Shown here: piece by piece, positions 1 through 64,000 of the stretch | How positions within the stretch are numbered: position 1 is the stretch's first letter | Layout of the letters: each line of letters starts with the position of its first letter | Assembly: GCA_902629585.1 (NCBI GenBank) | Contig: CACORI010000004.1 | Coordinates: forward strand, 1 to 64,000 | Direction: 5' to 3' | Source: an uncultured Pelagibacteraceae bacterium | GTDB lineage: Bacteria; Pseudomonadota; Alphaproteobacteria; Pelagibacterales; Pelagibacteraceae | Length of the DNA stretch: 64,000 nucleotides | Notes under the pieces: model-generated | What the model saw: only the letters and a program-made list of their open reading frames with translations | Told to the model about the DNA's origin: nothing | Databases searched by the model: none | Program-made: the position numbers and the translations under genes

Positions 1-1390
1 TCTCTTTTCTATTATTTGAAATTAAACCAATATTAATACCTTTATGAGTAAGTCTTAAGTCAGCATTATCTGATCTTAGACTTAATCTATATTCAGCTCT
101 AGATGTAAACATTCTATAGGGCTCAGCAACACCCTTTGTTACTAAATCATCAATCATTACTCCAATATATGCATCTGATCTATCAAGGATAAAGGGCTCC
201 ATTTTTTTTAGTGAGAGGGCAGCATTAATCCCAGCTATAAGACCTTGGGCTGCAGCCTCTTCATATCCAGTGGTTCCATTAATTTGACCTGCAAGGTAAA
301 GATTCTTTATTTTCTTAGTCTCTAATGTCAAAAAGAGTTCTCTGGGGTCTACGTAATCATATTCTATGGCGTATCCTGGCCTAATAACCTTAACATTTTC
401 TAAACCATTGATATTATTGAGTATTTCATATTGTACAACCTCAGGTAGAGATGTTGATATGCCATTTGGGTAGATTGTGTTATCATTCAGGCCTTCTGGC
501 TCTAAAAATATCTGATGTCTAGTCTTATCGGCAAATTTTACTATCTTATCTTCTATTGAAGGACAATATCTTGGACCAACACCTTGAATGCTACCAGAGT
601 ACATTGCACTTTTAGATAAATTCTTTTCTATAATCTTATGCACCTTTTCATTAGTATAAGTCATAGAGCACGATACTTGTTTGTTTAGATTCTTTTTTGT
701 TAAGAAAGAAAAAAAATAAGGATCAACATCTGCAAATTGTTTTTCCAATTTTTCAAAATTAATAGTCCTAGAATCTAGCCTTGGTGGTGTCCCAGTTTTT
801 AGTCTACCTATTTTAAAATTGTATTTCTCTAACTGTTCACTTAAACCGGTGCTTGGCTTTTCATTAAATCTACCAGCAGGAGTTCTTTCATCACCAATAT
901 GTATCAAGCCGTTTAAAAATGTGCCGGTTGTAAGTATTAACTTGTTACAACTTACTTTATTACCTTTTAATGTTAAAAATCCACTTATTTCATTATTGTC
1001 AAAAATAAACTTAATTACAGGATCAGAAAAAATGCTTAAATTACAGTAGTTTACAAGTTTTTTTTGCATAAATTTTCGATATAATGATCTATCAGATTGA
1101 GTTCTAGGTCCTCTTACTGCTGGACCTCTACTTCTATTTAACAGTCTAAACTGTATTCCAGACTTATCGGCAACCTCACCCATGACCCCATCTAAAGCAT
1201 CAATTTCTCTTACCAAATGACCTTTACCTAAACCACCAATAGCAGGATTGCATGACATTTCTCCTATGGTATTTATATTGTGAGTGAATAGAGCAGTGTT
1301 AATTCCAAGTCGAGCTGATGCAGCTGCTGCCTCACATCCTGCATGACCCCCACCAATTACTACCACATCATATGATAAATCTTTTTTCAT
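1..1390 (-). CDS. mnmG: tRNA uridine-5-carboxymethylaminomethyl(34) synthesis enzyme MnmG, 3' part outside window
   Basis: FAD-dependent subunit that works with MnmE to modify the wobble uridine of several tRNAs. The reading frame starts with ATG (reverse complement of 1388-1390) and runs off the left edge after about 463 codons, so the C-terminal helical domain is missing. Near the N-terminus is the FAD dinucleotide-binding motif [13 protein letters not shown], followed by [11 protein letters not shown] and [13 protein letters not shown], all hallmarks of MnmG. It lies directly downstream of mnmE on the same strand, 116 bases away, as in many alphaproteobacterial origin regions. The identification rests on these family motifs. 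Confidence 0.96.
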
Positions 1391-1506
1391 GGTCTAAATT
1401 TATATTCGATTAGAATATTTACAAGATTTCAGTTTTTTTTCTTAAATAAGCTATATTTACCAACGAAAATCGAAAAAAAGGACCTAAAAATACAGCAAAA
1501 TTGCTT

Positions 1507-2838
1507 TTATTTCCCAATACAAAAATCGTTGAAAATACTGCCTAATATCTCCTCTACATCGACTTTTCCAACAATCATACCCAAATGTCTTGTGGCCAAC
1601 CTCAAATCTTCAGCTGCTTTATCAAAATCCTTTTCATAATTTTTATCTGAAAAATTTTTTAAATGATCTGCACACTGCATTAAATGTTGTCTATGTCTTT
1701 CTCGGGTGATTAAAATGTCCTCTTCAGAGACAAATTTATTTTTTAAATAATCTTTAATTTTTAAAATTAACTTATCAATATTTAAATTTTTCTTTAACGA
1801 AATCTGAACATGATTTAATTTAGCAATTTCTGGATCTAATTTTACTTTTAATAGATCTGATTTATTAATTACTAAAATTGCATTATTTTTAAGCAGATCA
1901 TTTAAAAAACCGCTTAAATCGATACTTTTAGCATCAACTACTACCAATTTTAAATCAGCATTTTCGGCCTTTTTAAGAGATAATTTTATTCCTTTTTTTT
2001 CAATTTCATCTTTAGAATCTCTTATTCCTGCAGTATCTGAAATAATTACTGGGTATCCATCTATATTCAAATGAGCTTCAACAACATCTCGTGTAGTGCC
2101 AGCGATTTCAGAAACTATTGCAACCTCTCTATTTGATAAGTTATTTAACAGACTAGATTTACCAGCATTGGTTGGTCCTACGATTGCGATTTTGAATCCT
2201 TCGCGGATTATTTCTCCTACCTTTTGATCATTTAAAATTTTATTAATTTCATTCAATACATTTGATGAATTCTGCTTTATCATTTTTATATTTTCTTCAG
2301 GAAGATCTTCCTCCGGAAAATCTATTTTAGCCTCAACAAATGATAAAATTTTTAATAATTTTTCTCTCAACTCGTTAAATTTATCGGACGATTTACCTTT
2401 CATTATTTTTATAGCTTGTAATCTTTGAATTTCAGTTTCTGCTGAAATTAAATCAGCTACACTCTCGGCTTTTAACAAATTTATCTTTCCATTTTGAAAA
2501 GCTAACTTAGTAAATTCACCTGGATCTGCTAATCTACAATTGTTAACTTTTGCAATCTCATTTTGAAGAGCCAAGACCACTGCTTTACCGCCATGAACAT
2601 GAATTTCTGCCATATCCTCACCTGTGTAACTCTCAGGCCCAGGAAACCATAAAATTAAGCCCTCATCGATCAACTCAGAAGTGTTGATATTGTTTATTTT
2701 TCTAAGAGTTGCTACTCTTGGAGTTGGAATTTTCTTACCAGTAAGAGATTCGATTACTTTTGATGCCTCAGGGCCTGAGATTCTCACGATCGCAACTCCC
2801 GAAACACCCGGACCAGTGGATAGTGCATAAATAGTCAT
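1507..2838 (-). CDS. mnmE: tRNA modification GTPase MnmE
   Basis: GTPase partner of MnmG in wobble-uridine modification. The 443-residue protein has the usual three parts: an N-terminal folate-binding domain (1-120, with the ESYTGEDMAEIHVHGG motif), a helical domain, and an inserted G domain with P-loop GPTNAGKSS (about 221-229), DTAG (268-271) and an NKSD motif. It ends in Phe-Cys-Ile-Gly-Lys, the conserved C-terminal CxGK signature. Length is normal. It sits between rho and mnmG on the same strand and only 41 bases after rho, so it is probably cotranscribed with it. Confidence 0.97.
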   Translation of the reverse strand: MTIYALSTGPGVSGVAIVRISGPEASKVIESLTGKKIPTPRVATLRKINNINTSELIDEGLILWFPGPESYTGEDMAEIHVHGGKAVVLALQNEIAKVNNCRLADPGEFTKLAFQNGKINLLKAESVADLISAETEIQRLQAIKIMKGKSSDKFNELREKLLKILSFVEAKIDFPEEDLPEENIKMIKQNSSNVLNEINKILNDQKVGEIIREGFKIAIVGPTNAGKSSLLNNLSNREVAIVSEIAGTTRDVVEAHLNIDGYPVIISDTAGIRDSKDEIEKKGIKLSLKKAENADLKLVVVDAKSIDLSGFLNDLLKNNAILVINKSDLLKVKLDPEIAKLNHVQISLKKNLNIDKLILKIKDYLKNKFVSEEDILITRERHRQHLMQCADHLKNFSDKNYEKDFDKAAEDLRLATRHLGMIVGKVDVEEILGSIFNDFCIGK

Positions 2839-2879
2839 AAAATATTATAACTTTTATTCTTAAATATTGGAAAACTTAA

Positions 2880-4148
2880 TTATGCTGGTTTGTTCATTGA
2901 ATTGAAGAACTCTGCATTGTTTTTTGTATCCTTCAACTTTGAATTTATAAATTCTATTGCATCCATTGTTCCCATTGGGGCAATAATTCTTCTAAGTACG
3001 TTCATTTTTTGTAAATCATTTTTATCAAACAATAATTCCTCTCTCCTAGTACCAGATTTAGTAATATCTATTGCTGGATAGATTCTCTTATCTGCAATTT
3101 TTCTATCAAGCACTGTCTCACTATTTCCTGTCCCTTTAAATTCCTCAAAAATTACTTCATCCATTCTACTACCTGTGTCAATTAATGCTGTGGATATTAT
3201 TGTTAAGGAACCTCCCTCTTCAATATTTCTGGCAGCACCAAAAAATCTTTTAGGTCTTTGGAGTGCATTTGCATCCACACCACCAGTTAAAACTTTACCC
3301 GAACTAGGAATAACTGCATTGTATGCTCTTCCAAGTCTAGTGATGGAATCTAATAAAATCACAACATCTTTTTTATGTTCAGTAAGTCTTTTAGCTTTTT
3401 CAATTACCATTTCAGCAACGGCAACGTGTCTTTGGGCAGGTTCATCAAAAGTAGAACTAATCACTTCACCCTTAACTGTTCTTTGCATGTCTGTAACCTC
3501 TTCGGGTCGCTCATCAATCAATAATACTATTAAGTAACATTCTGGATAATTCTTTGCGATCGAATTTGCTATACTTTGTAAGATCATTGTTTTCCCAGCT
3601 TTTGGAGGGGAGATAATGATTGATCTTTGACCTTTTCCTATTGGACTAACAAGGTCAATTAGTCTTGGAGTAAGGTCCGGTTTTTTTTCTACTTTTGTAG
3701 TTTCAACCTCCATTACTAATTGTTTATCAGGATAAAGGGGTGTTAAGTTATCAAAGGCTATTTTATGTCTAGCTTTTTCGGGTTCTTCGAAATTTATTTT
3801 ACTTACTTGTAACAAAGCAAAGTATCTTTCACCTTCCTTTGGAGCTCTGACGGGTCCTTCAACAGTATCACCTGTTCTTAATCCAAACTTTCTTATTTGA
3901 CTTGGGCTTACATAAATATCATCTGGACCTGGAAGATAATTAGATTCCATTGCTCTAAGAAAACCAAAACCATCTTGTAATAATTGTAATACACCGGCTC
4001 CTGTAATTTCCTCTTTCTCAGCAACTTTTTTTAAAATAGCAAATAAAATTTCTTGTTTCCTCAATGTGCTTGCGTTTTCAATACCCAGTTCTTCCGCTTG
4101 TGTGATAAGCTGTTCAGACGATTTGAGTTTTAATTCTTGGATGTTCAT
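2880..4148 (-). CDS. rho: transcription termination factor Rho
   Basis: Hexameric RNA-dependent ATPase that ends transcription. The 422 residues comprise an N-terminal helical domain (1-47), a cold-shock-like RNA-binding domain (about 50-118, with LQDGFGFLR and [10 protein letters not shown]) and a RecA-like ATPase core with P-loop PPKAGKT (181-187) and the [12 protein letters not shown] motif. It lacks the long insertions seen in actinobacterial Rho. The 123-base gap upstream (4149-4271) probably carries its promoter and, by analogy with other rho leaders, could be autoregulated, but no clear signal was recognised there. Confidence 0.97.
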
Positions 4149-4271
4149 GATTAAAGATTATTAAGGACTTAATGATGATATTAATATATATACTATTACA
4201 ACTTTTACAAGAGTGTTCCTGCGTTTTTGAATAAGCTTTAAAACATCATTTTTTCGGCCTTTTTCTGTATT

Positions 4272-4790
4272 TTAGCCTAATTCTTTTGCAAATTTGTCTA
4301 CTTTTGACCAATCAGTAAATTCGTAGGATTGCGAAGTATCCGTTGGACCATTTGTTAAAAACATTATGAATTTAATAACATATTTATCTAAAAAACCATA
4401 ATTTGGATAATCTACTCTGCCAGCAAAAACCTCTATCTTTTTTGGTCTCCATTTAGAAATTTTTAAAAATTTTTTAATATAGGGATTAGTTTCGGGAGTA
4501 CTTTTTTCTGATTTTCTGGCGACTACATTTACTGAAAAGAAAATGCTTTGTTTTTGATTTAATAAATTTTTATTTAATCTAATAAATTCATAAAGTTTTT
4601 TAGAGTGTTTTCCATATCTAATACTTGCTCCTATTATTATTTTATTAAATGTTGATAAATCAAAATTTATTGCTTCATCCAAAGAGATTATTTTAAATTC
4701 ATTTTTATTATTTAAAAAATTTGATATTCGTTCACAAATAGTTTTTGTGTGACCATCTGTACTACAATAAATTATTAAAGTATGGGGCAT
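4272..4790 (-). CDS. hemG: flavodoxin-type protoporphyrinogen IX oxidase HemG
   Basis: Oxidises protoporphyrinogen IX to protoporphyrin IX, passing electrons to the quinone pool through FMN. The 172-residue protein begins with a flavodoxin phosphate loop (YCSTDGHTKTICE) and has IIGASIRYGKHSKKL. The C-terminal half contains the HemG-type segment GRVDYPNYGFLDKYVIKFI followed by GPTDTSQSYEFTDW, which separates HemG from ordinary flavodoxins. It lies 9 bases downstream of hemH, so hemE-hemH-hemG reads as one heme operon. HemG is best known from gammaproteobacteria, whereas alphaproteobacteria usually use HemJ, so its origin deserves attention. Confidence 0.88.
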   Translation of the reverse strand: MPHTLIIYCSTDGHTKTICERISNFLNNKNEFKIISLDEAINFDLSTFNKIIIGASIRYGKHSKKLYEFIRLNKNLLNQKQSIFFSVNVVARKSEKSTPETNPYIKKFLKISKWRPKKIEVFAGRVDYPNYGFLDKYVIKFIMFLTNGPTDTSQSYEFTDWSKVDKFAKELG

Positions 4791-4799
4791 ATCAAAATG

Positions 4800-5912
4800 C
4801 TATGTTTTGTTCATCTCAAGTTTTGGCATCTCTTGATAGTATTTTTTATCAAGTTGGTATTCTATATCCTCTTTATCCTGAGCAGAACCCTCTGCTTGAG
4901 TAAAAGTGTATTTTGCAAAGTCTCTACACCATTTTTTATTGGTATTTAAACATTCTACTGGATAGATATTGCCACCCAATTCTTTCGCCTCATTTACAAG
5001 TTCATGACCTAATTCATCTGTTGTTTCTAGACAATCAGCAACAAAGCTAGGCGAATATATTGCAATTTCCTTTTTTCCCTCTGATATTAATTTTTTAACC
5101 ACATCTTCAGTATAAGGGGTTATCCATTCCTCAGATCCAAAACGACTTTGAAAACTCATTAAACATTGTTCTGGCTTAATATTTTTAAGATTTTTTGTGA
5201 TAAGACAAAAAGTTTCATAACAATGGCGATAGTAATCGTCACCTTTATTGACGATTCTTCTCTTTTGCATTCCATGAAAGGTTATTATTAAACTATCAAT
5301 TTTTTTTCCTTGTTTTTTTAATTCGTCTAATTTTATATCAACTTGATTAACTGAATTATCTATAAATGCATGAGTTCTATGAAAATTTGTTATTACTTCA
5401 AAAGTTGGTATTTTTACTCTTTTAGATAATTCTTTTGCTAACGCGTCTATACCTGAGGCTATTGTGCTTTCTGAATATTGTGGAAACATTGGTATCACCA
5501 AAAGCTTTGTTGCCCCAACTCCTTTTTTTAAATCTTCCTCCCAACTATCGTAGACCTCATTTACGTAAGGAGGTGATAAGAGAAAAGCATGGTTTACCTC
5601 TACAAATCCATTGGGATCTATTTTTTTCAATTCTTCGCCAACATTTTTTGTAAAGTCTCTAGTATTTGTAATTAATGGAAAACTTTTACCATCCCAAATT
5701 CTTGCATAAAGCTTAGCTGATTTTTGTGGTCTAAAGGGCAAAACAAAACAATTCAATATTATTTTCCAAAGCCAAGGATTTATATCGATAACTCTTGGGT
5801 CGCCCAAAAATTTTCTAAGATATTTTCTTAGAGCTTTAGTGGTTGGCTCTGATGGGGAACCTAACTGAACAAATACAACTTTTGTTTTTCTTTTTGGGTG
5901 AGTATAATCCAT
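4800..5912 (-). CDS. hemH: ferrochelatase HemH
   Basis: Inserts Fe2+ into protoporphyrin IX, the last step of protoheme synthesis. The 370-residue sequence shows the ferrochelatase N-terminus (VVFVQLGSPSEPTTKALRKY and FLGDPRVID), the active-site segment ITFHGMQKRR with its metal-site histidine, and the C-terminal PSFVADCLETTDELG motif with the conserved acidic residues. Length is normal for bacterial enzymes. It is separated from hemE by one base and from hemG by nine, arguing for one transcript that delivers the final heme steps. Confidence 0.96.
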   Translation of the reverse strand: MDYTHPKRKTKVVFVQLGSPSEPTTKALRKYLRKFLGDPRVIDINPWLWKIILNCFVLPFRPQKSAKLYARIWDGKSFPLITNTRDFTKNVGEELKKIDPNGFVEVNHAFLLSPPYVNEVYDSWEEDLKKGVGATKLLVIPMFPQYSESTIASGIDALAKELSKRVKIPTFEVITNFHRTHAFIDNSVNQVDIKLDELKKQGKKIDSLIITFHGMQKRRIVNKGDDYYRHCYETFCLITKNLKNIKPEQCLMSFQSRFGSEEWITPYTEDVVKKLISEGKKEIAIYSPSFVADCLETTDELGHELVNEAKELGGNIYPVECLNTNKKWCRDFAKYTFTQAEGSAQDKEDIEYQLDKKYYQEMPKLEMNKT

Positions 5913-5913
5913 A

Positions 5914-6915
5914 TTAATAATCTTTCACCATTTTTACTAAATAATCCATCATGCTGGGGTCAGTCTCTGGTAAAACTCCATGTCCTAAATTAAAAATATA
6001 AGGATGATCTTTAAATATATCTAGGTATTTTTTTGTCTCTTTTTTTAGGCTGTCTTTGTCCGTTAATAAGACCTTGGGATCCATGCCACCCTGTACAGGT
6101 ATTTTAATATTTTTTATAATTTGTAGAGGGTCAGTTTGATAATCAATACATATCGCGCTAGGATTAATAATATCACAATAATCTTTATAATTTTTTATAT
6201 TTCTTGGAAAACATATGACAGGAATATTTAAAGATTTTGTGTATTCGACTAATTTCAGAGTAGGTGAATATATAAATTTTTGTAAATTTTTATTATCTAC
6301 TAAACCAGCCCAGCTGTCAAAAATTTGTATAACTTCTGCGCCATTTTCGATTTGCTTTTTAATATGAAATTTTAAAAATTTATCTAAAATTAATAAAAGA
6401 TTATCTATTTGAGAATTATTTTCAAAGAAACTATTATCAATGCCTGTTTTTGGAGATTTTTTATTAATCATATAAACTAATAGAGTCCATGGGGCGCCTA
6501 CAAAGCCTATTATGTTTTTATTTTCAGTAAGTTTGTTTTTACTTACAAGATTAAGCATGTTGTAAATTGGGGAAGTTTTTTTTTCAAAATCAGACTCCTT
6601 TAATTTTAAAACTTTTTCAAAATCTATATTTCCTAATATAGGTCCAATATTTTTTTTAAATTCTACTTTCTGATTGAGACCAAAAGGGACCATTAATATA
6701 TCTGAAAATATAATTGCAGCGTCCAAATTAAACCTTTTTATCGGTTGTAAAGTAATTTCAGAGGATAAGGTTTTATTTAAACACAATTTTATAAAATCTG
6801 GGTTTGACTTTCTAATAGCTCTAAATTCAGGTAAATATCTACCTGCTTGCCTCATTATCCATATAGGATTAAAAGTTGTGTTTTTGTTAATAAAAATTTT
6901 ATCAAGTGGTTTCAT
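5914..6915 (-). CDS. hemE: uroporphyrinogen decarboxylase HemE
   Basis: Decarboxylates uroporphyrinogen III to coproporphyrinogen III in the cytoplasm. The 333-residue protein carries the N-terminal signature PIWIMRQAGRYLPEFR, the FSDILMVPFGL segment with the catalytic aspartate, and the C-terminal NLGHGVLPETDP motif. It is the first gene of the hemE-hemH-hemG operon and faces away from the AT-rich gap at 6916-7185. In Caulobacter and Rickettsia the gene next to the replication origin is also hemE, which helps identify that gap. Confidence 0.96.
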   Translation of the reverse strand: MKPLDKIFINKNTTFNPIWIMRQAGRYLPEFRAIRKSNPDFIKLCLNKTLSSEITLQPIKRFNLDAAIIFSDILMVPFGLNQKVEFKKNIGPILGNIDFEKVLKLKESDFEKKTSPIYNMLNLVSKNKLTENKNIIGFVGAPWTLLVYMINKKSPKTGIDNSFFENNSQIDNLLLILDKFLKFHIKKQIENGAEVIQIFDSWAGLVDNKNLQKFIYSPTLKLVEYTKSLNIPVICFPRNIKNYKDYCDIINPSAICIDYQTDPLQIIKNIKIPVQGGMDPKVLLTDKDSLKKETKKYLDIFKDHPYIFNLGHGVLPETDPSMMDYLVKMVKDY

Positions 6916-7185
6916 ATTAAAAATATATTTAATTATAGTAATAGTTTTAAGTCTTGTGAATAATGGTGATTAAGTTTTATAAACATAATATTAACAACTT
7001 ATTAACATCATAGATAAATTAATATTGTTTAAATTGAAGCTTTTTTGATTTTTATTATATAACACAAGAAGTTTGACCTAATTTATTATAATTGTTAATA
7101 AAACCGTGATTTTACAATGTTAATTTAATAAAAATTAAATTGAGTAATTAATTTAAAATAATACAAATTTATTAACAAATTATTC
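6916..7185. other. candidate chromosomal origin of replication (oriC)
   Basis: This 270-base gap between divergent hemE and ppsR contains three exact copies of TTATTAACA: 6999-7007 (+), 7093-7101 (-) and 7169-7177 (+). A near copy, ATATTAACA, is at 6988-6996. TTATTAACA is one base from the DnaA-box consensus TTATNCACA. The stretch 7121-7170 has only three G/C bases and could be the unwinding element. Known comparison: the alphaproteobacterial origin lies between hemE and the ppsR-maf-aroE-coaE-dnaQ block, exactly as here, and genes point away from the gap on both sides. The boxes are seen directly; the origin function is inferred. Confidence 0.72.
6991..7006 (+). promoter_or_regulatory. CtrA-type site TTAA-N7-TTAAC in the candidate origin
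   Basis: The sequence TTAACAACTTATTAAC matches the full CtrA recognition pattern TTAA-N7-TTAAC. It overlaps the DnaA-like boxes at 6988-6996 and 6999-7007. In Caulobacter, CtrA represses the origin by binding such sites among the DnaA boxes. In an AT-rich gap the match could be chance, and this window does not show whether the organism has CtrA. Confidence 0.35.
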
Positions 7186-8013
7186 ATGATTAATACATAT
7201 CAGATTTATTTAATATCAGACTCAACTGGTGAAACCTTAGACAGAATATTCTTGGCTTTAAAAGCCCAATTTTTAAATATTGAATACAAAATCCATTCTT
7301 ACTCATTTACAAGAACAGAAAACCAGATATTAAAAATTTTAGAAGACGCGGAAAAAAATAAAAATTCTATAATCTTATATACTATTGTTGATAACAATTT
7401 AGCCAAATATTTAGCTAATGTAAGTGAGGATAAATTAATCCCTTGTTTTGGGGTTTTGGGTAATTTAATTTTAAACTTTTCGAAAATTTTAAACCAGAAA
7501 GCAAACCACGAGCCTAGTGGTCAACACAAGCTAAATGATGAATATTATGACAGAATTGAAGCTATACAATTCACAATGAACCATGATGATGGAAATTTAA
7601 TAAACGAAATTGATAAATCCGACATAATCCTTGTTGGGGTAAGCAGAACAAGCAAAACACCCACTTCCATTTATCTTGCCAACAAAGGATTTAAAACATC
7701 CAATATTCCTTTGGTAAATGAAAATTCTTTACCTGAAAAATTGAAAAAAAACCCTAAACTAGCATGTGTAGTTGGGTTGAGTACAGAACCTGAAAGACTA
7801 GCAGATCTTAGAAAAAATAGGATGAGCAGCCTCAAGGAAACGGAGAACAGAAAATACACTAATTTAGAAAACATTAAAAAAGAGGTTTTGGATGCTAAAA
7901 AAACATTTAAAAAATATAAATGGCCATTAATTGATGTTACTAGAAAATCTGTGGAGGAAACTGCTGCTTCTATCATTAAAATTCACGAAATATATTCAAA
8001 TAATGCTAAGTAA
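7186..8013 (+). CDS. ppsR: pyruvate,phosphate dikinase / PEP synthase regulatory kinase-phosphorylase (PPRP, DUF299)
   Basis: Bifunctional serine/threonine kinase and phosphotransferase that switches PEP synthase or pyruvate phosphate dikinase on and off. The 275-residue protein begins with the typical YLISDSTGET motif and carries the family nucleotide-binding loop GVSRTSKTP (151-159) followed by YLANKGFK. Length matches the family. It is the first gene to the right of the candidate origin, the position held by its homologue in Caulobacter. Which target it regulates cannot be told here. Confidence 0.93.
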   Translation: MINTYQIYLISDSTGETLDRIFLALKAQFLNIEYKIHSYSFTRTENQILKILEDAEKNKNSIILYTIVDNNLAKYLANVSEDKLIPCFGVLGNLILNFSKILNQKANHEPSGQHKLNDEYYDRIEAIQFTMNHDDGNLINEIDKSDIILVGVSRTSKTPTSIYLANKGFKTSNIPLVNENSLPEKLKKNPKLACVVGLSTEPERLADLRKNRMSSLKETENRKYTNLENIKKEVLDAKKTFKKYKWPLIDVTRKSVEETAASIIKIHEIYSNNAK

Positions 8014-8590
8014 TTTGATACTCGCTTCTAAAAGTAAAGTTCGAAAAGATATATTGGATCAAAACAATATTATTTGTAATGTAGAGCCATCAAATATAGA
8101 TGAAGACGTTGTGAAACAAAGTTTGTTAAAAGAAAACGCACCACCTGAAATAATTTCCAAGAACTTGGCTGAATTAAAAGCTAATAAGGTAAGCTTAAAA
8201 AAAAAAGATAGCATAGTAATAGGGGCTGACAGCGTCATTGATCTTGGTGGTCAACTGATATCCAAACCTCAAAACAGAGAAGGGGCCCTTCATAACTTAA
8301 AAATGCTCAACGGAAAAAAACATTTTTTAATAAGCTCTGTTTGTATCTCTAAAAATGGTTCAATGATTTGGAATTACACCGACAAAGCCACACTTGAAAT
8401 GAAAAATTTTTCAAATGATGAATTAAAAGCCTATCTATCAAAAATACCTGATGAAACACTTTATGCGTATAATGTTTATCAAATAGAGGGAGAAGGAAGA
8501 AACTTATTCTCAAAAATAGATGGTGATACAGACACCATTATGGGACTACCAGTAAAAAAAATACAAGAATATTTGAAAACTATAGAATGA
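8003..8590 (+). CDS. maf: Maf-family nucleoside triphosphate pyrophosphatase
   Basis: House-cleaning pyrophosphatase that hydrolyses non-canonical or modified NTPs. I chose the ATG at 8003, giving 195 residues starting MLSNLILASKSKVRKDIL, which matches the Maf N-terminus (ILAS-S-R); an upstream in-frame start at 7931 would add unrelated residues inside ppsR. The conserved VIGADSVIDLGG segment and the late motif ending in DTIMGLPV are present. It overlaps the end of ppsR by 11 bases and is followed by aroE with a 4-base overlap, so translational coupling is likely. Confidence 0.92.
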   Translation: MLSNLILASKSKVRKDILDQNNIICNVEPSNIDEDVVKQSLLKENAPPEIISKNLAELKANKVSLKKKDSIVIGADSVIDLGGQLISKPQNREGALHNLKMLNGKKHFLISSVCISKNGSMIWNYTDKATLEMKNFSNDELKAYLSKIPDETLYAYNVYQIEGEGRNLFSKIDGDTDTIMGLPVKKIQEYLKTIE

Positions 8591-9384
8591 AAAAATACTT
8601 TGTTATAGGAAATCCGATTAAACATTCACTATCACCTCAATTACATAATTATTGGATCAAAAAAAATAACCTAGATGCTTTCTATGACAAAAAAAAACTT
8701 AAAGAGGATGAAGTGGGCGATCTAATATCTCTCATTAAACAAAATGAAATAAGTGGAATTAATGTGACAATACCCTTTAAAAAAACAGTAATTCCTTATT
8801 TGGATAAATTGAGTCCAGAGGCAGAGAAAACACAATCAGTAAACACAATAACCCTCTACAAAAATAAATTAATTGGCCATAACACTGATACTGAAGGTTT
8901 CAAGCTTGCTATCAAAAAACTAAATTTTGAAATTAAAAACAAAATTATTTTAATCTTAGGAGCTGGTGGAGTTGTTCCTTCTTTAATTTATACATTGAAA
9001 AATATGGGAGCAAATAAAATAATTATTAGCAATAGAACTAGAGGTAAAGCGGAAATTTTAAAAAAACTTAATAATGAAATAGAAATAATTAATTGGGGAA
9101 ATATCTCACCATGTGATGTGATTATAAATGCTACAAGCATTGGTTTAAATGAGAATGATGAAATGAATTTAAAATTAGAAAATTTTGGGAAAAACAAATT
9201 ATATTTTGACGTAATATACAATCCTAGAGAAACAAATTTTTTAAAAATAGGCAGAAAATTGGGAAATTTGACTGAAAATGGCAAATATATGTTTATTTAT
9301 CAAGCTATGTCTGCATTCAAATTATGGCATGGGATAATACCACAAATTGATAACAAAGTTATTGAACTTTTAGATAATGATTAA
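8587..9384 (+). CDS. aroE: shikimate dehydrogenase AroE
   Basis: NADPH-dependent reduction of 3-dehydroshikimate to shikimate in aromatic amino-acid synthesis. The 265-residue protein has the substrate-binding motif HSLSPQLHN, the catalytic lysine in NVTIPFKK, the NTDTEGF motif and a Rossmann loop LGAGGVVPS. The C-terminal QAMSAFKLWHG segment is also typical. The start overlaps the maf stop by 4 bases (ATGA) and the end overlaps coaE by 8, so it belongs to the ppsR-maf-aroE-coaE-dnaQ transcript. Confidence 0.95.
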   Translation: MKKYFVIGNPIKHSLSPQLHNYWIKKNNLDAFYDKKKLKEDEVGDLISLIKQNEISGINVTIPFKKTVIPYLDKLSPEAEKTQSVNTITLYKNKLIGHNTDTEGFKLAIKKLNFEIKNKIILILGAGGVVPSLIYTLKNMGANKIIISNRTRGKAEILKKLNNEIEIINWGNISPCDVIINATSIGLNENDEMNLKLENFGKNKLYFDVIYNPRETNFLKIGRKLGNLTENGKYMFIYQAMSAFKLWHGIIPQIDNKVIELLDND

Positions 9385-9946
9385 AATTGGAGTTCTTGGA
9401 GATATAGGATCGGGCAAAAGTTACGTGGCGAAAGAATTTGGGTATCCCGTGTTCGATGCAGACTACGAAGTAAGTAAATTGTATCAAAAAAATAAAAAAG
9501 TCTATAAAAAATTAAAAAAAATATTGCCAAAATATATAGATGTTTTTCCTGTAGATAAAAATCAAATAACAAAAGCTATTTTAGGTAACAGATCTAATCT
9601 TAAAAAAATTGTTAAGATAATTCATGGTGAAATAAGAAAAAAAATGAAATTATTTATAAAAAAAAATAAAAACAAAAAAGCACTAATTTTTGATATACCT
9701 TTACTATTAGAAAACAAGATATCAGATAATTCTTTTATTTTAGTCTTTGTTAATTCAAAAAAGAGCGATGTTTTAAAGAGACTTAAAAATAGACCCAATT
9801 ATAACAAAAAACTTTTAGAAAAATTTAAAAAAATTCAATTTTCACTAGAGTATAAAAAAAAAAGATCTCAATTTGTTATTAATAATAAATTTACTAATAA
9901 TTCCGTTAAGATTGGTGTAAAAGATATTTTGAAACAAATATTATAA
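9377..9946 (+). CDS. coaE: dephospho-CoA kinase CoaE
   Basis: ATP-dependent final step of coenzyme A synthesis. The 189-residue protein begins with the P-loop GDIGSGKSYVAKEFG and has the conserved FDAD motif soon after, followed by the LIFDIPLLLE segment characteristic of CoaE. It starts 8 bases before the aroE stop and is immediately followed by dnaQ with no spacer. The C-terminal half is unusually rich in lysine, consistent with the composition of the whole window. Confidence 0.93.
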   Translation: MIKIGVLGDIGSGKSYVAKEFGYPVFDADYEVSKLYQKNKKVYKKLKKILPKYIDVFPVDKNQITKAILGNRSNLKKIVKIIHGEIRKKMKLFIKKNKNKKALIFDIPLLLENKISDNSFILVFVNSKKSDVLKRLKNRPNYNKKLLEKFKKIQFSLEYKKKRSQFVINNKFTNNSVKIGVKDILKQIL

Positions 9947-10612
9947 ATGAAGGAAATAGTTTTAGACACTGAAACAACTGGTATTTCTATCAAAGATGGT
10001 CACAGAATAGTAGAAATAGGGTGTATAGAATTAGATAATTTGGTACCTACAAAAAATAATTTCCATTGTTATTTAAACCCTGAGAGAAAAGTTTCGGAAA
10101 AAGCATTTGCAGTTCATGGATACTCTGATGAGTTTTTGAGAAATCAAGAAAAATTTAGCCAAGTTGCAGAAAGATTCTTAGAGTTTATTGAAGGAAAAAG
10201 ACTTATAATTCATAATGCAGAATTTGATTTATCTCATTTAAATAATGAGCTTAACTTAATTGGTAAAAAGAATATTAAAAATGAAATATTAGATACACTA
10301 ATTTTGGCGAGAACTAAATTTCCTGGTTCATCTACAAGCCTTGATTCATTGTGTAAAAAATACAGAATTGATAACTCAAAAAGAGTTCAACATAGCGCTT
10401 TAGTAGATTGTGAATTATTATCAAAAGTTTATATAAATTTAATAGACCAGAAAGAACCGACATTGGATTTTATGAGAGAAGATGAAAATTTAAAATCTAG
10501 TGAGAAAGAGAAAATTATTTACTTTAAAAAAATTGTTCAAATATCACAAGATGAGAAAAAAAAACATTCTCAATATTTAAAAACTGATCTTAAAAAAAAT
10601 TATTTTAATTAA
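9947..10612 (+). CDS. dnaQ: DNA polymerase III epsilon subunit (3'-5' proofreading exonuclease)
   Basis: Proofreading exonuclease of the replicative polymerase. The 221-residue protein starts MKEIVLDTETTGI, giving the ExoI D-x-E metal-binding pair; HNAEFDLSHL is ExoII and HSALVDCELLSKVY is ExoIII with its His/Asp pair. Its position after coaE follows the alphaproteobacterial origin-region order. The 3' end overlaps the convergent secB by 8 bases. Confidence 0.95.
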   Translation: MKEIVLDTETTGISIKDGHRIVEIGCIELDNLVPTKNNFHCYLNPERKVSEKAFAVHGYSDEFLRNQEKFSQVAERFLEFIEGKRLIIHNAEFDLSHLNNELNLIGKKNIKNEILDTLILARTKFPGSSTSLDSLCKKYRIDNSKRVQHSALVDCELLSKVYINLIDQKEPTLDFMREDENLKSSEKEKIIYFKKIVQISQDEKKKHSQYLKTDLKKNYFN

Positions 10613-11033
10613 ATCTTTCATTATATAATTTATTAAAGTCTATTTTCTTTTCTAATTTAATTCCCGGATGTCCAGAACTATGAATTAAGTTTAAGAAAAG
10701 ACTTTCTAAATCAGGATAGATTGCATTTGGTACATCACATAAAATTATTTTCTCCAGATCTTTTTTTTCTTTTACCGAGTCGTCTATTTTAATTATTGTG
10801 GCATAAACAATTTCGTAATAAGATTTTTTATCATTGGGTTCTTTATCTTCAAATTTTAAAGTAGTATTGACTTCAATAAGTTTATTTTTTAAAGCTTTAG
10901 ATGTAATATCGATATTTAATTGATATTTTGAAATATTCTCTTTAACAAATAAAAATGTTTCAACATCCGGGGTTTCACTAGATAAGTCTTTTACGTATTT
11001 TGTTAGTATTTTAAATTTTTCTGTCATTATCAT
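10605..11033 (-). CDS. secB: protein-export chaperone SecB
   Basis: Tetrameric cytoplasmic chaperone that keeps preproteins unfolded and delivers them to SecA. The 142-residue sequence has the SecB pattern of alternating beta-strands, including KFKILTKYVKDLSSETPD at the N-terminus and the late APNAIYPDLES-like segment (here CDVPNAIYPDLES, FLNLIHSSGHP). Translation may begin at either of two close ATG codons (11033 or 11027). It overlaps the upstream fxsA-like gene by 23 bases, implying coupled expression, and tail-overlaps dnaQ. Confidence 0.9.
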   Translation of the reverse strand: MIMTEKFKILTKYVKDLSSETPDVETFLFVKENISKYQLNIDITSKALKNKLIEVNTTLKFEDKEPNDKKSYYEIVYATIIKIDDSVKEKKDLEKIILCDVPNAIYPDLESLFLNLIHSSGHPGIKLEKKIDFNKLYNERFN

Positions 11034-11436
11034 CTTCTATATCCTCATACTCACCTTCGATAAAATTATTTTTATTTTCTTCTTTTTTTTTTATTTTATT
11101 TGAAATTTTCCCAAATATGAGTTTTCTCGTAATTGGAAAAATAAGTAAAAATCCAAGTAAATCAGTTGCAAAACCTGGAATTATTAGAAGAAAAGCCGCA
11201 AATGCAATTGCAGCACCCGATATAATTTCATAAGCAGGAACTTCATTTTTAATAATTTGAGAAAAACCAGATTTTATGGTGTTAAGTCCTTCATATTTTG
11301 CGTAATACACACCAATAATTGCTGTTATAAGTATCAGTAAAATTGTATTAAAAGCCCCTATTTGAGAACCTATTTTAATAAAAAGATAGATTTCTAAAAT
11401 TGGAATTAAAATTATTGATAATAAGATAGGACTCAT
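11011..11436 (-). CDS. fxsA: FxsA-family cytoplasmic membrane protein
   Basis: Small inner-membrane protein of the FxsA family, whose E. coli member counters phage T7 exclusion by the F plasmid; its normal role is unclear. The 141 residues show an N-terminal hydrophobic segment (LLSIILIPILEIYLFI), the family GAFNTILLILITAIIG helix, then AAFLLIIPGFATDLLGFLL, the typical P-G-F-xTD-xxG motif, and a charged C-terminal tail. It is paired with secB on the minus strand and shares a 15-base divergent spacer region with the Tim44-like gene. Confidence 0.85.
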   Translation of the reverse strand: MSPILLSIILIPILEIYLFIKIGSQIGAFNTILLILITAIIGVYYAKYEGLNTIKSGFSQIIKNEVPAYEIISGAAIAFAAFLLIIPGFATDLLGFLLIFPITRKLIFGKISNKIKKKEENKNNFIEGEYEDIEDDNDRKI

Positions 11437-11493
11437 TGTACTTTAATGTAATTGTTAGTTGAAATTAATCAACATAGTAATTACATTCGTCTT

Positions 11494-12090
11494 ATGAATT
11501 ACAGCTTTGAATATATAGACATCATCTTACTTGCAATGATTGCTGGTTTTATTTTCTTAAGATTAAGGGGAATACTGGGCAAGAGGACTGGATTTGAGGG
11601 GAAGGCGCCTTCTCAGTTTGAACAAGTGTTGAGTAACGTTCAGAAAGACAACAAATATAAGAGCAATGTGAATTTTGATGATAAAGCGCAACAAGAATTT
11701 TTAAAAGGTGCAAAAATAGCTTATGAAACTATAATTACTGATTTTAGTGATAATGATAACAAAATAACAACTAGCAAACCTCTTTTAAGTGAAAAAATAT
11801 TAAAACAATTTAATGAAGCATTAATTGAGAGAGATAAAAGAGGTCACTTTGCAGAAATAACTTTTATTGGAGTGAACTCTGCAAAAATTAAAGAGCATAA
11901 AAAAGTTGATAATATTTTAAGAGTAACCGTAGACTTTGTAAGTGAAATAATTACTTGCATAAAAGATAAAGAAAAAAAAATAATCTCAGGCGACTCTGAA
12001 AAAATTAAAAAAATTTACGATACATGGGTTTTTGCGAGAGATATGAGATCAATCAATCCTAATTGGCAATTAGTTGATACACTTACATAA
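11494..12090 (+). CDS. Tim44-like domain membrane-anchored protein
   Basis: Alphaproteobacterial relative of mitochondrial Tim44, tethered to the inner membrane by one N-terminal segment and exposing a Tim44 domain. I prefer the ATG at 11494 (198 residues, start MNYSFEYIDIILLAMIAG); an upstream TTG at 11452 is possible but overlaps the divergent promoter space. Residues 6-22 form the membrane segment, followed by a short G/K-rich linker and the Tim44 domain from about residue 65 to the end (KGAKIAYETIITDF and WVFARDMRS..PNW). In other alphaproteobacteria it lies beside secB, fxsA, mltA and an Smr gene; mltA is absent here. Confidence 0.85.
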   Translation: MNYSFEYIDIILLAMIAGFIFLRLRGILGKRTGFEGKAPSQFEQVLSNVQKDNKYKSNVNFDDKAQQEFLKGAKIAYETIITDFSDNDNKITTSKPLLSEKILKQFNEALIERDKRGHFAEITFIGVNSAKIKEHKKVDNILRVTVDFVSEIITCIKDKEKKIISGDSEKIKKIYDTWVFARDMRSINPNWQLVDTLT

Positions 12091-12501
12091 TTGAGCAATA
12101 AAATTTCAGAAAAAGATAAAAAAGATTGGGAAGAATTTCTTTCAAAAAATGAAAAGCTTTACAATAAAGATTTAACTGTTTTAAAGAAAAATCAATTAAA
12201 AACTAAAACGATTGATTTGCATGGATACAGTTTAGATGAAGCCAATAAGATAGTAGAAAAGTCAATTAATATTTCTTATGAGAACAATGTGAAAAAATTA
12301 AAAGTAGTAACAGGTAAAGGACTACATTCACATAATGATAAAGACCCTTATATTTCAAAGAAACTTGGTATTTTGAAATATTCTGTTCCAGACTTCATTA
12401 AAAATAACTCTGAATTAATGAAAAAAATTTTTGCTATAAAAGATGCATCAATAGAAGATGGTGGTAGTGGTGCTTTTTATATTTTTTTTAAAAAAAAATA
12501 G
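12091..12501 (+). CDS. Smr-domain protein
   Basis: Small protein with an Smr domain, often a nicking nuclease or nucleic-acid-binding fold. The 136-residue frame starts with TTG directly after the Tim44-like stop codon. The Smr signature is clear: TKTIDLHGYSLDEA (LDLHG-type motif) and KVVTGKGLHS (TGKG motif), followed by an AFYIFFKKK end typical of the family. The zero-base spacing implies translational coupling with the Tim44-like gene. Substrate unknown. Confidence 0.85.
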   Translation: MSNKISEKDKKDWEEFLSKNEKLYNKDLTVLKKNQLKTKTIDLHGYSLDEANKIVEKSINISYENNVKKLKVVTGKGLHSHNDKDPYISKKLGILKYSVPDFIKNNSELMKKIFAIKDASIEDGGSGAFYIFFKKK

Positions 12502-12534
12502 ACTTAAATTTTTTTTAAATGATAATATGCTTTA

Positions 12535-13374
12535 ATGATAATTTGGTTAGCCTCATATCCAAAAAGTGGAAACACTTTTTTAAGATCTCTATTATCATCT
12601 TACTTTTTTACAAATGATGGAATTTTTAATTTTGAGGTTTTAAAAACTATTAAACAATTCCCACATTTTGGATTGTTTAAAAAAATAGGTGTAGATTTGA
12701 GAGATGAAAAACAAGTTCTTAATAATTATATTAAAGCACAAGAATTATTTAATACTAAAGAGTCATTACAATTTATAAAAACCCACAGCAGTCTTTTGAA
12801 AGGATTTACAAATTATAAAAATACTGCGGGAGCAATATACGTAGTTAGAGATCCAAGAAATGTGGTAATTTCAGCTGCAAATCACTTTAACACTACCATT
12901 GATGAGTCTGTGTCACGTTTACTAAGTTATACTAATCTTGGGGGAGATGTAGATGACTCCAAAATAGCCAATAGAATTACAACCCATCTCACTACTTGGT
13001 CTATGCATTACAATTCTTGGAAAGTTTTACAAAAAAGGAATAGATATTTACTTGTCAAATATGAGGATTTAACAAAAAATACAGAGGAAGTTCTTATTAA
13101 AATTTTAGATTTCATTTATAATCTAATCAATCAAAAATATGTTTTGGATAAATTAAAAATCAAAAATATTTTAAAGACCACAAGTTTTGATTATGTACAA
13201 AATTTAGAAAAAGAGGGTCATTTTCCTGAAAAAGCAAAGCATGGTGAGAAAGAGGGAAAAACATTTTTTAAATATGGTCCAAAAGAAAATAAAAAAGAAA
13301 TACTTGATAAAGTATTAAAAGAAAAAATTGAAGAACAATTAAAAAAGGAAATGATTGAATTGGGTTACTTATAA
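12535..13374 (+). CDS. sulfotransferase-domain protein (copy 1)
   Basis: Predicted PAPS-dependent sulfotransferase of 279 residues. The N-terminal 5'-phosphosulfate loop SYPKSGNTFLRSL and the 3'-phosphate-binding segment YVVRDPRNVVISAANH are both clear, and a KYEDL motif and a C-terminal FFKYGPKEN segment (a degenerate RKG-type motif) follow. A second gene of the same type lies at 24047-24898 with the same opening and C-terminal patterns. It lies alone between the Smr gene and convergent hslU. The acceptor (lipid, glycan or small molecule) is unknown. Confidence 0.85.
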   Translation: MIIWLASYPKSGNTFLRSLLSSYFFTNDGIFNFEVLKTIKQFPHFGLFKKIGVDLRDEKQVLNNYIKAQELFNTKESLQFIKTHSSLLKGFTNYKNTAGAIYVVRDPRNVVISAANHFNTTIDESVSRLLSYTNLGGDVDDSKIANRITTHLTTWSMHYNSWKVLQKRNRYLLVKYEDLTKNTEEVLIKILDFIYNLINQKYVLDKLKIKNILKTTSFDYVQNLEKEGHFPEKAKHGEKEGKTFFKYGPKENKKEILDKVLKEKIEEQLKKEMIELGYL

Positions 13375-13378
13375 ACTT

Positions 13379-14749
13379 TTAAAGTATAAATTTCGATAAA
13401 TCGGTGTCTTTGATAAGATTATCTAAATTTTTATTTATATAATTTTTATTAATTGATATTTTTTCTCCTGAACGATCAGTTGCGGTAAAACTAATTTCAT
13501 CGAGTATTTTTTCTATTATAGTATGAAGTCTTCTTGCACCAATATTTTCCACTGTTGTGTTTACTTCAGAAGCAATATTTGCAATGGCATCTATACCATC
13601 TTCTGTAAACTCTAAGTCAACATTTTCAGTTTTCAATAAAGCTACATACTGTTTAATTAAACTAAAGTCTGGCTCTCTTAAAATTCTTTTAAAGTCTTCG
13701 CTAGTTAAAGCTTCTAACTCTACTCTTATAGGTAGACGTCCTTGAAGTTCAGGAAGCAAATCAGATGGTTTTGCAAGTTGGAATGCTCCTGATGCAATAA
13801 ATAGTATATGGTCTGTTTTAATTGGTCCATGTTTTGTATTTACAGTAGTTCCTTCGATCAAAGGTAATAGATCTCTTTGTACACCTTCTCTAGAAACATC
13901 GCCCCCAACTCTATCGGTCCTTGCAGAAATTTTATCAATTTCATCTAGAAAAACTATCCCATTATTCTCGGTTGAAAGTTTAGCCGCCTTTATAATTTTA
14001 TCTTGTTCAATTAATTTATCAGATTCGTCGTTAATTAATATTTCATGTGACTCTTTTACAGACATTTTTTTCTTTTTTTCTTTGTTGCCCATAGATTTTC
14101 CAATTACTTCACCAATATTAATCATCCCTACATTCGCCCCAGGCATTCCAGGAATTTCAAACGAGGCGCCTCCTGGTCCTGTATCACTCACAGCAATTTC
14201 TATTTCATTATCATCCAAATCTCCGTTTCTTAATCTTTTCCTGAAACTTTCTCTTGTAGCTAAGCTTGCTTTCTTTCCCACTAAGGCATCTAAAACTTTT
14301 TCTTCAGCCAATTTTTGGGCTTTTGCATAAACTTCTCTTCTCTTTTTTATTTTTTCCATAGAAATAGCGATTTCAATTAAATCTCTGACTATTTGTTCTA
14401 CATCTCTACCTACATAACCTACCTCAGTAAATCTTGTAGCCTCAACTTTTACAAAAGGCGCTTCAGCAAGTTTTGATAATCTTCGAGAAATTTCTGTTTT
14501 TCCAACACCAGTTGGGCCAATCATTAAAATATTTTTTGGCAATACTTCATTTTTCATTTCACCTTTTAGAGCTTGTCGTCTCCATCTATTTCTCAAAGCA
14601 ACTGCAACTGCTCTTTTAGCTTTGTTTTGCCCTACAACAAATCGATCTAATTCAGAAACTATTTCTCTAGGTGATAAAGAACTTACTAGAGAAGCTTTTT
14701 CTTTTTGATTTTTTTCTTTTGGTTGTAATTTAGTTACGTTCGAGTCCAT
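13379..14749 (-). CDS. hslU: ATP-dependent protease ATPase subunit HslU
   Basis: AAA+ unfoldase that feeds substrates to HslV. The 456-residue protein has P-loop GPTGVGKT (about 78-85), an intermediate I-domain (roughly 110-240, with [11 protein letters not shown] before it), Walker [12 protein letters not shown], sensor motifs and the terminal tail DLSKFIL, which fits the HslV-docking C-terminus (usually ending YIL). It shares one base with hslV upstream, so the two are translationally coupled. Confidence 0.97.
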
Positions 14750-15264
14750 TATATTTTTTCAATTTTTACGTTTTCATTTGTAAACACACAAATATCAGAT
14801 GCCACTTTAATTGCTTTTTTTGCAACTTCTTCTGCTGAAATCTCGCTCTCCATTAAAACTTTTCCTGCCGCAAGAGCATAATTCCCCCCTGACCCAATTC
14901 CGATTACGTCTCCTTCTGGTTCCAAAACGTCACCCGTCCCAGAAATAATATAGCTATTGTTTTTATCTCCAACAGCCATTAAAGCTTCTAATCTTCTTAG
15001 ATATTTATCTGTTCTCCAATCCTTTGCTAATTCAACAGCAGCTCTTGATAAATTTCCTGCATGTTTCTCCAATTTTCCCTCTAACCTTTCAAATAATGTT
15101 AATGCATCCGCCGTTGATCCCGCAAAACCAGCAACAACATCTCTTTTTTCAATTTTTCTAACTTTTGAAGCTGTGCTTTTAACAACAGTATTTCCCATAC
15201 TTACTTGTCCATCTCCAGCAACCACAACTTCATTGTTTTTTCTCACTAGTACAATTGTTGTCAT
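14749..15264 (-). CDS. hslV: ATP-dependent protease proteolytic subunit HslV
   Basis: Threonine protease of the bacterial proteasome-like HslUV complex. The 171-residue protein begins [10 protein letters not shown], so the catalytic threonine follows the initiator methionine and is exposed on processing. [21 protein letters not shown] and [11 protein letters not shown] are standard HslV motifs. It precedes hslU with a 1-base overlap. The 89-base gap to divergent hisB probably holds both promoters; near 15264 it is very AT-rich with no decisive signal. Confidence 0.97.
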
Positions 15265-15353
15265 ACTTAATAAATGGTAACTATTTTTGATACTTCAAGT
15301 GTTGAGACTGATATTGATATAGCGGAATTATCTATGTATACCATTAAAATTAT

Positions 15354-15944
15354 ATGGCTAGAAAAGGAAAAGTTTTTCGGAAAACTAAAGAAACAAGTAT
15401 CAATGTTGAGGTGAATATTGACGGTAAAGGCAAGTACCAAATTGATACTGGTATAGGCTTCTTAGATCATATGCTTGAACAATTATCAAAGCATTCTCTA
15501 ATAGATTTAAAAGTTAAAGCAAAAGGAGATACTCATATTGATTTACACCACACAACAGAAGACACAGGTATTGCAATCGGAGAAGCTTTAAAAAAAGCTG
15601 CTAAAAAATTTATAGGCATAAAAAGATATGCTGATACAGTTATTCCAATGGATGAAACATTAACCAGAGTTGCGATCGATGTCTCAAACAGACCTTATTT
15701 AATTTGGAAAGTAAAATTAAAAGTTGAAAAACTTGGTGAGATGGACACAGAACTTTTTAAAGAATGGTTCCAAGCTTTCTCTCAATCTGCTGGAATTACT
15801 ATGCATGTTGAAAATATTTACGGCGATAATAGCCACCACATAATTGAGTCTTGTTATAAAGCTTTAGCAAGATCATTGAGAGCTGCATTAGAGATGGATC
15901 CAAGAAATAAAAAAAGCATTCCGTCCACTAAGGGCTCGTTATAA
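15354..15944 (+). CDS. hisB: imidazoleglycerol-phosphate dehydratase HisB
   Basis: Mn-dependent dehydration of imidazole glycerol phosphate, step 6 of histidine synthesis. The 196-residue monofunctional enzyme has the metal-binding repeats [14 protein letters not shown] with [16 protein letters not shown]-type motifs (here [15 protein letters not shown]) and the second set near [15 protein letters not shown]. No phosphatase domain is fused. It leads the hisB-hisH-lipoprotein-hisA-hisF-hisE operon, with 5 bases to hisH. Confidence 0.96.
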
Positions 15945-15949
15945 GTTTA

Positions 15950-16582
15950 ATGAACGTTACAATTGTTGATTATAATTCGGGCAATATAAGCTCGGTAATA
16001 AATTCCTTTAAGGAAGTTGCTAAAGATAAAGTGAATATTGGAGTAACTTCAGATTTAAATAAAATTAAATCTTCTGATAAAGTTGTTTTACCAGGGCAGG
16101 GTTCGTTTAAAAGTTGTGTTGATGCACTAAATAAAATTAATGGGTTAGTTGATACTCTAAATGATTTTGTCTTAACAAATAAAAAGCCTCTTCTTGGAAT
16201 TTGTGTTGGTTTACAAATGTTTGCTGATGTTGGTTATGAAGAAACAGAAACTAAGGGTTTAGGCTGGATATCAGGCAAGGTATCAAAAATCGATAATCAA
16301 AATGGAAAATATAAACTTCCTCATATTGGTTGGAATCAAATAAACATTTTGAAAGATAGTAAGATTTTTGAAAATATCAAAAATAATTCACATATGTATT
16401 TTGTTCATAGTTATGAATTTATACCAAAGAATAAAGAAGTTATTTCTGCTACAACAGAATATTCATCAAATATTGTTTGCTCCATAGAGAAAGAAAATAT
16501 TTTTGGGACTCAGTTTCACCCTGAGAAAAGTGATAAAATTGGACTTAAAATAATTGATAACTTTATAAAATTTAATGATTAA
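15950..16582 (+). CDS. hisH: imidazole glycerol phosphate synthase glutaminase subunit HisH
   Basis: Glutaminase that supplies ammonia to HisF. The 210-residue class I amidotransferase has the oxyanion strand VVLPGQGSF, the nucleophilic cysteine in LLGICVGLQMFAD (about Cys85) and the His/Glu pair in GTQFHPEKS. HisF lies two genes downstream. Its stop codon overlaps the start of a 48-residue lipoprotein gene by 8 bases. Confidence 0.95.
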   Translation: MNVTIVDYNSGNISSVINSFKEVAKDKVNIGVTSDLNKIKSSDKVVLPGQGSFKSCVDALNKINGLVDTLNDFVLTNKKPLLGICVGLQMFADVGYEETETKGLGWISGKVSKIDNQNGKYKLPHIGWNQINILKDSKIFENIKNNSHMYFVHSYEFIPKNKEVISATTEYSSNIVCSIEKENIFGTQFHPEKSDKIGLKIIDNFIKFND

Positions 16583-16721
16583 AATTTTTCAATTAATAAT
16601 TTTATTTTTTTTTATAGTATCGTGTCAAAATTATGAGAATAAGAATAACACTATTAAAAAAAAAGATAAAACTTTGAAACTAAAGGTTACCAGTGAGTCT
16701 AAAATAGAATCTAAAAAATGA
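16575..16721 (+). CDS. small lipoprotein encoded inside the his operon
   Basis: A 48-codon frame (ATG at 16575, TGA at 16719-16721) fills the space between hisH and hisA. It overlaps hisH by 8 bases and hisA by 4 (ATGA). Residues 4-16 are almost wholly hydrophobic and run into a lipobox Ile-Val-Ser-Cys with the cysteine at residue 17, after which the chain is a lysine/asparagine/serine-rich tail of about 30 residues. This is the layout of a minimal exported lipoprotein. No homologue is recognised and no link to histidine synthesis can be shown. Snug overlaps on both sides support real translation. Confidence 0.7.
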   Translation: MIKIFQLIILFFFIVSCQNYENKNNTIKKKDKTLKLKVTSESKIESKK

Positions 16722-17434
16722 AGATTTTTCCTGCTATAGATATAAAAGATAAAAAATGTGTAAGATTAGTCAAAGGAGATTTTGATAATAAAACCGAATA
16801 TGAAATTTCTCCAGTTGATCAAGCTGGTAAATATAAAAAATATGGTTTTAAAAATTTGCATATTGTTGACTTAGATGGTGCTTTATCTGGTGAAACGGTA
16901 AATCTAGATATTATTCAAGATATAGTTAGTAAATTCGGTCTAAATGTAGAGATAGGTGGTGGTATAAGAAATCTTGAAAGTATTGAAAAGTATATTAACG
17001 CTGGTGTTGAAAAAGTAATTCTGGGAAGTGCTGCTATAAAAGATAAAAATTTTTTAAAAGAAGCTTGTGAGAAATTTTCAAATAAAATTGCTTTAGGTTT
17101 AGATGCTAAAGATGGATATTTGTCAGTATCTGCCTGGAAAGAAAATTTAAACTTATTAACTTTAAACTATTTAAAAGAGGTAAATAGCTATGGTGTGAGT
17201 AGATTAATTTATACTGATATAAATCGAGATGGCATGAAACAAAGTCCAAATTTTGAAGAAACGACAAAAGTTGCCAGGATATCAAATTGTCCTGTAATTA
17301 TTTCTGGTGGGGTTTCATCTATTGATGACGTTAAAAAAGCAAAGAGCTTAAAAAATATTGAAGGTATAATAGTGGGTAAAGCAATTTATGATGGTGATAT
17401 TAAACTAGAGGAACTAGTAAAAGAAGATGCTTAA
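16718..17434 (+). CDS. hisA: ProFAR isomerase HisA
   Basis: Amadori isomerisation of ProFAR to PRFAR. The 238-residue TIM barrel opens with [19 protein letters not shown], bearing the catalytic aspartate, and contains EIGGGIRN and YTDINRDGM with the second catalytic aspartate, plus the phosphate-binding VIISGGVSS. The start overlaps the small lipoprotein gene and the end overlaps hisF by 8 bases, so it is read as part of the same transcript. Confidence 0.95.
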
Positions 17435-18182
17435 AAATAGAATAATTCCATGTCTTGATGTAAAAAATGGTCGAGTCGTTAAAGGAATAAATTTTGTTGA
17501 TCTAAAAGATGCAGGAGATCCAGTTGAGCAAGCTAAAATTTATAGTGATGGTGGAGCAGATGAAATTTGTTTTTTAGATATCACAGCATCTAATGAAAAT
17601 AGAGATATTATTTATGATGTTGTGGCAAAAACTTCAAAGAAGTGCTTCGTGCCGTTGACTGTTGGTGGTGGAGTCAGAAATGTTGATGATATAAATAAAT
17701 TACTTAATTCGGGAGCTGATAAAATTTCAATTAATACAGCAGCTGTTGAAAATTCAAAAATTGTATCTGAAAGTTCAAAAAAGTTTGGATCTCAATGTAT
17801 TGTAGTTGCGATTGATGCAAAAAAAAATGGAGATAAATGGGAAATATTTTCTCATGGAGGAAGAAATAATAGTGGCATCGATGCTTTGGAGTATGCAAAA
17901 CTAATGGAAGAAAATGGAGCTGGAGAGTTATTAGTTACTTCTATGGACAGAGACGGAACACAAGTTGGTTATGATATAGATTTAATATTAAAAATTTCAT
18001 CTAAAGTAAATATCCCAGTTATTGCATCTGGTGGTGTAGGTAATTTAGACCATTTAGTTGATGGAATTAAATTAGGAAAAGCAAGCGCTGTTTTAGCTGC
18101 TTCTATATTTCACTATGGGAAACATACTATTAAAGAAGCAAAGGAATATTTGGAAAGAAAAGGAATACCTGTTAGAAATTAG
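17427..18182 (+). CDS. hisF: imidazole glycerol phosphate synthase cyclase subunit HisF
   Basis: Cyclase that joins ammonia from HisH to PRFAR, giving imidazole glycerol phosphate and AICAR. The 251-residue TIM barrel begins [16 protein letters not shown], with the catalytic Asp, and includes [23 protein letters not shown] with the second Asp, and [14 protein letters not shown] is later used by PurH, encoded at 25400-26935. Immediately followed by hisE. Confidence 0.96.
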
Positions 18183-18183
18183 A

Positions 18184-18456
18184 ATGTTTGATACCTTAAA
18201 TAGTTTAATTAAACTTATCAGAGAAAGAAAAGAAAAACCTATTGAGGGATCTTATACAAATAAGCTGCTTAAAGATAAATCTTTAATAAAGTCTAAAGTA
18301 TTAGAGGAGATTAATGAACTTATTGAGGCAGTAGAAAAAGACACAAATAAGTTACATGAGAGTGCGGACGTCCTTTATCATCTGATCGTTTACCTAGAAT
18401 CAAACGATATTAAAATTGAAGATGTAATGGATGAACTTAAAAAAAGGAGAAAATAG
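18184..18456 (+). CDS. hisE: phosphoribosyl-ATP pyrophosphatase HisE
   Basis: Hydrolyses phosphoribosyl-ATP to phosphoribosyl-AMP. I start at the ATG at 18184, one base after the hisF stop, giving 90 residues beginning MFDTLNSLIKLI; an earlier frame start at 18115 lies inside hisF and adds unrelated residues. The MazG-like helix motif EEINELIEAVEKD and ESADVLYHLIVYL with metal-binding acidic residues are present. HisI is not fused and is not in the window. Confidence 0.93.
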   Translation: MFDTLNSLIKLIRERKEKPIEGSYTNKLLKDKSLIKSKVLEEINELIEAVEKDTNKLHESADVLYHLIVYLESNDIKIEDVMDELKKRRK

Positions 18457-18468
18457 AAAGGATGACGC

Positions 18469-18684
18469 ATGAAACATGTTACAAGAAAAAGACACATAGC
18501 CAAGACTCTTACTTGGCGAATTCTCGCTACAACTGATACATTTATAATAGCTTGGTTTATTACTGGAGAGTGGAATTGGGCAGGAGCAATAGCTGGAATG
18601 GAAGTAATTACAAAAATGTTTTTATATTATTTTCACGAGCGAGCTTGGTATAAGCACATAAAGTTTGGACTTGAAGAAAAATAG
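18469..18684 (+). CDS. DUF2061-family small membrane protein
   Basis: A 71-residue protein with the DUF2061 pattern: KTLTWRILATTDTFIIAWFI, a second hydrophobic stretch around GAIAGMEVITKMFLYYF and the closing HERAWYKHIKFG. Two membrane helices are likely. An AGGA motif 8-9 bases before the ATG makes a strong ribosome-binding site for this AT-rich genome. The family lacks a known activity; in other bacteria it lies next to sulfur-assimilation or small-molecule genes. Placed between hisE and a HIT gene. Confidence 0.8.
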   Translation: MKHVTRKRHIAKTLTWRILATTDTFIIAWFITGEWNWAGAIAGMEVITKMFLYYFHERAWYKHIKFGLEEK

Positions 18685-18715
18685 TGATATTTTTATAAGA
18701 AATAAAATTTTTCAT

Positions 18716-19081
18716 ATGACTTACGATAAAAATAACATATTTGCCAAAATTTTAAGAGCTGAAATCCCATGTGAAAAAATTTATGAGGATGAATTTGTGT
18801 TATCATTTTACGATATTAATCCACAAAAAAAAATTCATGTACTCGTTATTCCAAAAGGGGAATTTACTGATCTTGATGACTTTAGTAATAATGCAAACCC
18901 AGATGAAATTACTGGATTGATAAAAGGAATAAATATAGTCGCAAATAAACTTGGTATTTCTACAAAAAATGGAAAAGGATATAGAGTTTTAAGCAATATA
19001 AGTGAACATGGGGGTCAAGAAGTGCCCCATTTACATTTTCATTTATTTGGCGGCGAAAAAGTTGGAAAGATGGTTGAGTGA
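18716..19081 (+). CDS. HIT-family nucleotide hydrolase (HinT type)
   Basis: Histidine-triad protein, probably hydrolysing AMP-linked phosphoramidates. I choose the ATG at 18716 (121 residues, MTYDKNNIFAKILRAEIPC, matching HinT N-termini) over an upstream frame start at 18665 that lies inside the previous gene. FYDINPQKKIHVLVIPK and the catalytic triad VPHLHFHLFGG are clear. Its stop overlaps the GTG start of the acetyltransferase gene by 4 bases. Confidence 0.92.
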   Translation: MTYDKNNIFAKILRAEIPCEKIYEDEFVLSFYDINPQKKIHVLVIPKGEFTDLDDFSNNANPDEITGLIKGINIVANKLGISTKNGKGYRVLSNISEHGGQEVPHLHFHLFGGEKVGKMVE

Positions 19082-19581
19082 AGAAGTTTATTGATAGAAA
19101 TTATTTAGAAATTAATTCAGTTGAGGAGTTAATCGAGAGCAATTCACCAGATTTAGATTGCTCAATAAATCTTGTTAATCCAAGTGATTTTAAAATAAAT
19201 AAATTTTTTTATAAAAATATAGGAAAAAAACATAATTGGGTTGATCGTTTAATTTGGACTGATAAAAAATGGATCGATTACTCCTCTAATCAAAACGTAA
19301 AAACTTACATTTTAAAAGTAAAAAATGAGTTTGCAGGTTATTTTGAGTTAATTTTTCACAAAGAAGATAATGAAGTTGAAATAGCTTACCTAGGCCTTTT
19401 AGAGGAATATCATAATAAAAAACTAGGTTCTCATTTACTAGCAACAGCAATTAAAAAATCTTTTAATACAAATGTAAGAAGAGCTTGGGTACATACATGC
19501 ACACTAGATCATAAAAATGCATTAAAAAATTATTTAGCAAGAGGAATGAAAATTTTTAAAACAGAAACTATTTCAATTTAA
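19078..19581 (+). CDS. GNAT-family N-acetyltransferase
   Basis: A 167-residue predicted acetyl-CoA-dependent acyltransferase. It starts with GTG overlapping the HIT stop. The GNAT core is seen at NEVEIAYLGLLEEYHNKKLG, with the acetyl-CoA loop KKLGSHLLATAI, and in HTCTLDHKNALKNYLARGM, the common motif before the last strands. Substrate unknown. The stop codon shares a 4-base TTAA with the stop of the convergent lolA-like gene. Confidence 0.82.
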   Translation: MKKFIDRNYLEINSVEELIESNSPDLDCSINLVNPSDFKINKFFYKNIGKKHNWVDRLIWTDKKWIDYSSNQNVKTYILKVKNEFAGYFELIFHKEDNEVEIAYLGLLEEYHNKKLGSHLLATAIKKSFNTNVRRAWVHTCTLDHKNALKNYLARGMKIFKTETISI

Positions 19582-20123
19582 TTAGTAGGAAGTCTAAATA
19601 AATTCTTTTGCAAAATCTGGTTTTTTTTAATCTTTGATAAATGAGTAATATTTAAATTTTGATATATATCTACTATTTGCCAACCAATTAAATTAAAAGT
19701 TTTTATATCAAAAAAAATATTAATTTCACTATCATTTTCAAGTAAAGTATAATTTACAAACTTACCATCTATTATTCTTTCATTTTGGTTGGTAATATTA
19801 TTTATTAAAAAATTTTTATCTAAAATTATTTTTAATGGTGTTTTTTTTATTGAATATCTATAATAACTTCTATTTGTTTTAATAACCACAGATTTTCCAT
19901 TCGAGACTAATATTTTTTCATTTTCAAGTTTGTAACTACAAAAGATTTTTTTTGGGAATTCTATAGTGCAGATTCCAGTTTCAATTTTTCCATTAATGTT
20001 CTGTTCAAAATTAAAATTTAAATTTTGAATATTATTTAGATTTTTAATTATATTCTTCTTGACTGATGCTGACGCTGTGGAAAAAAATATAATGATAAAA
20101 AAAAATACTAAAAGTGTTTTCAT
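19578..20123 (-). CDS. lolA: LolA-like outer-membrane lipoprotein carrier protein
   Basis: Periplasmic chaperone that would carry lipoproteins from LolCDE to the outer membrane. The 181-residue protein has an N-terminal signal peptide (hydrophobic residues 3-15, cleavage near TASAS) and the LolA beta-half-barrel pattern, including NLNFNFEQNINGKIETG and the CTIEFPKKIFCSY region (usually the G.L.. -kRPgrFRW segment). It lies directly after ftsK, as in many alphaproteobacteria. Similarity is modest, so it is called LolA-like. Confidence 0.75.
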   Translation of the reverse strand: MKTLLVFFFIIIFFSTASASVKKNIIKNLNNIQNLNFNFEQNINGKIETGICTIEFPKKIFCSYKLENEKILVSNGKSVVIKTNRSYYRYSIKKTPLKIILDKNFLINNITNQNERIIDGKFVNYTLLENDSEINIFFDIKTFNLIGWQIVDIYQNLNITHLSKIKKNQILQKNLFRLPTN

Positions 20124-22240
20124 TAAAGAACATCTCTTTTACCAACATGATTAGCTTTACTAACTATTCCTTCATCTTCCATCATGTCAATAATTCTTGC
20201 AGCTCTATTATATCCTATTTGTAATTTTCTCTGTAAAAAAGAGGTTGATGCTTTTCGCTCAGATTTAACTATTTCCAAAGCTGTTTGATATAAGTCATCT
20301 TTTTCACCACTACTTTTTATATTTTCTCCAGCCTCTTTTTCATCAGCAAAATTAAGAATTTCGTCTACATAATCTGGTTCCGCCTGAGATCTTATGAAAT
20401 TGTTTATTTTTTCTATTTCGTTATCTGAAACAAATGGAGCATGAATTCTTACAATTTTATTTGCTGAAGACATATAAAGCATATCTCCTTTTCCAAGTAA
20501 CTGTTCAGCACCTTGCTCGCCAAGAATTGTTCTACTGTCAATTTTAGATGTAACTTGAAAAGAAATCCTAGTTGGAAAATTAGCTTTAATAGTTCCAGTT
20601 ATAACGTCAACACTTGGTCTTTGAGTTGCCATTATTATATGAATGCCAGCAGCCCGAGCCATTTGAGATAATTTTTGTATATAATTTTCAATTTCTTTAC
20701 TCGCCACGAGCATCAAGTCAGACATTTCATCTACAATTACAACTATATAGGGCATTGGTAATTTATGTTTTGAATTGTAACCATCAATGTTTCTAACACC
20801 CTCTTTTGTCATTAATCTATATCTACTTTCCATTTCTTTAACCACCCAACCAAGAACTGATGCAGCCTTTTTTGCTTCAGTAATTACAGGACATAATAAA
20901 TGTGGAATGCCTTCATAAGTCGACAGCTCAAGCATTTTTGGATCAATTAATATAAACTTACATTTCTCAGGTGTATGCCTATATAAAAGAGAGAGAATTA
21001 TTGTATTAATACAAACAGACTTTCCAGAGCCGGTAGTACCCGCGATCAATAAATGTGGCATTGAGGTTAAATCTCCAACAATTGGTTGGCCAGATATACT
21101 TTTACCAAGTGCTATTGGTAATTTAATTTCCCTTTTTTTGAAATTAGGATTATTTATTATCTCACTTAAATAAACATTTTCTCTCGAAATATTTGGCAAC
21201 TCGATACCTACTGTGTTACTGCCAGGTATTGTTGCAATTCGTGCTGACTCCGAACTTGTGTTTCTTGCAATGTCATCCGAAAGATTTATAATTTTTGAAA
21301 CTTTAACTCCTGCAGCTGGTTCAAATTCGTTTAACGTAACAACAGGACCATGACTTACTTTTTTAATAGTTCCACTTACCCCAAAATCCAAAAGTATTTT
21401 TTCTAAAAAATCTGGGTCATTACGTTCATCTTTATCTGAGTTGCCTTTTTCATTCTTATTTGATAATTTTAATAATTCTAAATCTGGAAGTCTAAATTTT
21501 ATTTTTTCTTTTTCTTTTATCTTATTAGCTTTGATAAAAGGTAGGTCCTCTTGAATTAAATTTTTAATTTCATCTTGGGGTATATATTCATCAATTAATT
21601 CACTTTTATTTGTATAGTTCTTTTTTTGATATGAAAGTTTTGAAATTTTTGTAAAAAATTGCCAGGATTTTCTAGGATCAAAATTTATACTTTTTAAAAA
21701 TAAAATTAAAATTAATATGACTAAAATATAGTAAGAAATAATTTCATTTATATTAATTAAGTTTCTTAAAATACTTTTATCAATAAAATTTCCGATAAAT
21801 CCTCCGTTACCATTGATGAACAACATATAATTAGTTTCATAAAAATGGCTAAAGAACAATGATCCAAATATTAGATATAAGATAATAAAAAAAGTATTTT
21901 CAATAAAAAGAAATAAATTTTTACCTCTGAAAATATTTATTCCAGTAAAAAAAAATGTAATTGGTATTAAATAGGAAACTAATCCTAATGATTGAAAAAA
22001 CAGATCTGAAACGTAACTTCCCTGAAAACCTAAAACATTTTGAATCTTTGTATTATCTGGAAATATAAAATTTGGGTCTTCAGGTGAATAAGAAAATAAG
22101 GCTATAAAAAGTAATATTCCTATAAACGTTACAATTATACCTAATATTTCTATTAATCTATTAATGGTAAATTCAAGGGCAAAATTAGCTATTTTTTTTA
22201 TATTCATATTTAATGAATCAAATTTACCACTTTGTATCAT
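20123..22240 (-). CDS. ftsK: DNA translocase FtsK
   Basis: Membrane-anchored motor that clears chromosome ends and activates dimer resolution at division. The 705-residue protein has an N-terminal domain with four predicted membrane segments (about residues 35-210), a short linker, and the motor domain with Walker A AGTTGSGKSVCINT, Walker B IVVIVDEMSDLML and ATQRPSVDVITGTIKANFP. The C-terminal gamma winged-helix domain reads STSFLQRKLQIGYNRAARI. A second ATG 33 bases inside (22207) could be the true start. The linker is far shorter than in E. coli, as expected of small genomes. Confidence 0.95.
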   Translation of the reverse strand: MIQSGKFDSLNMNIKKIANFALEFTINRLIEILGIIVTFIGILLFIALFSYSPEDPNFIFPDNTKIQNVLGFQGSYVSDLFFQSLGLVSYLIPITFFFTGINIFRGKNLFLFIENTFFIILYLIFGSLFFSHFYETNYMLFINGNGGFIGNFIDKSILRNLININEIISYYILVILILILFLKSINFDPRKSWQFFTKISKLSYQKKNYTNKSELIDEYIPQDEIKNLIQEDLPFIKANKIKEKEKIKFRLPDLELLKLSNKNEKGNSDKDERNDPDFLEKILLDFGVSGTIKKVSHGPVVTLNEFEPAAGVKVSKIINLSDDIARNTSSESARIATIPGSNTVGIELPNISRENVYLSEIINNPNFKKREIKLPIALGKSISGQPIVGDLTSMPHLLIAGTTGSGKSVCINTIILSLLYRHTPEKCKFILIDPKMLELSTYEGIPHLLCPVITEAKKAASVLGWVVKEMESRYRLMTKEGVRNIDGYNSKHKLPMPYIVVIVDEMSDLMLVASKEIENYIQKLSQMARAAGIHIIMATQRPSVDVITGTIKANFPTRISFQVTSKIDSRTILGEQGAEQLLGKGDMLYMSSANKIVRIHAPFVSDNEIEKINNFIRSQAEPDYVDEILNFADEKEAGENIKSSGEKDDLYQTALEIVKSERKASTSFLQRKLQIGYNRAARIIDMMEDEGIVSKANHVGKRDVL

Positions 22241-22269
22241 CTAATTTTTGCTGATAAAATTAATTTGTT

Positions 22270-23349
22270 ATGAAAGTTTGTATTATTGGAAATGGATTAG
22301 TAAGTTTAATATTGGCTAAAGTATTGTCCAAAAAGGCTTTATCTGTTGACATTTTTTCCGATTCTACATTCAAAAAATATAACCCAACTCGTACAATAGG
22401 TATAACCAAATCTAATCTTGATTATATTAATCAAAATGTATTGAATATTGAAAAAATTTCGTGGGAAATAAAACAAATAAAAATTTTTACTGAAAATTTT
22501 AAAAAACGAGAAATATTAAATTTTAATAACTCAGATAAAAAAACTTTTTTTATTGTTAAAAATGAGGAATTTTTTAGTCTATTAAAAAAAAATTTAATTA
22601 ACAATAAATTAATTAGATACAAGCAAAATAAAGATTATAAGAGAATATTAAAAGAAAATTATAATTTAATTATCAATTGTGATTCAAATCATCAAATAAC
22701 GAAAAAATTTTTTTCTAAAAAATTTATTAAAAAATATAATAGTTCTGCCTTTACTACAATAGTGACTCATAAAAAATTAAAAAAAAATGATATAGCTTTT
22801 CAAATTTTTACTCGCAATGGCCCAATAGCTTTTTTACCAATTTCTAGAACAAGAACCTCAATAGTTTATTCTTTCAAAACAAAACTTAATAATACAAGTG
22901 ACATTACAAAATTAATTTACAAATTTAATCCAATATATGATGTAAAAAAAATTAGTAAGATTTCAAAATTTGAATTAAAATCTCTAAACTTAAGAAATTA
23001 CTATGAAGATAATATTTTAGCTTTTGGAGATTTATTGCATCAAGTACATCCTCTTGCTGGACAAGGTTTTAATATGACATTAAGAGATATTAGCTATCTT
23101 TCGACTTTAATAGACGAAAGAATTAATTTAGGTTTGGTAATTGATAATACAATTTGCCGTGATTTTGAAAAAAATATCAAAGACAAAAATCTCATATTTT
23201 CTACTGGCATTGATTTAATTTATGAATTTTTTAATTTTGAGAGTAAGACAAATAATGAGTTAATTAGTAAATCTTTAAAAATATTAGGAAAAAATAAAAT
23301 TTTTAATTCTTTTTTTAAAAAATTTGCTGATAGTGGATTAAGTCCGTAA
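22270..23349 (+). CDS. UbiH/UbiF-type FAD monooxygenase (ubiquinone ring hydroxylase)
   Basis: Probable flavin hydroxylase of ubiquinone synthesis. The 359-residue protein has an N-terminal FAD loop IIGNGLVSLILAK (GxGxxx, somewhat degenerate) and the diagnostic second motif FGDLLHQVHPLAGQGFNMTLRDI, the GD-x-H-x-x-P-x-x-GQG-x-N pattern of the UbiH/Coq6 group. Length is slightly short (family about 390). Divergent from ftsK by 29 bases and convergent with the Lon N-domain gene. Which ring position it hydroxylates cannot be decided here. Confidence 0.8.
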   Translation: MKVCIIGNGLVSLILAKVLSKKALSVDIFSDSTFKKYNPTRTIGITKSNLDYINQNVLNIEKISWEIKQIKIFTENFKKREILNFNNSDKKTFFIVKNEEFFSLLKKNLINNKLIRYKQNKDYKRILKENYNLIINCDSNHQITKKFFSKKFIKKYNSSAFTTIVTHKKLKKNDIAFQIFTRNGPIAFLPISRTRTSIVYSFKTKLNNTSDITKLIYKFNPIYDVKKISKISKFELKSLNLRNYYEDNILAFGDLLHQVHPLAGQGFNMTLRDISYLSTLIDERINLGLVIDNTICRDFEKNIKDKNLIFSTGIDLIYEFFNFESKTNNELISKSLKILGKNKIFNSFFKKFADSGLSP

Positions 23350-23350
23350 A

Positions 23351-23992
23351 TTACTGTAATGTATTATTATTGTATTGATCGTAAGTATATGTGCTTAAAA
23401 TTTCAGCAATTTTTGTTTTTCTTATATTTAAATTAGTTGCTTCAAGCAAAATTTGTTTTTCTTCAAGACTAAATGGTGAAGCAATTGCTAAAGCATTAAT
23501 CGTTTCATCTAAACTTTGTTTTTCCAGAGCTTTCCAATTAATTATAAAACCTCTTTTTTCAAAAAGATTTTTAAGATCTCTAAATATCAATTCTAAATCA
23601 GAAAATTTTAATTCCTCTTTTTTATTATCCAAATCATGTAAATAATTTTCAAAATTGACCTCAAACTCCCTATATTTTTTTTCTGAAATTATTTCCTTGT
23701 TTGTTTCAAATCTGATCATGCCTTTCAAATCAATTAAGTAACGACCATCCTCTGTTTCCTTAAAGCTTGTAATTTTTCCTAAACAACCAATCTTATGAAG
23801 ATTAGGTCGGCCATTATTCGAATTATTTTTAGTGGTTTTGGGCTGTATCATACCAATATATTTGCTTGCTTTCATACTATCATTCACCATATCTAAATAT
23901 CTTTGCTCGAATATATTCAAAGGAACTGTTGTTTTAGGAAATATAATAAAGTTACTCAAAGGAAAAATTGGAATTATTTTTGGAAAATTCAT
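23351..23992 (-). CDS. Lon N-terminal-domain (substrate-binding) protein
   Basis: A stand-alone 213-residue protein carrying only the LON substrate-binding domain: IPIFPLSNFIIFPKTTVPLNIFEQRYLDMV at the start, then KIGCLGKITSFKETEDGRYLI and the helical end ALAIASPFSLEEKQILLEA. No ATPase or protease domain is present. Such proteins are common in alphaproteobacteria; a role in peptide binding or regulating proteolysis is guessed. Its 3' end abuts the UbiH-type gene with one base between. Confidence 0.87.
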   Translation of the reverse strand: MNFPKIIPIFPLSNFIIFPKTTVPLNIFEQRYLDMVNDSMKASKYIGMIQPKTTKNNSNNGRPNLHKIGCLGKITSFKETEDGRYLIDLKGMIRFETNKEIISEKKYREFEVNFENYLHDLDNKKEELKFSDLELIFRDLKNLFEKRGFIINWKALEKQSLDETINALAIASPFSLEEKQILLEATNLNIRKTKIAEILSTYTYDQYNNNTLQ

Positions 23993-24046
23993 AATTTTAT
24001 TTATTAAATATGTTTATAATATCAAAAATATTACAAGATTAAAATA

Positions 24047-24898
24047 ATGATTATATGGTTAGCTTCATATCCAAAAAATGGAAATACATGGTTAAGATCA
24101 TTAATAAGTGCCTATTATTATACTAAAGATGGCTTGTTCATCAATGATCAACAATTAAATTTTATACCACAATTTCCTGTAAAAAAATATTTTGAGGAAT
24201 TTAAATATGATGTAAGTGTACCAGGTGAAACTGCTAAATTTTGGATTGCTGCTCAAGAAAAAATAAATTCAGATAAAACAATTAAATTTTTAAAGACTCA
24301 TAATGCTTTAGTAAAGATTGGAGAAAATTATTTTACAAATAAAAAAAATACGCTCGGTTGCATTTATATTGTAAGAGATCCAAGGAATGTTCTAAATTCA
24401 ATGTCTAGGCATTTTCAATTAGATGACGAGAAGGCATTAAGCATGATGATGGATAAAAATAATTATACATATGATTTTAAAAAAAAAAATGACTTTAGTG
24501 ATTATCAATTTACAAGTTCATGGGAAAATAATTATAAGTCTTGGAAAGATAATAAAATAATTCCTGTTATGTTTATAAAATATGAAGACCTACTAAAGGA
24601 AACATTTTCTGTATTTAAAGAGATTATTGAATTTATTAATAAGTTATCAAACAGTAAAAAAGGATTTAGTAGAGAAAAAGCAAAAAACGCAGTTAGAACT
24701 ACATCTTTTGAAAATTTAAGGAAAATGGAGGAGTCAAAAGGTTTTAGTGAGTCTATTATTTCAAGAAAAGAGAAAAAAAATATACCATTTTTCCATTTAG
24801 GTCCTAAAAATGATTGGAAAAAAAACTTTGATCGAAAATTTTCTGATAAACTAAATCAAATATTTCAAAAAAATTTGATAGAATTAAACTATAAATAA
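24047..24898 (+). CDS. sulfotransferase-domain protein (copy 2)
   Basis: A 283-residue predicted PAPS-dependent sulfotransferase, clearly a paralogue of the gene at 12535. Both open MIIWLASYPK-x-GNT. The PAPS loop SYPKNGNTWLRSLI and the 3'-phosphate motif YIVRDPRNVLNSMSRHF are intact; a KYEDLL motif and a C-terminal FFHLGPKNDW segment match copy 1. It stands alone between a divergent Lon N-domain gene and the tRNA-Gly region and is followed by a hairpin at 24920-24949. Acceptor unknown. Confidence 0.85.
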   Translation: MIIWLASYPKNGNTWLRSLISAYYYTKDGLFINDQQLNFIPQFPVKKYFEEFKYDVSVPGETAKFWIAAQEKINSDKTIKFLKTHNALVKIGENYFTNKKNTLGCIYIVRDPRNVLNSMSRHFQLDDEKALSMMMDKNNYTYDFKKKNDFSDYQFTSSWENNYKSWKDNKIIPVMFIKYEDLLKETFSVFKEIIEFINKLSNSKKGFSREKAKNAVRTTSFENLRKMEESKGFSESIISRKEKKNIPFFHLGPKNDWKKNFDRKFSDKLNQIFQKNLIELNYK

Positions 24899-24919
24899 CC
24901 CAAAATTTCTATCAAAGAA

Positions 24920-24949
24920 AAAATTAGCAATTTGTCTCTTGCTAATTTT
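24920..24949 (+). terminator. AT-rich hairpin after sulfotransferase copy 2
   Basis: Perfect 11-bp inverted repeat AAAATTAGCAA (24920-24930) / TTGCTAATTTT (24939-24949) with an 8-base loop, beginning 22 bases after the sulfotransferase stop. The second arm ends in TTTT and is followed by AATAAA, so the U-tract is short. A factor-independent terminator is plausible; the tRNA gene begins 35 bases further on. Confidence 0.5.
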
Positions 24950-24984
24950 AATAAAAGCCTCTAACTTTATCATTAATTTAACAA

Positions 24985-25059
24985 GCGGGCATAGCTCAGT
25001 GGTAGAGCGTCTCGTTGCCAACGAGAAGGTCGAGGGTTCGACCCCCTTTGCCCGCTCCA
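24985..25059 (+). tRNA. tRNA-Gly (anticodon GCC)
   Basis: A complete cloverleaf: acceptor arm GCGGGCA pairs with TGCCCGC, the D arm holds AGCTCAGTGGTAGAGC, the anticodon stem TCTCG/CGAGA encloses the loop TTGCCAA (anticodon GCC), and the T arm has GGTTCGACCCC. The discriminator is T, as expected for tRNA-Gly, and CCA is encoded at 25057-25059. A gene for pterin dehydratase starts 6 bases after the CCA, so the tRNA may be cut from a transcript that continues into it. Confidence 0.97.
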
Positions 25060-25065
25060 TTAAAA

Positions 25066-25410
25066 ATGAGTGATTTATTAAAAAAAAAATGTGTTCCATG
25101 TGAAGGTGGAGCTATTCCATTTGATGTTTCTGAAATTCATAATTATCAAAAAAAAGTAAATGGATGGAATGTATTAGAAAATGAAAAAAAAAAATTTTTT
25201 TTAGAAAAAAATTTTGAATTTAAAAATTTTCTTGAAAGTCAAAATTTTATAAATCAAGTAGGGGAAATTTCTGAGCAAGAGGGCCATCATCCAGATATAA
25301 AGTTTGGTTGGGGATATGCAAAAATAAACATTATGACTCATGCAATAGAGGGATTATCAGAAAATGATTTCATTTTAGCAGCAAAAATCGACCAAATTTT
25401 TAATGTTTAA
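25066..25410 (+). CDS. phhB: 4a-hydroxytetrahydrobiopterin dehydratase (pterin-4a-carbinolamine dehydratase)
   Basis: Recycles 4a-hydroxytetrahydrobiopterin and related pterins. The ATG at 25066 gives 114 residues starting MSDLLKKKCVPCEGGA; an upstream frame start at 25015 falls inside the tRNA and is rejected. The family signature EQEGHHPDIKFGWGYAKI with the catalytic His pair and the ending THAIEGLSENDFILAAKID are unmistakable. No phenylalanine hydroxylase gene is in the window. The stop overlaps purH tail-to-tail by 11 bases. Confidence 0.94.
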   Translation: MSDLLKKKCVPCEGGAIPFDVSEIHNYQKKVNGWNVLENEKKKFFLEKNFEFKNFLESQNFINQVGEISEQEGHHPDIKFGWGYAKINIMTHAIEGLSENDFILAAKIDQIFNV

Positions 25411-26935
25411 AGTGTCTTGTTTTAGAAAAAACTAATACTGTTCCAGTTTCATTTGCAAATTTTATTATTTCTTTGTCATTTATTGAACCACTAGGTTGAA
25501 TTACAGCCGAAACTCCAGATTGAACTAAATTTTCTATTCCATCCACAAAAGGAAAGAAAGCATCTGAAGCTGCTACGATATCTTCTTTTGGATTAATAAA
25601 TTTTTTCATTTTATTTACTGCAATTTTACAGCTATCTAATCTGCTTGGTTGACCTGAACCGATACCAACTGTTGTTCTATTTGAGGCAATAACTATAGCA
25701 TTTGATTTTGTAAATCTGCAGACATTAAAAGCAAATATTAAATTATCTATTTGAGACTTAGTAGGCTTCTTTTTTGAAACTATTCTAAAGTTTTTACTTG
25801 AAAAATTTTTTGTATCTTCAGATTGAACAAGAATAGTATTATTGAAAGTGTTTATTTTTACAGTTTTACTTAAATTAAAATTAGAAGCATCGATTAATCG
25901 TAAATTTTTCTTTTTTTTTAAAATTGTTATAGCATCATTATCAAAACCATCCCCTATCACTACTTCTAAAAAAATATTTTTTAATTCAGTTGCTATTTTT
26001 TTTGAAATCTTAAAATTACAAGAAACAATTCCACCAAATGCGCTTATAGGATCACATGCCAAAGCTGATTTATAGCTATTTAATTTATCTTTGAGTATTG
26101 ATACACCACTGGGATTTGAGTGCTTTATAATCACTGTACCAATATTTTTTGGTAAAGATTTAGATATTGTTAGAGCTGCGAATATATCTAAATAATTATT
26201 ATAACTCAAACTTTTCCCATGCAGTTTTTTAATATTCAAATTTTTATATTTTGAATAAATTGCACCTAACTGATGAGGGTTTTCACCATAACGTAATTTT
26301 TCAATTAAGTTTCCATAAACTATTTTTTTATTGGTGATAAAGTCTTTATTTATATTGTTAAAATATTCAGAAATCATAGCATCGTAATAGGCTGTTTCAG
26401 AAAAGGCATGTCGAGACATATTCTCCCTAAATTTTAGTGAGGTAGAGCCATTATTATCATTCACTTCTTTTATAAATTTTTCATATTGATCGATTGATGT
26501 GATAACAACTACATCATTATAATTTTTTGCAGCAGCTCTAACCATAGCTGGACCCCCAATGTCTATATTTTCAACAATTATTTTGTTGTTCTTTGTATTT
26601 TTTAAAGTGTTTTCAAATGGATAAAAATTTACTATTACAAGATCAATATTATTAAAGTTACTTGTAATTAAATCTTTTCTATGAGATTTATTCTGCCTTA
26701 TATTTAAAATTCCAGCATAAATTTTTGGATGAAGGGTTTTAACTCTTCCATTTAATATCTCTTTCGAACCAGTATAATCAGAAACTTCACTACATTTGTA
26801 TTTAAGTCTTTTAATTTCTTTGTAAGTTCCACCAGAGCTAATAATTTCAATTTTATATTTTTTTAGTACTTTAAGAATTTTATCTAAATTTTTCTTGTCT
26901 GAAACTGAAATAAGAGCTCTTTTTATTTTCTTCAT
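25400..26935 (-). CDS. purH: bifunctional AICAR transformylase / IMP cyclohydrolase PurH
   Basis: Last two steps of IMP synthesis, also consuming AICAR released by HisHF. The 511-residue protein has the N-terminal IMP cyclohydrolase (MGS-like) domain with ALISVSDKKNLD and SGGTYKEIKR, then NGRVKTLHPKIYAGIL, and a C-terminal transformylase domain containing the catalytic Lys-His motif IIKHSNPSGVSI and ASDAFFPFVDGIE. Length is normal. It overlaps the heparinase-like gene start by one base upstream and probably shares its transcript. Confidence 0.96.
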   Translation of the reverse strand: MKKIKRALISVSDKKNLDKILKVLKKYKIEIISSGGTYKEIKRLKYKCSEVSDYTGSKEILNGRVKTLHPKIYAGILNIRQNKSHRKDLITSNFNNIDLVIVNFYPFENTLKNTKNNKIIVENIDIGGPAMVRAAAKNYNDVVVITSIDQYEKFIKEVNDNNGSTSLKFRENMSRHAFSETAYYDAMISEYFNNINKDFITNKKIVYGNLIEKLRYGENPHQLGAIYSKYKNLNIKKLHGKSLSYNNYLDIFAALTISKSLPKNIGTVIIKHSNPSGVSILKDKLNSYKSALACDPISAFGGIVSCNFKISKKIATELKNIFLEVVIGDGFDNDAITILKKKKNLRLIDASNFNLSKTVKINTFNNTILVQSEDTKNFSSKNFRIVSKKKPTKSQIDNLIFAFNVCRFTKSNAIVIASNRTTVGIGSGQPSRLDSCKIAVNKMKKFINPKEDIVAASDAFFPFVDGIENLVQSGVSAVIQPSGSINDKEIIKFANETGTVLVFSKTRHFKH

Positions 26936-28566
26936 TATAATTTAGTTAGTTGCCAATTAATATTTTCATTTTGATTTTTTGCTATTCCTGAAATAAAAAA
27001 ATTTTGATTTTGTGTATATAAATTTTTATTACCGAAAAATAATCCATTATCAATATTTATATCAAAGTTATCACATGTAAATTTCCAACCCTCATCATTC
27101 AATTCTATAAGTATTGTTTTATTATCTTGTGTTTTCATTAATTTTACATTTGGTTCTAAATGAAATCTGATATCAAACTTAATATTAAAATTTTTTTGTT
27201 TGTTTAATATTTTATCTATTCCAATAAACTTATTTTTTTCAGGATAAAATTCAAGATCACGCTCATGAATTAAATTGTATTTTTTTTGATACCCGTTATG
27301 AGAAACACTAATTTTCCAGTATTCTTTCTCAAAAATTATATTTTTTTTTAAAATTTTTAAATCTTCATTTAAAATAAAATGATTATTATCAACTTTTTTA
27401 AAATGACATGATGAATTATCATCAATTATTAAAGTGTTATGAGTTGCTGTAGATTTTGATAATTTGCTATAAGTTAAATTTTTATTATCATAATAACCAC
27501 AATTACTAATTAATTTTTTTCCATTAGAAATTATTTCAAAAGACGTTGCACCAGATTGATAATTTTTAGAAAAATTGGTGTTTGGTGAATTTCCTACGTC
27601 CATTATTAATGAGATTTTTTTATTTCTTAAAATTGCATAACCACCAAATTCTCTACTTTCATTTTTAAACCTATAGCCAAATCTTCTTAAATAATTATCA
27701 AACTCTGAATTATTTGAAATATTATTACCATTAAATAAAATATCTTTTTTTAAATTCTGCCATATAAAAGCATAACCTTGCCCAAGGTAGTTTATAATTT
27801 CGTTAACCTCATCTGGGATATTTACGTTAGCTTCTTTAAACCATTCCCTTATTAAAATGAAATATTTAAGATAAAAAATAAGTTGTTTTATGTCTCTAGA
27901 TTTTGGGAAACCCTGATTATCAAACGAAACATTTGAAATCTTTTTTAAAAGATTAAGTCCAAACGAAAGATAATTATTTTTATCTCCATAACATAAGCCA
28001 ACTAATATTATTGCTGCGCATCCAATCATTTTATCATTAACTAGTTCAGATTTTTTTATTTCACTCATTAGATGATTAGTCTGTTTTTGTATCATTAAGT
28101 TGAATTTTTTTTTATAATCATCATTCATGTCTTTGTAAGTAAGATTATGATTTGAAAGCCAAGCAATTATTCTTTTTGATGTTAAATCAAATTCCCAACT
28201 TCCAGAATTAAATTTATTATTATTTATTATCCAATTATTTATTATAGATTGAATTCTCTTTTTTGATGATTTTAAATCTAAACTAAAAAACCAATAAAAA
28301 TTATTTAGTTTTTTAAAATCCTTAATTGCAATATTTTTATCATTCCATAAATTTTCGATTGAAATTGTATCAACATTAATCTTTTTTGTTTGATATTTAA
28401 TAACAGATGATAAGAGATGAGGACTAGGTCTATAAATTATATTCTCAAAATAAGTCTTTGAAATTTTTTTATCATAATAATTAGAGTTTAGATAAAAAAT
28501 AGTTACTTTTTTCCAAGTACCTCTAAAAAATTGATTTATGAAATTTAAAGAATTTTTAAAAATCAT
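26935..28566 (-). CDS. heparinase II/III-like protein
   Basis: A 543-residue protein with an N-terminal alpha-helical toroid (about 90-300) and a C-terminal heparinase II/III-type beta domain (about 305-540), where SREFGGYAILRNKKISLIMDVG, SGATSFEIISNGKKLISNCG and STATHNTLIIDDNSSC show the family pattern with His near residue 377. Related proteins are uronate-glycan lyases, but in alphaproteobacteria this version commonly lies beside purH with unknown substrate. No signal peptide is evident, which speaks against simple secretion. Spaced 3 bases after rpe. Confidence 0.82.
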   Translation of the reverse strand: MIFKNSLNFINQFFRGTWKKVTIFYLNSNYYDKKISKTYFENIIYRPSPHLLSSVIKYQTKKINVDTISIENLWNDKNIAIKDFKKLNNFYWFFSLDLKSSKKRIQSIINNWIINNNKFNSGSWEFDLTSKRIIAWLSNHNLTYKDMNDDYKKKFNLMIQKQTNHLMSEIKKSELVNDKMIGCAAIILVGLCYGDKNNYLSFGLNLLKKISNVSFDNQGFPKSRDIKQLIFYLKYFILIREWFKEANVNIPDEVNEIINYLGQGYAFIWQNLKKDILFNGNNISNNSEFDNYLRRFGYRFKNESREFGGYAILRNKKISLIMDVGNSPNTNFSKNYQSGATSFEIISNGKKLISNCGYYDNKNLTYSKLSKSTATHNTLIIDDNSSCHFKKVDNNHFILNEDLKILKKNIIFEKEYWKISVSHNGYQKKYNLIHERDLEFYPEKNKFIGIDKILNKQKNFNIKFDIRFHLEPNVKLMKTQDNKTILIELNDEGWKFTCDNFDINIDNGLFFGNKNLYTQNQNFFISGIAKNQNENINWQLTKL

Positions 28567-28569
28567 TTA

Positions 28570-29229
28570 TTAAACTGATTTTAGTAACTCAATATTTTTT
28601 TTTATATCTCCATTATTACTTTTGAATATTGTTGTTCCTGAAACTAGTATATTTGCTCCAGCTTCAATCGCAGACTTGGAGTTTTCAAAATTAATTCCAC
28701 CATCTATTTCAATATCAAAATTTAAATTTTTAATTTCACGAATTGATTTTAATTTACGAATTTTTTCTAAAACCTCAGGCATAAATTTTTGACCACCAAA
28801 ACCAGGATGAACACTCATGATTAAAATTAAATCAATTTTATCAATGTGTTTTTCTATAACATCTATTTTAGTTTCAGGATTAAGAGATATACCAACTTTT
28901 TTATTAAGCTTACTAATTTTACTGATTGAGTCCTGTAAATTATCTGTAGCTTCTGGATGAATAGTAATTATGTCTGCCCCTGCATCAGCATAAGCCTCGA
29001 TGTATTTATGAACTGGTGAAATCATCAAATGTACATCAAATTTTAAAGAAGTATGTTTTCTAAGATCTTTGATTACTGGTGGTCCAAAAGTTAGGTTAGG
29101 AACAAAATGACCATCCATTACATCTACGTGAATCATATCAGCACCACATTCCTCGAGCTTTTTAATTTCGGAACCTAGTTGACTAAAATCAGCTGATAAA
29201 ATGGACGGTGAAATTTTTATATTTTTCAT
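28570..29229 (-). CDS. rpe: ribulose-phosphate 3-epimerase
   Basis: Interconverts ribulose-5-phosphate and xylulose-5-phosphate. The 219-residue TIM barrel has KISPSILSADFSQLG, HVDVMDGHFVPNLTFGP with the metal-binding His/Asp, DVHLMI, MSVHPGFGGQKF and EIDGGIN, all canonical. It heads the rpe-heparinase-purH series on the minus strand, spaced 28 bases from the small membrane-protein gene upstream. Confidence 0.97.
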   Translation of the reverse strand: MKNIKISPSILSADFSQLGSEIKKLEECGADMIHVDVMDGHFVPNLTFGPPVIKDLRKHTSLKFDVHLMISPVHKYIEAYADAGADIITIHPEATDNLQDSISKISKLNKKVGISLNPETKIDVIEKHIDKIDLILIMSVHPGFGGQKFMPEVLEKIRKLKSIREIKNLNFDIEIDGGINFENSKSAIEAGANILVSGTTIFKSNNGDIKKNIELLKSV

Positions 29230-29257
29230 TAATCAATAAATTTACTAGTATCAATTT

Positions 29258-29614
29258 TTAAAATTTAATTGAATTAAAAAATTGATAAATTTGTCTAGAT
29301 ATTTCACTCTCAAGAGGAAATGATAACATACCCATCACTGAATATCCTAAGATCCAAGGCATTAGATAAAATCTTATCATGTAAAAGAACCAAGCCACGT
29401 ATAATGGCACTAAAGGGGCAATTATAAAAGAAGGCGTTATTGGTTTGAATAATTTAATTAGAGGATTTGTATATTTGACAAAAACTTTCATAAAAAAAAA
29501 TTCTGAGTCTTCTCTTTGAAATATATTCATTGCAACTCTGCCAATTAAAGTCCACATAATTATCCCAAAAAAATAATCTATAAAATATATTAGAGGATGA
29601 AAGTTTGCTGACAT
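29258..29614 (-). CDS. small integral membrane protein, YggT-like
   Basis: A 118-residue protein with about three hydrophobic segments (residues 9-28, 60-80, 84-100). The segment VKYTNPLIKLFKPITPSFI resembles the conserved loop of YggT proteins (a bona fide YggT gene is at 42190). Proteins like this are found near the acetate symporter gene in several alphaproteobacteria. Function unknown; it could support membrane or channel assembly. Lies between the symporter terminator and rpe. Confidence 0.55.
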   Translation of the reverse strand: MSANFHPLIYFIDYFFGIIMWTLIGRVAMNIFQREDSEFFFMKVFVKYTNPLIKLFKPITPSFIIAPLVPLYVAWFFYMIRFYLMPWILGYSVMGMLSFPLESEISRQIYQFFNSIKF

Positions 29615-29647
29615 TCAAAATTTATATTGGAAAAATAGCAGAAATAA

Positions 29648-29671
29648 AAGGGGCGAAATTAATCGCCCCTT
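29648..29671 (-). terminator. factor-independent terminator of the symporter operon
   Basis: Perfect 9-bp inverted repeat AAGGGGCGA (29648-29656) / TCGCCCCTT (29663-29671) with a 6-base loop, 12 bases after the symporter stop codon. Read on the minus strand, the second arm ends in TTTTATTT, a good U-tract. It is the most GC-rich hairpin noticed between genes here. Confidence 0.85.
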
Positions 29672-29682
29672 AAAAAGTGTGT

Positions 29683-31491
29683 TTATTGTTTTCCGATGAC
29701 TGTTCTACCACTTGGTACACGTACATCATCAACCATTTTTTGAGTTGCTTTATCTGGCTCTTGAGTCATTAAACTCACAACAACCATGGCAACCAAACTT
29801 ACAGCTGAACCGAAGATACCGAATGTCAATTGTGTAATTCCTAAGAATCCACTTCCACCAGTTCGTACCCAAACTAAGTACCAAGCACCAGCAGCTAGAC
29901 CTCCTAGCATACCAGCGATAGCACCTTGTCTATTAGCTCTCTTCCACCATACACCTAGTACTAGTGGGAAGAATAATCCAGACATCGCAAAATCGAACGC
30001 CCAGATTACTGAACCTAAGATACCCTGTATTTCCATCGCCGCAATAGTTGCTCCAGCAAAACCAATTACTACAAGTAATACCCTTGCAACAACAAGTCGT
30101 TTTGCAGTTTCCGCTTTTGGATCAATGATCTTATAATAAACATCATGTGATATAGCGTTTGCAATCGCTAGAATCAAACCATCTGCAGTTGACATGGCAG
30201 CTGCCATACCTCCAGCAGCAACAAGACCTGAAATTACATAAGGTAATCCAGCTATCTCTGGTGTTGCTAATACAACGGCTTTACCACCCATGAAAAACTC
30301 GTTTAATTCAACGGTTCCATTTCCATTAAAGTCGCTGATAAACATTAAGTTCGCTTGGTTCCAGTTCTGATACCAATCTATAGCTTGAACTTCTGCAATT
30401 GATTTGCCAATAATACCTGTAGGTAATGATGGATCAATCAATGACAATTTAGATAGTGTCGCTAACATTGGTGCAGAAGAATAAAGTAGGAAGATAAAGA
30501 ATAACGACCAACCTACAGATTTTCTAGCTGCTTTTACACTTGGAGTAGTGAAATATCTCATCATCACGTGAGGCAATGAGGCTGTTCCCATCATCATTGC
30601 GAGTGCTAACGAAATAAATGCCCAAGGCGTAGCGTTTACCGCTGAGTGAGCCTTAGTAATTCCAGCTAATCCTTTCGGTACATTTGCAAGATCAGCAGCA
30701 GAGTTTTTTACAAAACCAAACTGTTGTTCTAGTTCACCAATTCTAGCCACTTCATCAGCTAACATAAAGTGTGGGAAGAAACCCGCACCCATTTTGTTAC
30801 TGATCCAGAATACTGGAAGTAAGTAAGCTATAATAAGAACAATATACTGTGCGACCTGTGTCCAAGTTACTCCTCTCATACCACCTAACATCGAACATAA
30901 TAAGATACTTATTAGTCCGATATATACTGCGTATTGAAAAGGTATATCAAGTGCAACAGATGCAATTGTACCTGTAGCGTTAATTTGTGCAGTCACATAA
31001 GTAAATGAGGCAACAGTTAAAACTACCACCGCACTAAACCTTGCTAGATTACCACCGTATCTTGTACCAATAAAATCTGGCACTGTATAACAGCCAAATT
31101 TTCTTAAGTATGGTGCTAATAAAGATGCTACTAACACATAACCACCAGTCCAACCTACAAGTAGAGCCATATATCCATAACCTTTAAAGTAAATACCTCC
31201 TGCCATCGCAACGAATGAAGCACCAGACATCCAGTCTGCTGCAGTCGCCATTCCATTGAATACAGTTGGTACTTGCCTTCCAGCTACATAATATGCATCA
31301 GCTTGAGCTGTTCGTGATAGCCAACCTATTAATGCATAGATGAATACTGTAAATGCCACAAAAGCGATACCAATCGCCTTAGCAGACATACCCATCTGTT
31401 CTGCAATTGCCATAATGATTATGAAACCTATAAATCCTCCGGTATAGATTCCATAAACCTTAGGCAAATTGTCTATAAAATTACCTTTCAT
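29683..31491 (-). CDS. sodium:solute symporter large subunit (acetate-permease type, VC_2705 group)
   Basis: Probable Na+-coupled uptake of acetate or another short carboxylate. The 602-residue protein has about 13 membrane segments and SSS-family motifs AQADAYYVAGRQVPTVFNGMA, ADWMSGASFVAMAGG, YGGNLARF and MAAAMSTADGLILAIANAISHD. It overlaps the DUF4212 small-subunit gene by one base, the pairing that defines this two-part subgroup. Between two membrane segments lies an EF-hand loop, DFNGNGTVELNE (387-398). The nearby acs gene at 32506 fits acetate as substrate, but this is inferred. Confidence 0.88.
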   Translation of the reverse strand: MKGNFIDNLPKVYGIYTGGFIGFIIIMAIAEQMGMSAKAIGIAFVAFTVFIYALIGWLSRTAQADAYYVAGRQVPTVFNGMATAADWMSGASFVAMAGGIYFKGYGYMALLVGWTGGYVLVASLLAPYLRKFGCYTVPDFIGTRYGGNLARFSAVVVLTVASFTYVTAQINATGTIASVALDIPFQYAVYIGLISILLCSMLGGMRGVTWTQVAQYIVLIIAYLLPVFWISNKMGAGFFPHFMLADEVARIGELEQQFGFVKNSAADLANVPKGLAGITKAHSAVNATPWAFISLALAMMMGTASLPHVMMRYFTTPSVKAARKSVGWSLFFIFLLYSSAPMLATLSKLSLIDPSLPTGIIGKSIAEVQAIDWYQNWNQANLMFISDFNGNGTVELNEFFMGGKAVVLATPEIAGLPYVISGLVAAGGMAAAMSTADGLILAIANAISHDVYYKIIDPKAETAKRLVVARVLLVVIGFAGATIAAMEIQGILGSVIWAFDFAMSGLFFPLVLGVWWKRANRQGAIAGMLGGLAAGAWYLVWVRTGGSGFLGITQLTFGIFGSAVSLVAMVVVSLMTQEPDKATQKMVDDVRVPSGRTVIGKQ

Positions 31492-31751
31492 TATTCGTCC
31501 TCTCTTTCACTAAAGCCGAATTCTTCGTCGATTTTTTCCTGTCTATTTGCAAACCAAAAAATTAGAATTACAAAAATTCCAAGAGATCCTTGACATGTAA
31601 ACCAATATGTCCATGGATAACCGAAAGGTCCAGTGACCTCGTTCATTTCAGCTCCAAAGAGAAAGATGCCAATTGAGAAAACAAACCATATTGCTAAAGT
31701 CATAAATAGCAATCCTCTGGTTTTTTCCCAGTGTTTTTGTTGATTTGACAT
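31491..31751 (-). CDS. symporter small subunit, DUF4212
   Basis: An 86-residue partner of the symporter, with two membrane segments (about 14-32 and 47-68). HWEKTRGLLFMTLAIWFVFS and GYPWTYWFTCQGSLGIFVILI are the DUF4212 pattern (putative solute:sodium symporter small subunit). Its stop codon overlaps the large-subunit start. The upstream 134-base gap up to 31885 carries a short palindrome at 31786-31800. Confidence 0.88.
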   Translation of the reverse strand: MSNQQKHWEKTRGLLFMTLAIWFVFSIGIFLFGAEMNEVTGPFGYPWTYWFTCQGSLGIFVILIFWFANRQEKIDEEFGFSEREDE

Positions 31752-31785
31752 TTTTACCTCTCTATTTAGTTATAACTAGGCGAAA

Positions 31786-31800
31786 CCATAACCATTATGG
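31786..31800. promoter_or_regulatory. short palindrome upstream of the symporter operon
   Basis: CCATAA-CCA-TTATGG is a perfect 6-bp inverted repeat with a 3-base centre, 35 bases upstream of the DUF4212 start codon on the minus strand. It could be an operator or a small hairpin in the leader. No known regulator motif is recognised. Confidence 0.25.
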
Positions 31801-31859
31801 AGGCTTTGAAAAGACTAAAATTTCCACATATTAGCTACTTATTTCTTACTTTTTTGGGA

Positions 31860-31865
31860 TATAAT
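31860..31865 (+). promoter_or_regulatory. candidate -10 element TATAAT
   Basis: An exact TATAAT begins 26 bases before the ATG at 31886, the right spacing for a short-leader transcript. No convincing -35 hexamer lies 16-18 bases upstream. In AT-rich DNA such matches arise often. Confidence 0.3.
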
Positions 31866-31885
31866 TGGCACATCTAACAATAATT

Positions 31886-32509
31886 ATGGGAAAATATAAA
31901 TTAACCTGGAAAGACCTTACAATTAAGGATTTTAAGATTTATTTATTTTCATTATTTAAAGCCTTTATTCCTAAAAAAAAGATAAAGACTTTAGATGAAC
32001 TTGAAAATTTTATTCAAACAAAATCTGCCTGGGTTACTCAAGTAACTTTATATAACTATCTAAAAACTAGAATGGGAACCAGATATGTTCTGCATTTTGA
32101 TAATGATGAATTTATGTCATCAGTCAATCTAGCAAAATGGAATATTTATTCAGTAGCCTTACAAGATCTCACTTTTTTTATATTTTCATATTTAAAAGTA
32201 CATTTTAATTTTAAAGATATTCATAAAGGAAAAGAAATTATCAATAAAATTTTAGATGATGAAATCTCTAATAATATGCCCTTAGAGATAATTGATGAAT
32301 GTAGAAAAAATTTTAATGAAAGATTAGATTTAGTTAATTGGGAATCCTATTATAAAGACATACCGTTTAATCCAAGTGCACTTTCATTATATAAATGGGC
32401 TCCCATTGCAGATGAATTAAAAACTTTAGATCGTAAGATTGTGCTTAATTCAATGATATTAAAATGGGATGTAATCAAAAAAGAATTTGAAGAATTAATT
32501 AGTCTTTAA
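31886..32509 (+). CDS. conserved-looking protein of unknown function
   Basis: Not recognised. I prefer the ATG at 31886 (207 residues, start [11 protein letters not shown]) over a TTG at 31865. The protein is soluble and mostly alpha-helical, rich in aromatic residues: [35 protein letters not shown] and a C-terminal [18 protein letters not shown]. No signal peptide, membrane segment or catalytic motif was seen. It lies between the symporter genes (divergent) and acs (convergent, sharing a TTAA stop overlap), so a link with carboxylate metabolism is possible only by position. Confidence 0.72.
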
Positions 32510-34626
32510 ATATTTTTTCTGTTGTCTACCAAACTCTCAACAACACCTGGATCAGCTAAAGTTGTAGTATCACCAAGCTGATCATGCTCATTTGCAGCAA
32601 TCTTTCGTAAAATTCTTCTCATAATTTTTCCAGACCTTGTTTTTGGCAGCCCTGGAGTAAAATGTATTAAATCTGGTGTTGCTAGTGGACCAATTTGTTT
32701 TCTAACCCAAAGTTTTAAGTCTCTTTCAAGTTCACCAGAGTCTTTTTCTCCGGCATTTAAAGTTACATAACAATATAAGCCATTGCCTTTTATATCATGA
32801 GGATACCCAACCACAGCTGCTTCTGCAACTTTTGGATGGGCTACAAATGCACTTTCAATCTCTGCAGTTCCAAGATTATGGCCTGAAACAATAATAACAT
32901 CGTCAACTCTTCCTGTTATCCAGTAATATCCATCTTTGTCTCTTCTACAACCATCTCCCGTAAAATACTTTCCCTCAAACTGAGAAAAATATGTGTTTAT
33001 AAATCTCTCATGGTCTCCATAAACAGTTCTCATTTGTCCTGGCCAAGATTGCGCAATGCAAAGTCTTCCTTCTCCTGCTCCTTTAATTTCTTTTCCGTTT
33101 GTATCTACGAGTACAGGCTTAATTCCATAAAAAGGCTTAGTTGCTGATCCTGGTTTAAGAGGAATAGCACCTGTTTGTGGAGAGATCATTATTCCACCTG
33201 TTTCTGTTTGCCACCAGGTATCTACAATCGGACACTTTGAATTTCCCACTGTTTTATAATACCACATCCAAGCCTCTGGGTTAATTGGCTCTCCAACAGT
33301 GCCAAGTAATTTCAGCGATTTTCTGCTAGTTCTTTTAACTGGACCGTCTCCTTCTCTCATTAAAGCTCTGATTGCCGTAGGGGCTGTGTAGAATGTATTA
33401 ACTTTATATTTATCAATTATCTGCCACCATCGGGATGTGTCAGGATAATTTGGAATTCCCTCAAACATTATAGTTGTTGCCCCATTTGCGAGTGGACCGT
33501 AAATTATATAACTGTGCCCCGTTACCCAACCGATATCAGCAGTACACCAATAAATATCCTTTGGTTTATAATTAAAAATATACTGATGTGTCATAGAAGC
33601 ATAAACCATGTAGCCGCCAGTAGTGTGCAAGACACCTTTAGGTTTTCCAGTAGATCCAGAGGTATAAAGTATAAATAATGGATCTTCCGCATTCATTTCT
33701 TCAGGTTCACAATGTGCAGGAACATCTTTAATTAAATCATGATACCACACATCTCTGTTATGGTTCCAATTTATCTCATTACCTGTTCTTTTAACAACGA
33801 TACACCTTTTCACATTTGGACAACTTAATAAGGCTTCATCAGTTGTTGCTTTTAAAGGAATTGTTTTTCCACCCCTTACTCCTTCATCTGCAGTAATTAC
33901 ATATTCAGATTCGCAATCATTTACTCTTCCAGAAATAGAATCTGCAGAAAAACCACCGAAAATAATTGAATGAACTGCTCCAATTCTGGCACACGCTAGC
34001 ATTAAAATTGCCAATTCAGGTATCATAGTAAGATAAATTGTTACCCTATCACCTCTTTGTATCCCCAATTTTTTTAAACCATTCGCTGCTTTAGAAACTT
34101 TTTGATGAAGCTGTTTATAGGAAATTTTTTGATTATCTTTAGGGTCATCTCCAACCCAAATAATAGCTGTTTTATCTTTTTTATCCTTTAAATGTCTATC
34201 AATGCAATTTGCTGAGGCATTTAAAGTGCCATCATAAAACCATTTAATCTTTACATCTTTGCTGCTATATTTTACATCTTTAATTTTTTTATAAGGTTTA
34301 ATCCAAGAAATTCTTTTTCCTTCCTTTTTCCAAAATCCATCGTTTATTTTAATAGAGTCATTGTATTTCTTTTGATATTGGGCTTTGTTAGCTAAAGATT
34401 GTTTAACCCATTCAGGTTTAGTTTTTATTATAACCTCAGGTGAAGAGTTTGAATTATCTTTTCTAACTCTTATCTTTTTTTTAACTCTTTTAGATTTTCC
34501 CTTTTTATTTTTAATCTTTTTTATTTTAAACTTTTTAGTATATTTTTTCTTACTCTTAGTTTTTTTTCTATTTTTTCTAGAACTTTTTTTCTTAAATTTT
34601 GTTTTTTTTCTGTTTATTTTTGGCAT
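32506..34626 (-). CDS. acs: acetyl-CoA synthetase with a polybasic N-terminal tail
   Basis: Activates acetate to acetyl-CoA through acetyl-AMP. The core from about residue 75 has all hallmarks: [11 protein letters not shown], the P-loop-like [50 protein letters not shown] and the acylation-site lysine in [11 protein letters not shown]. It is 706 residues, about 55 longer than usual, because residues 1-56 are almost half lysine/arginine. No alternative start codon lies between the tail and the core, so the tail appears to be translated. The neighbouring symporter suggests acetate scavenging. Confidence 0.95.
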
Positions 34627-34632
34627 ATTTTT

Positions 34633-35046
34633 TTAAACTTTACCCATGTTATCGATAATTTTCCAGCTTTTATCATCAATCGGCATAACAGAAAGCCTGC
34701 TTTGTTTAATTAATGCTAAATGGCTTAATTCCTTATTTTTTTTGATTTCCTCAAGTTTAACTGGTTTTAAATATTTTTTCTCAAATTTAACGGTTACAGC
34801 AACAAAACGTTTAGTTATATCAGTTTTATCTGAATAAAATTCTTTAATAACTTTTACTACTCCTACTATTTCTTTTCCTATATTTGAGTGGTAAAAAAAA
34901 CACAAATCTCCAAATTTCATACTTTTTAAATTTTTTGCAGCTTGATAATTTCTTACCCCATCCCACGGGGCACCTTTTGCACCAGCTTTTTTTTGTTGAT
35001 CAATAGACCAAACATTAGGTTCAGATTTTACTAACCAGTAATTCAT
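34633..35046 (-). CDS. EVE-domain protein
   Basis: A 137-residue single-domain protein of the EVE (PUA-like) fold, related to human thymocyte nuclear protein 1. It starts MNYWLVKSEPNVWSI and has GAPWDGVRNYQAAKNLKSM, LCFFYHSN and HLALIKQSRLSVMPI, the conserved pocket residues. Such proteins bind modified bases in DNA or RNA. It lies 6 bases upstream of acs, 2.9 kb from the EcoRI-type methylase module, but a functional link to methylated DNA is speculative. Confidence 0.9.
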   Translation of the reverse strand: MNYWLVKSEPNVWSIDQQKKAGAKGAPWDGVRNYQAAKNLKSMKFGDLCFFYHSNIGKEIVGVVKVIKEFYSDKTDITKRFVAVTVKFEKKYLKPVKLEEIKKNKELSHLALIKQSRLSVMPIDDKSWKIIDNMGKV

Positions 35047-35057
35047 TTAAAAAATTT

Positions 35058-35864
35058 CTAATCTCTAGATAAACCTTTCTTCTTTAAATAAATTTTCCAA
35101 AATAGTTTTTTATAAAAAGTCAAGCTAGTACTATCTTCTGTGTTAGGTCTATTTTTAAAGATAGTGCTATGAGCAGACTCTGAAATTTCGTTCTTAGGTC
35201 TTCCATTAGAATAATAATATAGAGCAATTGATTTTCTGCTATTAGTTTCATCTGGACAGTTTACAGGTTCAGGGTTTCCATGAAAACTAAAATCATTTGT
35301 ATTAAAAATAACGACTCTATTAAAAACTGGCACAATTTTTTTTACACACTTTTTCACGTTCTTATCCCAAAGTTCAAGTGAGCCGCCGTAACTTTCTTTC
35401 CAATTATGGTTGAGATAAATTAATACATTTATTCTTCTATCTAATTTCATTTTAGGATGTTTATTAAAATCACAATGAATATTTAAGTACCCTTTATTTT
35501 TTAATTCGTGGACACCACCACCCCAAAGGTAAGGGTCAGGTATTAAATGTTCTTTAATTCCAGAAATTTTATTTAAAAATTTTACAAAGACAAAAGAATT
35601 AGCAAAATTAAATAATTCATTAGTATTTTCTGATATTTTAGAAGTGTCATTTGTTGCTAACTTTTTTTCCGGATCAGAGTCATATACATCTCCTATTTTT
35701 TCAAGGTTCTTTGGAAAATCATCTAAAATTCGATTAAGTAATTGTTCATTAAAAAAATTATCCAAAACTATATGAGGAAAAGGATCATTTGAAAGATATG
35801 ACTCAGAATATTTGTCTGCTATTGAGTCTAAATTTTTGTATTTTTCATTTAAAAACTTGTACAT
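35058..35864 (-). CDS. 2-oxoglutarate/Fe(II)-dependent oxygenase, prolyl-hydroxylase type
   Basis: A 268-residue protein with the 2OG-Fe(II) jelly-roll. Iron ligands are visible as HCDFN (H-x-D) around residue 131 and the distal histidine in FSFHGNPEPV, and the 2OG-binding arginine in RKSIALYYYS. Other features are INVLIYLNHNWKESYGGSLELW, a common pattern in small-molecule or glycan-modifying oxygenases. Substrate unknown. It borders the accessory methylase module, with a 145-base gap between that contains a duplicated tsaD-like end. Confidence 0.85.
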   Translation of the reverse strand: MYKFLNEKYKNLDSIADKYSESYLSNDPFPHIVLDNFFNEQLLNRILDDFPKNLEKIGDVYDSDPEKKLATNDTSKISENTNELFNFANSFVFVKFLNKISGIKEHLIPDPYLWGGGVHELKNKGYLNIHCDFNKHPKMKLDRRINVLIYLNHNWKESYGGSLELWDKNVKKCVKKIVPVFNRVVIFNTNDFSFHGNPEPVNCPDETNSRKSIALYYYSNGRPKNEISESAHSTIFKNRPNTEDSTSLTFYKKLFWKIYLKKKGLSRD

Positions 35865-35973
35865 AAAAATTAAATATATAGCCTTTCAAAACCAATGCAA
35901 TATCCAGAGATTTTTGATCAGATATTAGAAAACCAAATATAATCAACGCATATTTATATTTTTTTGTAGTCTG

Positions 35974-35987
35974 ACTCCTGAACCTTT
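35974..35987 (-). repeat. distal copy of tsaD 3'-end repeat (candidate attachment site)
   Basis: On the minus strand this reads AAAGGTTCAGGAGT, matching the last codons of tsaD (AAAGGTTCTGGAGT, 38369-38382) at 13 of 14 positions. In frame the surrounding bases encode Phe-Lys-Gly-Ser-Gly-Val-Arg-Leu, nearly the TsaD terminus Leu-Lys-Gly-Ser-Gly-Val-Gln-Leu. Same orientation as tsaD, located just beyond the accessory module. Confidence 0.6.
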
Positions 35988-36009
35988 AAAAACTTGAACT
36001 TTAATTAAA

Positions 36010-37182
36010 TCATTTATTACCTTTCGCTCGATTGTGAGGTACACATAACATTTCACAGTTCGTAGCTCTAGTTGGCCCACCTTTAATCCATGCAGCTACA
36101 TGGTCTGCTTCCATTTTATCAAATGCCCAAATTTTATTTTTATTTACTCCATGTCCAATGGCACAGTATGAACAATTAGATTTATTTTGACTTTTTGCTT
36201 TTTTTGTTTGTGAAGCATATGTCGATCTTTTGGTTGTTGTATCAAATATACGAATATTTAGTAATTTATAATCTTTTGAGCTACCTAAAATAAATTCAAA
36301 TATACCTTTTTTATCTGTGACGAATGGATCTGCATATAGATCATTTTTTTTCTTTGATACACTATTAGTATTATATGATTCATTTTTATATTTCTCATAC
36401 AAACGACCCCATTCTAATCCACACATTTCATTTTCGACGTCATTAAATATATTTGAAATCCAATCTATCACTTTATTGAAATATTTTTTTAACTCAGAAA
36501 TATTTTTATCATAACGATGATTAGACATATAATAATCAATATTCCCTTTGCTTACCCAATCTAATGCACGTTCTAAAAATGCTTGCCGTTCAACTACACC
36601 CTTAACATAGGCGCCCCACATCTGAACTTTAGCATTATTACTATTACTAAACTCTTCTTTAGCGAGGGTCACAAATGGTCCAGAGTAAAAAGCGTTAAGT
36701 TTTTCTTGTTCATTTAGTGGCACTCCAACAATATTGATTGTTTTAAACCATTCCTTTATTTCTGATTCTGAGCCTTCAACTATATAAATTGTTAACTTTG
36801 TATTGAAAATCTTATTTTTTTTGTCCTGAGCCATCCCCTCGAATAATTGCATATTACCGCTGTCTCTATCCTTAATTGGAAATTTTTGAGTAATAAATCG
36901 TCCAAGACTAGTGATCCGTTGTTGTCCATCTAAAACTTCAAATTTATCTTTTGATATTTTATTAAAATATATAAGTCCTATAGGGTATCCATTAAGAATA
37001 GAGTCTATCACAGCCATTTCTTTTTTACCGTCTCCTAAAGCATAAATATAATTACGTTGATATTCAGGTTGAATAGTTAATTTACCACCTAAACCATAAA
37101 GCCCTTTTCCTTCAAATTCATTATATTCAAATCCATCACAAATTTCTTTAACTGTGATATTTATTTTTAGGTTAGCTTTCAT
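36010..37182 (-). CDS. DUF262-HNH nuclease (GmrSD-like)
   Basis: Predicted defence nuclease of 390 residues. The N-terminal DUF262 domain has YQRNY (41-45) and the nucleotide-binding-type motif DGQQRITSL (from 85). The C-terminus is an HNH domain: Cys337-x2-Cys340, EADHVAAW with Asp360-His361, and [14 protein letters not shown] at the end, giving a zinc-supported HNH site. In GmrSD the partner domain is DUF1524, so HNH replaces it here. It is 4 bases after an EcoRI-type adenine methylase gene, arguing for a restriction-modification-like pair. Boundary repeats suggest transfer. Confidence 0.85.
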
Positions 37183-37186
37183 ATTA

Positions 37187-38338
37187 TTATTTGGTTTTTT
37201 TTAATTTTATCAGAATTCGAGCATATTGTGGTTTACCATTAATATAAGTACAGCTAGATGCACTTTTTACATTATTCATTAAATGCTCTCGTTCTCCTGT
37301 TACGTTAGAGTTTCCTAATATTTCGAATTGGTCAGGGTTATACTTATCTAAAAATGTGATTGGCACACCCATTATTCCCTTGTAATCACTTGGAATAGCG
37401 TCAGTAAATGGTACCTCTATTGCCTTGTAGTTATCGTACTTATCGTATTGTTTTTTGCCTCTAATTTGTTTGTGTTTACTAAATTTCAAATTTTCAGCCA
37501 TTGTCATAAGAGTTAATGGTTGATGACGACGACCGTGATCAAGATTTGTAAGCCATAGGCAATTATTTGTTGCAACAATTCTATTTCCTTCCCCATCAAT
37601 TCGAGCTTCTGTTCCGTGCAATTCATAAGTTTTTGGCACAATAAAACCAGAGATCCATCTTCCCATTCCATTTCCAATCCATGCTTCGTTCTTTCTTATC
37701 CTCTGGAATATATCCCTGTATGTCAGGCAGTTGATATTTCCAATAATCAAAAATTTTTTTTTATAATTAAACAGCTGATTTACATAAGGAATAAATAGAC
37801 TAAATGGTGGATTGGTTACAACAATATCAGCTTGTTTTAGTAGATTTATACATTCTTCACTTCTAAAATCACCGTCACCATCCAACGGTGTCCACTCATT
37901 ATTTCTATTTGCTTTTAATTGTAGAGCAACATCTTTTAAGTTGAATTCTCCATCGCCATCAATATCACCTACTTCATTGATAAGAAATTTGTTTGCTGTA
38001 ACTTTTTTTCTACCTTTTGTTTGTGGTTGTATTTTGTGATTACTAAATAATTCTAGTTGTGTATTTGCAACAAATGAGGGTTTAAAACTTGTTGTTATTA
38101 GTTGCTTTAAACCAAGTCTTTTAAAATTTAAAACAAAATAACGAAAAAAATTGCTTTCAAAAGGATCATCACAATTACAATATATTATCTTTTTTCGGAA
38201 GGTATTAGGATTATAATCTAAGTACTTTTCTATCTCTTTTTGAATATCAATATATTGTGTATAAAATTCATCTTTTTTTGATCTTCTTGCGTTTTTAAGA
38301 TTTTTAATTGCATGTTCTCTTGAATTCTTTACATTCAT
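37187..38338 (-). CDS. EcoRI-family adenine-specific DNA methyltransferase
   Basis: Predicted N6-adenine methylase of 383 residues. The catalytic motif is [13 protein letters not shown] (NPPF at 176-179), preceded by the family [11 protein letters not shown] segment. [12 protein letters not shown] near residue 57 resembles the S-adenosylmethionine motif of M.EcoRI relatives, and [13 protein letters not shown] and [15 protein letters not shown] are typical of this family. An acidic loop [12 protein letters not shown] at 125-136 looks like a calcium-binding loop. The partner is the DUF262-HNH gene; no EcoRI-type endonuclease is present. The recognition site cannot be read from sequence. Confidence 0.87.
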
Positions 38339-38358
38339 ATTTAACTCAATTTATCATA

Positions 38359-39432
38359 TTATAATTGAACTCCAGAACCTTTTAGAAAAGCTGCATTTTC
38401 ATCTAAAGGCCATCTTGGTTTTGCTGGATGATCAAATTGATTGAACTGTTTTAATTTAAATTTTTCTAAACCAACCATTGCAATCATGGCTGCGTTATCT
38501 CCACATAATTCCAAAGGAGGAAATAGACTTCGATAATTATTTTTTTTACATAATTTTATCAAGATAGATCTAATTTTTTTATTTGCCGCCACACCACCAG
38601 CTACAACAAAAATTTTTTCTTTAGGAGAGCTTTGTTTCTCAAATTCCTCAAATGCAATAATTGTTTTTTTTTCTAGTATTTCCTCAATAGTTTTTTGAAA
38701 AGATGCGGCTAAATCAAACTTTTCTTGTTCATTTTTAATTTTTTTTGTTATTTTTAAAACTGAAGTCTTAAGTCCTGCAAAAGATAAATTACACCCACCT
38801 TTATTAAAAATTGGTCTGGGTAAATCAAATTTATTTGGATCACCTTTTTCAGCTAATTTTTCAATTTGAGGTCCTCCTGGAAAATCAATTCCTAAAAGTT
38901 TTGCAGTCTTATCAAAAGCTTCTCCTAAAGCGTCATCTATTGTTGTCCCTAGTCTTTTATATTTTCCAAGATTTTTCACATTTAAATATTGTGAATGTCC
39001 ACCCGAAATTAATAAAAGAAGGTATGGATAATTTACTTTTGAAATTAGTTTTGGACTTAATGCATGACCTTCTAAATGATTTACAGCAATAAAAGGTTTA
39101 TCAATGGCAGATGCGAAAGATTTTCCAAAACTTAAACCAACTGATAAACATACAATTAAACCAGGACCCGCTGTAGAAGCTACAGCATCTATTTCCTCAA
39201 TTCTCCTTCCACTTTCAGTAATCGCTTTTTCAACAATCCAATCTATTTTTTCAATGTGAGATCTAGCTGCCAATTCTGGTACTACTCCTCCATAATCTTT
39301 GTGAATATCTTCTTGGCTTGAGATAATATTTGATAAAATTACTGGTAATCCTTGTTCATTTTCTGTAATTAAGGATGCTGCAGTTTCATCACAACTAGAT
39401 TCTATTCCAAGAATTAAGGGTTTTTTGCTCAT
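38359..39432 (-). CDS. tsaD: tRNA N6-threonylcarbamoyladenosine transferase TsaD
   Basis: Adds threonylcarbamoyl to A37 of ANN-decoding tRNAs. The 357-residue ASKHA-fold protein starts PLILGIESSCDETAASL and has the iron-binding NHLEGH motif, LLLISGGHSQY, DALGEAFDKTAKLLG and PPLELCGDNAAMIAM. The last residues are FLKGSGVQL. A second copy of that end, in the same orientation, lies 2.4 kb away at 35974-35987, so the 3' end of this gene seems to be an insertion point. Divergent from hemC. Confidence 0.96.
   Translation of the reverse strand: MSKKPLILGIESSCDETAASLITENEQGLPVILSNIISSQEDIHKDYGGVVPELAARSHIEKIDWIVEKAITESGRRIEEIDAVASTAGPGLIVCLSVGLSFGKSFASAIDKPFIAVNHLEGHALSPKLISKVNYPYLLLLISGGHSQYLNVKNLGKYKRLGTTIDDALGEAFDKTAKLLGIDFPGGPQIEKLAEKGDPNKFDLPRPIFNKGGCNLSFAGLKTSVLKITKKIKNEQEKFDLAASFQKTIEEILEKKTIIAFEEFEKQSSPKEKIFVVAGGVAANKKIRSILIKLCKKNNYRSLFPPLELCGDNAAMIAMVGLEKFKLKQFNQFDHPAKPRWPLDENAAFLKGSGVQL
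38369..38382 (-). repeat. tsaD-proximal copy of the boundary repeat (candidate attachment site)
   Basis: Last sense codons of tsaD; minus-strand reading AAAGGTTCTGGAGT. Pairs with the copy at 35974-35987 (13/14 identical). Together they bracket the 2.4-kb methylase/nuclease module as imperfect direct repeats. Confidence 0.6.
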
Positions 39433-39488
39433 TCAAATAGTTTTTAATAATTGTACAATCCCAATACAAGTAAGAAATAAATTTATTT

Positions 39489-40406
39489 ATGAAAAAGAAA
39501 ATAATAATTGGTTCTAGGAGTAGTAAATTGGCACTCATTTACGCCCAAAAAGCTAAAGACAGTATTTTGAAAAATATTAGCCTAGCTGACGAGGACATTA
39601 TTATAAAAAAGATTGTTACAAAAGGTGATCAAGTTCAAGATAAAAGATTATCTGATTTTGGGGGCAAAGGTTTATTCTCAAGTAATATTGAAAAGGAACT
39701 TCTCGAAAAAAATATTGATATCGCAGTGCACGCATTGAAAGATCTACCTGCAATCAAAACAAAAGGCCTGATTACCGAAACATTTCTTGAAAGAAATGAT
39801 CCAAGAGAAATTTTAATTTCAAAAAATAAACAAAAGCTTAATGAATTAAATTTGAAATCAGTAATAGGAACATCTTCTTTTAGAAGAGAATTTCAAATAA
39901 AAAAGATAAGACCAGATTTTATTTGCAAAATAATTAGGGGCAATGTTGATACTAGAATTAAAAAATTAAAAGAGGGTATGTATGATGCAATCATTTTATC
40001 TTATGCTGGAATTAAACAACTAAAGCTTGAAAGTGAAGTTTCTGAAATTTTTACTGTTGAAGAAATTATTCCAAGTGCAGGTCAAGGCATTATTGCTATC
40101 CAATGTCGGGAGGATGATAAAGATATAATTGATATTCTTAAAAAAATTAATCATGATGAAACTTATATTAGAGCTTATACTGAGAGAAATATTCTAAAAG
40201 TTCTGAAGGGTGATTGTGAAACTGCTATAGGTGTGCACTCTAAAATTGATGGAAACGAAATTGTTGTTGAAGCAGAGCTTTTTTCAATAGATGGTTCAAA
40301 AAGATTTTACGAAAAAAAATCTGAAAAAATTGAAAATTTTAAAGAGTTGGGTATTGAGGTAGGTGAAATGTTAAAAAGTAAATCTAAAAATTCGTATAAA
40401 AAGTAA
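39489..40406 (+). CDS. hemC: hydroxymethylbilane synthase HemC
   Basis: Porphobilinogen deaminase that builds the linear tetrapyrrole. The 305-residue protein starts KIIIGSRSSKLALIYAQKA, has the substrate-binding VHALKDLPA and IGTSSFRRE, and the cofactor-bearing cysteine in LKGDCETAIGVHS. hemD follows with no spacer. Placement beside tsaD is the usual alphaproteobacterial arrangement. With hemE, hemH and hemG at the left end, this window carries five heme genes. Confidence 0.96.
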   Translation: MKKKIIIGSRSSKLALIYAQKAKDSILKNISLADEDIIIKKIVTKGDQVQDKRLSDFGGKGLFSSNIEKELLEKNIDIAVHALKDLPAIKTKGLITETFLERNDPREILISKNKQKLNELNLKSVIGTSSFRREFQIKKIRPDFICKIIRGNVDTRIKKLKEGMYDAIILSYAGIKQLKLESEVSEIFTVEEIIPSAGQGIIAIQCREDDKDIIDILKKINHDETYIRAYTERNILKVLKGDCETAIGVHSKIDGNEIVVEAELFSIDGSKRFYEKKSEKIENFKELGIEVGEMLKSKSKNSYKK

Positions 40407-41105
40407 ATGCACATTTTATTGACTAGACCCTTGGAAGATAGTTCGGAAATGATTTTAAAATTTAAATCTTTAGGTCATAAAGTTTCTCATTTGCCGTTAT
40501 TAAATATTGAAAAAATTGATTATGATGAAATTAATTTCATTAACTTAGGTGGAATTATATTTACTAGTGCAAATGCAGTAAAGTTTTTAGACTTAAAAAA
40601 AATAGATAAAAAAATATTTTGTTTCTGTGTTGGTAGTGCTACAGAAAAAAAAGCAAGGAGTTTAGGTTTTCAAAATACGATTACTGCTGAAGGTAATGTT
40701 TCAAATTTAAAAGAATTAATTCTTCAAAATTACGAAACTAATGACAGAAAACTTCTTTATGTAAGTGGTGAAAAAATTTCTACCAATTTAGATCAACAAT
40801 TGTTAAACGAAGGTTATAATATAAAAAGAATTATAAACTATACTGTAAAGCATAATCATAAATTTGATCATGCTTTCCTCAAAGAATTAAAAAAAAATTT
40901 ACCTGATATAGTCTATATTTACTCTCAAAATAGTGCTCATAGCTTTTTGAATTTTATAAAGTCTCAACAAATAGAAAATCAGTGGTTGAATACGAATTTG
41001 ATGTGTATAGGTGAAAAAACCTCGTCAATATTGAATGAAATTAAATGGAAAAAGATATTTCTTTTTAATCCTGGAGAAGAAGAGTTTTTGTTATATAAAA
41101 TTTAG
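40407..41105 (+). CDS. hemD: uroporphyrinogen-III synthase HemD
   Basis: Cyclises hydroxymethylbilane with inversion of ring D. The family is poorly conserved; the call rests on the 232-residue length, the HILLTRPLEDSSEM start typical of HemD, GGIIFTSANAVKFL, the late DIVYIYSQNSAHSFLNF segment, CIGEKTSS, and position directly after hemC (first codon immediately follows its stop). Confidence 0.88.
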   Translation: MHILLTRPLEDSSEMILKFKSLGHKVSHLPLLNIEKIDYDEINFINLGGIIFTSANAVKFLDLKKIDKKIFCFCVGSATEKKARSLGFQNTITAEGNVSNLKELILQNYETNDRKLLYVSGEKISTNLDQQLLNEGYNIKRIINYTVKHNHKFDHAFLKELKKNLPDIVYIYSQNSAHSFLNFIKSQQIENQWLNTNLMCIGEKTSSILNEIKWKKIFLFNPGEEEFLLYKI

Positions 41106-41107
41106 TT

Positions 41108-42193
41108 ATGGAATTAATAAATAATTTTTCGGAAATTTTTTTATCAGTCTGGAATAAAGGAATCCTAGGAGTTGATATATTTCAAATATTAATTGGTCTT
41201 GGGATATTTTTATTATTTTTAGTTTTTAGAGGATTAATAAGTAAGCTTATTATTAAAAAGTTAGAAATAATCTCAAAAAGAACAACAAACAAATTGGATG
41301 ATACCTTTGTCCAATCCCTAATAGGACCAGCAAGATTTTTACCGATAGTTTTGGGATTTTTTATTGCAAGTTATTATATGACTTTTTCAATTGAAGGACG
41401 AGAGGTAGTGGATACAATTAACAGAACTTTAATCACAATTTTAATTTTTTGGGTCATTCATCAAATTATAGAACCAATTTCCTACATTTTAAGTGGTTTA
41501 GATAAGTTATTAACTAGAGAACTTATAGGTTGGATCATAAAGTCACTTAAAATATTGATTTTTATTTTAGGTCTTGCGGCCGTGCTTGAATTATGGGGAA
41601 TTAAAATTGGTCCAATAATTGCAGGACTTGGATTGTTTGGAGTTGCTGTTGCACTAGGAGCACAAGATTTATTTAAAAATTTAATTTCTGGAATATTAGT
41701 TCTTGTTGAAAAAAGATTTAAGATTGGTGATTGGATTCTAGTCGATGGTATTATTGAAGGTATAGTGGAAAAAATTGGATTTCGATCTACAACTATAAGA
41801 AAATTTGATAAATCGTTAGCAATTATTCCAAATTTCCAATTTGCAGAAAATGCTGTTGTAAATGTAAGTGAAACCTCTAATTGGTTAATAAGTTGGATTA
41901 TCACTCTTCAATATGACACTACAGTTGATCAACTTAAAACTATACGAGATCAAATTGAGGGGCATATTAAAAAAAGCGACGATTTTAATACAAGTATAGG
42001 TATTGCGGTCAGAGTTGATAAATTCTCTGATAGTTCAATTGATATGTATGTTCGTTGTTTCACAAAATCAGGTAGCTGGAATGAATGGCTTTCAGTCAAA
42101 GAGAAATTAGCAATTGAAATAAAAAAAATTGTAGAAAGTAATGATGCGTCTTTTGCTTTCCCAAGCTCTTCAATTTATATTGAAAAGAAATGA
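41108..42193 (+). CDS. small-conductance mechanosensitive channel, MscS family
   Basis: Tension-gated channel relieving osmotic downshock. The 361-residue protein has three to five predicted membrane segments in the first 190 residues, then the pore-lining TM3 with LWGIKIGPIIAGLGLFGVAVALGAQDLFKNLISG and the beta domain segment GDWILVDGIIEGIVEKIGFRSTTIRKFDKS. The cytoplasmic alpha/beta domain follows. It sits 2 bases after hemD and overlaps yggT by 4 bases. Functional links with its neighbours are not obvious beyond co-transcription. Confidence 0.93.
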   Translation: MELINNFSEIFLSVWNKGILGVDIFQILIGLGIFLLFLVFRGLISKLIIKKLEIISKRTTNKLDDTFVQSLIGPARFLPIVLGFFIASYYMTFSIEGREVVDTINRTLITILIFWVIHQIIEPISYILSGLDKLLTRELIGWIIKSLKILIFILGLAAVLELWGIKIGPIIAGLGLFGVAVALGAQDLFKNLISGILVLVEKRFKIGDWILVDGIIEGIVEKIGFRSTTIRKFDKSLAIIPNFQFAENAVVNVSETSNWLISWIITLQYDTTVDQLKTIRDQIEGHIKKSDDFNTSIGIAVRVDKFSDSSIDMYVRCFTKSGSWNEWLSVKEKLAIEIKKIVESNDASFAFPSSSIYIEKK

Positions 42194-42480
42194 TTGCCAT
42201 TTTCTATTTAGTGTTACAAGTTTTAAAACTTTATTCCTACGTAGTTATAGCAAATGTTATTATTAGTTGGTTGGTTGCTTTTAATGTCTTAAACACTCAA
42301 AATAGATTAGTTTATTCTATCTTAGAATTAAGTTATCGACTTACAGATCCAATTTTAAATAGAATTAGGGCCTTTTTGCCTAATTTAGGTAATTTGGATA
42401 TATCACCAATAATTTTACTTCTATTGATTTGGTTTATAGAAATGTGTATGAAGCTCTACATTGCCCCAATAATATTCTAA
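42190..42480 (+). CDS. yggT: YggT-family membrane protein
   Basis: A 96-residue protein with two hydrophobic segments and the YggT pattern: YSYVVIANVIISWLVAFNV, then LTDPILNRIRAFLPNLGNLDISPIILLLLIWF-type ending (shown only in part as SYRLTDPILNRIRAFLP). The family has been associated with osmotic and division phenotypes in other bacteria; here its 4-base overlap with an MscS channel gene fits a role in membrane stress. Followed by folD after 3 bases. Confidence 0.9.
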   Translation: MIAIFYLVLQVLKLYSYVVIANVIISWLVAFNVLNTQNRLVYSILELSYRLTDPILNRIRAFLPNLGNLDISPIILLLLIWFIEMCMKLYIAPIIF

Positions 42481-42483
42481 ATT

Positions 42484-43329
42484 ATGATTCTTATAGATGG
42501 AAAAAAAGCTGCAGCAGATTTAAGACAAGAACTCAAAAAAGAGGTTACTGATCTAAAAAACAAATATAATAAAGTTCCTGGTCTTACTGTAATTTTAATA
42601 GGTGATTTAACTCCAAGTCAAATTTACGTTAGAAATAAAGAGAAATCAGCAAATGAAGTAGGATTAAAATCTGAGGTAATTAAATACCCAGACACAGTTG
42701 AGGAAAAAGTGGTTTTAAGTAAAATTAATGAACTCAATAAAGATGATAATGTTTCTGGAATTTTAGTTCAATTACCATTACCTAAACATATAAATAAACA
42801 AAAAGTAATCGATACCATTGCACCTTCAAAAGATGTAGATGGCTTTCACCCAATGAATGTAGGAAATCTTTCCTCTGGTTATGAAAGTTCAGTCCCTTGC
42901 ACTCCGTTAGGATGTTATTTATTAATAAAAAAAATTGAACCAAACTTGAGTGGCAAGAAAGCAGTTGTGATAGGAAGGTCAAATTTAAATGGAAAACCGA
43001 TGACTCAACTTCTTCTTAAAGAAAATTGTACTGTAACAATCACTCATTCAAAAACTAAAGATCTAAAAGCAGAATGCTTAGAGGCAGATATCATTGTTGC
43101 TGCTGTTGGTATTCCAGAGTTAGTTAAAGGTGATTGGGTTAAAAAGGATACTATTGTTATTGATGTAGGTATAAATAAAACAGAAAAAGGCATAGTGGGA
43201 GATGTAGCATTTGATGAAGTCTCTAAAAATGCTAAAGCTTTAACTCCAGTCCCAGGTGGAGTTGGTCCAATGACAATTGCGTGTTTACTAAAAAATACAA
43301 TTGAGTGTTTCAAAAGATCGCAAATTTAA
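42484..43329 (+). CDS. folD: bifunctional methylene-THF dehydrogenase / methenyl-THF cyclohydrolase FolD
   Basis: Interconverts one-carbon folates, feeding purine synthesis (PurH) and others. The 281-residue protein has VILIGDLTPSQIYVRNKEKSA with the catalytic Lys-type signature, GILVQLPLPKH, PSKDVDGFHPMNVG, PCTPLGC and the NADP loop VVIGRSNLNGKPM, ending PVPGGVGPMTIA. All are diagnostic. It terminates the run from hemC; a 37-base gap precedes the next small gene. Confidence 0.97.
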   Translation: MILIDGKKAAADLRQELKKEVTDLKNKYNKVPGLTVILIGDLTPSQIYVRNKEKSANEVGLKSEVIKYPDTVEEKVVLSKINELNKDDNVSGILVQLPLPKHINKQKVIDTIAPSKDVDGFHPMNVGNLSSGYESSVPCTPLGCYLLIKKIEPNLSGKKAVVIGRSNLNGKPMTQLLLKENCTVTITHSKTKDLKAECLEADIIVAAVGIPELVKGDWVKKDTIVIDVGINKTEKGIVGDVAFDEVSKNAKALTPVPGGVGPMTIACLLKNTIECFKRSQI

Positions 43330-43366
43330 CATTTAAATCAATAGAATTTTTTTGATAAGTTAGGTT

Positions 43367-43570
43367 ATGAAAAAACCTAGATACCCATATAGAATAGTAA
43401 TTCTTATGGCTATACTTACTATACCTCCTATAGGAGCCACACAGCTTGGATGGTATTTATTTGACCAGCAGACTGGATTTGATTATGGAATGATTGTGGG
43501 AACATTCTCAGTCATATATGCTGCTTGGTTAATGTATGAAAAAAATTGGAGAGAGGAAGATGAGGATTAA
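43367..43570 (+). CDS. small membrane protein of unknown function
   Basis: A 67-residue protein not recognised. Two hydrophobic segments (about residues 9-24 and 40-57) are separated by QLGWYLFDQQTGFDYG, and the tail is acidic. It is followed after 3 bases by the SHOCT-domain gene, and the pair looks co-expressed. A clear start context (TTAGGTTATG) and its place in a tightly packed array support it being a gene. Confidence 0.7.
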   Translation: MKKPRYPYRIVILMAILTIPPIGATQLGWYLFDQQTGFDYGMIVGTFSVIYAAWLMYEKNWREEDED

Positions 43571-43573
43571 AAT

Positions 43574-43840
43574 ATGGAAAAGATAATTTTTTTTGGACTA
43601 ATCATTCCTATTTTAATATTTGTCCTTTACTTAGGCGGTAAAGCAATTATGACAGGTTTTAGTGCAAAGAGTGCAAACCGCTCAAATTTAGAAAATGAAT
43701 CGCCTGAAGAAAATGATTATTCAGAGGGAAACAATGAAAATTTAATTAATGAATTAAGTAAATTAAATGAGCTCTATAAAAGTGGTGTCTTGACCGAGGA
43801 GGAGTTTGAAAAGGCAAAAAAAAAAATTTTAGAAAATTAA
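43574..43840 (+). CDS. SHOCT-domain membrane-anchored protein
   Basis: An 88-residue protein with one N-terminal membrane helix (about 3-23) and a C-terminal SHOCT (short C-terminal domain) reading ELSKLNELYKSGVLTEEEFEK. SHOCT segments are thought to mediate oligomerisation. The middle is acidic and disordered-looking. The stop codon shares TTAA with the convergent PQQ-type dehydrogenase gene. Function unknown. Confidence 0.85.
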   Translation: MEKIIFFGLIIPILIFVLYLGGKAIMTGFSAKSANRSNLENESPEENDYSEGNNENLINELSKLNELYKSGVLTEEEFEKAKKKILEN

Positions 43841-44895
43841 TTTTTTTCCATTAGCCACAATTTATTTCCTGCTAGTAAATAAATTTTACCATCATTAGGG
43901 TGAACCTGAATATCCCTTATTCTTCCAATTTGACCCTTGAAAATTATCTCTTCTCTAACATTTGATAAATCATTGAAAATTAATTTTCTTATAGACTGAT
44001 CTTTAAGTGAGGTTATTAGAGCATGTCCATTCCATTCATTAAATTCTTTTCCCTTATAAATAGTGATTGCACTTGTTGCGATAGAGGGTACCCAATATTG
44101 TATTGCTTTTGTAAAACCTGGTTTCCATTTTGGACCAATTGGAATGCCTGAATAATTTTTTCCACCCCAACCTAATATTTTCCATCCGTAATTCTCTCCT
44201 TTTTTTGCTTCACCAAACCAATCACCACCTTTTGCCCCATGATTACTCATATAAATTTTTCCATCAAATGGAGATAAAGTTAACCCCTGAGGGTTTCTAA
44301 TTCCAATTTGATAAATTTCTGGTAGCCAATTTGATTTACCTTCAAATTTAGGATTGTCTTTTGGAATACTTCCATCAATATTTATTCTAATAATACTCCC
44401 AGGATGTTTTGTTGGATCTTGTGCTATCATACCCTGACCTCTTTCACCAGCTGATGCAAAAAGATAATTGTCTTTAATAGCTAACCTCGACCCAAAATGA
44501 TAACCAGAATCTATTGGTGGATTTGCTTGAAAAATATTTTTAAAAATTAAATTTTTATCATTAAATTCTGCTTTTGCTATCGAGGTACTTGTTTTCCAAT
44601 TACCTCTATTTTCAGTATATGCAATATAAACAAAATTATTATTAAAAAGAACATCTAAAAGACCGCCCTGACCATGTTCAAGAAAGTTTAAATTATGATT
44701 GATTAAATTGATGTTTTTATTTTTTATATTTACTAATTTTATAAATCCACTTTTTTCACTTACAAGTATTTCATTATCATTAATAAATGTTAATGACCAT
44801 GGATCATTCAGATCGACTACTTGTTTAAAATTTAAATTTACTGCATTGACAATATTTGGAAAAATAAAAATTAATAATATGAAAAGAATTTTCAT
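43837..44895 (-). CDS. PQQ-dependent sugar dehydrogenase (Asd/YliI-like, exported)
   Basis: Predicted periplasmic PQQ enzyme oxidising aldoses. I use the ATG at 44895 (352 residues), which opens directly on a signal peptide MKILFILLIFIFPNIVNA; a start at 44925 would put residues in front of it and run into the upstream gene. The soluble glucose-dehydrogenase beta-propeller is seen in LNDPWSLTFINDNEILVSEK, GHGGLLDV-type (HGQGGLLDVLF), YHFGSRLAI, IYQIGIRNPQGLTLSP and GENYGWKILGWG. No PQQ synthesis genes are in the window. Confidence 0.87.
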   Translation of the reverse strand: MKILFILLIFIFPNIVNAVNLNFKQVVDLNDPWSLTFINDNEILVSEKSGFIKLVNIKNKNINLINHNLNFLEHGQGGLLDVLFNNNFVYIAYTENRGNWKTSTSIAKAEFNDKNLIFKNIFQANPPIDSGYHFGSRLAIKDNYLFASAGERGQGMIAQDPTKHPGSIIRINIDGSIPKDNPKFEGKSNWLPEIYQIGIRNPQGLTLSPFDGKIYMSNHGAKGGDWFGEAKKGENYGWKILGWGGKNYSGIPIGPKWKPGFTKAIQYWVPSIATSAITIYKGKEFNEWNGHALITSLKDQSIRKLIFNDLSNVREEIIFKGQIGRIRDIQVHPNDGKIYLLAGNKLWLMEKN

Positions 44896-44899
44896 ATTA

Positions 44900-45202
44900 T
44901 TAAAAAACAACTTCAAAGCCTTCAAAGTCTGGTGGACCTAAATATAAATCTCTGTGTTGTGCAGCATTTTTATGAGCTAGTCTAAAAGCTTCTGATTTGG
45001 TCCAATTTATAAAATCCTCTTTTGACTCCCATGTACTATGAGATGAATAAAGAGAATACTCATTATTAGTATCACCTTTAATTAAATTAAAATTCTTAAA
45101 TCCTTGAACGCCATCAAGGTGTGTATCTCTATTTTTCCAAACATCCTCAAATTCTTTTTCTTTTCCAAGAACAATTTTAAATCTATTCATTGCGATATAC
45201 AT
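44900..45202 (-). CDS. antibiotic-biosynthesis-monooxygenase / heme-oxygenase-like (ABM) protein
   Basis: A 100-residue ferredoxin-like dimeric alpha/beta-barrel protein. NRFKIVLGKEKEFEDVWKNR, GFKNFNLIKG and YSSHSTWESKEDFINWTKS are the ABM/IsdG-HmoA pattern. IsdG-type relatives degrade heme; others oxidise quinones. A nearby start at a second ATG (residue 5) is possible. It follows the SDR gene by 6 bases, so the two may act on one small aromatic or heme-derived substrate. Confidence 0.82.
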   Translation of the reverse strand: MYIAMNRFKIVLGKEKEFEDVWKNRDTHLDGVQGFKNFNLIKGDTNNEYSLYSSHSTWESKEDFINWTKSEAFRLAHKNAAQHRDLYLGPPDFEGFEVVF

Positions 45203-45208
45203 AATTTT

Positions 45209-45919
45209 TTACGATAATTTTGATCTTCCTCCATCAACAGCTATGATTTGCCCAGTTACCCAAGAGCTATCATCAGTAATAAGAAATTTTGCAAGAGAAG
45301 CTGAATCTTTACCTTCACCCAATCTTTTCAAAGGATGAGCTTTTGCTATTCCATCAGCTAATACTTTGTTTTTTAACATTGGTTCTGCAATTTTTGAATT
45401 TGTCAAACTAGGTGCAATGCAGTTTACTCTTATATTTGGAGCAAATTCAGCTGCTAATGAAACAGTTAATCCCTCAATAGCAGCTTTTGTAGATGCAATT
45501 ATTGCATGGTTAGTAAACCCTCGTTGAGCCGCAACTGTTGAAAACAAAACAACTGATCCTTTATTTTTTTTTAAACTTTCTTGATAATTTTTAATAACTT
45601 CAACTGCTGAATAAAGATTTAATCTCATACATTTATTAAAATCTTGCTCATTAACCATCCTAAAGGGTTTTAAATCTATTGAACCAACGCAATAAGCAAC
45701 ACCCTTAATGTCAGAAATATCATTTTTAACATTTTCTATAAATCCTTCATCTAAAACATCAGCTATTGTAAAAGAACAATCTAATTTTTGTGAAATTTTT
45801 TTGGTTTCATTTTCATTTCTGCCAACTAAATGAACATTATTTCCTGAATTTACTAACTGTTCAGCTAAGCTAGATCCGATTGAACCTGTCGCACCAAAAA
45901 TAAGATATTTTTCTGACAT
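45209..45919 (-). CDS. SDR-family oxidoreductase with altered catalytic site
   Basis: A 236-residue Rossmann-fold protein. The cofactor loop GATGSIGSSLAEQL, a conserved Asn (about 101), the catalytic-type Ser127 in LFSTVAAQRG and Lys145 are present, but the usual Tyr of Y-x3-K is Ile141. The end SSWVTGQIIAVDGGRS is typical. Loss of the tyrosine suggests altered chemistry or a non-catalytic role. Divergent from the cryptochrome/photolyase gene by 27 bases, a neighbour arrangement worth noting. Confidence 0.88.
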   Translation of the reverse strand: MSEKYLIFGATGSIGSSLAEQLVNSGNNVHLVGRNENETKKISQKLDCSFTIADVLDEGFIENVKNDISDIKGVAYCVGSIDLKPFRMVNEQDFNKCMRLNLYSAVEVIKNYQESLKKNKGSVVLFSTVAAQRGFTNHAIIASTKAAIEGLTVSLAAEFAPNIRVNCIAPSLTNSKIAEPMLKNKVLADGIAKAHPLKRLGEGKDSASLAKFLITDDSSWVTGQIIAVDGGRSKLS

Positions 45920-45946
45920 AAAAAATTTTATTAGTTATATTTAAAT

Positions 45947-47437
45947 ATGAAGTTATTTTTTATACTGGGTAATCAATTATTTCCATCAAAATACTTGGAC
46001 CGCTTCAAAAAAGACCACCTATTTTTTATGGCTGAAGATTACCAATTATGTACATATGAAAAGCACCATAAACATAAGATACTACTATTTTTATCATCTA
46101 TGCGTTCTCACGCAGAAAGCCTGAAAAGAAATAAGTTTAAACTAGAATATATCAAAATTGAGGATAAAGAATTTAAGGATGATTATTTAAAAAAACTAAA
46201 AAAAGTAATTAGCTCAAAAAAAATAAAAGAGATTTCAAGTTTTGAAATTGAAGATAAATTTTTTGAAAAGAAGATAAGTCAATTTATTAAAAAAGAAAAA
46301 ATAATATGGCATATTATCCAAACTCCAATGTTCTTAAACTCAAGAGATGAGTTTAAACAATATTTATCTAGGTCAAAAAAACCTTTCATGGCAACTTTTT
46401 ATAAGGATGTTAGAAAAAAATCAGGGATTTTAATGGGTTCAGATGGAAATCCGATTGGTGGCAAATGGAGCTTTGATGAAGATAATAGAAATAAATTACC
46501 AAAAAATATTTCAATCCCAAAGTTTCCAAAAATAAATGAAACTAATCATACTAAAAAGTTAAAGCCAATTATTGAGAAATTATTTAAAGACCATCCAGGT
46601 AAAACCAATAATTTTTGGTTTGCTACTGAATATAATGATGTTGTTAAGCTTTTAAATTTTTTTATAAAAGAAAAATCAAATTTATTTGGTGATTATGAAG
46701 ACGCTGTTGATCAAAAAGATAATATTTTATTTCATAGTGCATTGAGCCCTTATATTAACTTAGGTTTAATCACTCCAGAATTTATTATTAAAAAAGTTTT
46801 AGAATTCCACAAAAGTAAAAAGATAAGATTAAATTCACTAGAGGGTTACGTACGTCAGGTAATTGGTTGGAGAGAATTTATGAGAGGAATTTATCAAAGT
46901 TATTCAAATGAAATGGAAACTGGAAATTTTTTTAAACAAAATAGAAAAATGAAAAAATCTTGGTATGAAGGCACAACTGGATTACCTCCTCTTGATTATG
47001 CAATTAAGAATGCTTTAAACCATGGATGGTCTCATCACATTGAAAGGTTAATGATTTTATCTAACATCATGAATCTTTGTGAAATAAAACCAACTTTTGT
47101 TTACAAATGGTTCATGGAAATGTTTGTAGACTCTTCTGACTGGGTAATGGTTCCAAATGTTTATGGAATGGGATTATTTAGTGACGGAGGAATATTTGCA
47201 ACTAAACCCTATATCTGTGGATCTGCTTATTTTATGAAAATGATGGATTTTAAAAAAGGCGAGTGGTGTAACACAATGGATGGATTGTATTGGAGATTTA
47301 TTGATCGTAACAGAAAATTTTTTTTAAAAAATCCAAGGCTGTCTATGATGGTAAGAATTTTTGATAAAATGAAAACCGAAAGAAAAAAATTAATTTTATC
47401 TGCAGCAGATAAATTCATTAAGCAAAATACTATTTAG
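45947..47437 (+). CDS. cryptochrome/photolyase-related protein (DPRP / FeS-BCP group)
   Basis: A 496-residue flavoprotein of the prokaryotic photolyase-related group that repairs (6-4) photoproducts or signals light. The N-terminal Rossmann antenna domain starts LFFILGNQLFPSKYLD and has YEKHHKHKILLFLSSMR; the C-terminal FAD domain includes LEGYVRQVIGWREFMRG, NHGWSHHIERLMILSNIMNL and DSSDWVMVPNVYGMG. Relatives bind [4Fe-4S] via four cysteines; here only Cys378, Cys424 and Cys441 are in the C-terminal part, with no C-x2-C. The DUF2256 gene overlaps its stop by one base. Confidence 0.9.
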   Translation: MKLFFILGNQLFPSKYLDRFKKDHLFFMAEDYQLCTYEKHHKHKILLFLSSMRSHAESLKRNKFKLEYIKIEDKEFKDDYLKKLKKVISSKKIKEISSFEIEDKFFEKKISQFIKKEKIIWHIIQTPMFLNSRDEFKQYLSRSKKPFMATFYKDVRKKSGILMGSDGNPIGGKWSFDEDNRNKLPKNISIPKFPKINETNHTKKLKPIIEKLFKDHPGKTNNFWFATEYNDVVKLLNFFIKEKSNLFGDYEDAVDQKDNILFHSALSPYINLGLITPEFIIKKVLEFHKSKKIRLNSLEGYVRQVIGWREFMRGIYQSYSNEMETGNFFKQNRKMKKSWYEGTTGLPPLDYAIKNALNHGWSHHIERLMILSNIMNLCEIKPTFVYKWFMEMFVDSSDWVMVPNVYGMGLFSDGGIFATKPYICGSAYFMKMMDFKKGEWCNTMDGLYWRFIDRNRKFFLKNPRLSMMVRIFDKMKTERKKLILSAADKFIKQNTI

Positions 47438-47568
47438 TGAAAAAAAAAAATCTTCCCTCAAAAATTTGTCCTGTCTGTAAAAGACTTTTTGTTTGGCGCA
47501 AGAAATGGAGGTTAAATTGGCAGGGAGTAAAATACTGCTCAAAAAAATGCTCTAATAAAAGAATTTAA
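47437..47568 (+). CDS. DUF2256 zinc-ribbon micro-protein
   Basis: A 43-codon frame starting with GTG, the last base of the preceding TAG stop serving as its first base. It encodes KKKNLPSKICPVCKRLFVW, then KKWRLNWQGVKYCSKKCSNK: two Cys pairs (C-x2-C and C-x3-C) around a Trp-rich centre, the DUF2256 pattern. This family is often found beside photolyase-related genes, as here. It probably binds zinc; role unknown. The next gene begins two bases later. Confidence 0.85.
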   Translation: MKKKNLPSKICPVCKRLFVWRKKWRLNWQGVKYCSKKCSNKRI

Positions 47569-47570
47569 AA

Positions 47571-48110
47571 ATGAATTTAGAAAAATATAAATGGAAGAGT
47601 AGAATTTTATTAGTAATTACTCCAAATTTTAAAGATAAATCATATCAAAAAGCGAAAAAAATATATCAAAGCAAGATTAAGGAATTTCATAAAAGAAATG
47701 TAAAATTAATATGCAAATCAAATAAAAACAAAACTTTTTCAGTAAATATTATTGGGTTCGACGGTAAATCAAAAAAAGAGATGAATTATTTAAACTACAA
47801 ACTGGTTTTTCAAATTATTGATAAGATGCCATTAAATAAAAAAATTAAACCAATTAACCTATCTTTATATTCAGATTATAATCCCAAAACCACTACACAT
47901 GGATTAGGTTTTAAAAATAAAGAAAAAGCTTTATCTACTATCAACACAATTAAAAATAGACCTATCAAATATCAAGTTAATGTAGTTTCGACTATGTTAG
48001 GTAGAGCTAAAAATCATCCAAATAAAACTAAAGATATGGAGGGCGCTATAAAAGTATTTGATGGCTGGATAAAAAAATATAAGAGTAAGAAAAAACGGAA
48101 AGTAAGTTAA
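47571..48110 (+). CDS. DUF4174-like protein with an extra C-terminal region
   Basis: A 179-residue protein. Residues 1-80 resemble DUF4174 (KYKWKSRILLVITPNF, FSVNIIGFDGKSKKEM and a QIIDKMPL end). Residues 105-170 hold another conserved-looking block, GFKNKEKALSTINTIKNR and VNVVSTMLGRAKNHP, followed by a basic tail. Many DUF4174 proteins carry signal peptides; none is seen here. Tightly packed between the DUF2256 gene (2 bases) and the FG-GAP gene (1-base overlap). Function unknown. Confidence 0.65.
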   Translation: MNLEKYKWKSRILLVITPNFKDKSYQKAKKIYQSKIKEFHKRNVKLICKSNKNKTFSVNIIGFDGKSKKEMNYLNYKLVFQIIDKMPLNKKIKPINLSLYSDYNPKTTTHGLGFKNKEKALSTINTIKNRPIKYQVNVVSTMLGRAKNHPNKTKDMEGAIKVFDGWIKKYKSKKKRKVS

Positions 48111-49537
48111 TGAATTTTTTAAAAAAAATAATTGTTCTTTCAATTTTAATGTCACCTAATATTGTTAATGCTGATTTTTTTGAGGATATATCCAATAAAA
48201 TTGTTAATAATCCAAAAAGACTTAGTTACGGCATTTCTGTTGCCGATATAGACCAAAATGAAAAATATGAATTTATAGTCACAGGATTTGGTTATCCTAA
48301 TTTAGCCTTATCTTATGATAAGGGAAAATTAATTAATGTTGTTGGTCAAAAAATATTTTCTGATGAGTTTAGAAAAACTATTGGGGTTGCTGCGTGCGAT
48401 GTTGATAGAGATGGATATGAGGAAATATACTTTCTAAACACCGATACTTACAGCGGAGCAAAAAAATATTCTGATAGACTAATAGATTTTGAAGGAAATA
48501 AGTTTTTAGACATGTTTGAAATTGAAAAAAATAAAAAGGAATTAAATTTAACAGCAGGAAGATCAGTTGCTTGTGTGGATAGAAAAGGTAATGGCGAATA
48601 TGGTCTTTACGTGTCAAACTATGGAGGACCAACAAGGTTTTATGAGATTGAAGATAATAAGATTAAAGATAAATCAGCTGATTTAAATTTAGATAAAGTT
48701 ACAGGTGGAAGAGCAGTCGTGTCAGGACATATTTTAACTGATAGATCAGATATTTTTGCAGCAAATGAGAGAGGTGCAAATTTTCTCTTAAAAAATAACA
48801 ATGGATTTTTTGAAGACGTAGCGTTTGATTATCGGGTAGATGATGTGATTCAGAACGGTAGAGGAACAACATTATCAGACATACTTTATAGAGGAAGGTT
48901 AGATATAATAAGTGGTAACTGGCAAGGTTATCACAGAGCTTATGTGTTAAGAGATAATCAATTTAAAGACATAGGTAATATTAAATTTGATAAACCATCT
49001 AGAATAAGAACTATTATATCTGCTGATTTTGATAATGACGGTTATGATGAAGTTTTCATGAATAACATAGCTGAGCCTAATAAGTTATTTAGAATAAAAG
49101 AGAATGGAATTTTTGAAGAAATAATATTGCAAACTGGCCTTGAACCAGGTGGGTTTGGCACGGGAGCTGCAGTTGCTGACATTGATGGAGATGGTATTTT
49201 AGAATTACTAGTTTCTCGGGGTGAAAGTAAAGAGCAACCATTAACTCTTTACAAAGCAAAAGTTAAAAAAGATAGTAAATATTTAAGAGTAAAACCCTTA
49301 AATAAATATGGCGCACCGGCTAGAGGAGCTACAGTAACTTTGATAACTGATCAAAGAAAGCATTCAAAAACTATTGATGCTGGGTCAGGTTACTTATGTC
49401 AAATGGAGCCTGTGGCACATTATGGAATTAGAAAAAATGAAAAAAATTTTAAATTAGAAGTGAAGTGGACTAATGGAAAAAAAAAATTAATTAATATAAG
49501 TGAATTAAATAAAACAATTACTATAAAGCAAAAATGA
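48110..49537 (+). CDS. exported FG-GAP / ASPIC-UnbV (CRTAC1-like) repeat protein
   Basis: A 475-residue predicted secreted beta-propeller. An N-terminal signal peptide (residues 1-20, ending VNA) is followed by FG-GAP/VCBS repeats with calcium-type loops, for example ADIDQNEKYE, CDVDRDGYEEI, ADFDNDGYDEVF and ADIDGDGILELLVSRG. The C-terminal ASPIC/UnbV domain is seen in YLRVKPLNKYGAPARGATVT and YGIRKNEKNFKLEVKW. Such proteins bind surface ligands in other organisms. Its stop overlaps the next exported-protein gene by 4 bases, hinting at a secreted pair. Confidence 0.85.
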   Translation: MNFLKKIIVLSILMSPNIVNADFFEDISNKIVNNPKRLSYGISVADIDQNEKYEFIVTGFGYPNLALSYDKGKLINVVGQKIFSDEFRKTIGVAACDVDRDGYEEIYFLNTDTYSGAKKYSDRLIDFEGNKFLDMFEIEKNKKELNLTAGRSVACVDRKGNGEYGLYVSNYGGPTRFYEIEDNKIKDKSADLNLDKVTGGRAVVSGHILTDRSDIFAANERGANFLLKNNNGFFEDVAFDYRVDDVIQNGRGTTLSDILYRGRLDIISGNWQGYHRAYVLRDNQFKDIGNIKFDKPSRIRTIISADFDNDGYDEVFMNNIAEPNKLFRIKENGIFEEIILQTGLEPGGFGTGAAVADIDGDGILELLVSRGESKEQPLTLYKAKVKKDSKYLRVKPLNKYGAPARGATVTLITDQRKHSKTIDAGSGYLCQMEPVAHYGIRKNEKNFKLEVKWTNGKKKLINISELNKTITIKQK

Positions 49538-50223
49538 AAAAAATTTTTAACATACTAGTACTCGTAATTGTAATACTATTCAATTTTAATTCATTTGCTG
49601 AGGAAAAAAATTATCATAAAGAATTAATTACTGATTGGTCTAGAATATTTCCTGATCAAAATCGAAATGCTGCTGGTCCTAAGTTTTTCAAATATATCAT
49701 AGATAAAAAAATTACATATAAAGATTTTGTTGAGTTTAACAAATTATATTGCGCAGTTTCAGGATCACTAATTGATCCTGATAGTGAACCAGATTTTTTA
49801 TTTGTTAATGAAAGTGAAACTGACATGAAAATTTGCGGAAATTATTACAAGTGTTGTATCCCTTGTTCATGTGATATCATGAAATACTCTAAGGTTCAAA
49901 AAATGAAATATAAATTCGTTGACGGTATTAAAGAATTTTTTGTTTTTACGATAAAAAATCCTTGCAATAAAAATGATTTTCCTAATAGAGTAAATAAAGA
50001 CTATTTCTGTGATGGAAAAAAAATTAATGATAAACAAGTTTATAATCTTAATGATCAAATTGTTATAGGATTACTACATGATGGAAGAAATTGTAATAAG
50101 GATGAGATTGATTATGTAAAAAGTCATCAGGTTACTGGCAGGTATTGTGAATTAAGAAACAATACCCCTTTAGAAAATTTAGATGCTGGTATGGGTGATA
50201 TCTTTATAAAGCTCGCAAGATAA
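49534..50223 (+). CDS. exported cysteine-rich protein of unknown function
   Basis: A 229-residue protein with a signal peptide (about residues 1-22, ending SFA) and eleven cysteines in the mature part, several clustered (KICGNYYKCCIPCSC), suggesting disulfides or metal binding in the periplasm. No family is recognised. It starts 4 bases before the stop of the FG-GAP/UnbV gene, so the two exported proteins are likely made together. C-terminal NLDAGMGDIFIKLA looks like a conserved ending. Confidence 0.75.
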   Translation: MKKIFNILVLVIVILFNFNSFAEEKNYHKELITDWSRIFPDQNRNAAGPKFFKYIIDKKITYKDFVEFNKLYCAVSGSLIDPDSEPDFLFVNESETDMKICGNYYKCCIPCSCDIMKYSKVQKMKYKFVDGIKEFFVFTIKNPCNKNDFPNRVNKDYFCDGKKINDKQVYNLNDQIVIGLLHDGRNCNKDEIDYVKSHQVTGRYCELRNNTPLENLDAGMGDIFIKLAR

Positions 50224-50251
50224 AATTTTTGAGAATTTAAAATTAAATATG

Positions 50252-50257
50252 TATAAT
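50252..50257 (+). promoter_or_regulatory. candidate -10 element close to a TTG start
   Basis: Exact TATAAT whose last base lies 9 bases before the TTG start at 50267. A transcript started the usual 6-8 bases after it would begin about at the start codon, giving little or no leader. No good -35 hexamer is seen. Confidence 0.35.
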
Positions 50258-50266
50258 AGTTAAATA

Positions 50267-50986
50267 TTGAATATTATCATTTTACAGCATATTAAAATTG
50301 AAGATCCAGGTTACATAAAAGACCTTATGTTAGCTGATGGATTAAATCTTACTACAATTGAACTGGACGAAGGTGATAAAATTCCAAATGATTTAAGTAA
50401 ATTTGATGGGATGTTTTGTATGGGTGGTCCAATGGATACTTATATGGAAAAAGAATATCCTTGGTTAATTGAAGAAAAAAAAAAAATCAAAGAGTTTGTT
50501 GTTGATCTAAAAAAACCTTATTTAGGCTTTTGTTTGGGTTGTCAGTTATTAGGTGAGGTTGTGGGCGGTAAAGTTGTAAAATCAAGTCCAGCAGAGATTG
50601 GTATGATGGATATCAATTTTACGAGAGAAAAAAATCAAGATAATTTGTTTTCTAATTTTCCAAACAAAATTAAAAGTTTGCAATGGCATTCATATGAGGT
50701 TCAAGGAATAGAGAATAATAAAGATGTCACTTTGTTAGCCTCATCTCCTGTTACTAAATTTCAAATTTTTAAATATCAAAATCATGCTTATGGTATTCAA
50801 TTTCACATTGAGATCAAAGATACGACAGTTAAAGATTGGGGATGTGTACCAGAATATAAAAAAGCTTTGGAAGATCAATTAGGCGATGGCGCACTTGAAA
50901 AATTTGATCAATCTGCAAAAGAAAACATGACTGATATGAATAATTATTCTAAGATTCTTTATAGTAATTTTAAAAAACTTTTATGA
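50267..50986 (+). CDS. class I glutamine amidotransferase (GuaA-N-like)
   Basis: A 239-residue stand-alone glutaminase-type protein. The TTG start at 50267 is preferred: an in-frame stop lies 6 bases upstream and the next ATG would remove the first strand (MNIIILQHIKIE). The nucleophile elbow is PYLGFCLGCQLLGEVVGG, the oxyanion strand GMFCMGGPMDTY, and the His/Glu site YGIQFHIEI. These are the hallmarks of gamma-glutamyl hydrolase/amidotransferase-like proteins of unknown partner. Followed by a 4-base overlap with a small membrane protein. Confidence 0.85.
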   Translation: MNIIILQHIKIEDPGYIKDLMLADGLNLTTIELDEGDKIPNDLSKFDGMFCMGGPMDTYMEKEYPWLIEEKKKIKEFVVDLKKPYLGFCLGCQLLGEVVGGKVVKSSPAEIGMMDINFTREKNQDNLFSNFPNKIKSLQWHSYEVQGIENNKDVTLLASSPVTKFQIFKYQNHAYGIQFHIEIKDTTVKDWGCVPEYKKALEDQLGDGALEKFDQSAKENMTDMNNYSKILYSNFKKLL

Positions 50987-51204
50987 ATAATAAAATTTTT
51001 GAATGGGCAGGAGTTATTACGGCAATATTATATTCATTATTTGTAGCTATGAATATTGGTATAGAGTTTTTTGGTTTTTGTTTATTACTTATATCTGCAA
51101 TCTTAATTGGAATTTGGGCTTATAGAGGAGGTCATAGAGGAATATTATTTTTACAATTCTTTTATGCAACGGCAGGTATTATTGGAATGTTTAGGTGGTT
51201 TTAA
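50983..51204 (+). CDS. small two-helix membrane protein
   Basis: A 73-residue hydrophobic protein with membrane segments at about residues 8-24, 28-46 and 54-70 and a basic loop AYRGGHRG between the last two. No family is recognised. It overlaps the amidotransferase gene by 4 bases at its start and shares a TTAA stop with the convergent photolyase-like gene, supporting real coding. Confidence 0.7.
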   Translation: MNNKIFEWAGVITAILYSLFVAMNIGIEFFGFCLLLISAILIGIWAYRGGHRGILFLQFFYATAGIIGMFRWF

Positions 51205-52340
51205 TTAAAAGTTGAAATTATCTTAGGAATATAATTTTTAAAATTAAAAAAACCTTTGTTACAATATTGCCAAGAATACTGATCAAGTTTTCTATATAAA
51301 AAATCTATTTTTATATTATTTGAATTTAGATAATCTAAGTTTTCACCTACTGTTGGATATAAACTATAACAATTTTCAATCTGTTTAATTTCACTTATAT
51401 TTACGACTTCACAATCAATAGACTTAGCTCTTAATCTTTTTTCTTGGTCTATAATTAATAGGGATTTAAATTTCATTACTTTTTCACTAAGCTTTATAGA
51501 TCTATTTTCATTTTTATTAAAAATTAAATAAATTTTTTTTAATTTATTATTCTGAAAATCAGTGATCTCAAAAGAAAGATTGTTCTCAAAAATTAATAGA
51601 TTTTTATCCTCTATATTTTGTGGATTATTATAATCTTTTTTTATGATTGGATAGGTTTTTTCAGATATTTTTGGAGGAGCATTTTCATTTAATTTAATAT
51701 TATTAAATCTATTATTTGTGAATTTTTTGATATTCCATTCACTTGCTAAATAATGCTTTCCCTGAGTTTGAACACCTGCGACCCATCTCCATCCAAGGGT
51801 ATTCGATGCAGCATCCCCATCATAAAGATGTTGCATAAAAAATTCTGCACCTAATTGCCAAGGTAGTTCTAAAGTAAAAATCCAAATACTAGCAAACCAC
51901 ATTCTTGTGTGGTTATGTAAATAATTGTTTTCTTTTAATTCATTTATCCATGTATTGAAGCATTCAATATTAGTTTTACCTTCTACTGCATCTAGATAGC
52001 TCTGCTTATTTTTAAATTCTTCTTTAATTTTATATAATTCTATTAAATAGTCTGACCAAACATTTGGTCTTAATTCTAACCAGCCCTTCCAATATGTACG
52101 CCACAAAACTTCTTGGATAAATTTTTCATTCTTTGAAAAAGAAAACTTACTAAGTGATTTTTTAATTACTTCTCTCTCACTAATGATCCCGTGGGTAATA
52201 TATGGAGATAAACAAGAAATATTAGATCTATTTTCTGGTCCAAAATCGAAATTTCTTAACTTAGCGTAATCTGTAAGATTGTTTTCTACAAAATAATCTA
52301 ATTTGTCTAAGGCCTTAGCCCTTGAAGCTTCAAAATTCAT
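51201..52340 (-). CDS. photolyase-like protein with FAD domain first (circularly permuted layout)
   Basis: A 379-residue protein. Residues 1-205 are the photolyase FAD-binding domain: LSPYITHGIISERE, QEVLWRTYWKGWLE, HNHTRMWFASIWIF, YDGDAASNTLGWRWVAG and GKHYLASEWNI. The usual N-terminal alpha/beta antenna domain is missing. Residues 248-379 look like alternating strands and helices (LLIFENNLSFE, KIYLIFNKN, FKSLLIIDQ, IDCEVVNIS, NNIKIDFLYRKLDQY), so an alpha/beta domain may lie at the C-terminus. Likely light-driven DNA repair; the layout is unusual and activity is uncertain. Confidence 0.85.
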   Translation of the reverse strand: MNFEASRAKALDKLDYFVENNLTDYAKLRNFDFGPENRSNISCLSPYITHGIISEREVIKKSLSKFSFSKNEKFIQEVLWRTYWKGWLELRPNVWSDYLIELYKIKEEFKNKQSYLDAVEGKTNIECFNTWINELKENNYLHNHTRMWFASIWIFTLELPWQLGAEFFMQHLYDGDAASNTLGWRWVAGVQTQGKHYLASEWNIKKFTNNRFNNIKLNENAPPKISEKTYPIIKKDYNNPQNIEDKNLLIFENNLSFEITDFQNNKLKKIYLIFNKNENRSIKLSEKVMKFKSLLIIDQEKRLRAKSIDCEVVNISEIKQIENCYSLYPTVGENLDYLNSNNIKIDFLYRKLDQYSWQYCNKGFFNFKNYIPKIISTFN

Positions 52341-52346
52341 ACTAAA

Positions 52347-52727
52347 TTATTTTGATTTTTTTTTCTTTAGTCCTAATTTATCACTGTGTCTTAGTCTCAA
52401 GATTACTATTGCTCCAGCAATTAAAACTATTGCAACAGCTTCATAAACAAGTGCTGCAGGATCCATTTCCTTTCCTTGAAGAATAATAAATCGTGCTAAG
52501 GCTGTAATCGCTATCAACAAAGGCAATGTAATACTAATTGACTGTTGATCCCAAAAAACTCTCACCATTGCTAATACTTCTAAGTAAAGAAACATTAATA
52601 ACAGATCTGCTAAAGTTACTGATTGATTAAAAAACATTTTTTTTATTTCTATTCCAACAGCAATTACTGTACTTACTAAAATTATACACATTAAAATTAA
52701 TTGTAAATTTTTCGCTATCTTTTGCAT
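52347..52727 (-). CDS. PsiE-like phosphate-starvation-inducible membrane protein
   Basis: A 126-residue protein with four hydrophobic segments and the PsiE-type pattern, including LADLLLMFLYLEVLAMVRVF, SITLPLLIAITALARFIILQ and ALVYEAVAIVLIAGAIVILRLR. The family is phosphate-regulated in E. coli, but its function is unknown. It overlaps the membrane-protein gene upstream by one base and is 6 bases from the photolyase-like gene, so the three minus-strand genes may share a transcript. Confidence 0.8.
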   Translation of the reverse strand: MQKIAKNLQLILMCIILVSTVIAVGIEIKKMFFNQSVTLADLLLMFLYLEVLAMVRVFWDQQSISITLPLLIAITALARFIILQGKEMDPAALVYEAVAIVLIAGAIVILRLRHSDKLGLKKKKSK

Positions 52728-53185
52728 TATTTATCCTTACTAAATGGTAACCATTTTTCAAATACTGATTTTGATGGTCCTTCATATGGTATTGAATAAG
52801 AATATGGGTTTTCGCTAGTTAACACCTCAATTCCTTTTGAAAAAACAAAAATAAAAACGATTACAAAAACGAGAACCATAATTTTAAAAGGGTCAAAATT
52901 TTTTGTTTTAAAAACACTAGCTGAATTTTCTTCAGCTCTATGAAAATGTTTGAATGTCATATATACCGCAAATATTAAACCAATGTGAGCTAAAAAAAGT
53001 CCAGTCCAGCCAAATACAAAAGTTGTATAAGAAAATACGTATAAACTAAAAACTGTTGTCCAAATAAAACTTAAGACCAAGAGAATTTGTAATCTTACAG
53101 TTTTAGGAAGAGAACGAAGATCATTTTTACTATCATCAAACAAAATGTTAGCAGTATCTCTCATCCAATTTTTAATTGATTCCAT
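52727..53185 (-). CDS. membrane protein of unknown function
   Basis: A 152-residue protein with about three hydrophobic segments (residues 32-53, 57-77 and 99-117), an amphipathic N-terminus with SIKNWMRDTANILFDDS, and a polar C-terminal tail. No family is recognised. It shares one base with the PsiE-like gene, suggesting linked expression. Confidence 0.72.
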   Translation of the reverse strand: MESIKNWMRDTANILFDDSKNDLRSLPKTVRLQILLVLSFIWTTVFSLYVFSYTTFVFGWTGLFLAHIGLIFAVYMTFKHFHRAEENSASVFKTKNFDPFKIMVLVFVIVFIFVFSKGIEVLTSENPYSYSIPYEGPSKSVFEKWLPFSKDK

Positions 53186-53245
53186 AAATTTAAACTATGT
53201 TTTTTTCAAAAATAAACAATCCCCAAATTGTCCGTAAATAAATAG

Positions 53246-54433
53246 CTAGTTTCTTAACTTTTTTTTATGAAAATTAATAAAACTTTCAACGTTGGATTTA
53301 TTGAATGATTTATTTTCCTCAAATGAAACTTTTTTTTTTGAATAAGCAGTGCTTTTTGTGATCCTTGAATGGATTGTAATGTTACCTTTATAAAGCTTAA
53401 GCTTAACAGATCCATTGACTTTATTTTTTTTTAAATCGACAATTTTTTGAAGTTTAAATCTCTCTTTTGAATACCAGTAACCATTATAAATCAATTCTGC
53501 GTATCTAGACAATATCGACTCCTTTTTGTGCATAGTATCTTTATCTAATGTTACTGACTCAATAGCTCTATGTGCTATAATTAGAAGTGTTCCACCTGGG
53601 GTTTCGTAAACTCCTCTAGACTTTATTCCAAGAAATCTGTTTTCAACTAAATCAACTCTCCCAATTCCATTTTTTCCAGCTATTAGATTGAGTTTAACAA
53701 GAATTTTTTCAGGACTCATTTTTTTCCCATTAATACCTATCGGATCACCATTTTTAAAATTAATTGTTACAAATGTTTTTTTATCAGGTGCTTTTTCAGG
53801 AGAAGTTGTCCTTTGAAAAATAAATTCTGGAGCAGAATTTTTTGGATTTTCTAAAATTTTTCCTTCGGTTGAAGTATGAAATAAATTGTCATCTACAGAG
53901 AAAGGTGATGCTCCTTTTTTATCTTTTGGAATGGTAATTTTATGTTTTTGTGCATAATTAATCAAATCGGTTCTCGATTTTAATTTCCAAATTCTCCAAG
54001 GGGCTATTATCTTTATTTTTGGATCAAAGAAGTGGTATCCAAGCTCAAATCTTACTTGATCATTTCCCTTTCCAGTAGCTCCATGAGCTACAGCATTTGC
54101 TTTATATTTTCTGGCTACAGCTATTTGGTCTTTTGCTATTAAGGGTCTTGCTATTGATGTCCCTAGTAAATAAACACCTTCATATATTGCGTGACCTCTG
54201 ATCATTGGAAAAACGTAATCTTTTACAAAAACATTCTTTAAATCTTTTATCACAATTTTTTTTACTCCTAATTTTTTAGCATTTCTTATTATTTTTTTTC
54301 GGTCGATCTTTTGACCAATATCAGCAGTGTAACAAATAATTTCTGAGTTATAATTTTCTTGAAGCCACTTCAATATTATAGAAGTATCGAGTCCTCCTGA
54401 ATATGCTAAGACAATTCTGTTTTTGGATTTCAT
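53246..54433 (-). CDS. argG: argininosuccinate synthase ArgG
   Basis: ATP-dependent joining of citrulline and aspartate in arginine synthesis. The 395-residue protein has the N-type ATP loop VLAYSGGLDTSIILKWL, the GTSIARPLIAK motif, GATGKGNDQVRFELG and GRVDLVENRFLGIKSRGVYETPGG-type residues (GRVDLVENR, RGVYETPGG). Length is normal. It is the only arginine-pathway gene in the window and is spaced 3 bases after the IalB-like gene. Confidence 0.97.
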   Translation of the reverse strand: MKSKNRIVLAYSGGLDTSIILKWLQENYNSEIICYTADIGQKIDRKKIIRNAKKLGVKKIVIKDLKNVFVKDYVFPMIRGHAIYEGVYLLGTSIARPLIAKDQIAVARKYKANAVAHGATGKGNDQVRFELGYHFFDPKIKIIAPWRIWKLKSRTDLINYAQKHKITIPKDKKGASPFSVDDNLFHTSTEGKILENPKNSAPEFIFQRTTSPEKAPDKKTFVTINFKNGDPIGINGKKMSPEKILVKLNLIAGKNGIGRVDLVENRFLGIKSRGVYETPGGTLLIIAHRAIESVTLDKDTMHKKESILSRYAELIYNGYWYSKERFKLQKIVDLKKNKVNGSVKLKLYKGNITIHSRITKSTAYSKKKVSFEENKSFNKSNVESFINFHKKKLRN

Positions 54434-54436
54434 TAA

Positions 54437-54949
54437 TTAACTGCAAGCTGTTTTTGCAGCATTATATGCTTTAGTAAATCCGAGAAGTGAATAATGATCT
54501 ATAGTTTGAGAACCTTTTTGATTATATCCTTTGATCATTATTCGTGATCCTTTTTTCATGACTTTAATCATTTTTTTTTCAATTTTGTTATCAAAGATCC
54601 AAGCAAAACTTTGCTGAACAATATCAAATTCAATTTTCTTTTTGCCAGATATTGCAGTTACAGAATTGTTTTTGTTAAATTCGTAACCGGGACTAGTGCT
54701 TACCTCGTCAGTTATTTTTTCATTAGGCCTAAAAGTAACAAAAAGTCTTGCATCTCTTTTATTAGATTTTGGAGATTGTAATACAGGAGAAGATTGTGCG
54801 TAACAAACAGTTCCTGAAGAATCTATTAAAACCATTGTTTGCCAGTCTTTAAATTTTCCTACTTCTTTCAATTCTTCAGATTTTGAAGGCATTATTGTAA
54901 AAAGGGTAAAAACAAAAAGTATAATAAGATTTTTTTTTATCAAGGACAT
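54437..54949 (-). CDS. IalB-like (invasion-associated locus B) exported protein
   Basis: A 170-residue protein with a signal peptide (residues 1-24) and the IalB domain: FKDWQTMVLIDSSGTVCYAQS, ARLFVTFRP, AWIFDNKIEKKMIKVMKKGS and a C-terminal GFTKAYNAAKTAC. The two conserved cysteines may form a disulfide. The name is historical; in free-living alphaproteobacteria the family is common and of unknown function. Its start overlaps the aldo/keto reductase gene by 10 bases. Confidence 0.85.
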   Translation of the reverse strand: MSLIKKNLIILFVFTLFTIMPSKSEELKEVGKFKDWQTMVLIDSSGTVCYAQSSPVLQSPKSNKRDARLFVTFRPNEKITDEVSTSPGYEFNKNNSVTAISGKKKIEFDIVQQSFAWIFDNKIEKKMIKVMKKGSRIMIKGYNQKGSQTIDHYSLLGFTKAYNAAKTACS

Positions 54950-55977
54950 GGATTTGGATATATTTTTTGAACCTCGTTAATTTCTTTTATTACATCTTCA
55001 CTTAATTTCATATTTACACTTTCTAAATCAGTTTTCAACTGATCCATTTTAGTTGCGCCAATAATTAGCGATGTAATAAAAGGTTGGATTTCACAAAATT
55101 TCAGTGACATTTGAGCAAAATTCAAATCATATTTTTTTGAAATATTATAGTATGCATTAACAGCTTTTGATGTGTTAGGTTTATTATATCTAGTCCAGAA
55201 ATCACCATCTCTTTCCAACCTTGAGCCCTTTGGAAGTTGATTGTTCATATATTTTCCAGTTAGATATCCGCTAGCAAGGGGTGAATAAGCTAATAATCCT
55301 ATTTTTTCTCTAATAGAAATCTCAGCCAACCCAATTTCATAAGTTCTATTTAATAAACTGTATGGATTTTGAATTGACATCATTCTAGGAAGCTTTCCAT
55401 TTTTTGCTAATTCTAAATATTTTGAAACACCCCAAGGTGTTTCATTTGATAAACCTACATATCTAATCTTCCCATCTTTAATAAATTTATCTAAATTTTC
55501 TAAAACATCTTCAAATTGATTCCAATTTTTATTCTCATTGTGTTCGTACCCAAGTCTTCCGAACATGTTGGTATTTCTTTCTGGCCAATGAAGTTGGTAT
55601 AAATCAATGTAGTCAGTCTTTAATCTTTTAAGACTTCCATTTAAAGCCTCATTCATTTTATCAAATGTATAATTGTTTCCTCCCCCTCTGATATATTCTC
55701 TTGCTGGTCCAGAAATTTTTGTTGCAAGAACTATTTTTTCTCTCTTTTTAACTTTCTTGAACCAATTTCCAATAATGATCTCCGTATTTCCAAAAGTTTC
55801 TTTTTTTGGGGGGATTGCATATAGTTCTGCAGTATCCCAAAAATTTACACCTTGATCTAAGGCAAAATCCATTTGTTCAAAACCCTCTTTTTCAGTGTTT
55901 TGCTCACCCCAAGTCATTGTTCCAAGGCAAATTGTACTTACATTAATTTCCGTATTTCCTAATTTTTTATAATTCAT
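54940..55977 (-). CDS. aldo/keto reductase, Tas-like
   Basis: NADPH-dependent TIM-barrel oxidoreductase of 345 residues. The start MNYKKLGNTEINVSTICLGTMTWGEQ and LDQGVNFWDTAELYAIPP with the catalytic Asp/Tyr, the active-site Lys in VLATKISGP, and the His of LYQLHWPERNT form the AKR tetrad. IQNPYSLLNR and LIIGATKMDQL supply the cofactor pocket. Closest to E. coli Tas. Physiological substrate unknown. Followed by the IalB-like gene with a 10-base overlap. Confidence 0.93.
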   Translation of the reverse strand: MNYKKLGNTEINVSTICLGTMTWGEQNTEKEGFEQMDFALDQGVNFWDTAELYAIPPKKETFGNTEIIIGNWFKKVKKREKIVLATKISGPAREYIRGGGNNYTFDKMNEALNGSLKRLKTDYIDLYQLHWPERNTNMFGRLGYEHNENKNWNQFEDVLENLDKFIKDGKIRYVGLSNETPWGVSKYLELAKNGKLPRMMSIQNPYSLLNRTYEIGLAEISIREKIGLLAYSPLASGYLTGKYMNNQLPKGSRLERDGDFWTRYNKPNTSKAVNAYYNISKKYDLNFAQMSLKFCEIQPFITSLIIGATKMDQLKTDLESVNMKLSEDVIKEINEVQKIYPNPCP

Positions 55978-56019
55978 TATGATTTATTGTCACAAATTTT
56001 AATTATCTTTTAAGGCATC

Positions 56020-56047
56020 TTGAATAATTAGTAAAAGACTATATATT
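56020..56047 (+). promoter_or_regulatory. candidate promoter of the Bax-inhibitor-like gene
   Basis: TTGAAT (56020-56025) and TATATT (56042-56047) are separated by 16 bases and precede the ATG at 56057 by 9 bases, so the leader would be very short. The -35 matches 4 of 6 and the -10 5 of 6 sigma-70 positions. Weak evidence in AT-rich DNA. Confidence 0.3.
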
Positions 56048-56056
56048 TTAGATAAT

Positions 56057-56818
56057 ATGGAATTTAATAAAAAAGGAATTCTTGAAAGAGCTAAGATAGC
56101 CGCTCAAGAAACTGCTGTAACAGATGAAGGCCTAAGAGCTTATATGCTAAAAGTATATAATTACATGGCAACTGGTGTTTTACTTACTGGAATAATTGCA
56201 CTTTTAACATTTAAAATGTCGGTTGTTACTGATGCCTCTGGATCTATCATAGGACTTACACAAATGGGTAATGCAATTTATTTATCTGGTTTAAAATGGC
56301 TTGTAATGTTGGCACCTTTAGGAATAGTTTTTTACATGAGTTTTGGTATCAGTAAGATGAGCGCATCAAAAGCTCAAACAACATTTTGGGTTTTTGCAGC
56401 ATTGATGGGGTTATCTTTATCCTCAATTTTATTGGTTTACACAGGTATGAGTGTAACAAGAGTTTTCTTTATTACTTCCGCAACTTTTGGAGCGATGAGC
56501 ATATATGGTTACACTACTAAAAGAGATCTAACTAAACTAGGATCTTTTTTAATGATGGGTCTTATTGGCATTATTATTGCTTCAATTGTAAATATTTTTA
56601 TGAAGTCTTCGATGATGTACTTTGTTATTTCAATTTTAGGTGTTTTAATATTTGTAGGTTTAACAGCATATGATACACAAAAAATCAAAAACATGTATGT
56701 TGCTAGTGACTCAGGTGAATTGATTGGAAAAAAAGCAGTCATGGGAGCTTTAACTCTTTATTTAGACTTTATCAATTTATTCATCATGCTCTTAAGACTT
56801 TTTGGTCAAAGAAGATAA
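56057..56818 (+). CDS. Bax inhibitor-1/YccA-family membrane protein
   Basis: A 253-residue protein with seven predicted membrane segments of the BI-1/TMBIM fold, including RAYMLKVYNYMATGVLLTGI, FWVFAALMGLSLSSILLVYTG and LTAYDTQKIKNMY, the family motif with acidic residues near the pore, and LYLDFINLFIMLLRLFG. Bacterial members are thought to conduct calcium or protons or to interact with FtsH. Alphaproteobacterial copies are common. Stands alone on the plus strand. Confidence 0.93.
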   Translation: MEFNKKGILERAKIAAQETAVTDEGLRAYMLKVYNYMATGVLLTGIIALLTFKMSVVTDASGSIIGLTQMGNAIYLSGLKWLVMLAPLGIVFYMSFGISKMSASKAQTTFWVFAALMGLSLSSILLVYTGMSVTRVFFITSATFGAMSIYGYTTKRDLTKLGSFLMMGLIGIIIASIVNIFMKSSMMYFVISILGVLIFVGLTAYDTQKIKNMYVASDSGELIGKKAVMGALTLYLDFINLFIMLLRLFGQRR

Positions 56819-56826
56819 ATTTTAAT

Positions 56827-57168
56827 TTAAAGTTTTTTCCAATTAGTATTCTTTAAGAGAAGATTTAAATCAGCAGAATTTTTTAATATTTTTCCGTTTG
56901 TATCCGTTATTAGATATTTTAAATTTTTATTCTTTGGTTTAAAGTTTTTGCAGATTTTATAAAGAGCATTTTCTGCTGCATTTTTGAATACGCTAAAACC
57001 TACCTGTTTACTAGATATATTCAAACCATAATCTTTCCATGAGCCTTCAGAAACCATTTTTGCGTATAAATTTAATATAATTTTTAATTCATCCTTTTCA
57101 AAAAAGTTTTTATCTTCTAATCTTTTATCGTTAATATTATTGACGACTAATCTTAGGTTATTATTCAT
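56827..57168 (-). CDS. DUF2794-family protein
   Basis: A 113-residue protein characteristic of alphaproteobacteria. FFEKDELKIILNLYAKMVSEGSW-type helix (DELKIILNLYAKMV), WKDYGLNI and FSVFKNAAENALYKICK match the DUF2794 pattern of a small, basic, soluble protein. Function unknown. Its start overlaps the septation gene by 8 bases. Confidence 0.85.
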   Translation of the reverse strand: MNNNLRLVVNNINDKRLEDKNFFEKDELKIILNLYAKMVSEGSWKDYGLNISSKQVGFSVFKNAAENALYKICKNFKPKNKNLKYLITDTNGKILKNSADLNLLLKNTNWKKL

Positions 57169-57712
57169 TTGTTTTGTATTTATTGATTAAACCTATCTGA
57201 AAAGCTGTAAAAATAAAAGTTATTGGCAATAAACCCCAAACTTTAAAATTAACCCAAAATTCCTCAGATTGAGTTCTCCATACCAATTCATTTAATATTG
57301 CTAGGCTAAAGAAAAAATATATCCACCTTTTATTTAGTATTTCCCATCCTTCCTCTTTTAACATGATAGAATTTCCCATCAATTTTTTTAGAAGGGGCTC
57401 ATTCGTAAAAAATTTTCCTGTCAGTAAGGCTAAACCAAATAAAATGTTTATAATTGTTGGTTTTATATATATAAATACAGGATTATCAAAATAAATTGTT
57501 AATCCTCCAAAAAAAGTAATTAAGATTCCACTAAGTAATGGAACTTTAGGTATTTTTTTTTCTAAGAACCAAATTATGGCTAATGCCAGAATTGTCGCAA
57601 TTATAAATGGAGGAATTGCAACCTTTAAATCTTTTCCACTATCGTAGTAGTAGTAAAAAAAAATTACTAATGGGCCAAAATCTGTAAGAAATTTTAAAAA
57701 AGATTTATTCAC
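57161..57712 (-). CDS. yciB: intracellular septation protein A (IspZ/YciB)
   Basis: A 183-residue inner-membrane protein with five to six membrane segments. FLKFLTDFGPLVIFFYYYY at the start, PLLSGILITFFGGLTIYF, FIYIKPTIINILFGLALL and NELVWRT, then FWVNFKVWGLLPITFIFTAFQ are the YciB pattern. The family helps cell-envelope synthesis and division. It overlaps the DUF2794 gene by 8 bases. Divergent from hspQ. Confidence 0.93.
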   Translation of the reverse strand: MNKSFLKFLTDFGPLVIFFYYYYDSGKDLKVAIPPFIIATILALAIIWFLEKKIPKVPLLSGILITFFGGLTIYFDNPVFIYIKPTIINILFGLALLTGKFFTNEPLLKKLMGNSIMLKEEGWEILNKRWIYFFFSLAILNELVWRTQSEEFWVNFKVWGLLPITFIFTAFQIGLINKYKTNE

Positions 57713-57794
57713 CGTATTGTTATTAACACATTTAAGAATTTCGTTAAAACTTAATATTTTTGTTATTGATTTTTATATTTAAATACCCATACTA

Positions 57795-58121
57795 ATGTCA
57801 ATGGCAATTCAAAAAGCAAAATTTTCAATTGGTGATATCGTAAAACACAAACATTTTGAGTTTAGAGGTGTTATTTATGATGTAGATTTTGAATTCAATA
57901 ATTCTGAGGAATGGTATCAGTCAATACCAAAAAATGTTAGACCTAGAAAAGATCAGCCATTTTATCACTTGTTAGCTGAAAATGATGAAATTACTTATGA
58001 AGCATATGTATCGGAACAGAATTTATTAAATGATGATTCTGACGAACCGATAAAACACCCGTTAATCGAAGAGATTTTTTCAGGTAAAAAGGGCTCGAGT
58101 TATTTTAAGCCTTCCAATTAA
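57795..58121 (+). CDS. hspQ: heat-shock protein HspQ
   Basis: A 108-residue YccV-like beta protein. KFSIGDIVKHKHFEFRGVIYDVDFEF, RPRKDQPFYHLLAE and YEAYVSEQNLL are diagnostic of HspQ, which in E. coli slows mutant DnaA and acts as a Lon specificity enhancer. The ATG at 57795 is followed by another at 57801, either of which may start. Separated from ccmC by a 152-base gap with a strong hairpin. Confidence 0.9.
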   Translation: MSMAIQKAKFSIGDIVKHKHFEFRGVIYDVDFEFNNSEEWYQSIPKNVRPRKDQPFYHLLAENDEITYEAYVSEQNLLNDDSDEPIKHPLIEEIFSGKKGSSYFKPSN

Positions 58122-58184
58122 ATCATTTTTTAAACACAATTAGCTCAAATCTTAGACATAGAGAGTGAATATTATCAATTTACA

Positions 58185-58244
58185 ACTGATCAAGAGTGTT
58201 ACTTTTTACCTCTATCATTATCTCCCTCTACATTCTTGATCAGT
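58185..58244. repeat. 15-bp inverted repeat (hairpin) between hspQ and ccmC
   Basis: ACTGATCAAGAGTGT (58185-58199) pairs with ACATTCTTGATCAGT (58230-58244): 15 pairs including one G-T/U, with an 11-bp perfect outer part, around a 30-base pyrimidine-rich loop. Its 3' arm ends 29 bases before the ccmC ATG. No T-run follows either arm, so it is not an ordinary terminator. Each arm also contains the palindrome TGATCA. It may be an RNA structure in the ccm leader or an operator pair. Confidence 0.7.
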
Positions 58245-58273
58245 CAATTCTTTCATATTAAAATATATCTAAC

Positions 58274-58990
58274 ATGAAGTTTGTATTTAAATTATTTGAA
58301 CCAAATAAGATTTTTCTTATTACTTCTAGAGCTCCAAAATATGTTATGGCTTTATTTATCATTGTCATTTCAATAGGATTACTTGAGGCACTAATTTTTT
58401 CACCTGAGGATTATAAACAAAGTCATTCAGTAAGAATAATGTATGTTCATGTACCAGCAGCATGGATTTCACTTGGTATTTTTTCATCTATGACATTTTT
58501 GTCTTTAAGCGGTTACATATTTAAAAATAAGAATTTTTTTTTAATTTCAAAGAGTCTTGCATCATCTGGATTAGTTTTTAATATAATTGCTTTAGTTACA
58601 GGCTCTATTTGGGGGAAGCCAACATGGGGGACTTGGTGGGCTTGGGATGCCAGGATAACCTCGATGTTAATTCTAGCTCTTTTTTATTTTATGTATTTGA
58701 TAGCATGGAGAATTTATGAAAATAAAGATTATATTTTCAAAATTACAACATTAATTACTTTATTTGGAATTATAAATGTCCCTATTATCAAGTTTTCAGT
58801 TGATTGGTGGAATACTCTACATCAACCAGCATCCATTAATATTTTATCCAAAACAACAATACATTCGTCAATGTTATTTCCTTTATTAATAATGACTGCG
58901 GCATTTGCTCTATTTTCTTTATTAATTTTTTTAATGAAATATAATACAGAATTGATAAAAATTAAGAATAAAGGCTTAGATAGATTATGA
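58274..58990 (+). CDS. ccmC: heme exporter / CcmC permease
   Basis: Inner-membrane protein that loads heme onto CcmE during cytochrome c maturation (system I). The 238-residue protein has six membrane segments and the heme-handling tryptophan-rich motif WGKPTWGTWWAWDARI between segments, plus the flanking histidines in YVHVPAAW and TLHQPASI. It starts the ccmCDEFGH run; ccmA and ccmB are not in the window. Confidence 0.96.
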   Translation: MKFVFKLFEPNKIFLITSRAPKYVMALFIIVISIGLLEALIFSPEDYKQSHSVRIMYVHVPAAWISLGIFSSMTFLSLSGYIFKNKNFFLISKSLASSGLVFNIIALVTGSIWGKPTWGTWWAWDARITSMLILALFYFMYLIAWRIYENKDYIFKITTLITLFGIINVPIIKFSVDWWNTLHQPASINILSKTTIHSSMLFPLLIMTAAFALFSLLIFLMKYNTELIKIKNKGLDRL

Positions 58991-59214
58991 TCAACGAAAT
59001 TATTAATATGAATGGATATGGACTTTACGTATGGTCTGCTTTTACATTTACCTTAGTAAGTTTTGTTTCACTATATATCGTTACCAAAGCGCATTACACA
59101 AAAGAAAAAAATAAATTTGAAGTAAAATTTGGAGCTCTTGACCCAAAGAAAGCAGAAGTTGCAAGATCACAAGTTATTAATAGAGAAATTTTATCTACCA
59201 CTAACAATATTTAA
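58987..59214 (+). CDS. ccmD: heme exporter protein CcmD
   Basis: A small membrane protein (75 residues) that keeps CcmE:CcmC/ABC complexes together. One membrane segment (about 9-29) preceded by NMNGYGLYVWSAFTF, the typical CcmD opening, and a charged C-terminal tail. It overlaps ccmC by 4 bases (ATGA) and is followed by ccmE after 10 bases. Family identity rests mostly on place and length, with supporting sequence pattern. Confidence 0.82.
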   Translation: MINEIINMNGYGLYVWSAFTFTLVSFVSLYIVTKAHYTKEKNKFEVKFGALDPKKAEVARSQVINREILSTTNNI

Positions 59215-59224
59215 CTTTTAAAAG

Positions 59225-59644
59225 ATGTATGGTCGAAAAGTTAAACTAAGATTTTTATTTATAGCGTCAGTATTTCTATCTTTAATATTATCGGCTTTTT
59301 TGATTTTAAAATCTTTAGAGGAAAATGTTGTTTATTTTAAATCACCATCAGATATTCAATTTTTAGAGGAAATAAAAAATCAGAAAATTAGAGTAGGAGG
59401 AATGGTAAAAGAAAATTCAATTAAAGTTTTACCTGAGAAAATAAATTTTATTGTTACTGACTATAAAAATGAAATTTATGTAGTTTATTCTGGTGTTCTA
59501 CCAAATCTCTTCTCTGAAGGGAAAGGAGTTGTTGCAGAAGGTTTTTTAAAAGATAGAAATTTTTTCGAGGCAACAAAAATTCTAGCAAAACATGATGAAA
59601 ATTATATGCCTCCAGAAGTTAAAGAGGCTTTAAAGGAAAAATAA
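59225..59644 (+). CDS. ccmE: heme chaperone CcmE
   Basis: Periplasmic heme chaperone, anchored by one N-terminal segment (residues 6-27), which holds heme covalently. The 139-residue protein has the OB-fold [32 protein letters not shown] and the heme-binding histidine in [14 protein letters not shown] (H-x3-Y). Sits between ccmD and ccmF with 1 base to the latter. Confidence 0.95.
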
Positions 59645-59645
59645 A

Positions 59646-61514
59646 ATGTTATCTAGCTCGATAGGTTATTATTCTTTAATTTTTGGACTGTGTGTTTCCA
59701 TCGTTATTATATTTTTATCAATAAGGAATTTTAAAATTTCAAATAATTTAGATAAAAAAATATTGATATTTTCCTTCGTCCAGTTTGCTCTAGTATTGGT
59801 AAGCTTTTTAGGATTAATATCGGCCTTTGTTTTTTCAGATTTTAGTAATGAAACAGTTTTTAATAATTCCCACACAACCAAACCATTATTTTATAAAATC
59901 ACAGGAACGTGGGGAAATCATGAAGGAAGTTTATTATTATGGTTATTAGTATTAACTTTATTTATTTTTATATTTCTACTTAAATCAAAAAATCAGCCTA
60001 ACAAATACAGAATTCTTACTGTTATATTTCAACAAATAATAATATTTGGTTTTTTTACTTTTTTAATTAAAACATCTAATCCTTTTAATTATTTATTCCC
60101 GATTAATGAAGAAGGCTTGGGTTTGAATCCAATTCTTCAAGATCCTGCATTAGCCATTCACCCTCCAATCCTTTATTTAGGATATGTTGGGTCCTCTATA
60201 ATATTTTCCAGTGTGTTAGCCGCAACCACATTAAATAATATTAATATTTACTGGGCAAAGCATATTAAGGTTTGGGTTTTAACTTCTTGGGTTTTTCTTA
60301 CTCTAGGAATTTTATTAGGATCGATATGGGCATATTATGAATTAGGCTGGGGTGGTTTTTGGTTTTGGGACCCTGTAGAAAATGTTTCTTTAATGCCTTG
60401 GTTGGCTCTGACAACTTTATTTCATTGTTTATTAGTTCTAGAAAAAAGACCTATTTTTAAATCGTGGGTTATAATTTTATCAATATCTACTTTTACACTC
60501 AGTATGTGTGGAACCTTTTTAGTCCGTTCGGGTATATTGAATTCCGTACATACTTTTGCGAATGATCCAGAGAGGGGATTATTCATTTTATCTTTTTTAT
60601 TTGTATTAGTATTTATTTCGATATTCATATTTTTCATTTTTCATAAAAATGATGAAAATTATTCATCACCTATTTTTTTGTTAAGCAAAGAAACCTCTCT
60701 AGTGATTAATAATTGGTTTATGATGTACTTTTTATCAGTAATCTTAATTGGAACAGTTTATCCAATATTTTTAGATGTAATATCTTCACAAAAAATTTCT
60801 GTTGGTCCACCATTCTATCATAAGTTATTAATTCCATTTCTAATTCCTTTTTTAATTTTTATGGCTATAGGGCCAAGGCTAAAATGGATTAAATCTGAAT
60901 TAAAGGGAAAATCAAACTTAATATTATTACTGATTATCTCTTTATTTCTCTCATTTTTTATAATCAGAAATTTTGACCCAAACTATTTATTGAATAGTAT
61001 TTTAATTGGGAGTGCTTTTTATTTATTTTTTATAACTATACAAGATTTTTTTATTAAAAAAAAAAGATTAAGTCAAAACGTAGCTCATTTTGGCTTCAGC
61101 CTATTAATTTTAAGTATTTTATTTAATAACATTTTATCCAAAGAGATAATTACCAATTTAAGAGTTGGTGAAAGTTACAAAAATAAAGATTTAGAAATAG
61201 TTTTTAATGATTTAATAAAAGAAGATAAAAAAAACTATGTATCGTTTACAGGAAATTTCTCAATAACAGATAAAAGTTTTAAAAGCTTATTAAAACCTGA
61301 ACTTAGAGTTTACAATCAACCAAATATTATAACTAGTGAAGCTGATATAAAAATCACATTGTATCGTGATAACTTCATTACTATTAATTCTGTCAAAAAT
61401 GAGGATTATTTTAATGTTAGATATTTAGTGAAGCCTTTCATGTTGTGGATTTGGATTTCAGTATTGTTGATAGTGTTGGGAGGATTAACAAGTTTATTAA
61501 AAAAAAATGACTAA
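59646..61514 (+). CDS. ccmF: heme lyase subunit CcmF
   Basis: Large membrane component of the heme lyase that attaches heme to apocytochrome c. The 622-residue protein has about fifteen membrane segments, the WWD-type domain WGGFWFWDPVENVSLMPW, HPPILYLGYVG, and the terminal membrane span. The HG-type GTWGNHEGSLLLW motif is also typical. It overlaps ccmG by 8 bases. Length matches the family. Confidence 0.96.
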   Translation: MLSSSIGYYSLIFGLCVSIVIIFLSIRNFKISNNLDKKILIFSFVQFALVLVSFLGLISAFVFSDFSNETVFNNSHTTKPLFYKITGTWGNHEGSLLLWLLVLTLFIFIFLLKSKNQPNKYRILTVIFQQIIIFGFFTFLIKTSNPFNYLFPINEEGLGLNPILQDPALAIHPPILYLGYVGSSIIFSSVLAATTLNNINIYWAKHIKVWVLTSWVFLTLGILLGSIWAYYELGWGGFWFWDPVENVSLMPWLALTTLFHCLLVLEKRPIFKSWVIILSISTFTLSMCGTFLVRSGILNSVHTFANDPERGLFILSFLFVLVFISIFIFFIFHKNDENYSSPIFLLSKETSLVINNWFMMYFLSVILIGTVYPIFLDVISSQKISVGPPFYHKLLIPFLIPFLIFMAIGPRLKWIKSELKGKSNLILLLIISLFLSFFIIRNFDPNYLLNSILIGSAFYLFFITIQDFFIKKKRLSQNVAHFGFSLLILSILFNNILSKEIITNLRVGESYKNKDLEIVFNDLIKEDKKNYVSFTGNFSITDKSFKSLLKPELRVYNQPNIITSEADIKITLYRDNFITINSVKNEDYFNVRYLVKPFMLWIWISVLLIVLGGLTSLLKKND

Positions 61515-62025
61515 TAAAAAAACCTTAATAGTTATTACATCTTTTTTTACTTTTATTTTTTTAATATTTTTTAAAGGTTTAAATAATTCTAATACTTATA
61601 AGCCATCTAAAAGTCAGAATGATACGATTCCAAAATTCTCTGCTTATTCTTTTTATGAAAAAAAAATAATTAATTCAGAAAATATTTTTAATGAAAAAAA
61701 ATTTTATTTATTAAATATTTGGTCATCTTGGTGTTTACCTTGTAGAGATGAACATCCTTTGATAATGAGTTTAAAGGAAAATAAAAAATTAGAGATAATA
61801 GGCCTGAATTATAAAGATAAAAATAAAAATGCTAAAAAGTTTATAGATGATTTAGGTAATCCTTACTCTAGAATTTTACTAGATAATGATGGCACAAAAG
61901 CAATCGAATGGGGCGCATATGGAGTTCCCGAGACATTTCTTATTTTTGATAATAAAATTATTAAAAAATATATTGGACCGTTAAACCCAGAATCAGTTTT
62001 GGAAATTAAAAATTATATAAAATGA
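61507..62025 (+). CDS. ccmG: thiol:disulfide interchange protein CcmG (DsbE)
   Basis: Membrane-anchored periplasmic thioredoxin that reduces apocytochrome c. The 172-residue protein has an N-terminal anchor (about 6-24) and the active-site motif NIWSSWCLPCRDEHP (C-x2-C). GVPETFLIF with the cis-proline and KKYIGPLNPES complete the fold. It overlaps ccmF by 8 bases and ccmH by 4 bases. Confidence 0.95.
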   Translation: MTNKKTLIVITSFFTFIFLIFFKGLNNSNTYKPSKSQNDTIPKFSAYSFYEKKIINSENIFNEKKFYLLNIWSSWCLPCRDEHPLIMSLKENKKLEIIGLNYKDKNKNAKKFIDDLGNPYSRILLDNDGTKAIEWGAYGVPETFLIFDNKIIKKYIGPLNPESVLEIKNYIK

Positions 62026-62384
62026 AAATCTTGAAAATTATTATTATATTCATCATAATATTTTCTTCACAAAATATAAAAGCTGAAGAAAAAAATCTTC
62101 AAAACAAGATAACGAAAAATTTACGTTGTTTAATTTGTCAAGGCCAGTCTGTTTATGACTCTGACTCAGAATTTGCAATTAGTTTAAAACTTGTTGTGCA
62201 AAATAAAATTAATCAGGGTTTTTCTGAGAAAGAGATTTATAATTTCTTAACTGATAAATATGGTGAGTGGATATTATATGAACCTAAATTTAATAAAAAT
62301 ACATATATTTTGTGGTTTTTGCCACTATTGATCTTCTTATTTGGGGGTGCGATAGTGTTTAAAAAATTTATAAAATTTAAATAA
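62022..62384 (+). CDS. ccmH: cytochrome c maturation protein CcmH (short form)
   Basis: Periplasmic disulfide-handling component of the heme lyase. The 120-residue protein has a signal/anchor at the N-terminus, the diagnostic LRCLICQGQSVYDSDSEFA (LRC-x2-C-Q) and a C-terminal membrane segment. The fused TPR part (CcmI) is missing, as in organisms with separate CcmI; none was seen here. It starts 4 bases before the ccmG stop and ends the run. Confidence 0.94.
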   Translation: MKILKIIIIFIIIFSSQNIKAEEKNLQNKITKNLRCLICQGQSVYDSDSEFAISLKLVVQNKINQGFSEKEIYNFLTDKYGEWILYEPKFNKNTYILWFLPLLIFLFGGAIVFKKFIKFK

Positions 62385-62403
62385 TAATCTGTTATTAAAT
62401 GAA

Positions 62404-62913
62404 ATGTTTTTAAAAAAAATCAGTTTATTTTTAATTGTTATATTTACTGCAACGAAATTGTATGCTGTTGAAGATATAGCAAGTACTCACCAATTAAATT
62501 ATTTCACTGGAAATTTCGATTTTAGTGATGATAAACAGCAGGCAATTCTTTTTGGCTTTCAACATCAAAATGAAAATTTAAATAGAAATACTTTTTTGGG
62601 AAATGTTTCACCAATTACAGGTGGTTTTGTTACTGAAAATTCAGCTGCATATGTTTATACAGGGATAGAGTGGAATGTAGATATGAGTGAAAAAATTAAA
62701 TTTACTCCTAGTTTTGCTCCAGGTTTATATCATGAAGGAAATGGAAAAGATTTAGGACATGTATTGGAATTTAAATCAGAGGTACAATTTTCATATATAT
62801 CCTCAGAAAAAACAAGTTTTGGGGTTTCATACAACCATGTGTCGAATGCCAGTTTAGGAGATAAAAATCCTGGGGCAAATAGTTATATGTTTAATTTCTT
62901 AAAAAAGTTTTAA
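62404..62913 (+). CDS. PagL-like lipid A 3-O-deacylase (acyloxyacyl hydrolase)
   Basis: Probable outer-membrane beta-barrel that removes a lipid A acyl chain. The 169-residue protein has a signal peptide (about residues 1-20, ending YAVE) and alternating hydrophobic strands, with the PagL active-site pattern SYNHVSNASLGDKNPGANSY near the C-terminus, carrying the conserved His-Ser pair, and a closing Phe. A start at 62404 is used. Placed between ccmH and the lactate dehydrogenase-type gene without an obvious pathway link. Confidence 0.82.
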   Translation: MFLKKISLFLIVIFTATKLYAVEDIASTHQLNYFTGNFDFSDDKQQAILFGFQHQNENLNRNTFLGNVSPITGGFVTENSAAYVYTGIEWNVDMSEKIKFTPSFAPGLYHEGNGKDLGHVLEFKSEVQFSYISSEKTSFGVSYNHVSNASLGDKNPGANSYMFNFLKKF

Positions 62914-62922
62914 AATTTTTTA

Positions 62923-64000
62923 ATGAACTTAAAAGATTGTCATAATTTTAGTGATTTTAGGAAATTAGCAAAAAAAAAACTACCCTCCCCCATTTTTCAT
63001 TATATAGATGGAGCTGCAGATGATGAAATTACTTATGAAAGAAATACGAGTGCGTTTGATGATGTTGACTTAGTACCAAATGTACTTAGAGGTGTAGAAG
63101 ATGTAGACTTATCAACCACAATTTTTGGTAAAAAAATAGACTTACCTTTTTATCTTGCACCTACAGCGCTTCAAAGACTTTTTCATTATGATGGTGAAAG
63201 AGCAGTTGGAAAAGCAGCTCAAAAATTTAATACTATGTTTGGAGTTTCTGCACTAGCGACAGTAAGTGTTGAAGAAATATCATCTCTTATTAATACACCA
63301 AAAATGTTTCAATTTTATTTTCATAAAGATAGAGGATTAAATGATTCTTGTTTAGAAAGAGCTAAAGCTGCAAAATTTGATGTGATGGCTTTAACAGTGG
63401 ATACCATAACAGGTGGAAATCGAGAAAGAGATTTAAGAACTGGTTTTACTTCTCCACCTAAACTCACACTATCAAGTTTATTTAGCTTTGCTACAAAACC
63501 TATGTGGGGAATAAATTATTTGACGAAAGGTAAATTTGAATTACCTCATTTACAAGATTATGTAAAAGAAGGTACCAGCACTAATACATCAATTGGAAAT
63601 TACTTTTCAACAATGCTTGATCAATCTATGAATTGGAAAGATGCTGAAAAACTTTGTGCTCAATGGGGTGGGCATTTTGCTTTAAAAGGAGTTATGAGTG
63701 TTGACGACGCTAAAAGAGCAGTTGATATTGGATGCACTGGTATTATGGTTTCTAATCATGGAGGGAGACAATTAGATGGTTCAAGATCGCCCTTTGACCA
63801 ACTTTCAGAGATTGTTGACGCTGTAGGAGATAAAATTGATGTAATTTGCGAGGGTGGAATTCATAGAGGAACACATATGCTCAAAGCTTTATCCTTAGGT
63901 GCGAAGGCATGTTCTGGTGGAAGATTATATTTATATGCTTTAGCAGCTGCTGGACAAGCAGGTGTTGAAAGAGCGCTAGGACAATATAAAGCTGAGTTAA
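62923..64000 (+). CDS. FMN-dependent alpha-hydroxyacid dehydrogenase (L-lactate type), 3' part outside window
   Basis: Oxidises L-lactate or a related 2-hydroxyacid using FMN. From ATG at 62923 the frame runs off the right edge after about 359 codons. Key segments: FHYIDGAADDEITYERN, PFYLAPTALQRLFH, FYFHKDRGLND, MALTVDTITGGNRERDLR, ALKGVMSVDDAKRAVD, IMVSNHGGRQLDG with the catalytic His, and VICEGGIHRGTHMLKAL for FMN. It resembles the membrane-associated L-lactate dehydrogenase LldD. A 9-base spacer separates it from the PagL-like gene. Confidence 0.93.
   Translation, partial: MNLKDCHNFSDFRKLAKKKLPSPIFHYIDGAADDEITYERNTSAFDDVDLVPNVLRGVEDVDLSTTIFGKKIDLPFYLAPTALQRLFHYDGERAVGKAAQKFNTMFGVSALATVSVEEISSLINTPKMFQFYFHKDRGLNDSCLERAKAAKFDVMALTVDTITGGNRERDLRTGFTSPPKLTLSSLFSFATKPMWGINYLTKGKFELPHLQDYVKEGTSTNTSIGNYFSTMLDQSMNWKDAEKLCAQWGGHFALKGVMSVDDAKRAVDIGCTGIMVSNHGGRQLDGSRSPFDQLSEIVDAVGDKIDVICEGGIHRGTHMLKALSLGAKACSGGRLYLYALAAAGQAGVERALGQYKAEL

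Follow-up and report, generated by a model that had tools for sequence, protein, structure and literature searches.

The hemE-ppsR intergenic region

The window analysed here is a stretch of 64,000 nucleotides, in which a 270-bp gap (6916-7185) lies between hemE and ppsR. NCBIfam matches on both sides bear out the alphaproteobacterial origin context proposed earlier for this gap. An origin flanked by hemE and COG1806 is the arrangement of Caulobacter Cori and of Rickettsia (PMC1914354). The gap is 85.2% AT, against 71.3% for the window, and thus has the above-average AT content of origins of the hemE/COG1806 type. An Rfam scan of the window returned one tRNA only. The features of the locus are the following:

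5914-6915, minus strand: hemE, uroporphyrinogen decarboxylase, left flank (NCBIfam TIGR01464, hemE equivalog, above cut-off)
6885-6893, minus strand: TTATTAACA, possible extra DnaA box within the hemE 5' end (exact match)
6932-6960, minus strand: hemE promoter-like TTCACA-17-TATAAT (consensus scan, 11/12)
6955-6963, minus strand: R1-like consensus DnaA box TTATTCACA (exact TTATnCACA fit)
6977-6985, plus strand: DnaA-box-like TTATAAACA, first of three direct-orientation sites in 11-bp steps
6988-6996, plus strand: DnaA-box-like ATATTAACA (relatives mostly ATATTCACA)
6999-7007, plus strand: DnaA box TTATTAACA (exact match; relatives mostly TTACCAACA or TTACTAACA)
7093-7101, minus strand: DnaA box TTATTAACA (exact match and conservation)
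7110-7168, no strand: candidate duplex-unwinding element (lowest predicted duplex stability within the gap)
7169-7177, plus strand: DnaA box TTATTAACA just before ppsR (exact match and conservation)
7186-8013, plus strand: ppsR (COG1806/DUF299), right flank (NCBIfam NF003742, above cut-off)

The DnaA-box consensus is TTATnCACA (PMC5742627), and its best match in the gap is the minus-strand TTATTCACA at 6955-6963. The boxes at 6977, 6988 and 6999 share one orientation and are spaced by 11 bp, about one helical turn. The sequence-only reading had listed TTATTAACA at 6999 (plus), 7093 (minus) and 7169 (plus), together with ATATTAACA at 6988. All four are present, and the list is to be completed with TTATTCACA at 6955-6963 (minus), TTATAAACA at 6977 (plus) and TTATTAACA at 6885 (minus), which it omitted.

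The genome is available as a draft of 1,068,427 bases in 39 contigs, about 85% complete, which carries 59 copies of TTATTAACA. Their sole cluster genome-wide is formed by the four copies within 293 bp at 6885-7177, and the closest pair elsewhere is 566 bp apart. Dinucleotide-preserving shuffles of the gap contain a mean of 0.077 copies and none of 5000 reaches three; the earlier hand estimate was far fewer than one copy by chance. The three-copy excess and the uniqueness of the cluster show that the observation is genuine and does not simply reflect a high AT content. Uniqueness was tested genome-wide for TTATTAACA, and for the wider pattern on the window and sampled relatives: the gap is the densest TTATNNACA stretch of the window and of the sampled relative G082, and ties for densest in the sampled G012. 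A literature search on TTATTAACA showed no relevant paper among the matches listed.

Conservation in the Pelagibacteraceae

For the comparison, the gap was taken from 151 loci of the genus, which gave 127 distinct sequences and may count some genomes twice because two collections were used, and from 22 loci of other Pelagibacteraceae genera. The window itself is placed in this family by its best PpsR matches from named genomes, which all belong there, including Candidatus Pelagibacter ubique SCGC AAA795-A20. The arrangement was found in 22 of 24 other-genus loci, the exceptions being two loci of genus g2 (L135 and L136, from two complete genomes). In these, hemE was not detected within 1.5 kb upstream of ppsR, which suggests a rearranged origin neighbourhood. 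In other genera, the ppsR match of L117, L124 and L126-L128 includes one TGA, as a terminal or internal stop.

Enrichment of TTATTAACA at this gap in other SAR11 genomes, proposed earlier as a check, is pronounced: its density is 5.22/kb in 95 gaps and 0.0445/kb in the genome background (1.08 Mb from two complete relatives), a rise of about 117-fold. TTATnCACA is enriched about 61-fold (2.44 vs 0.040/kb), whereas the reversed-sequence control rises only 3.7-fold in the same gaps. The boxes are also kept in close relatives, the other point on which the proposal had been made to depend. Nowhere in the gap is conservation across the 127 distinct sequences higher than at the six box positions, where mean column identity is 0.91, against 0.80 elsewhere. 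Random sets of six 9-mers match the box identity at a frequency of 5e-5, a value that treats columns as exchangeable and leaves phylogeny unmodelled.

Where a box position varies, the sequence found is again a DnaA-box form, TTATCCACA among others. The box at 6955-6963 is TTATTCACA in 97 of the 127 distinct gaps (mean column identity 0.96), and that at 6977 is TTATAAACA in 69 and TTATTAACA in 11 (identity 0.91). Site 6988 reads ATATTCACA in 55/127, while at 6999 the prevailing TTACCAACA and TTACTAACA are accompanied by TTAACCACA, TTATCAACA and TTATTAACA. The box at 7093 is TTATTAACA in 93/127 gaps, with TTATTCACA and TTATCAACA as alternatives (identity 0.96). At 7169, TTATTAACA occurs in 77/127 genus gaps and 11/22 other-genus gaps, and TTATCCACA in L023.

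At about 7050-7070, many close relatives (L003-L018 columns) have a conserved TTTTTGTGGATTGT, which on the minus strand is CAATCCACA, a two-mismatch DnaA box. The window has TATATAACACAAG here, and the box is absent from its lineage.

DnaA and the form of the box

The repeated change of C to A relative to the consensus had been taken as the mark of a lineage-specific DnaA box. This idea is weak and at best partly supported: TTATTAACA is the majority form at just two of the six positions, 7093 and 7169, the most conserved box is the canonical TTATTCACA, and the DnaA recognition helix is standard. The RDHTT recognition motif and the basic-region RPRQ are kept in DnaA of this genome and of 21 related genomes; in E. 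coli DnaA, residues near these positions contact TnCACA and TTA (PMC5742627). With recognition helix and RPRQ region standard, a lineage-changed DnaA specificity is unsupported.

Pelagibacter-specific changes are found near the same motifs (VRPRQ for ARPRQ, NRD for GRD and IIHSVKT for VIHAVKK). DnaA domain IV of the Pelagibacter genus (L001, L169-L177) combines VRPRQ with SNRDHTTIIHSVKT, and that of the sister family ARPRQ with GGRDHTTVIHAVKK. Because such changes lie near DNA-contact motifs, DnaA preference may have shifted modestly in Pelagibacter. Other genera of the family, too, mainly have TTATTAACA at 7169, and this form is probably a tolerated DnaA box of weaker affinity in an AT-rich genome.

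Candidate unwinding element and putative hemE promoter

For predicted duplex stability, the 50-mers that start at 7110-7130 rank within the lowest 0.1-0.7% of the 64-kb window. On the other side of the gap, the strong box (6955-6963) faces hemE. In E. coli, R1 faces the DUE, and in B. subtilis the DnaA boxes face the DnaA-trios. A conserved block of period three lies 3' of the strong box, CTATTACTA in the window and ATACTAATACTA or TTACAACTACAA in relatives; its mean column identity at 6932-6945 is 0.88 over the 127 distinct gaps. The BUS layout is that described in B. subtilis (PMC8287927), for which at least three consecutive trios at most 16 bp from the box, beyond chance, were required. 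The run in the window is of three trios (shuffle P 0.21-0.72), 96 distinct relatives are not clearly above shuffles, and many relatives have CAA interruptions within the block. Given this run length and the overlap of the block with the hemE -10, DnaA-trios are not clearly supported, though the block may be of that kind.

The block also includes a TATAAT that is 17 bp from TTCACA, together an 11/12 sigma-70-like promoter reading into hemE whose -35 hexamer TTCACA falls inside the strongest DnaA box. The hemE leader would be about 10 nt, because the distance from the -10 to the ATG is short. The block at 6932-6945 may thus be DnaA-trio-like, or it may be the hemE promoter.

The conserved 9-mers might instead be the promoters and leaders of hemE and ppsR, which are transcribed divergently; this promoter-like site speaks for it, as does the 7169 box, which lies 8 bp ahead of the ppsR start codon. 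This is very unlikely: the boxes at 6977-7007 and 7093 are too distant from either start for a core promoter, substitutions preserve the DnaA-box pattern and not promoter hexamers, and divergent promoters are common, whereas such a cluster occurs only once in the genome. A dual use of some sites, as DnaA box and promoter, is likely.

Position on the chromosome

The GC-skew minimum, named earlier as one check on the candidate, was located in complete relatives, the genome of the window being a draft. Taken over an unbroken 300 kb that includes the gap, the cumulative minimum is offset from it by +28.8 kb in G012, -31.3 kb in G163 and +27.7 kb in G155, which places the skew switch within about 31 kb in these three genomes and no finer. 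Over the whole G012 chromosome, of which slightly more than half was sampled, the cumulative skew bottoms out at about 1.20-1.30 Mb, a range that includes the gap (1.262 Mb), and peaks at about 0.66 Mb. G082 has a chromosome of 1.438 Mb; from the gap, located at 910 kb, it is about half this length to the opposite skew switch, which falls at roughly 150-220 kb. The minimum is broad and mostly follows gene orientation, which counts against a fine placement of the origin. An orientation-corrected skew at fourfold sites gave a signal too weak and noisy to use.

Some older skew studies assume the origin at dnaA, so that the hemE-ppsR gap would be only a regulatory DnaA-box cluster. A distance of only about 64 kb separates dnaA from the gap in G012, G163 and G155, and in G012 this puts dnaA at the margin of the broad trough in skew. 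However, skew in the three relatives remains below zero between -60 and -30 kb and does not become positive until past +30 kb. Of 22 genomes, 20 lack a TTATNNACA box in the roughly 400 bp ahead of dnaA, and TTATTAACA occurs in none of the 22 dnaA loci, where no box cluster is found. An oriC at dnaA was rejected on the course of the skew and the lack of a box cluster there, and is highly improbable.

Possible CtrA and IHF sites

CtrA control was considered because an exact TTAA-N7-TTAAC is present at 6991-7006, where it runs across the boxes at 6988 and 6999, and CtrA sites are known in the Caulobacter and Rickettsia origins (PMC1914354). That the TTAAC-containing repeats are CtrA response-regulator sites instead of DnaA boxes is hardly credible, since the spacing motif is present in only 47/173 gaps, close relatives replace it yet keep DnaA-box forms, and in 23 SAR11 genomes the proteins that best match Caulobacter CtrA at full length are only about 26-35% identical to it (approximate query sequence). 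A CtrA-controlled origin of the Cori subtype was discarded on the same motif count and protein identities. An orthologue, expected well above 26-35% identity, was not found in the 23 genomes with this approximate query, and the matches would, as expected at such identities, be other OmpR-family regulators. A paper on CtrA and alphaproteobacterial phages contains nothing on CtrA in SAR11.

The gap of the window lacks an exact IHF site, which may count against the origin reading; four one-mismatch matches are present, and exact matches occur in 16/173 gaps.

Comparison with known origins

The gap shares with Caulobacter crescentus Cori and Rickettsia prowazekii oriC the flanking genes, several DnaA boxes and an AT content above that of the genome (PMC1914354). 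It is shorter (270 bp vs about 380 bp or more), its CtrA-like motif is not conserved, a CtrA orthologue was not found in the 23 SAR11 genomes and an exact IHF site is missing here. Escherichia coli oriC likewise has a TTATnCACA box beside weaker boxes 2-4 bp apart, and an AT-rich element (PMC5742627). On the other hand, it has eleven or more boxes where this gap has about six, and here the phased array is opposed to the R1-like box, again with no exact IHF site. As in the Bacillus subtilis BUS, a strong box is followed about 10 bp 3' by CTATTACTA, with the complement 3'-GAT-AAT-GAT-5'. The SAR11 block differs in its trio run, which does not exceed that of shuffles, in the CAA interruptions and in its match to the hemE -10.

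The probable origin of replication and its significance

The gap at 6916-7185 is the chromosomal oriC of this Pelagibacteraceae genome, of the hemE/COG1806 (ppsR) type, with a probability of roughly 93%; that replication is initiated there we infer. The reading is well supported by the gene context, the uniqueness of the cluster and its conservation in relatives, all directly observed, and by the skew position and the lack of a rival cluster at dnaA. A literature search found no experimental mapping of a SAR11 oriC.

DnaA would bind the strong box at 6955-6963. Then, by analogy with E. coli, ATP-form DnaA would fill the weaker boxes phased by 11 bp at 6977, 6988 and 6999 and the outer ones at 7093 and 7169. 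The DnaA oligomer would open a stretch rich in AT, for which 7110-7168 and, on the hemE side, 6916-6950 are the likeliest candidates, and subsequently load the helicase for bidirectional replication.

A more specific proposal, speculative and on balance doubtful, is that of a minimal CtrA-free origin in which the strong box is also the hemE -35, so that DnaA loading and transcription of the haem gene would exclude each other, and the other boxes are mostly weak ones with A at position 6. If so, such weak boxes would be suited to slow, once-per-cycle initiation.

The origin is of an expected and known type and not a new kind of element. The new detail is modest: how the boxes are laid out in the family, that CtrA control is apparently lacking, and that the strongest box overlaps the likely hemE promoter. 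SAR11 are among the most abundant bacterial groups of the ocean. Growth-rate estimates from metagenome peak-to-trough ratios and the construction of replicating vectors both require an accurately located oriC. While a CtrA orthologue appears absent, the SAR11 origin keeps the ancestral alphaproteobacterial position.
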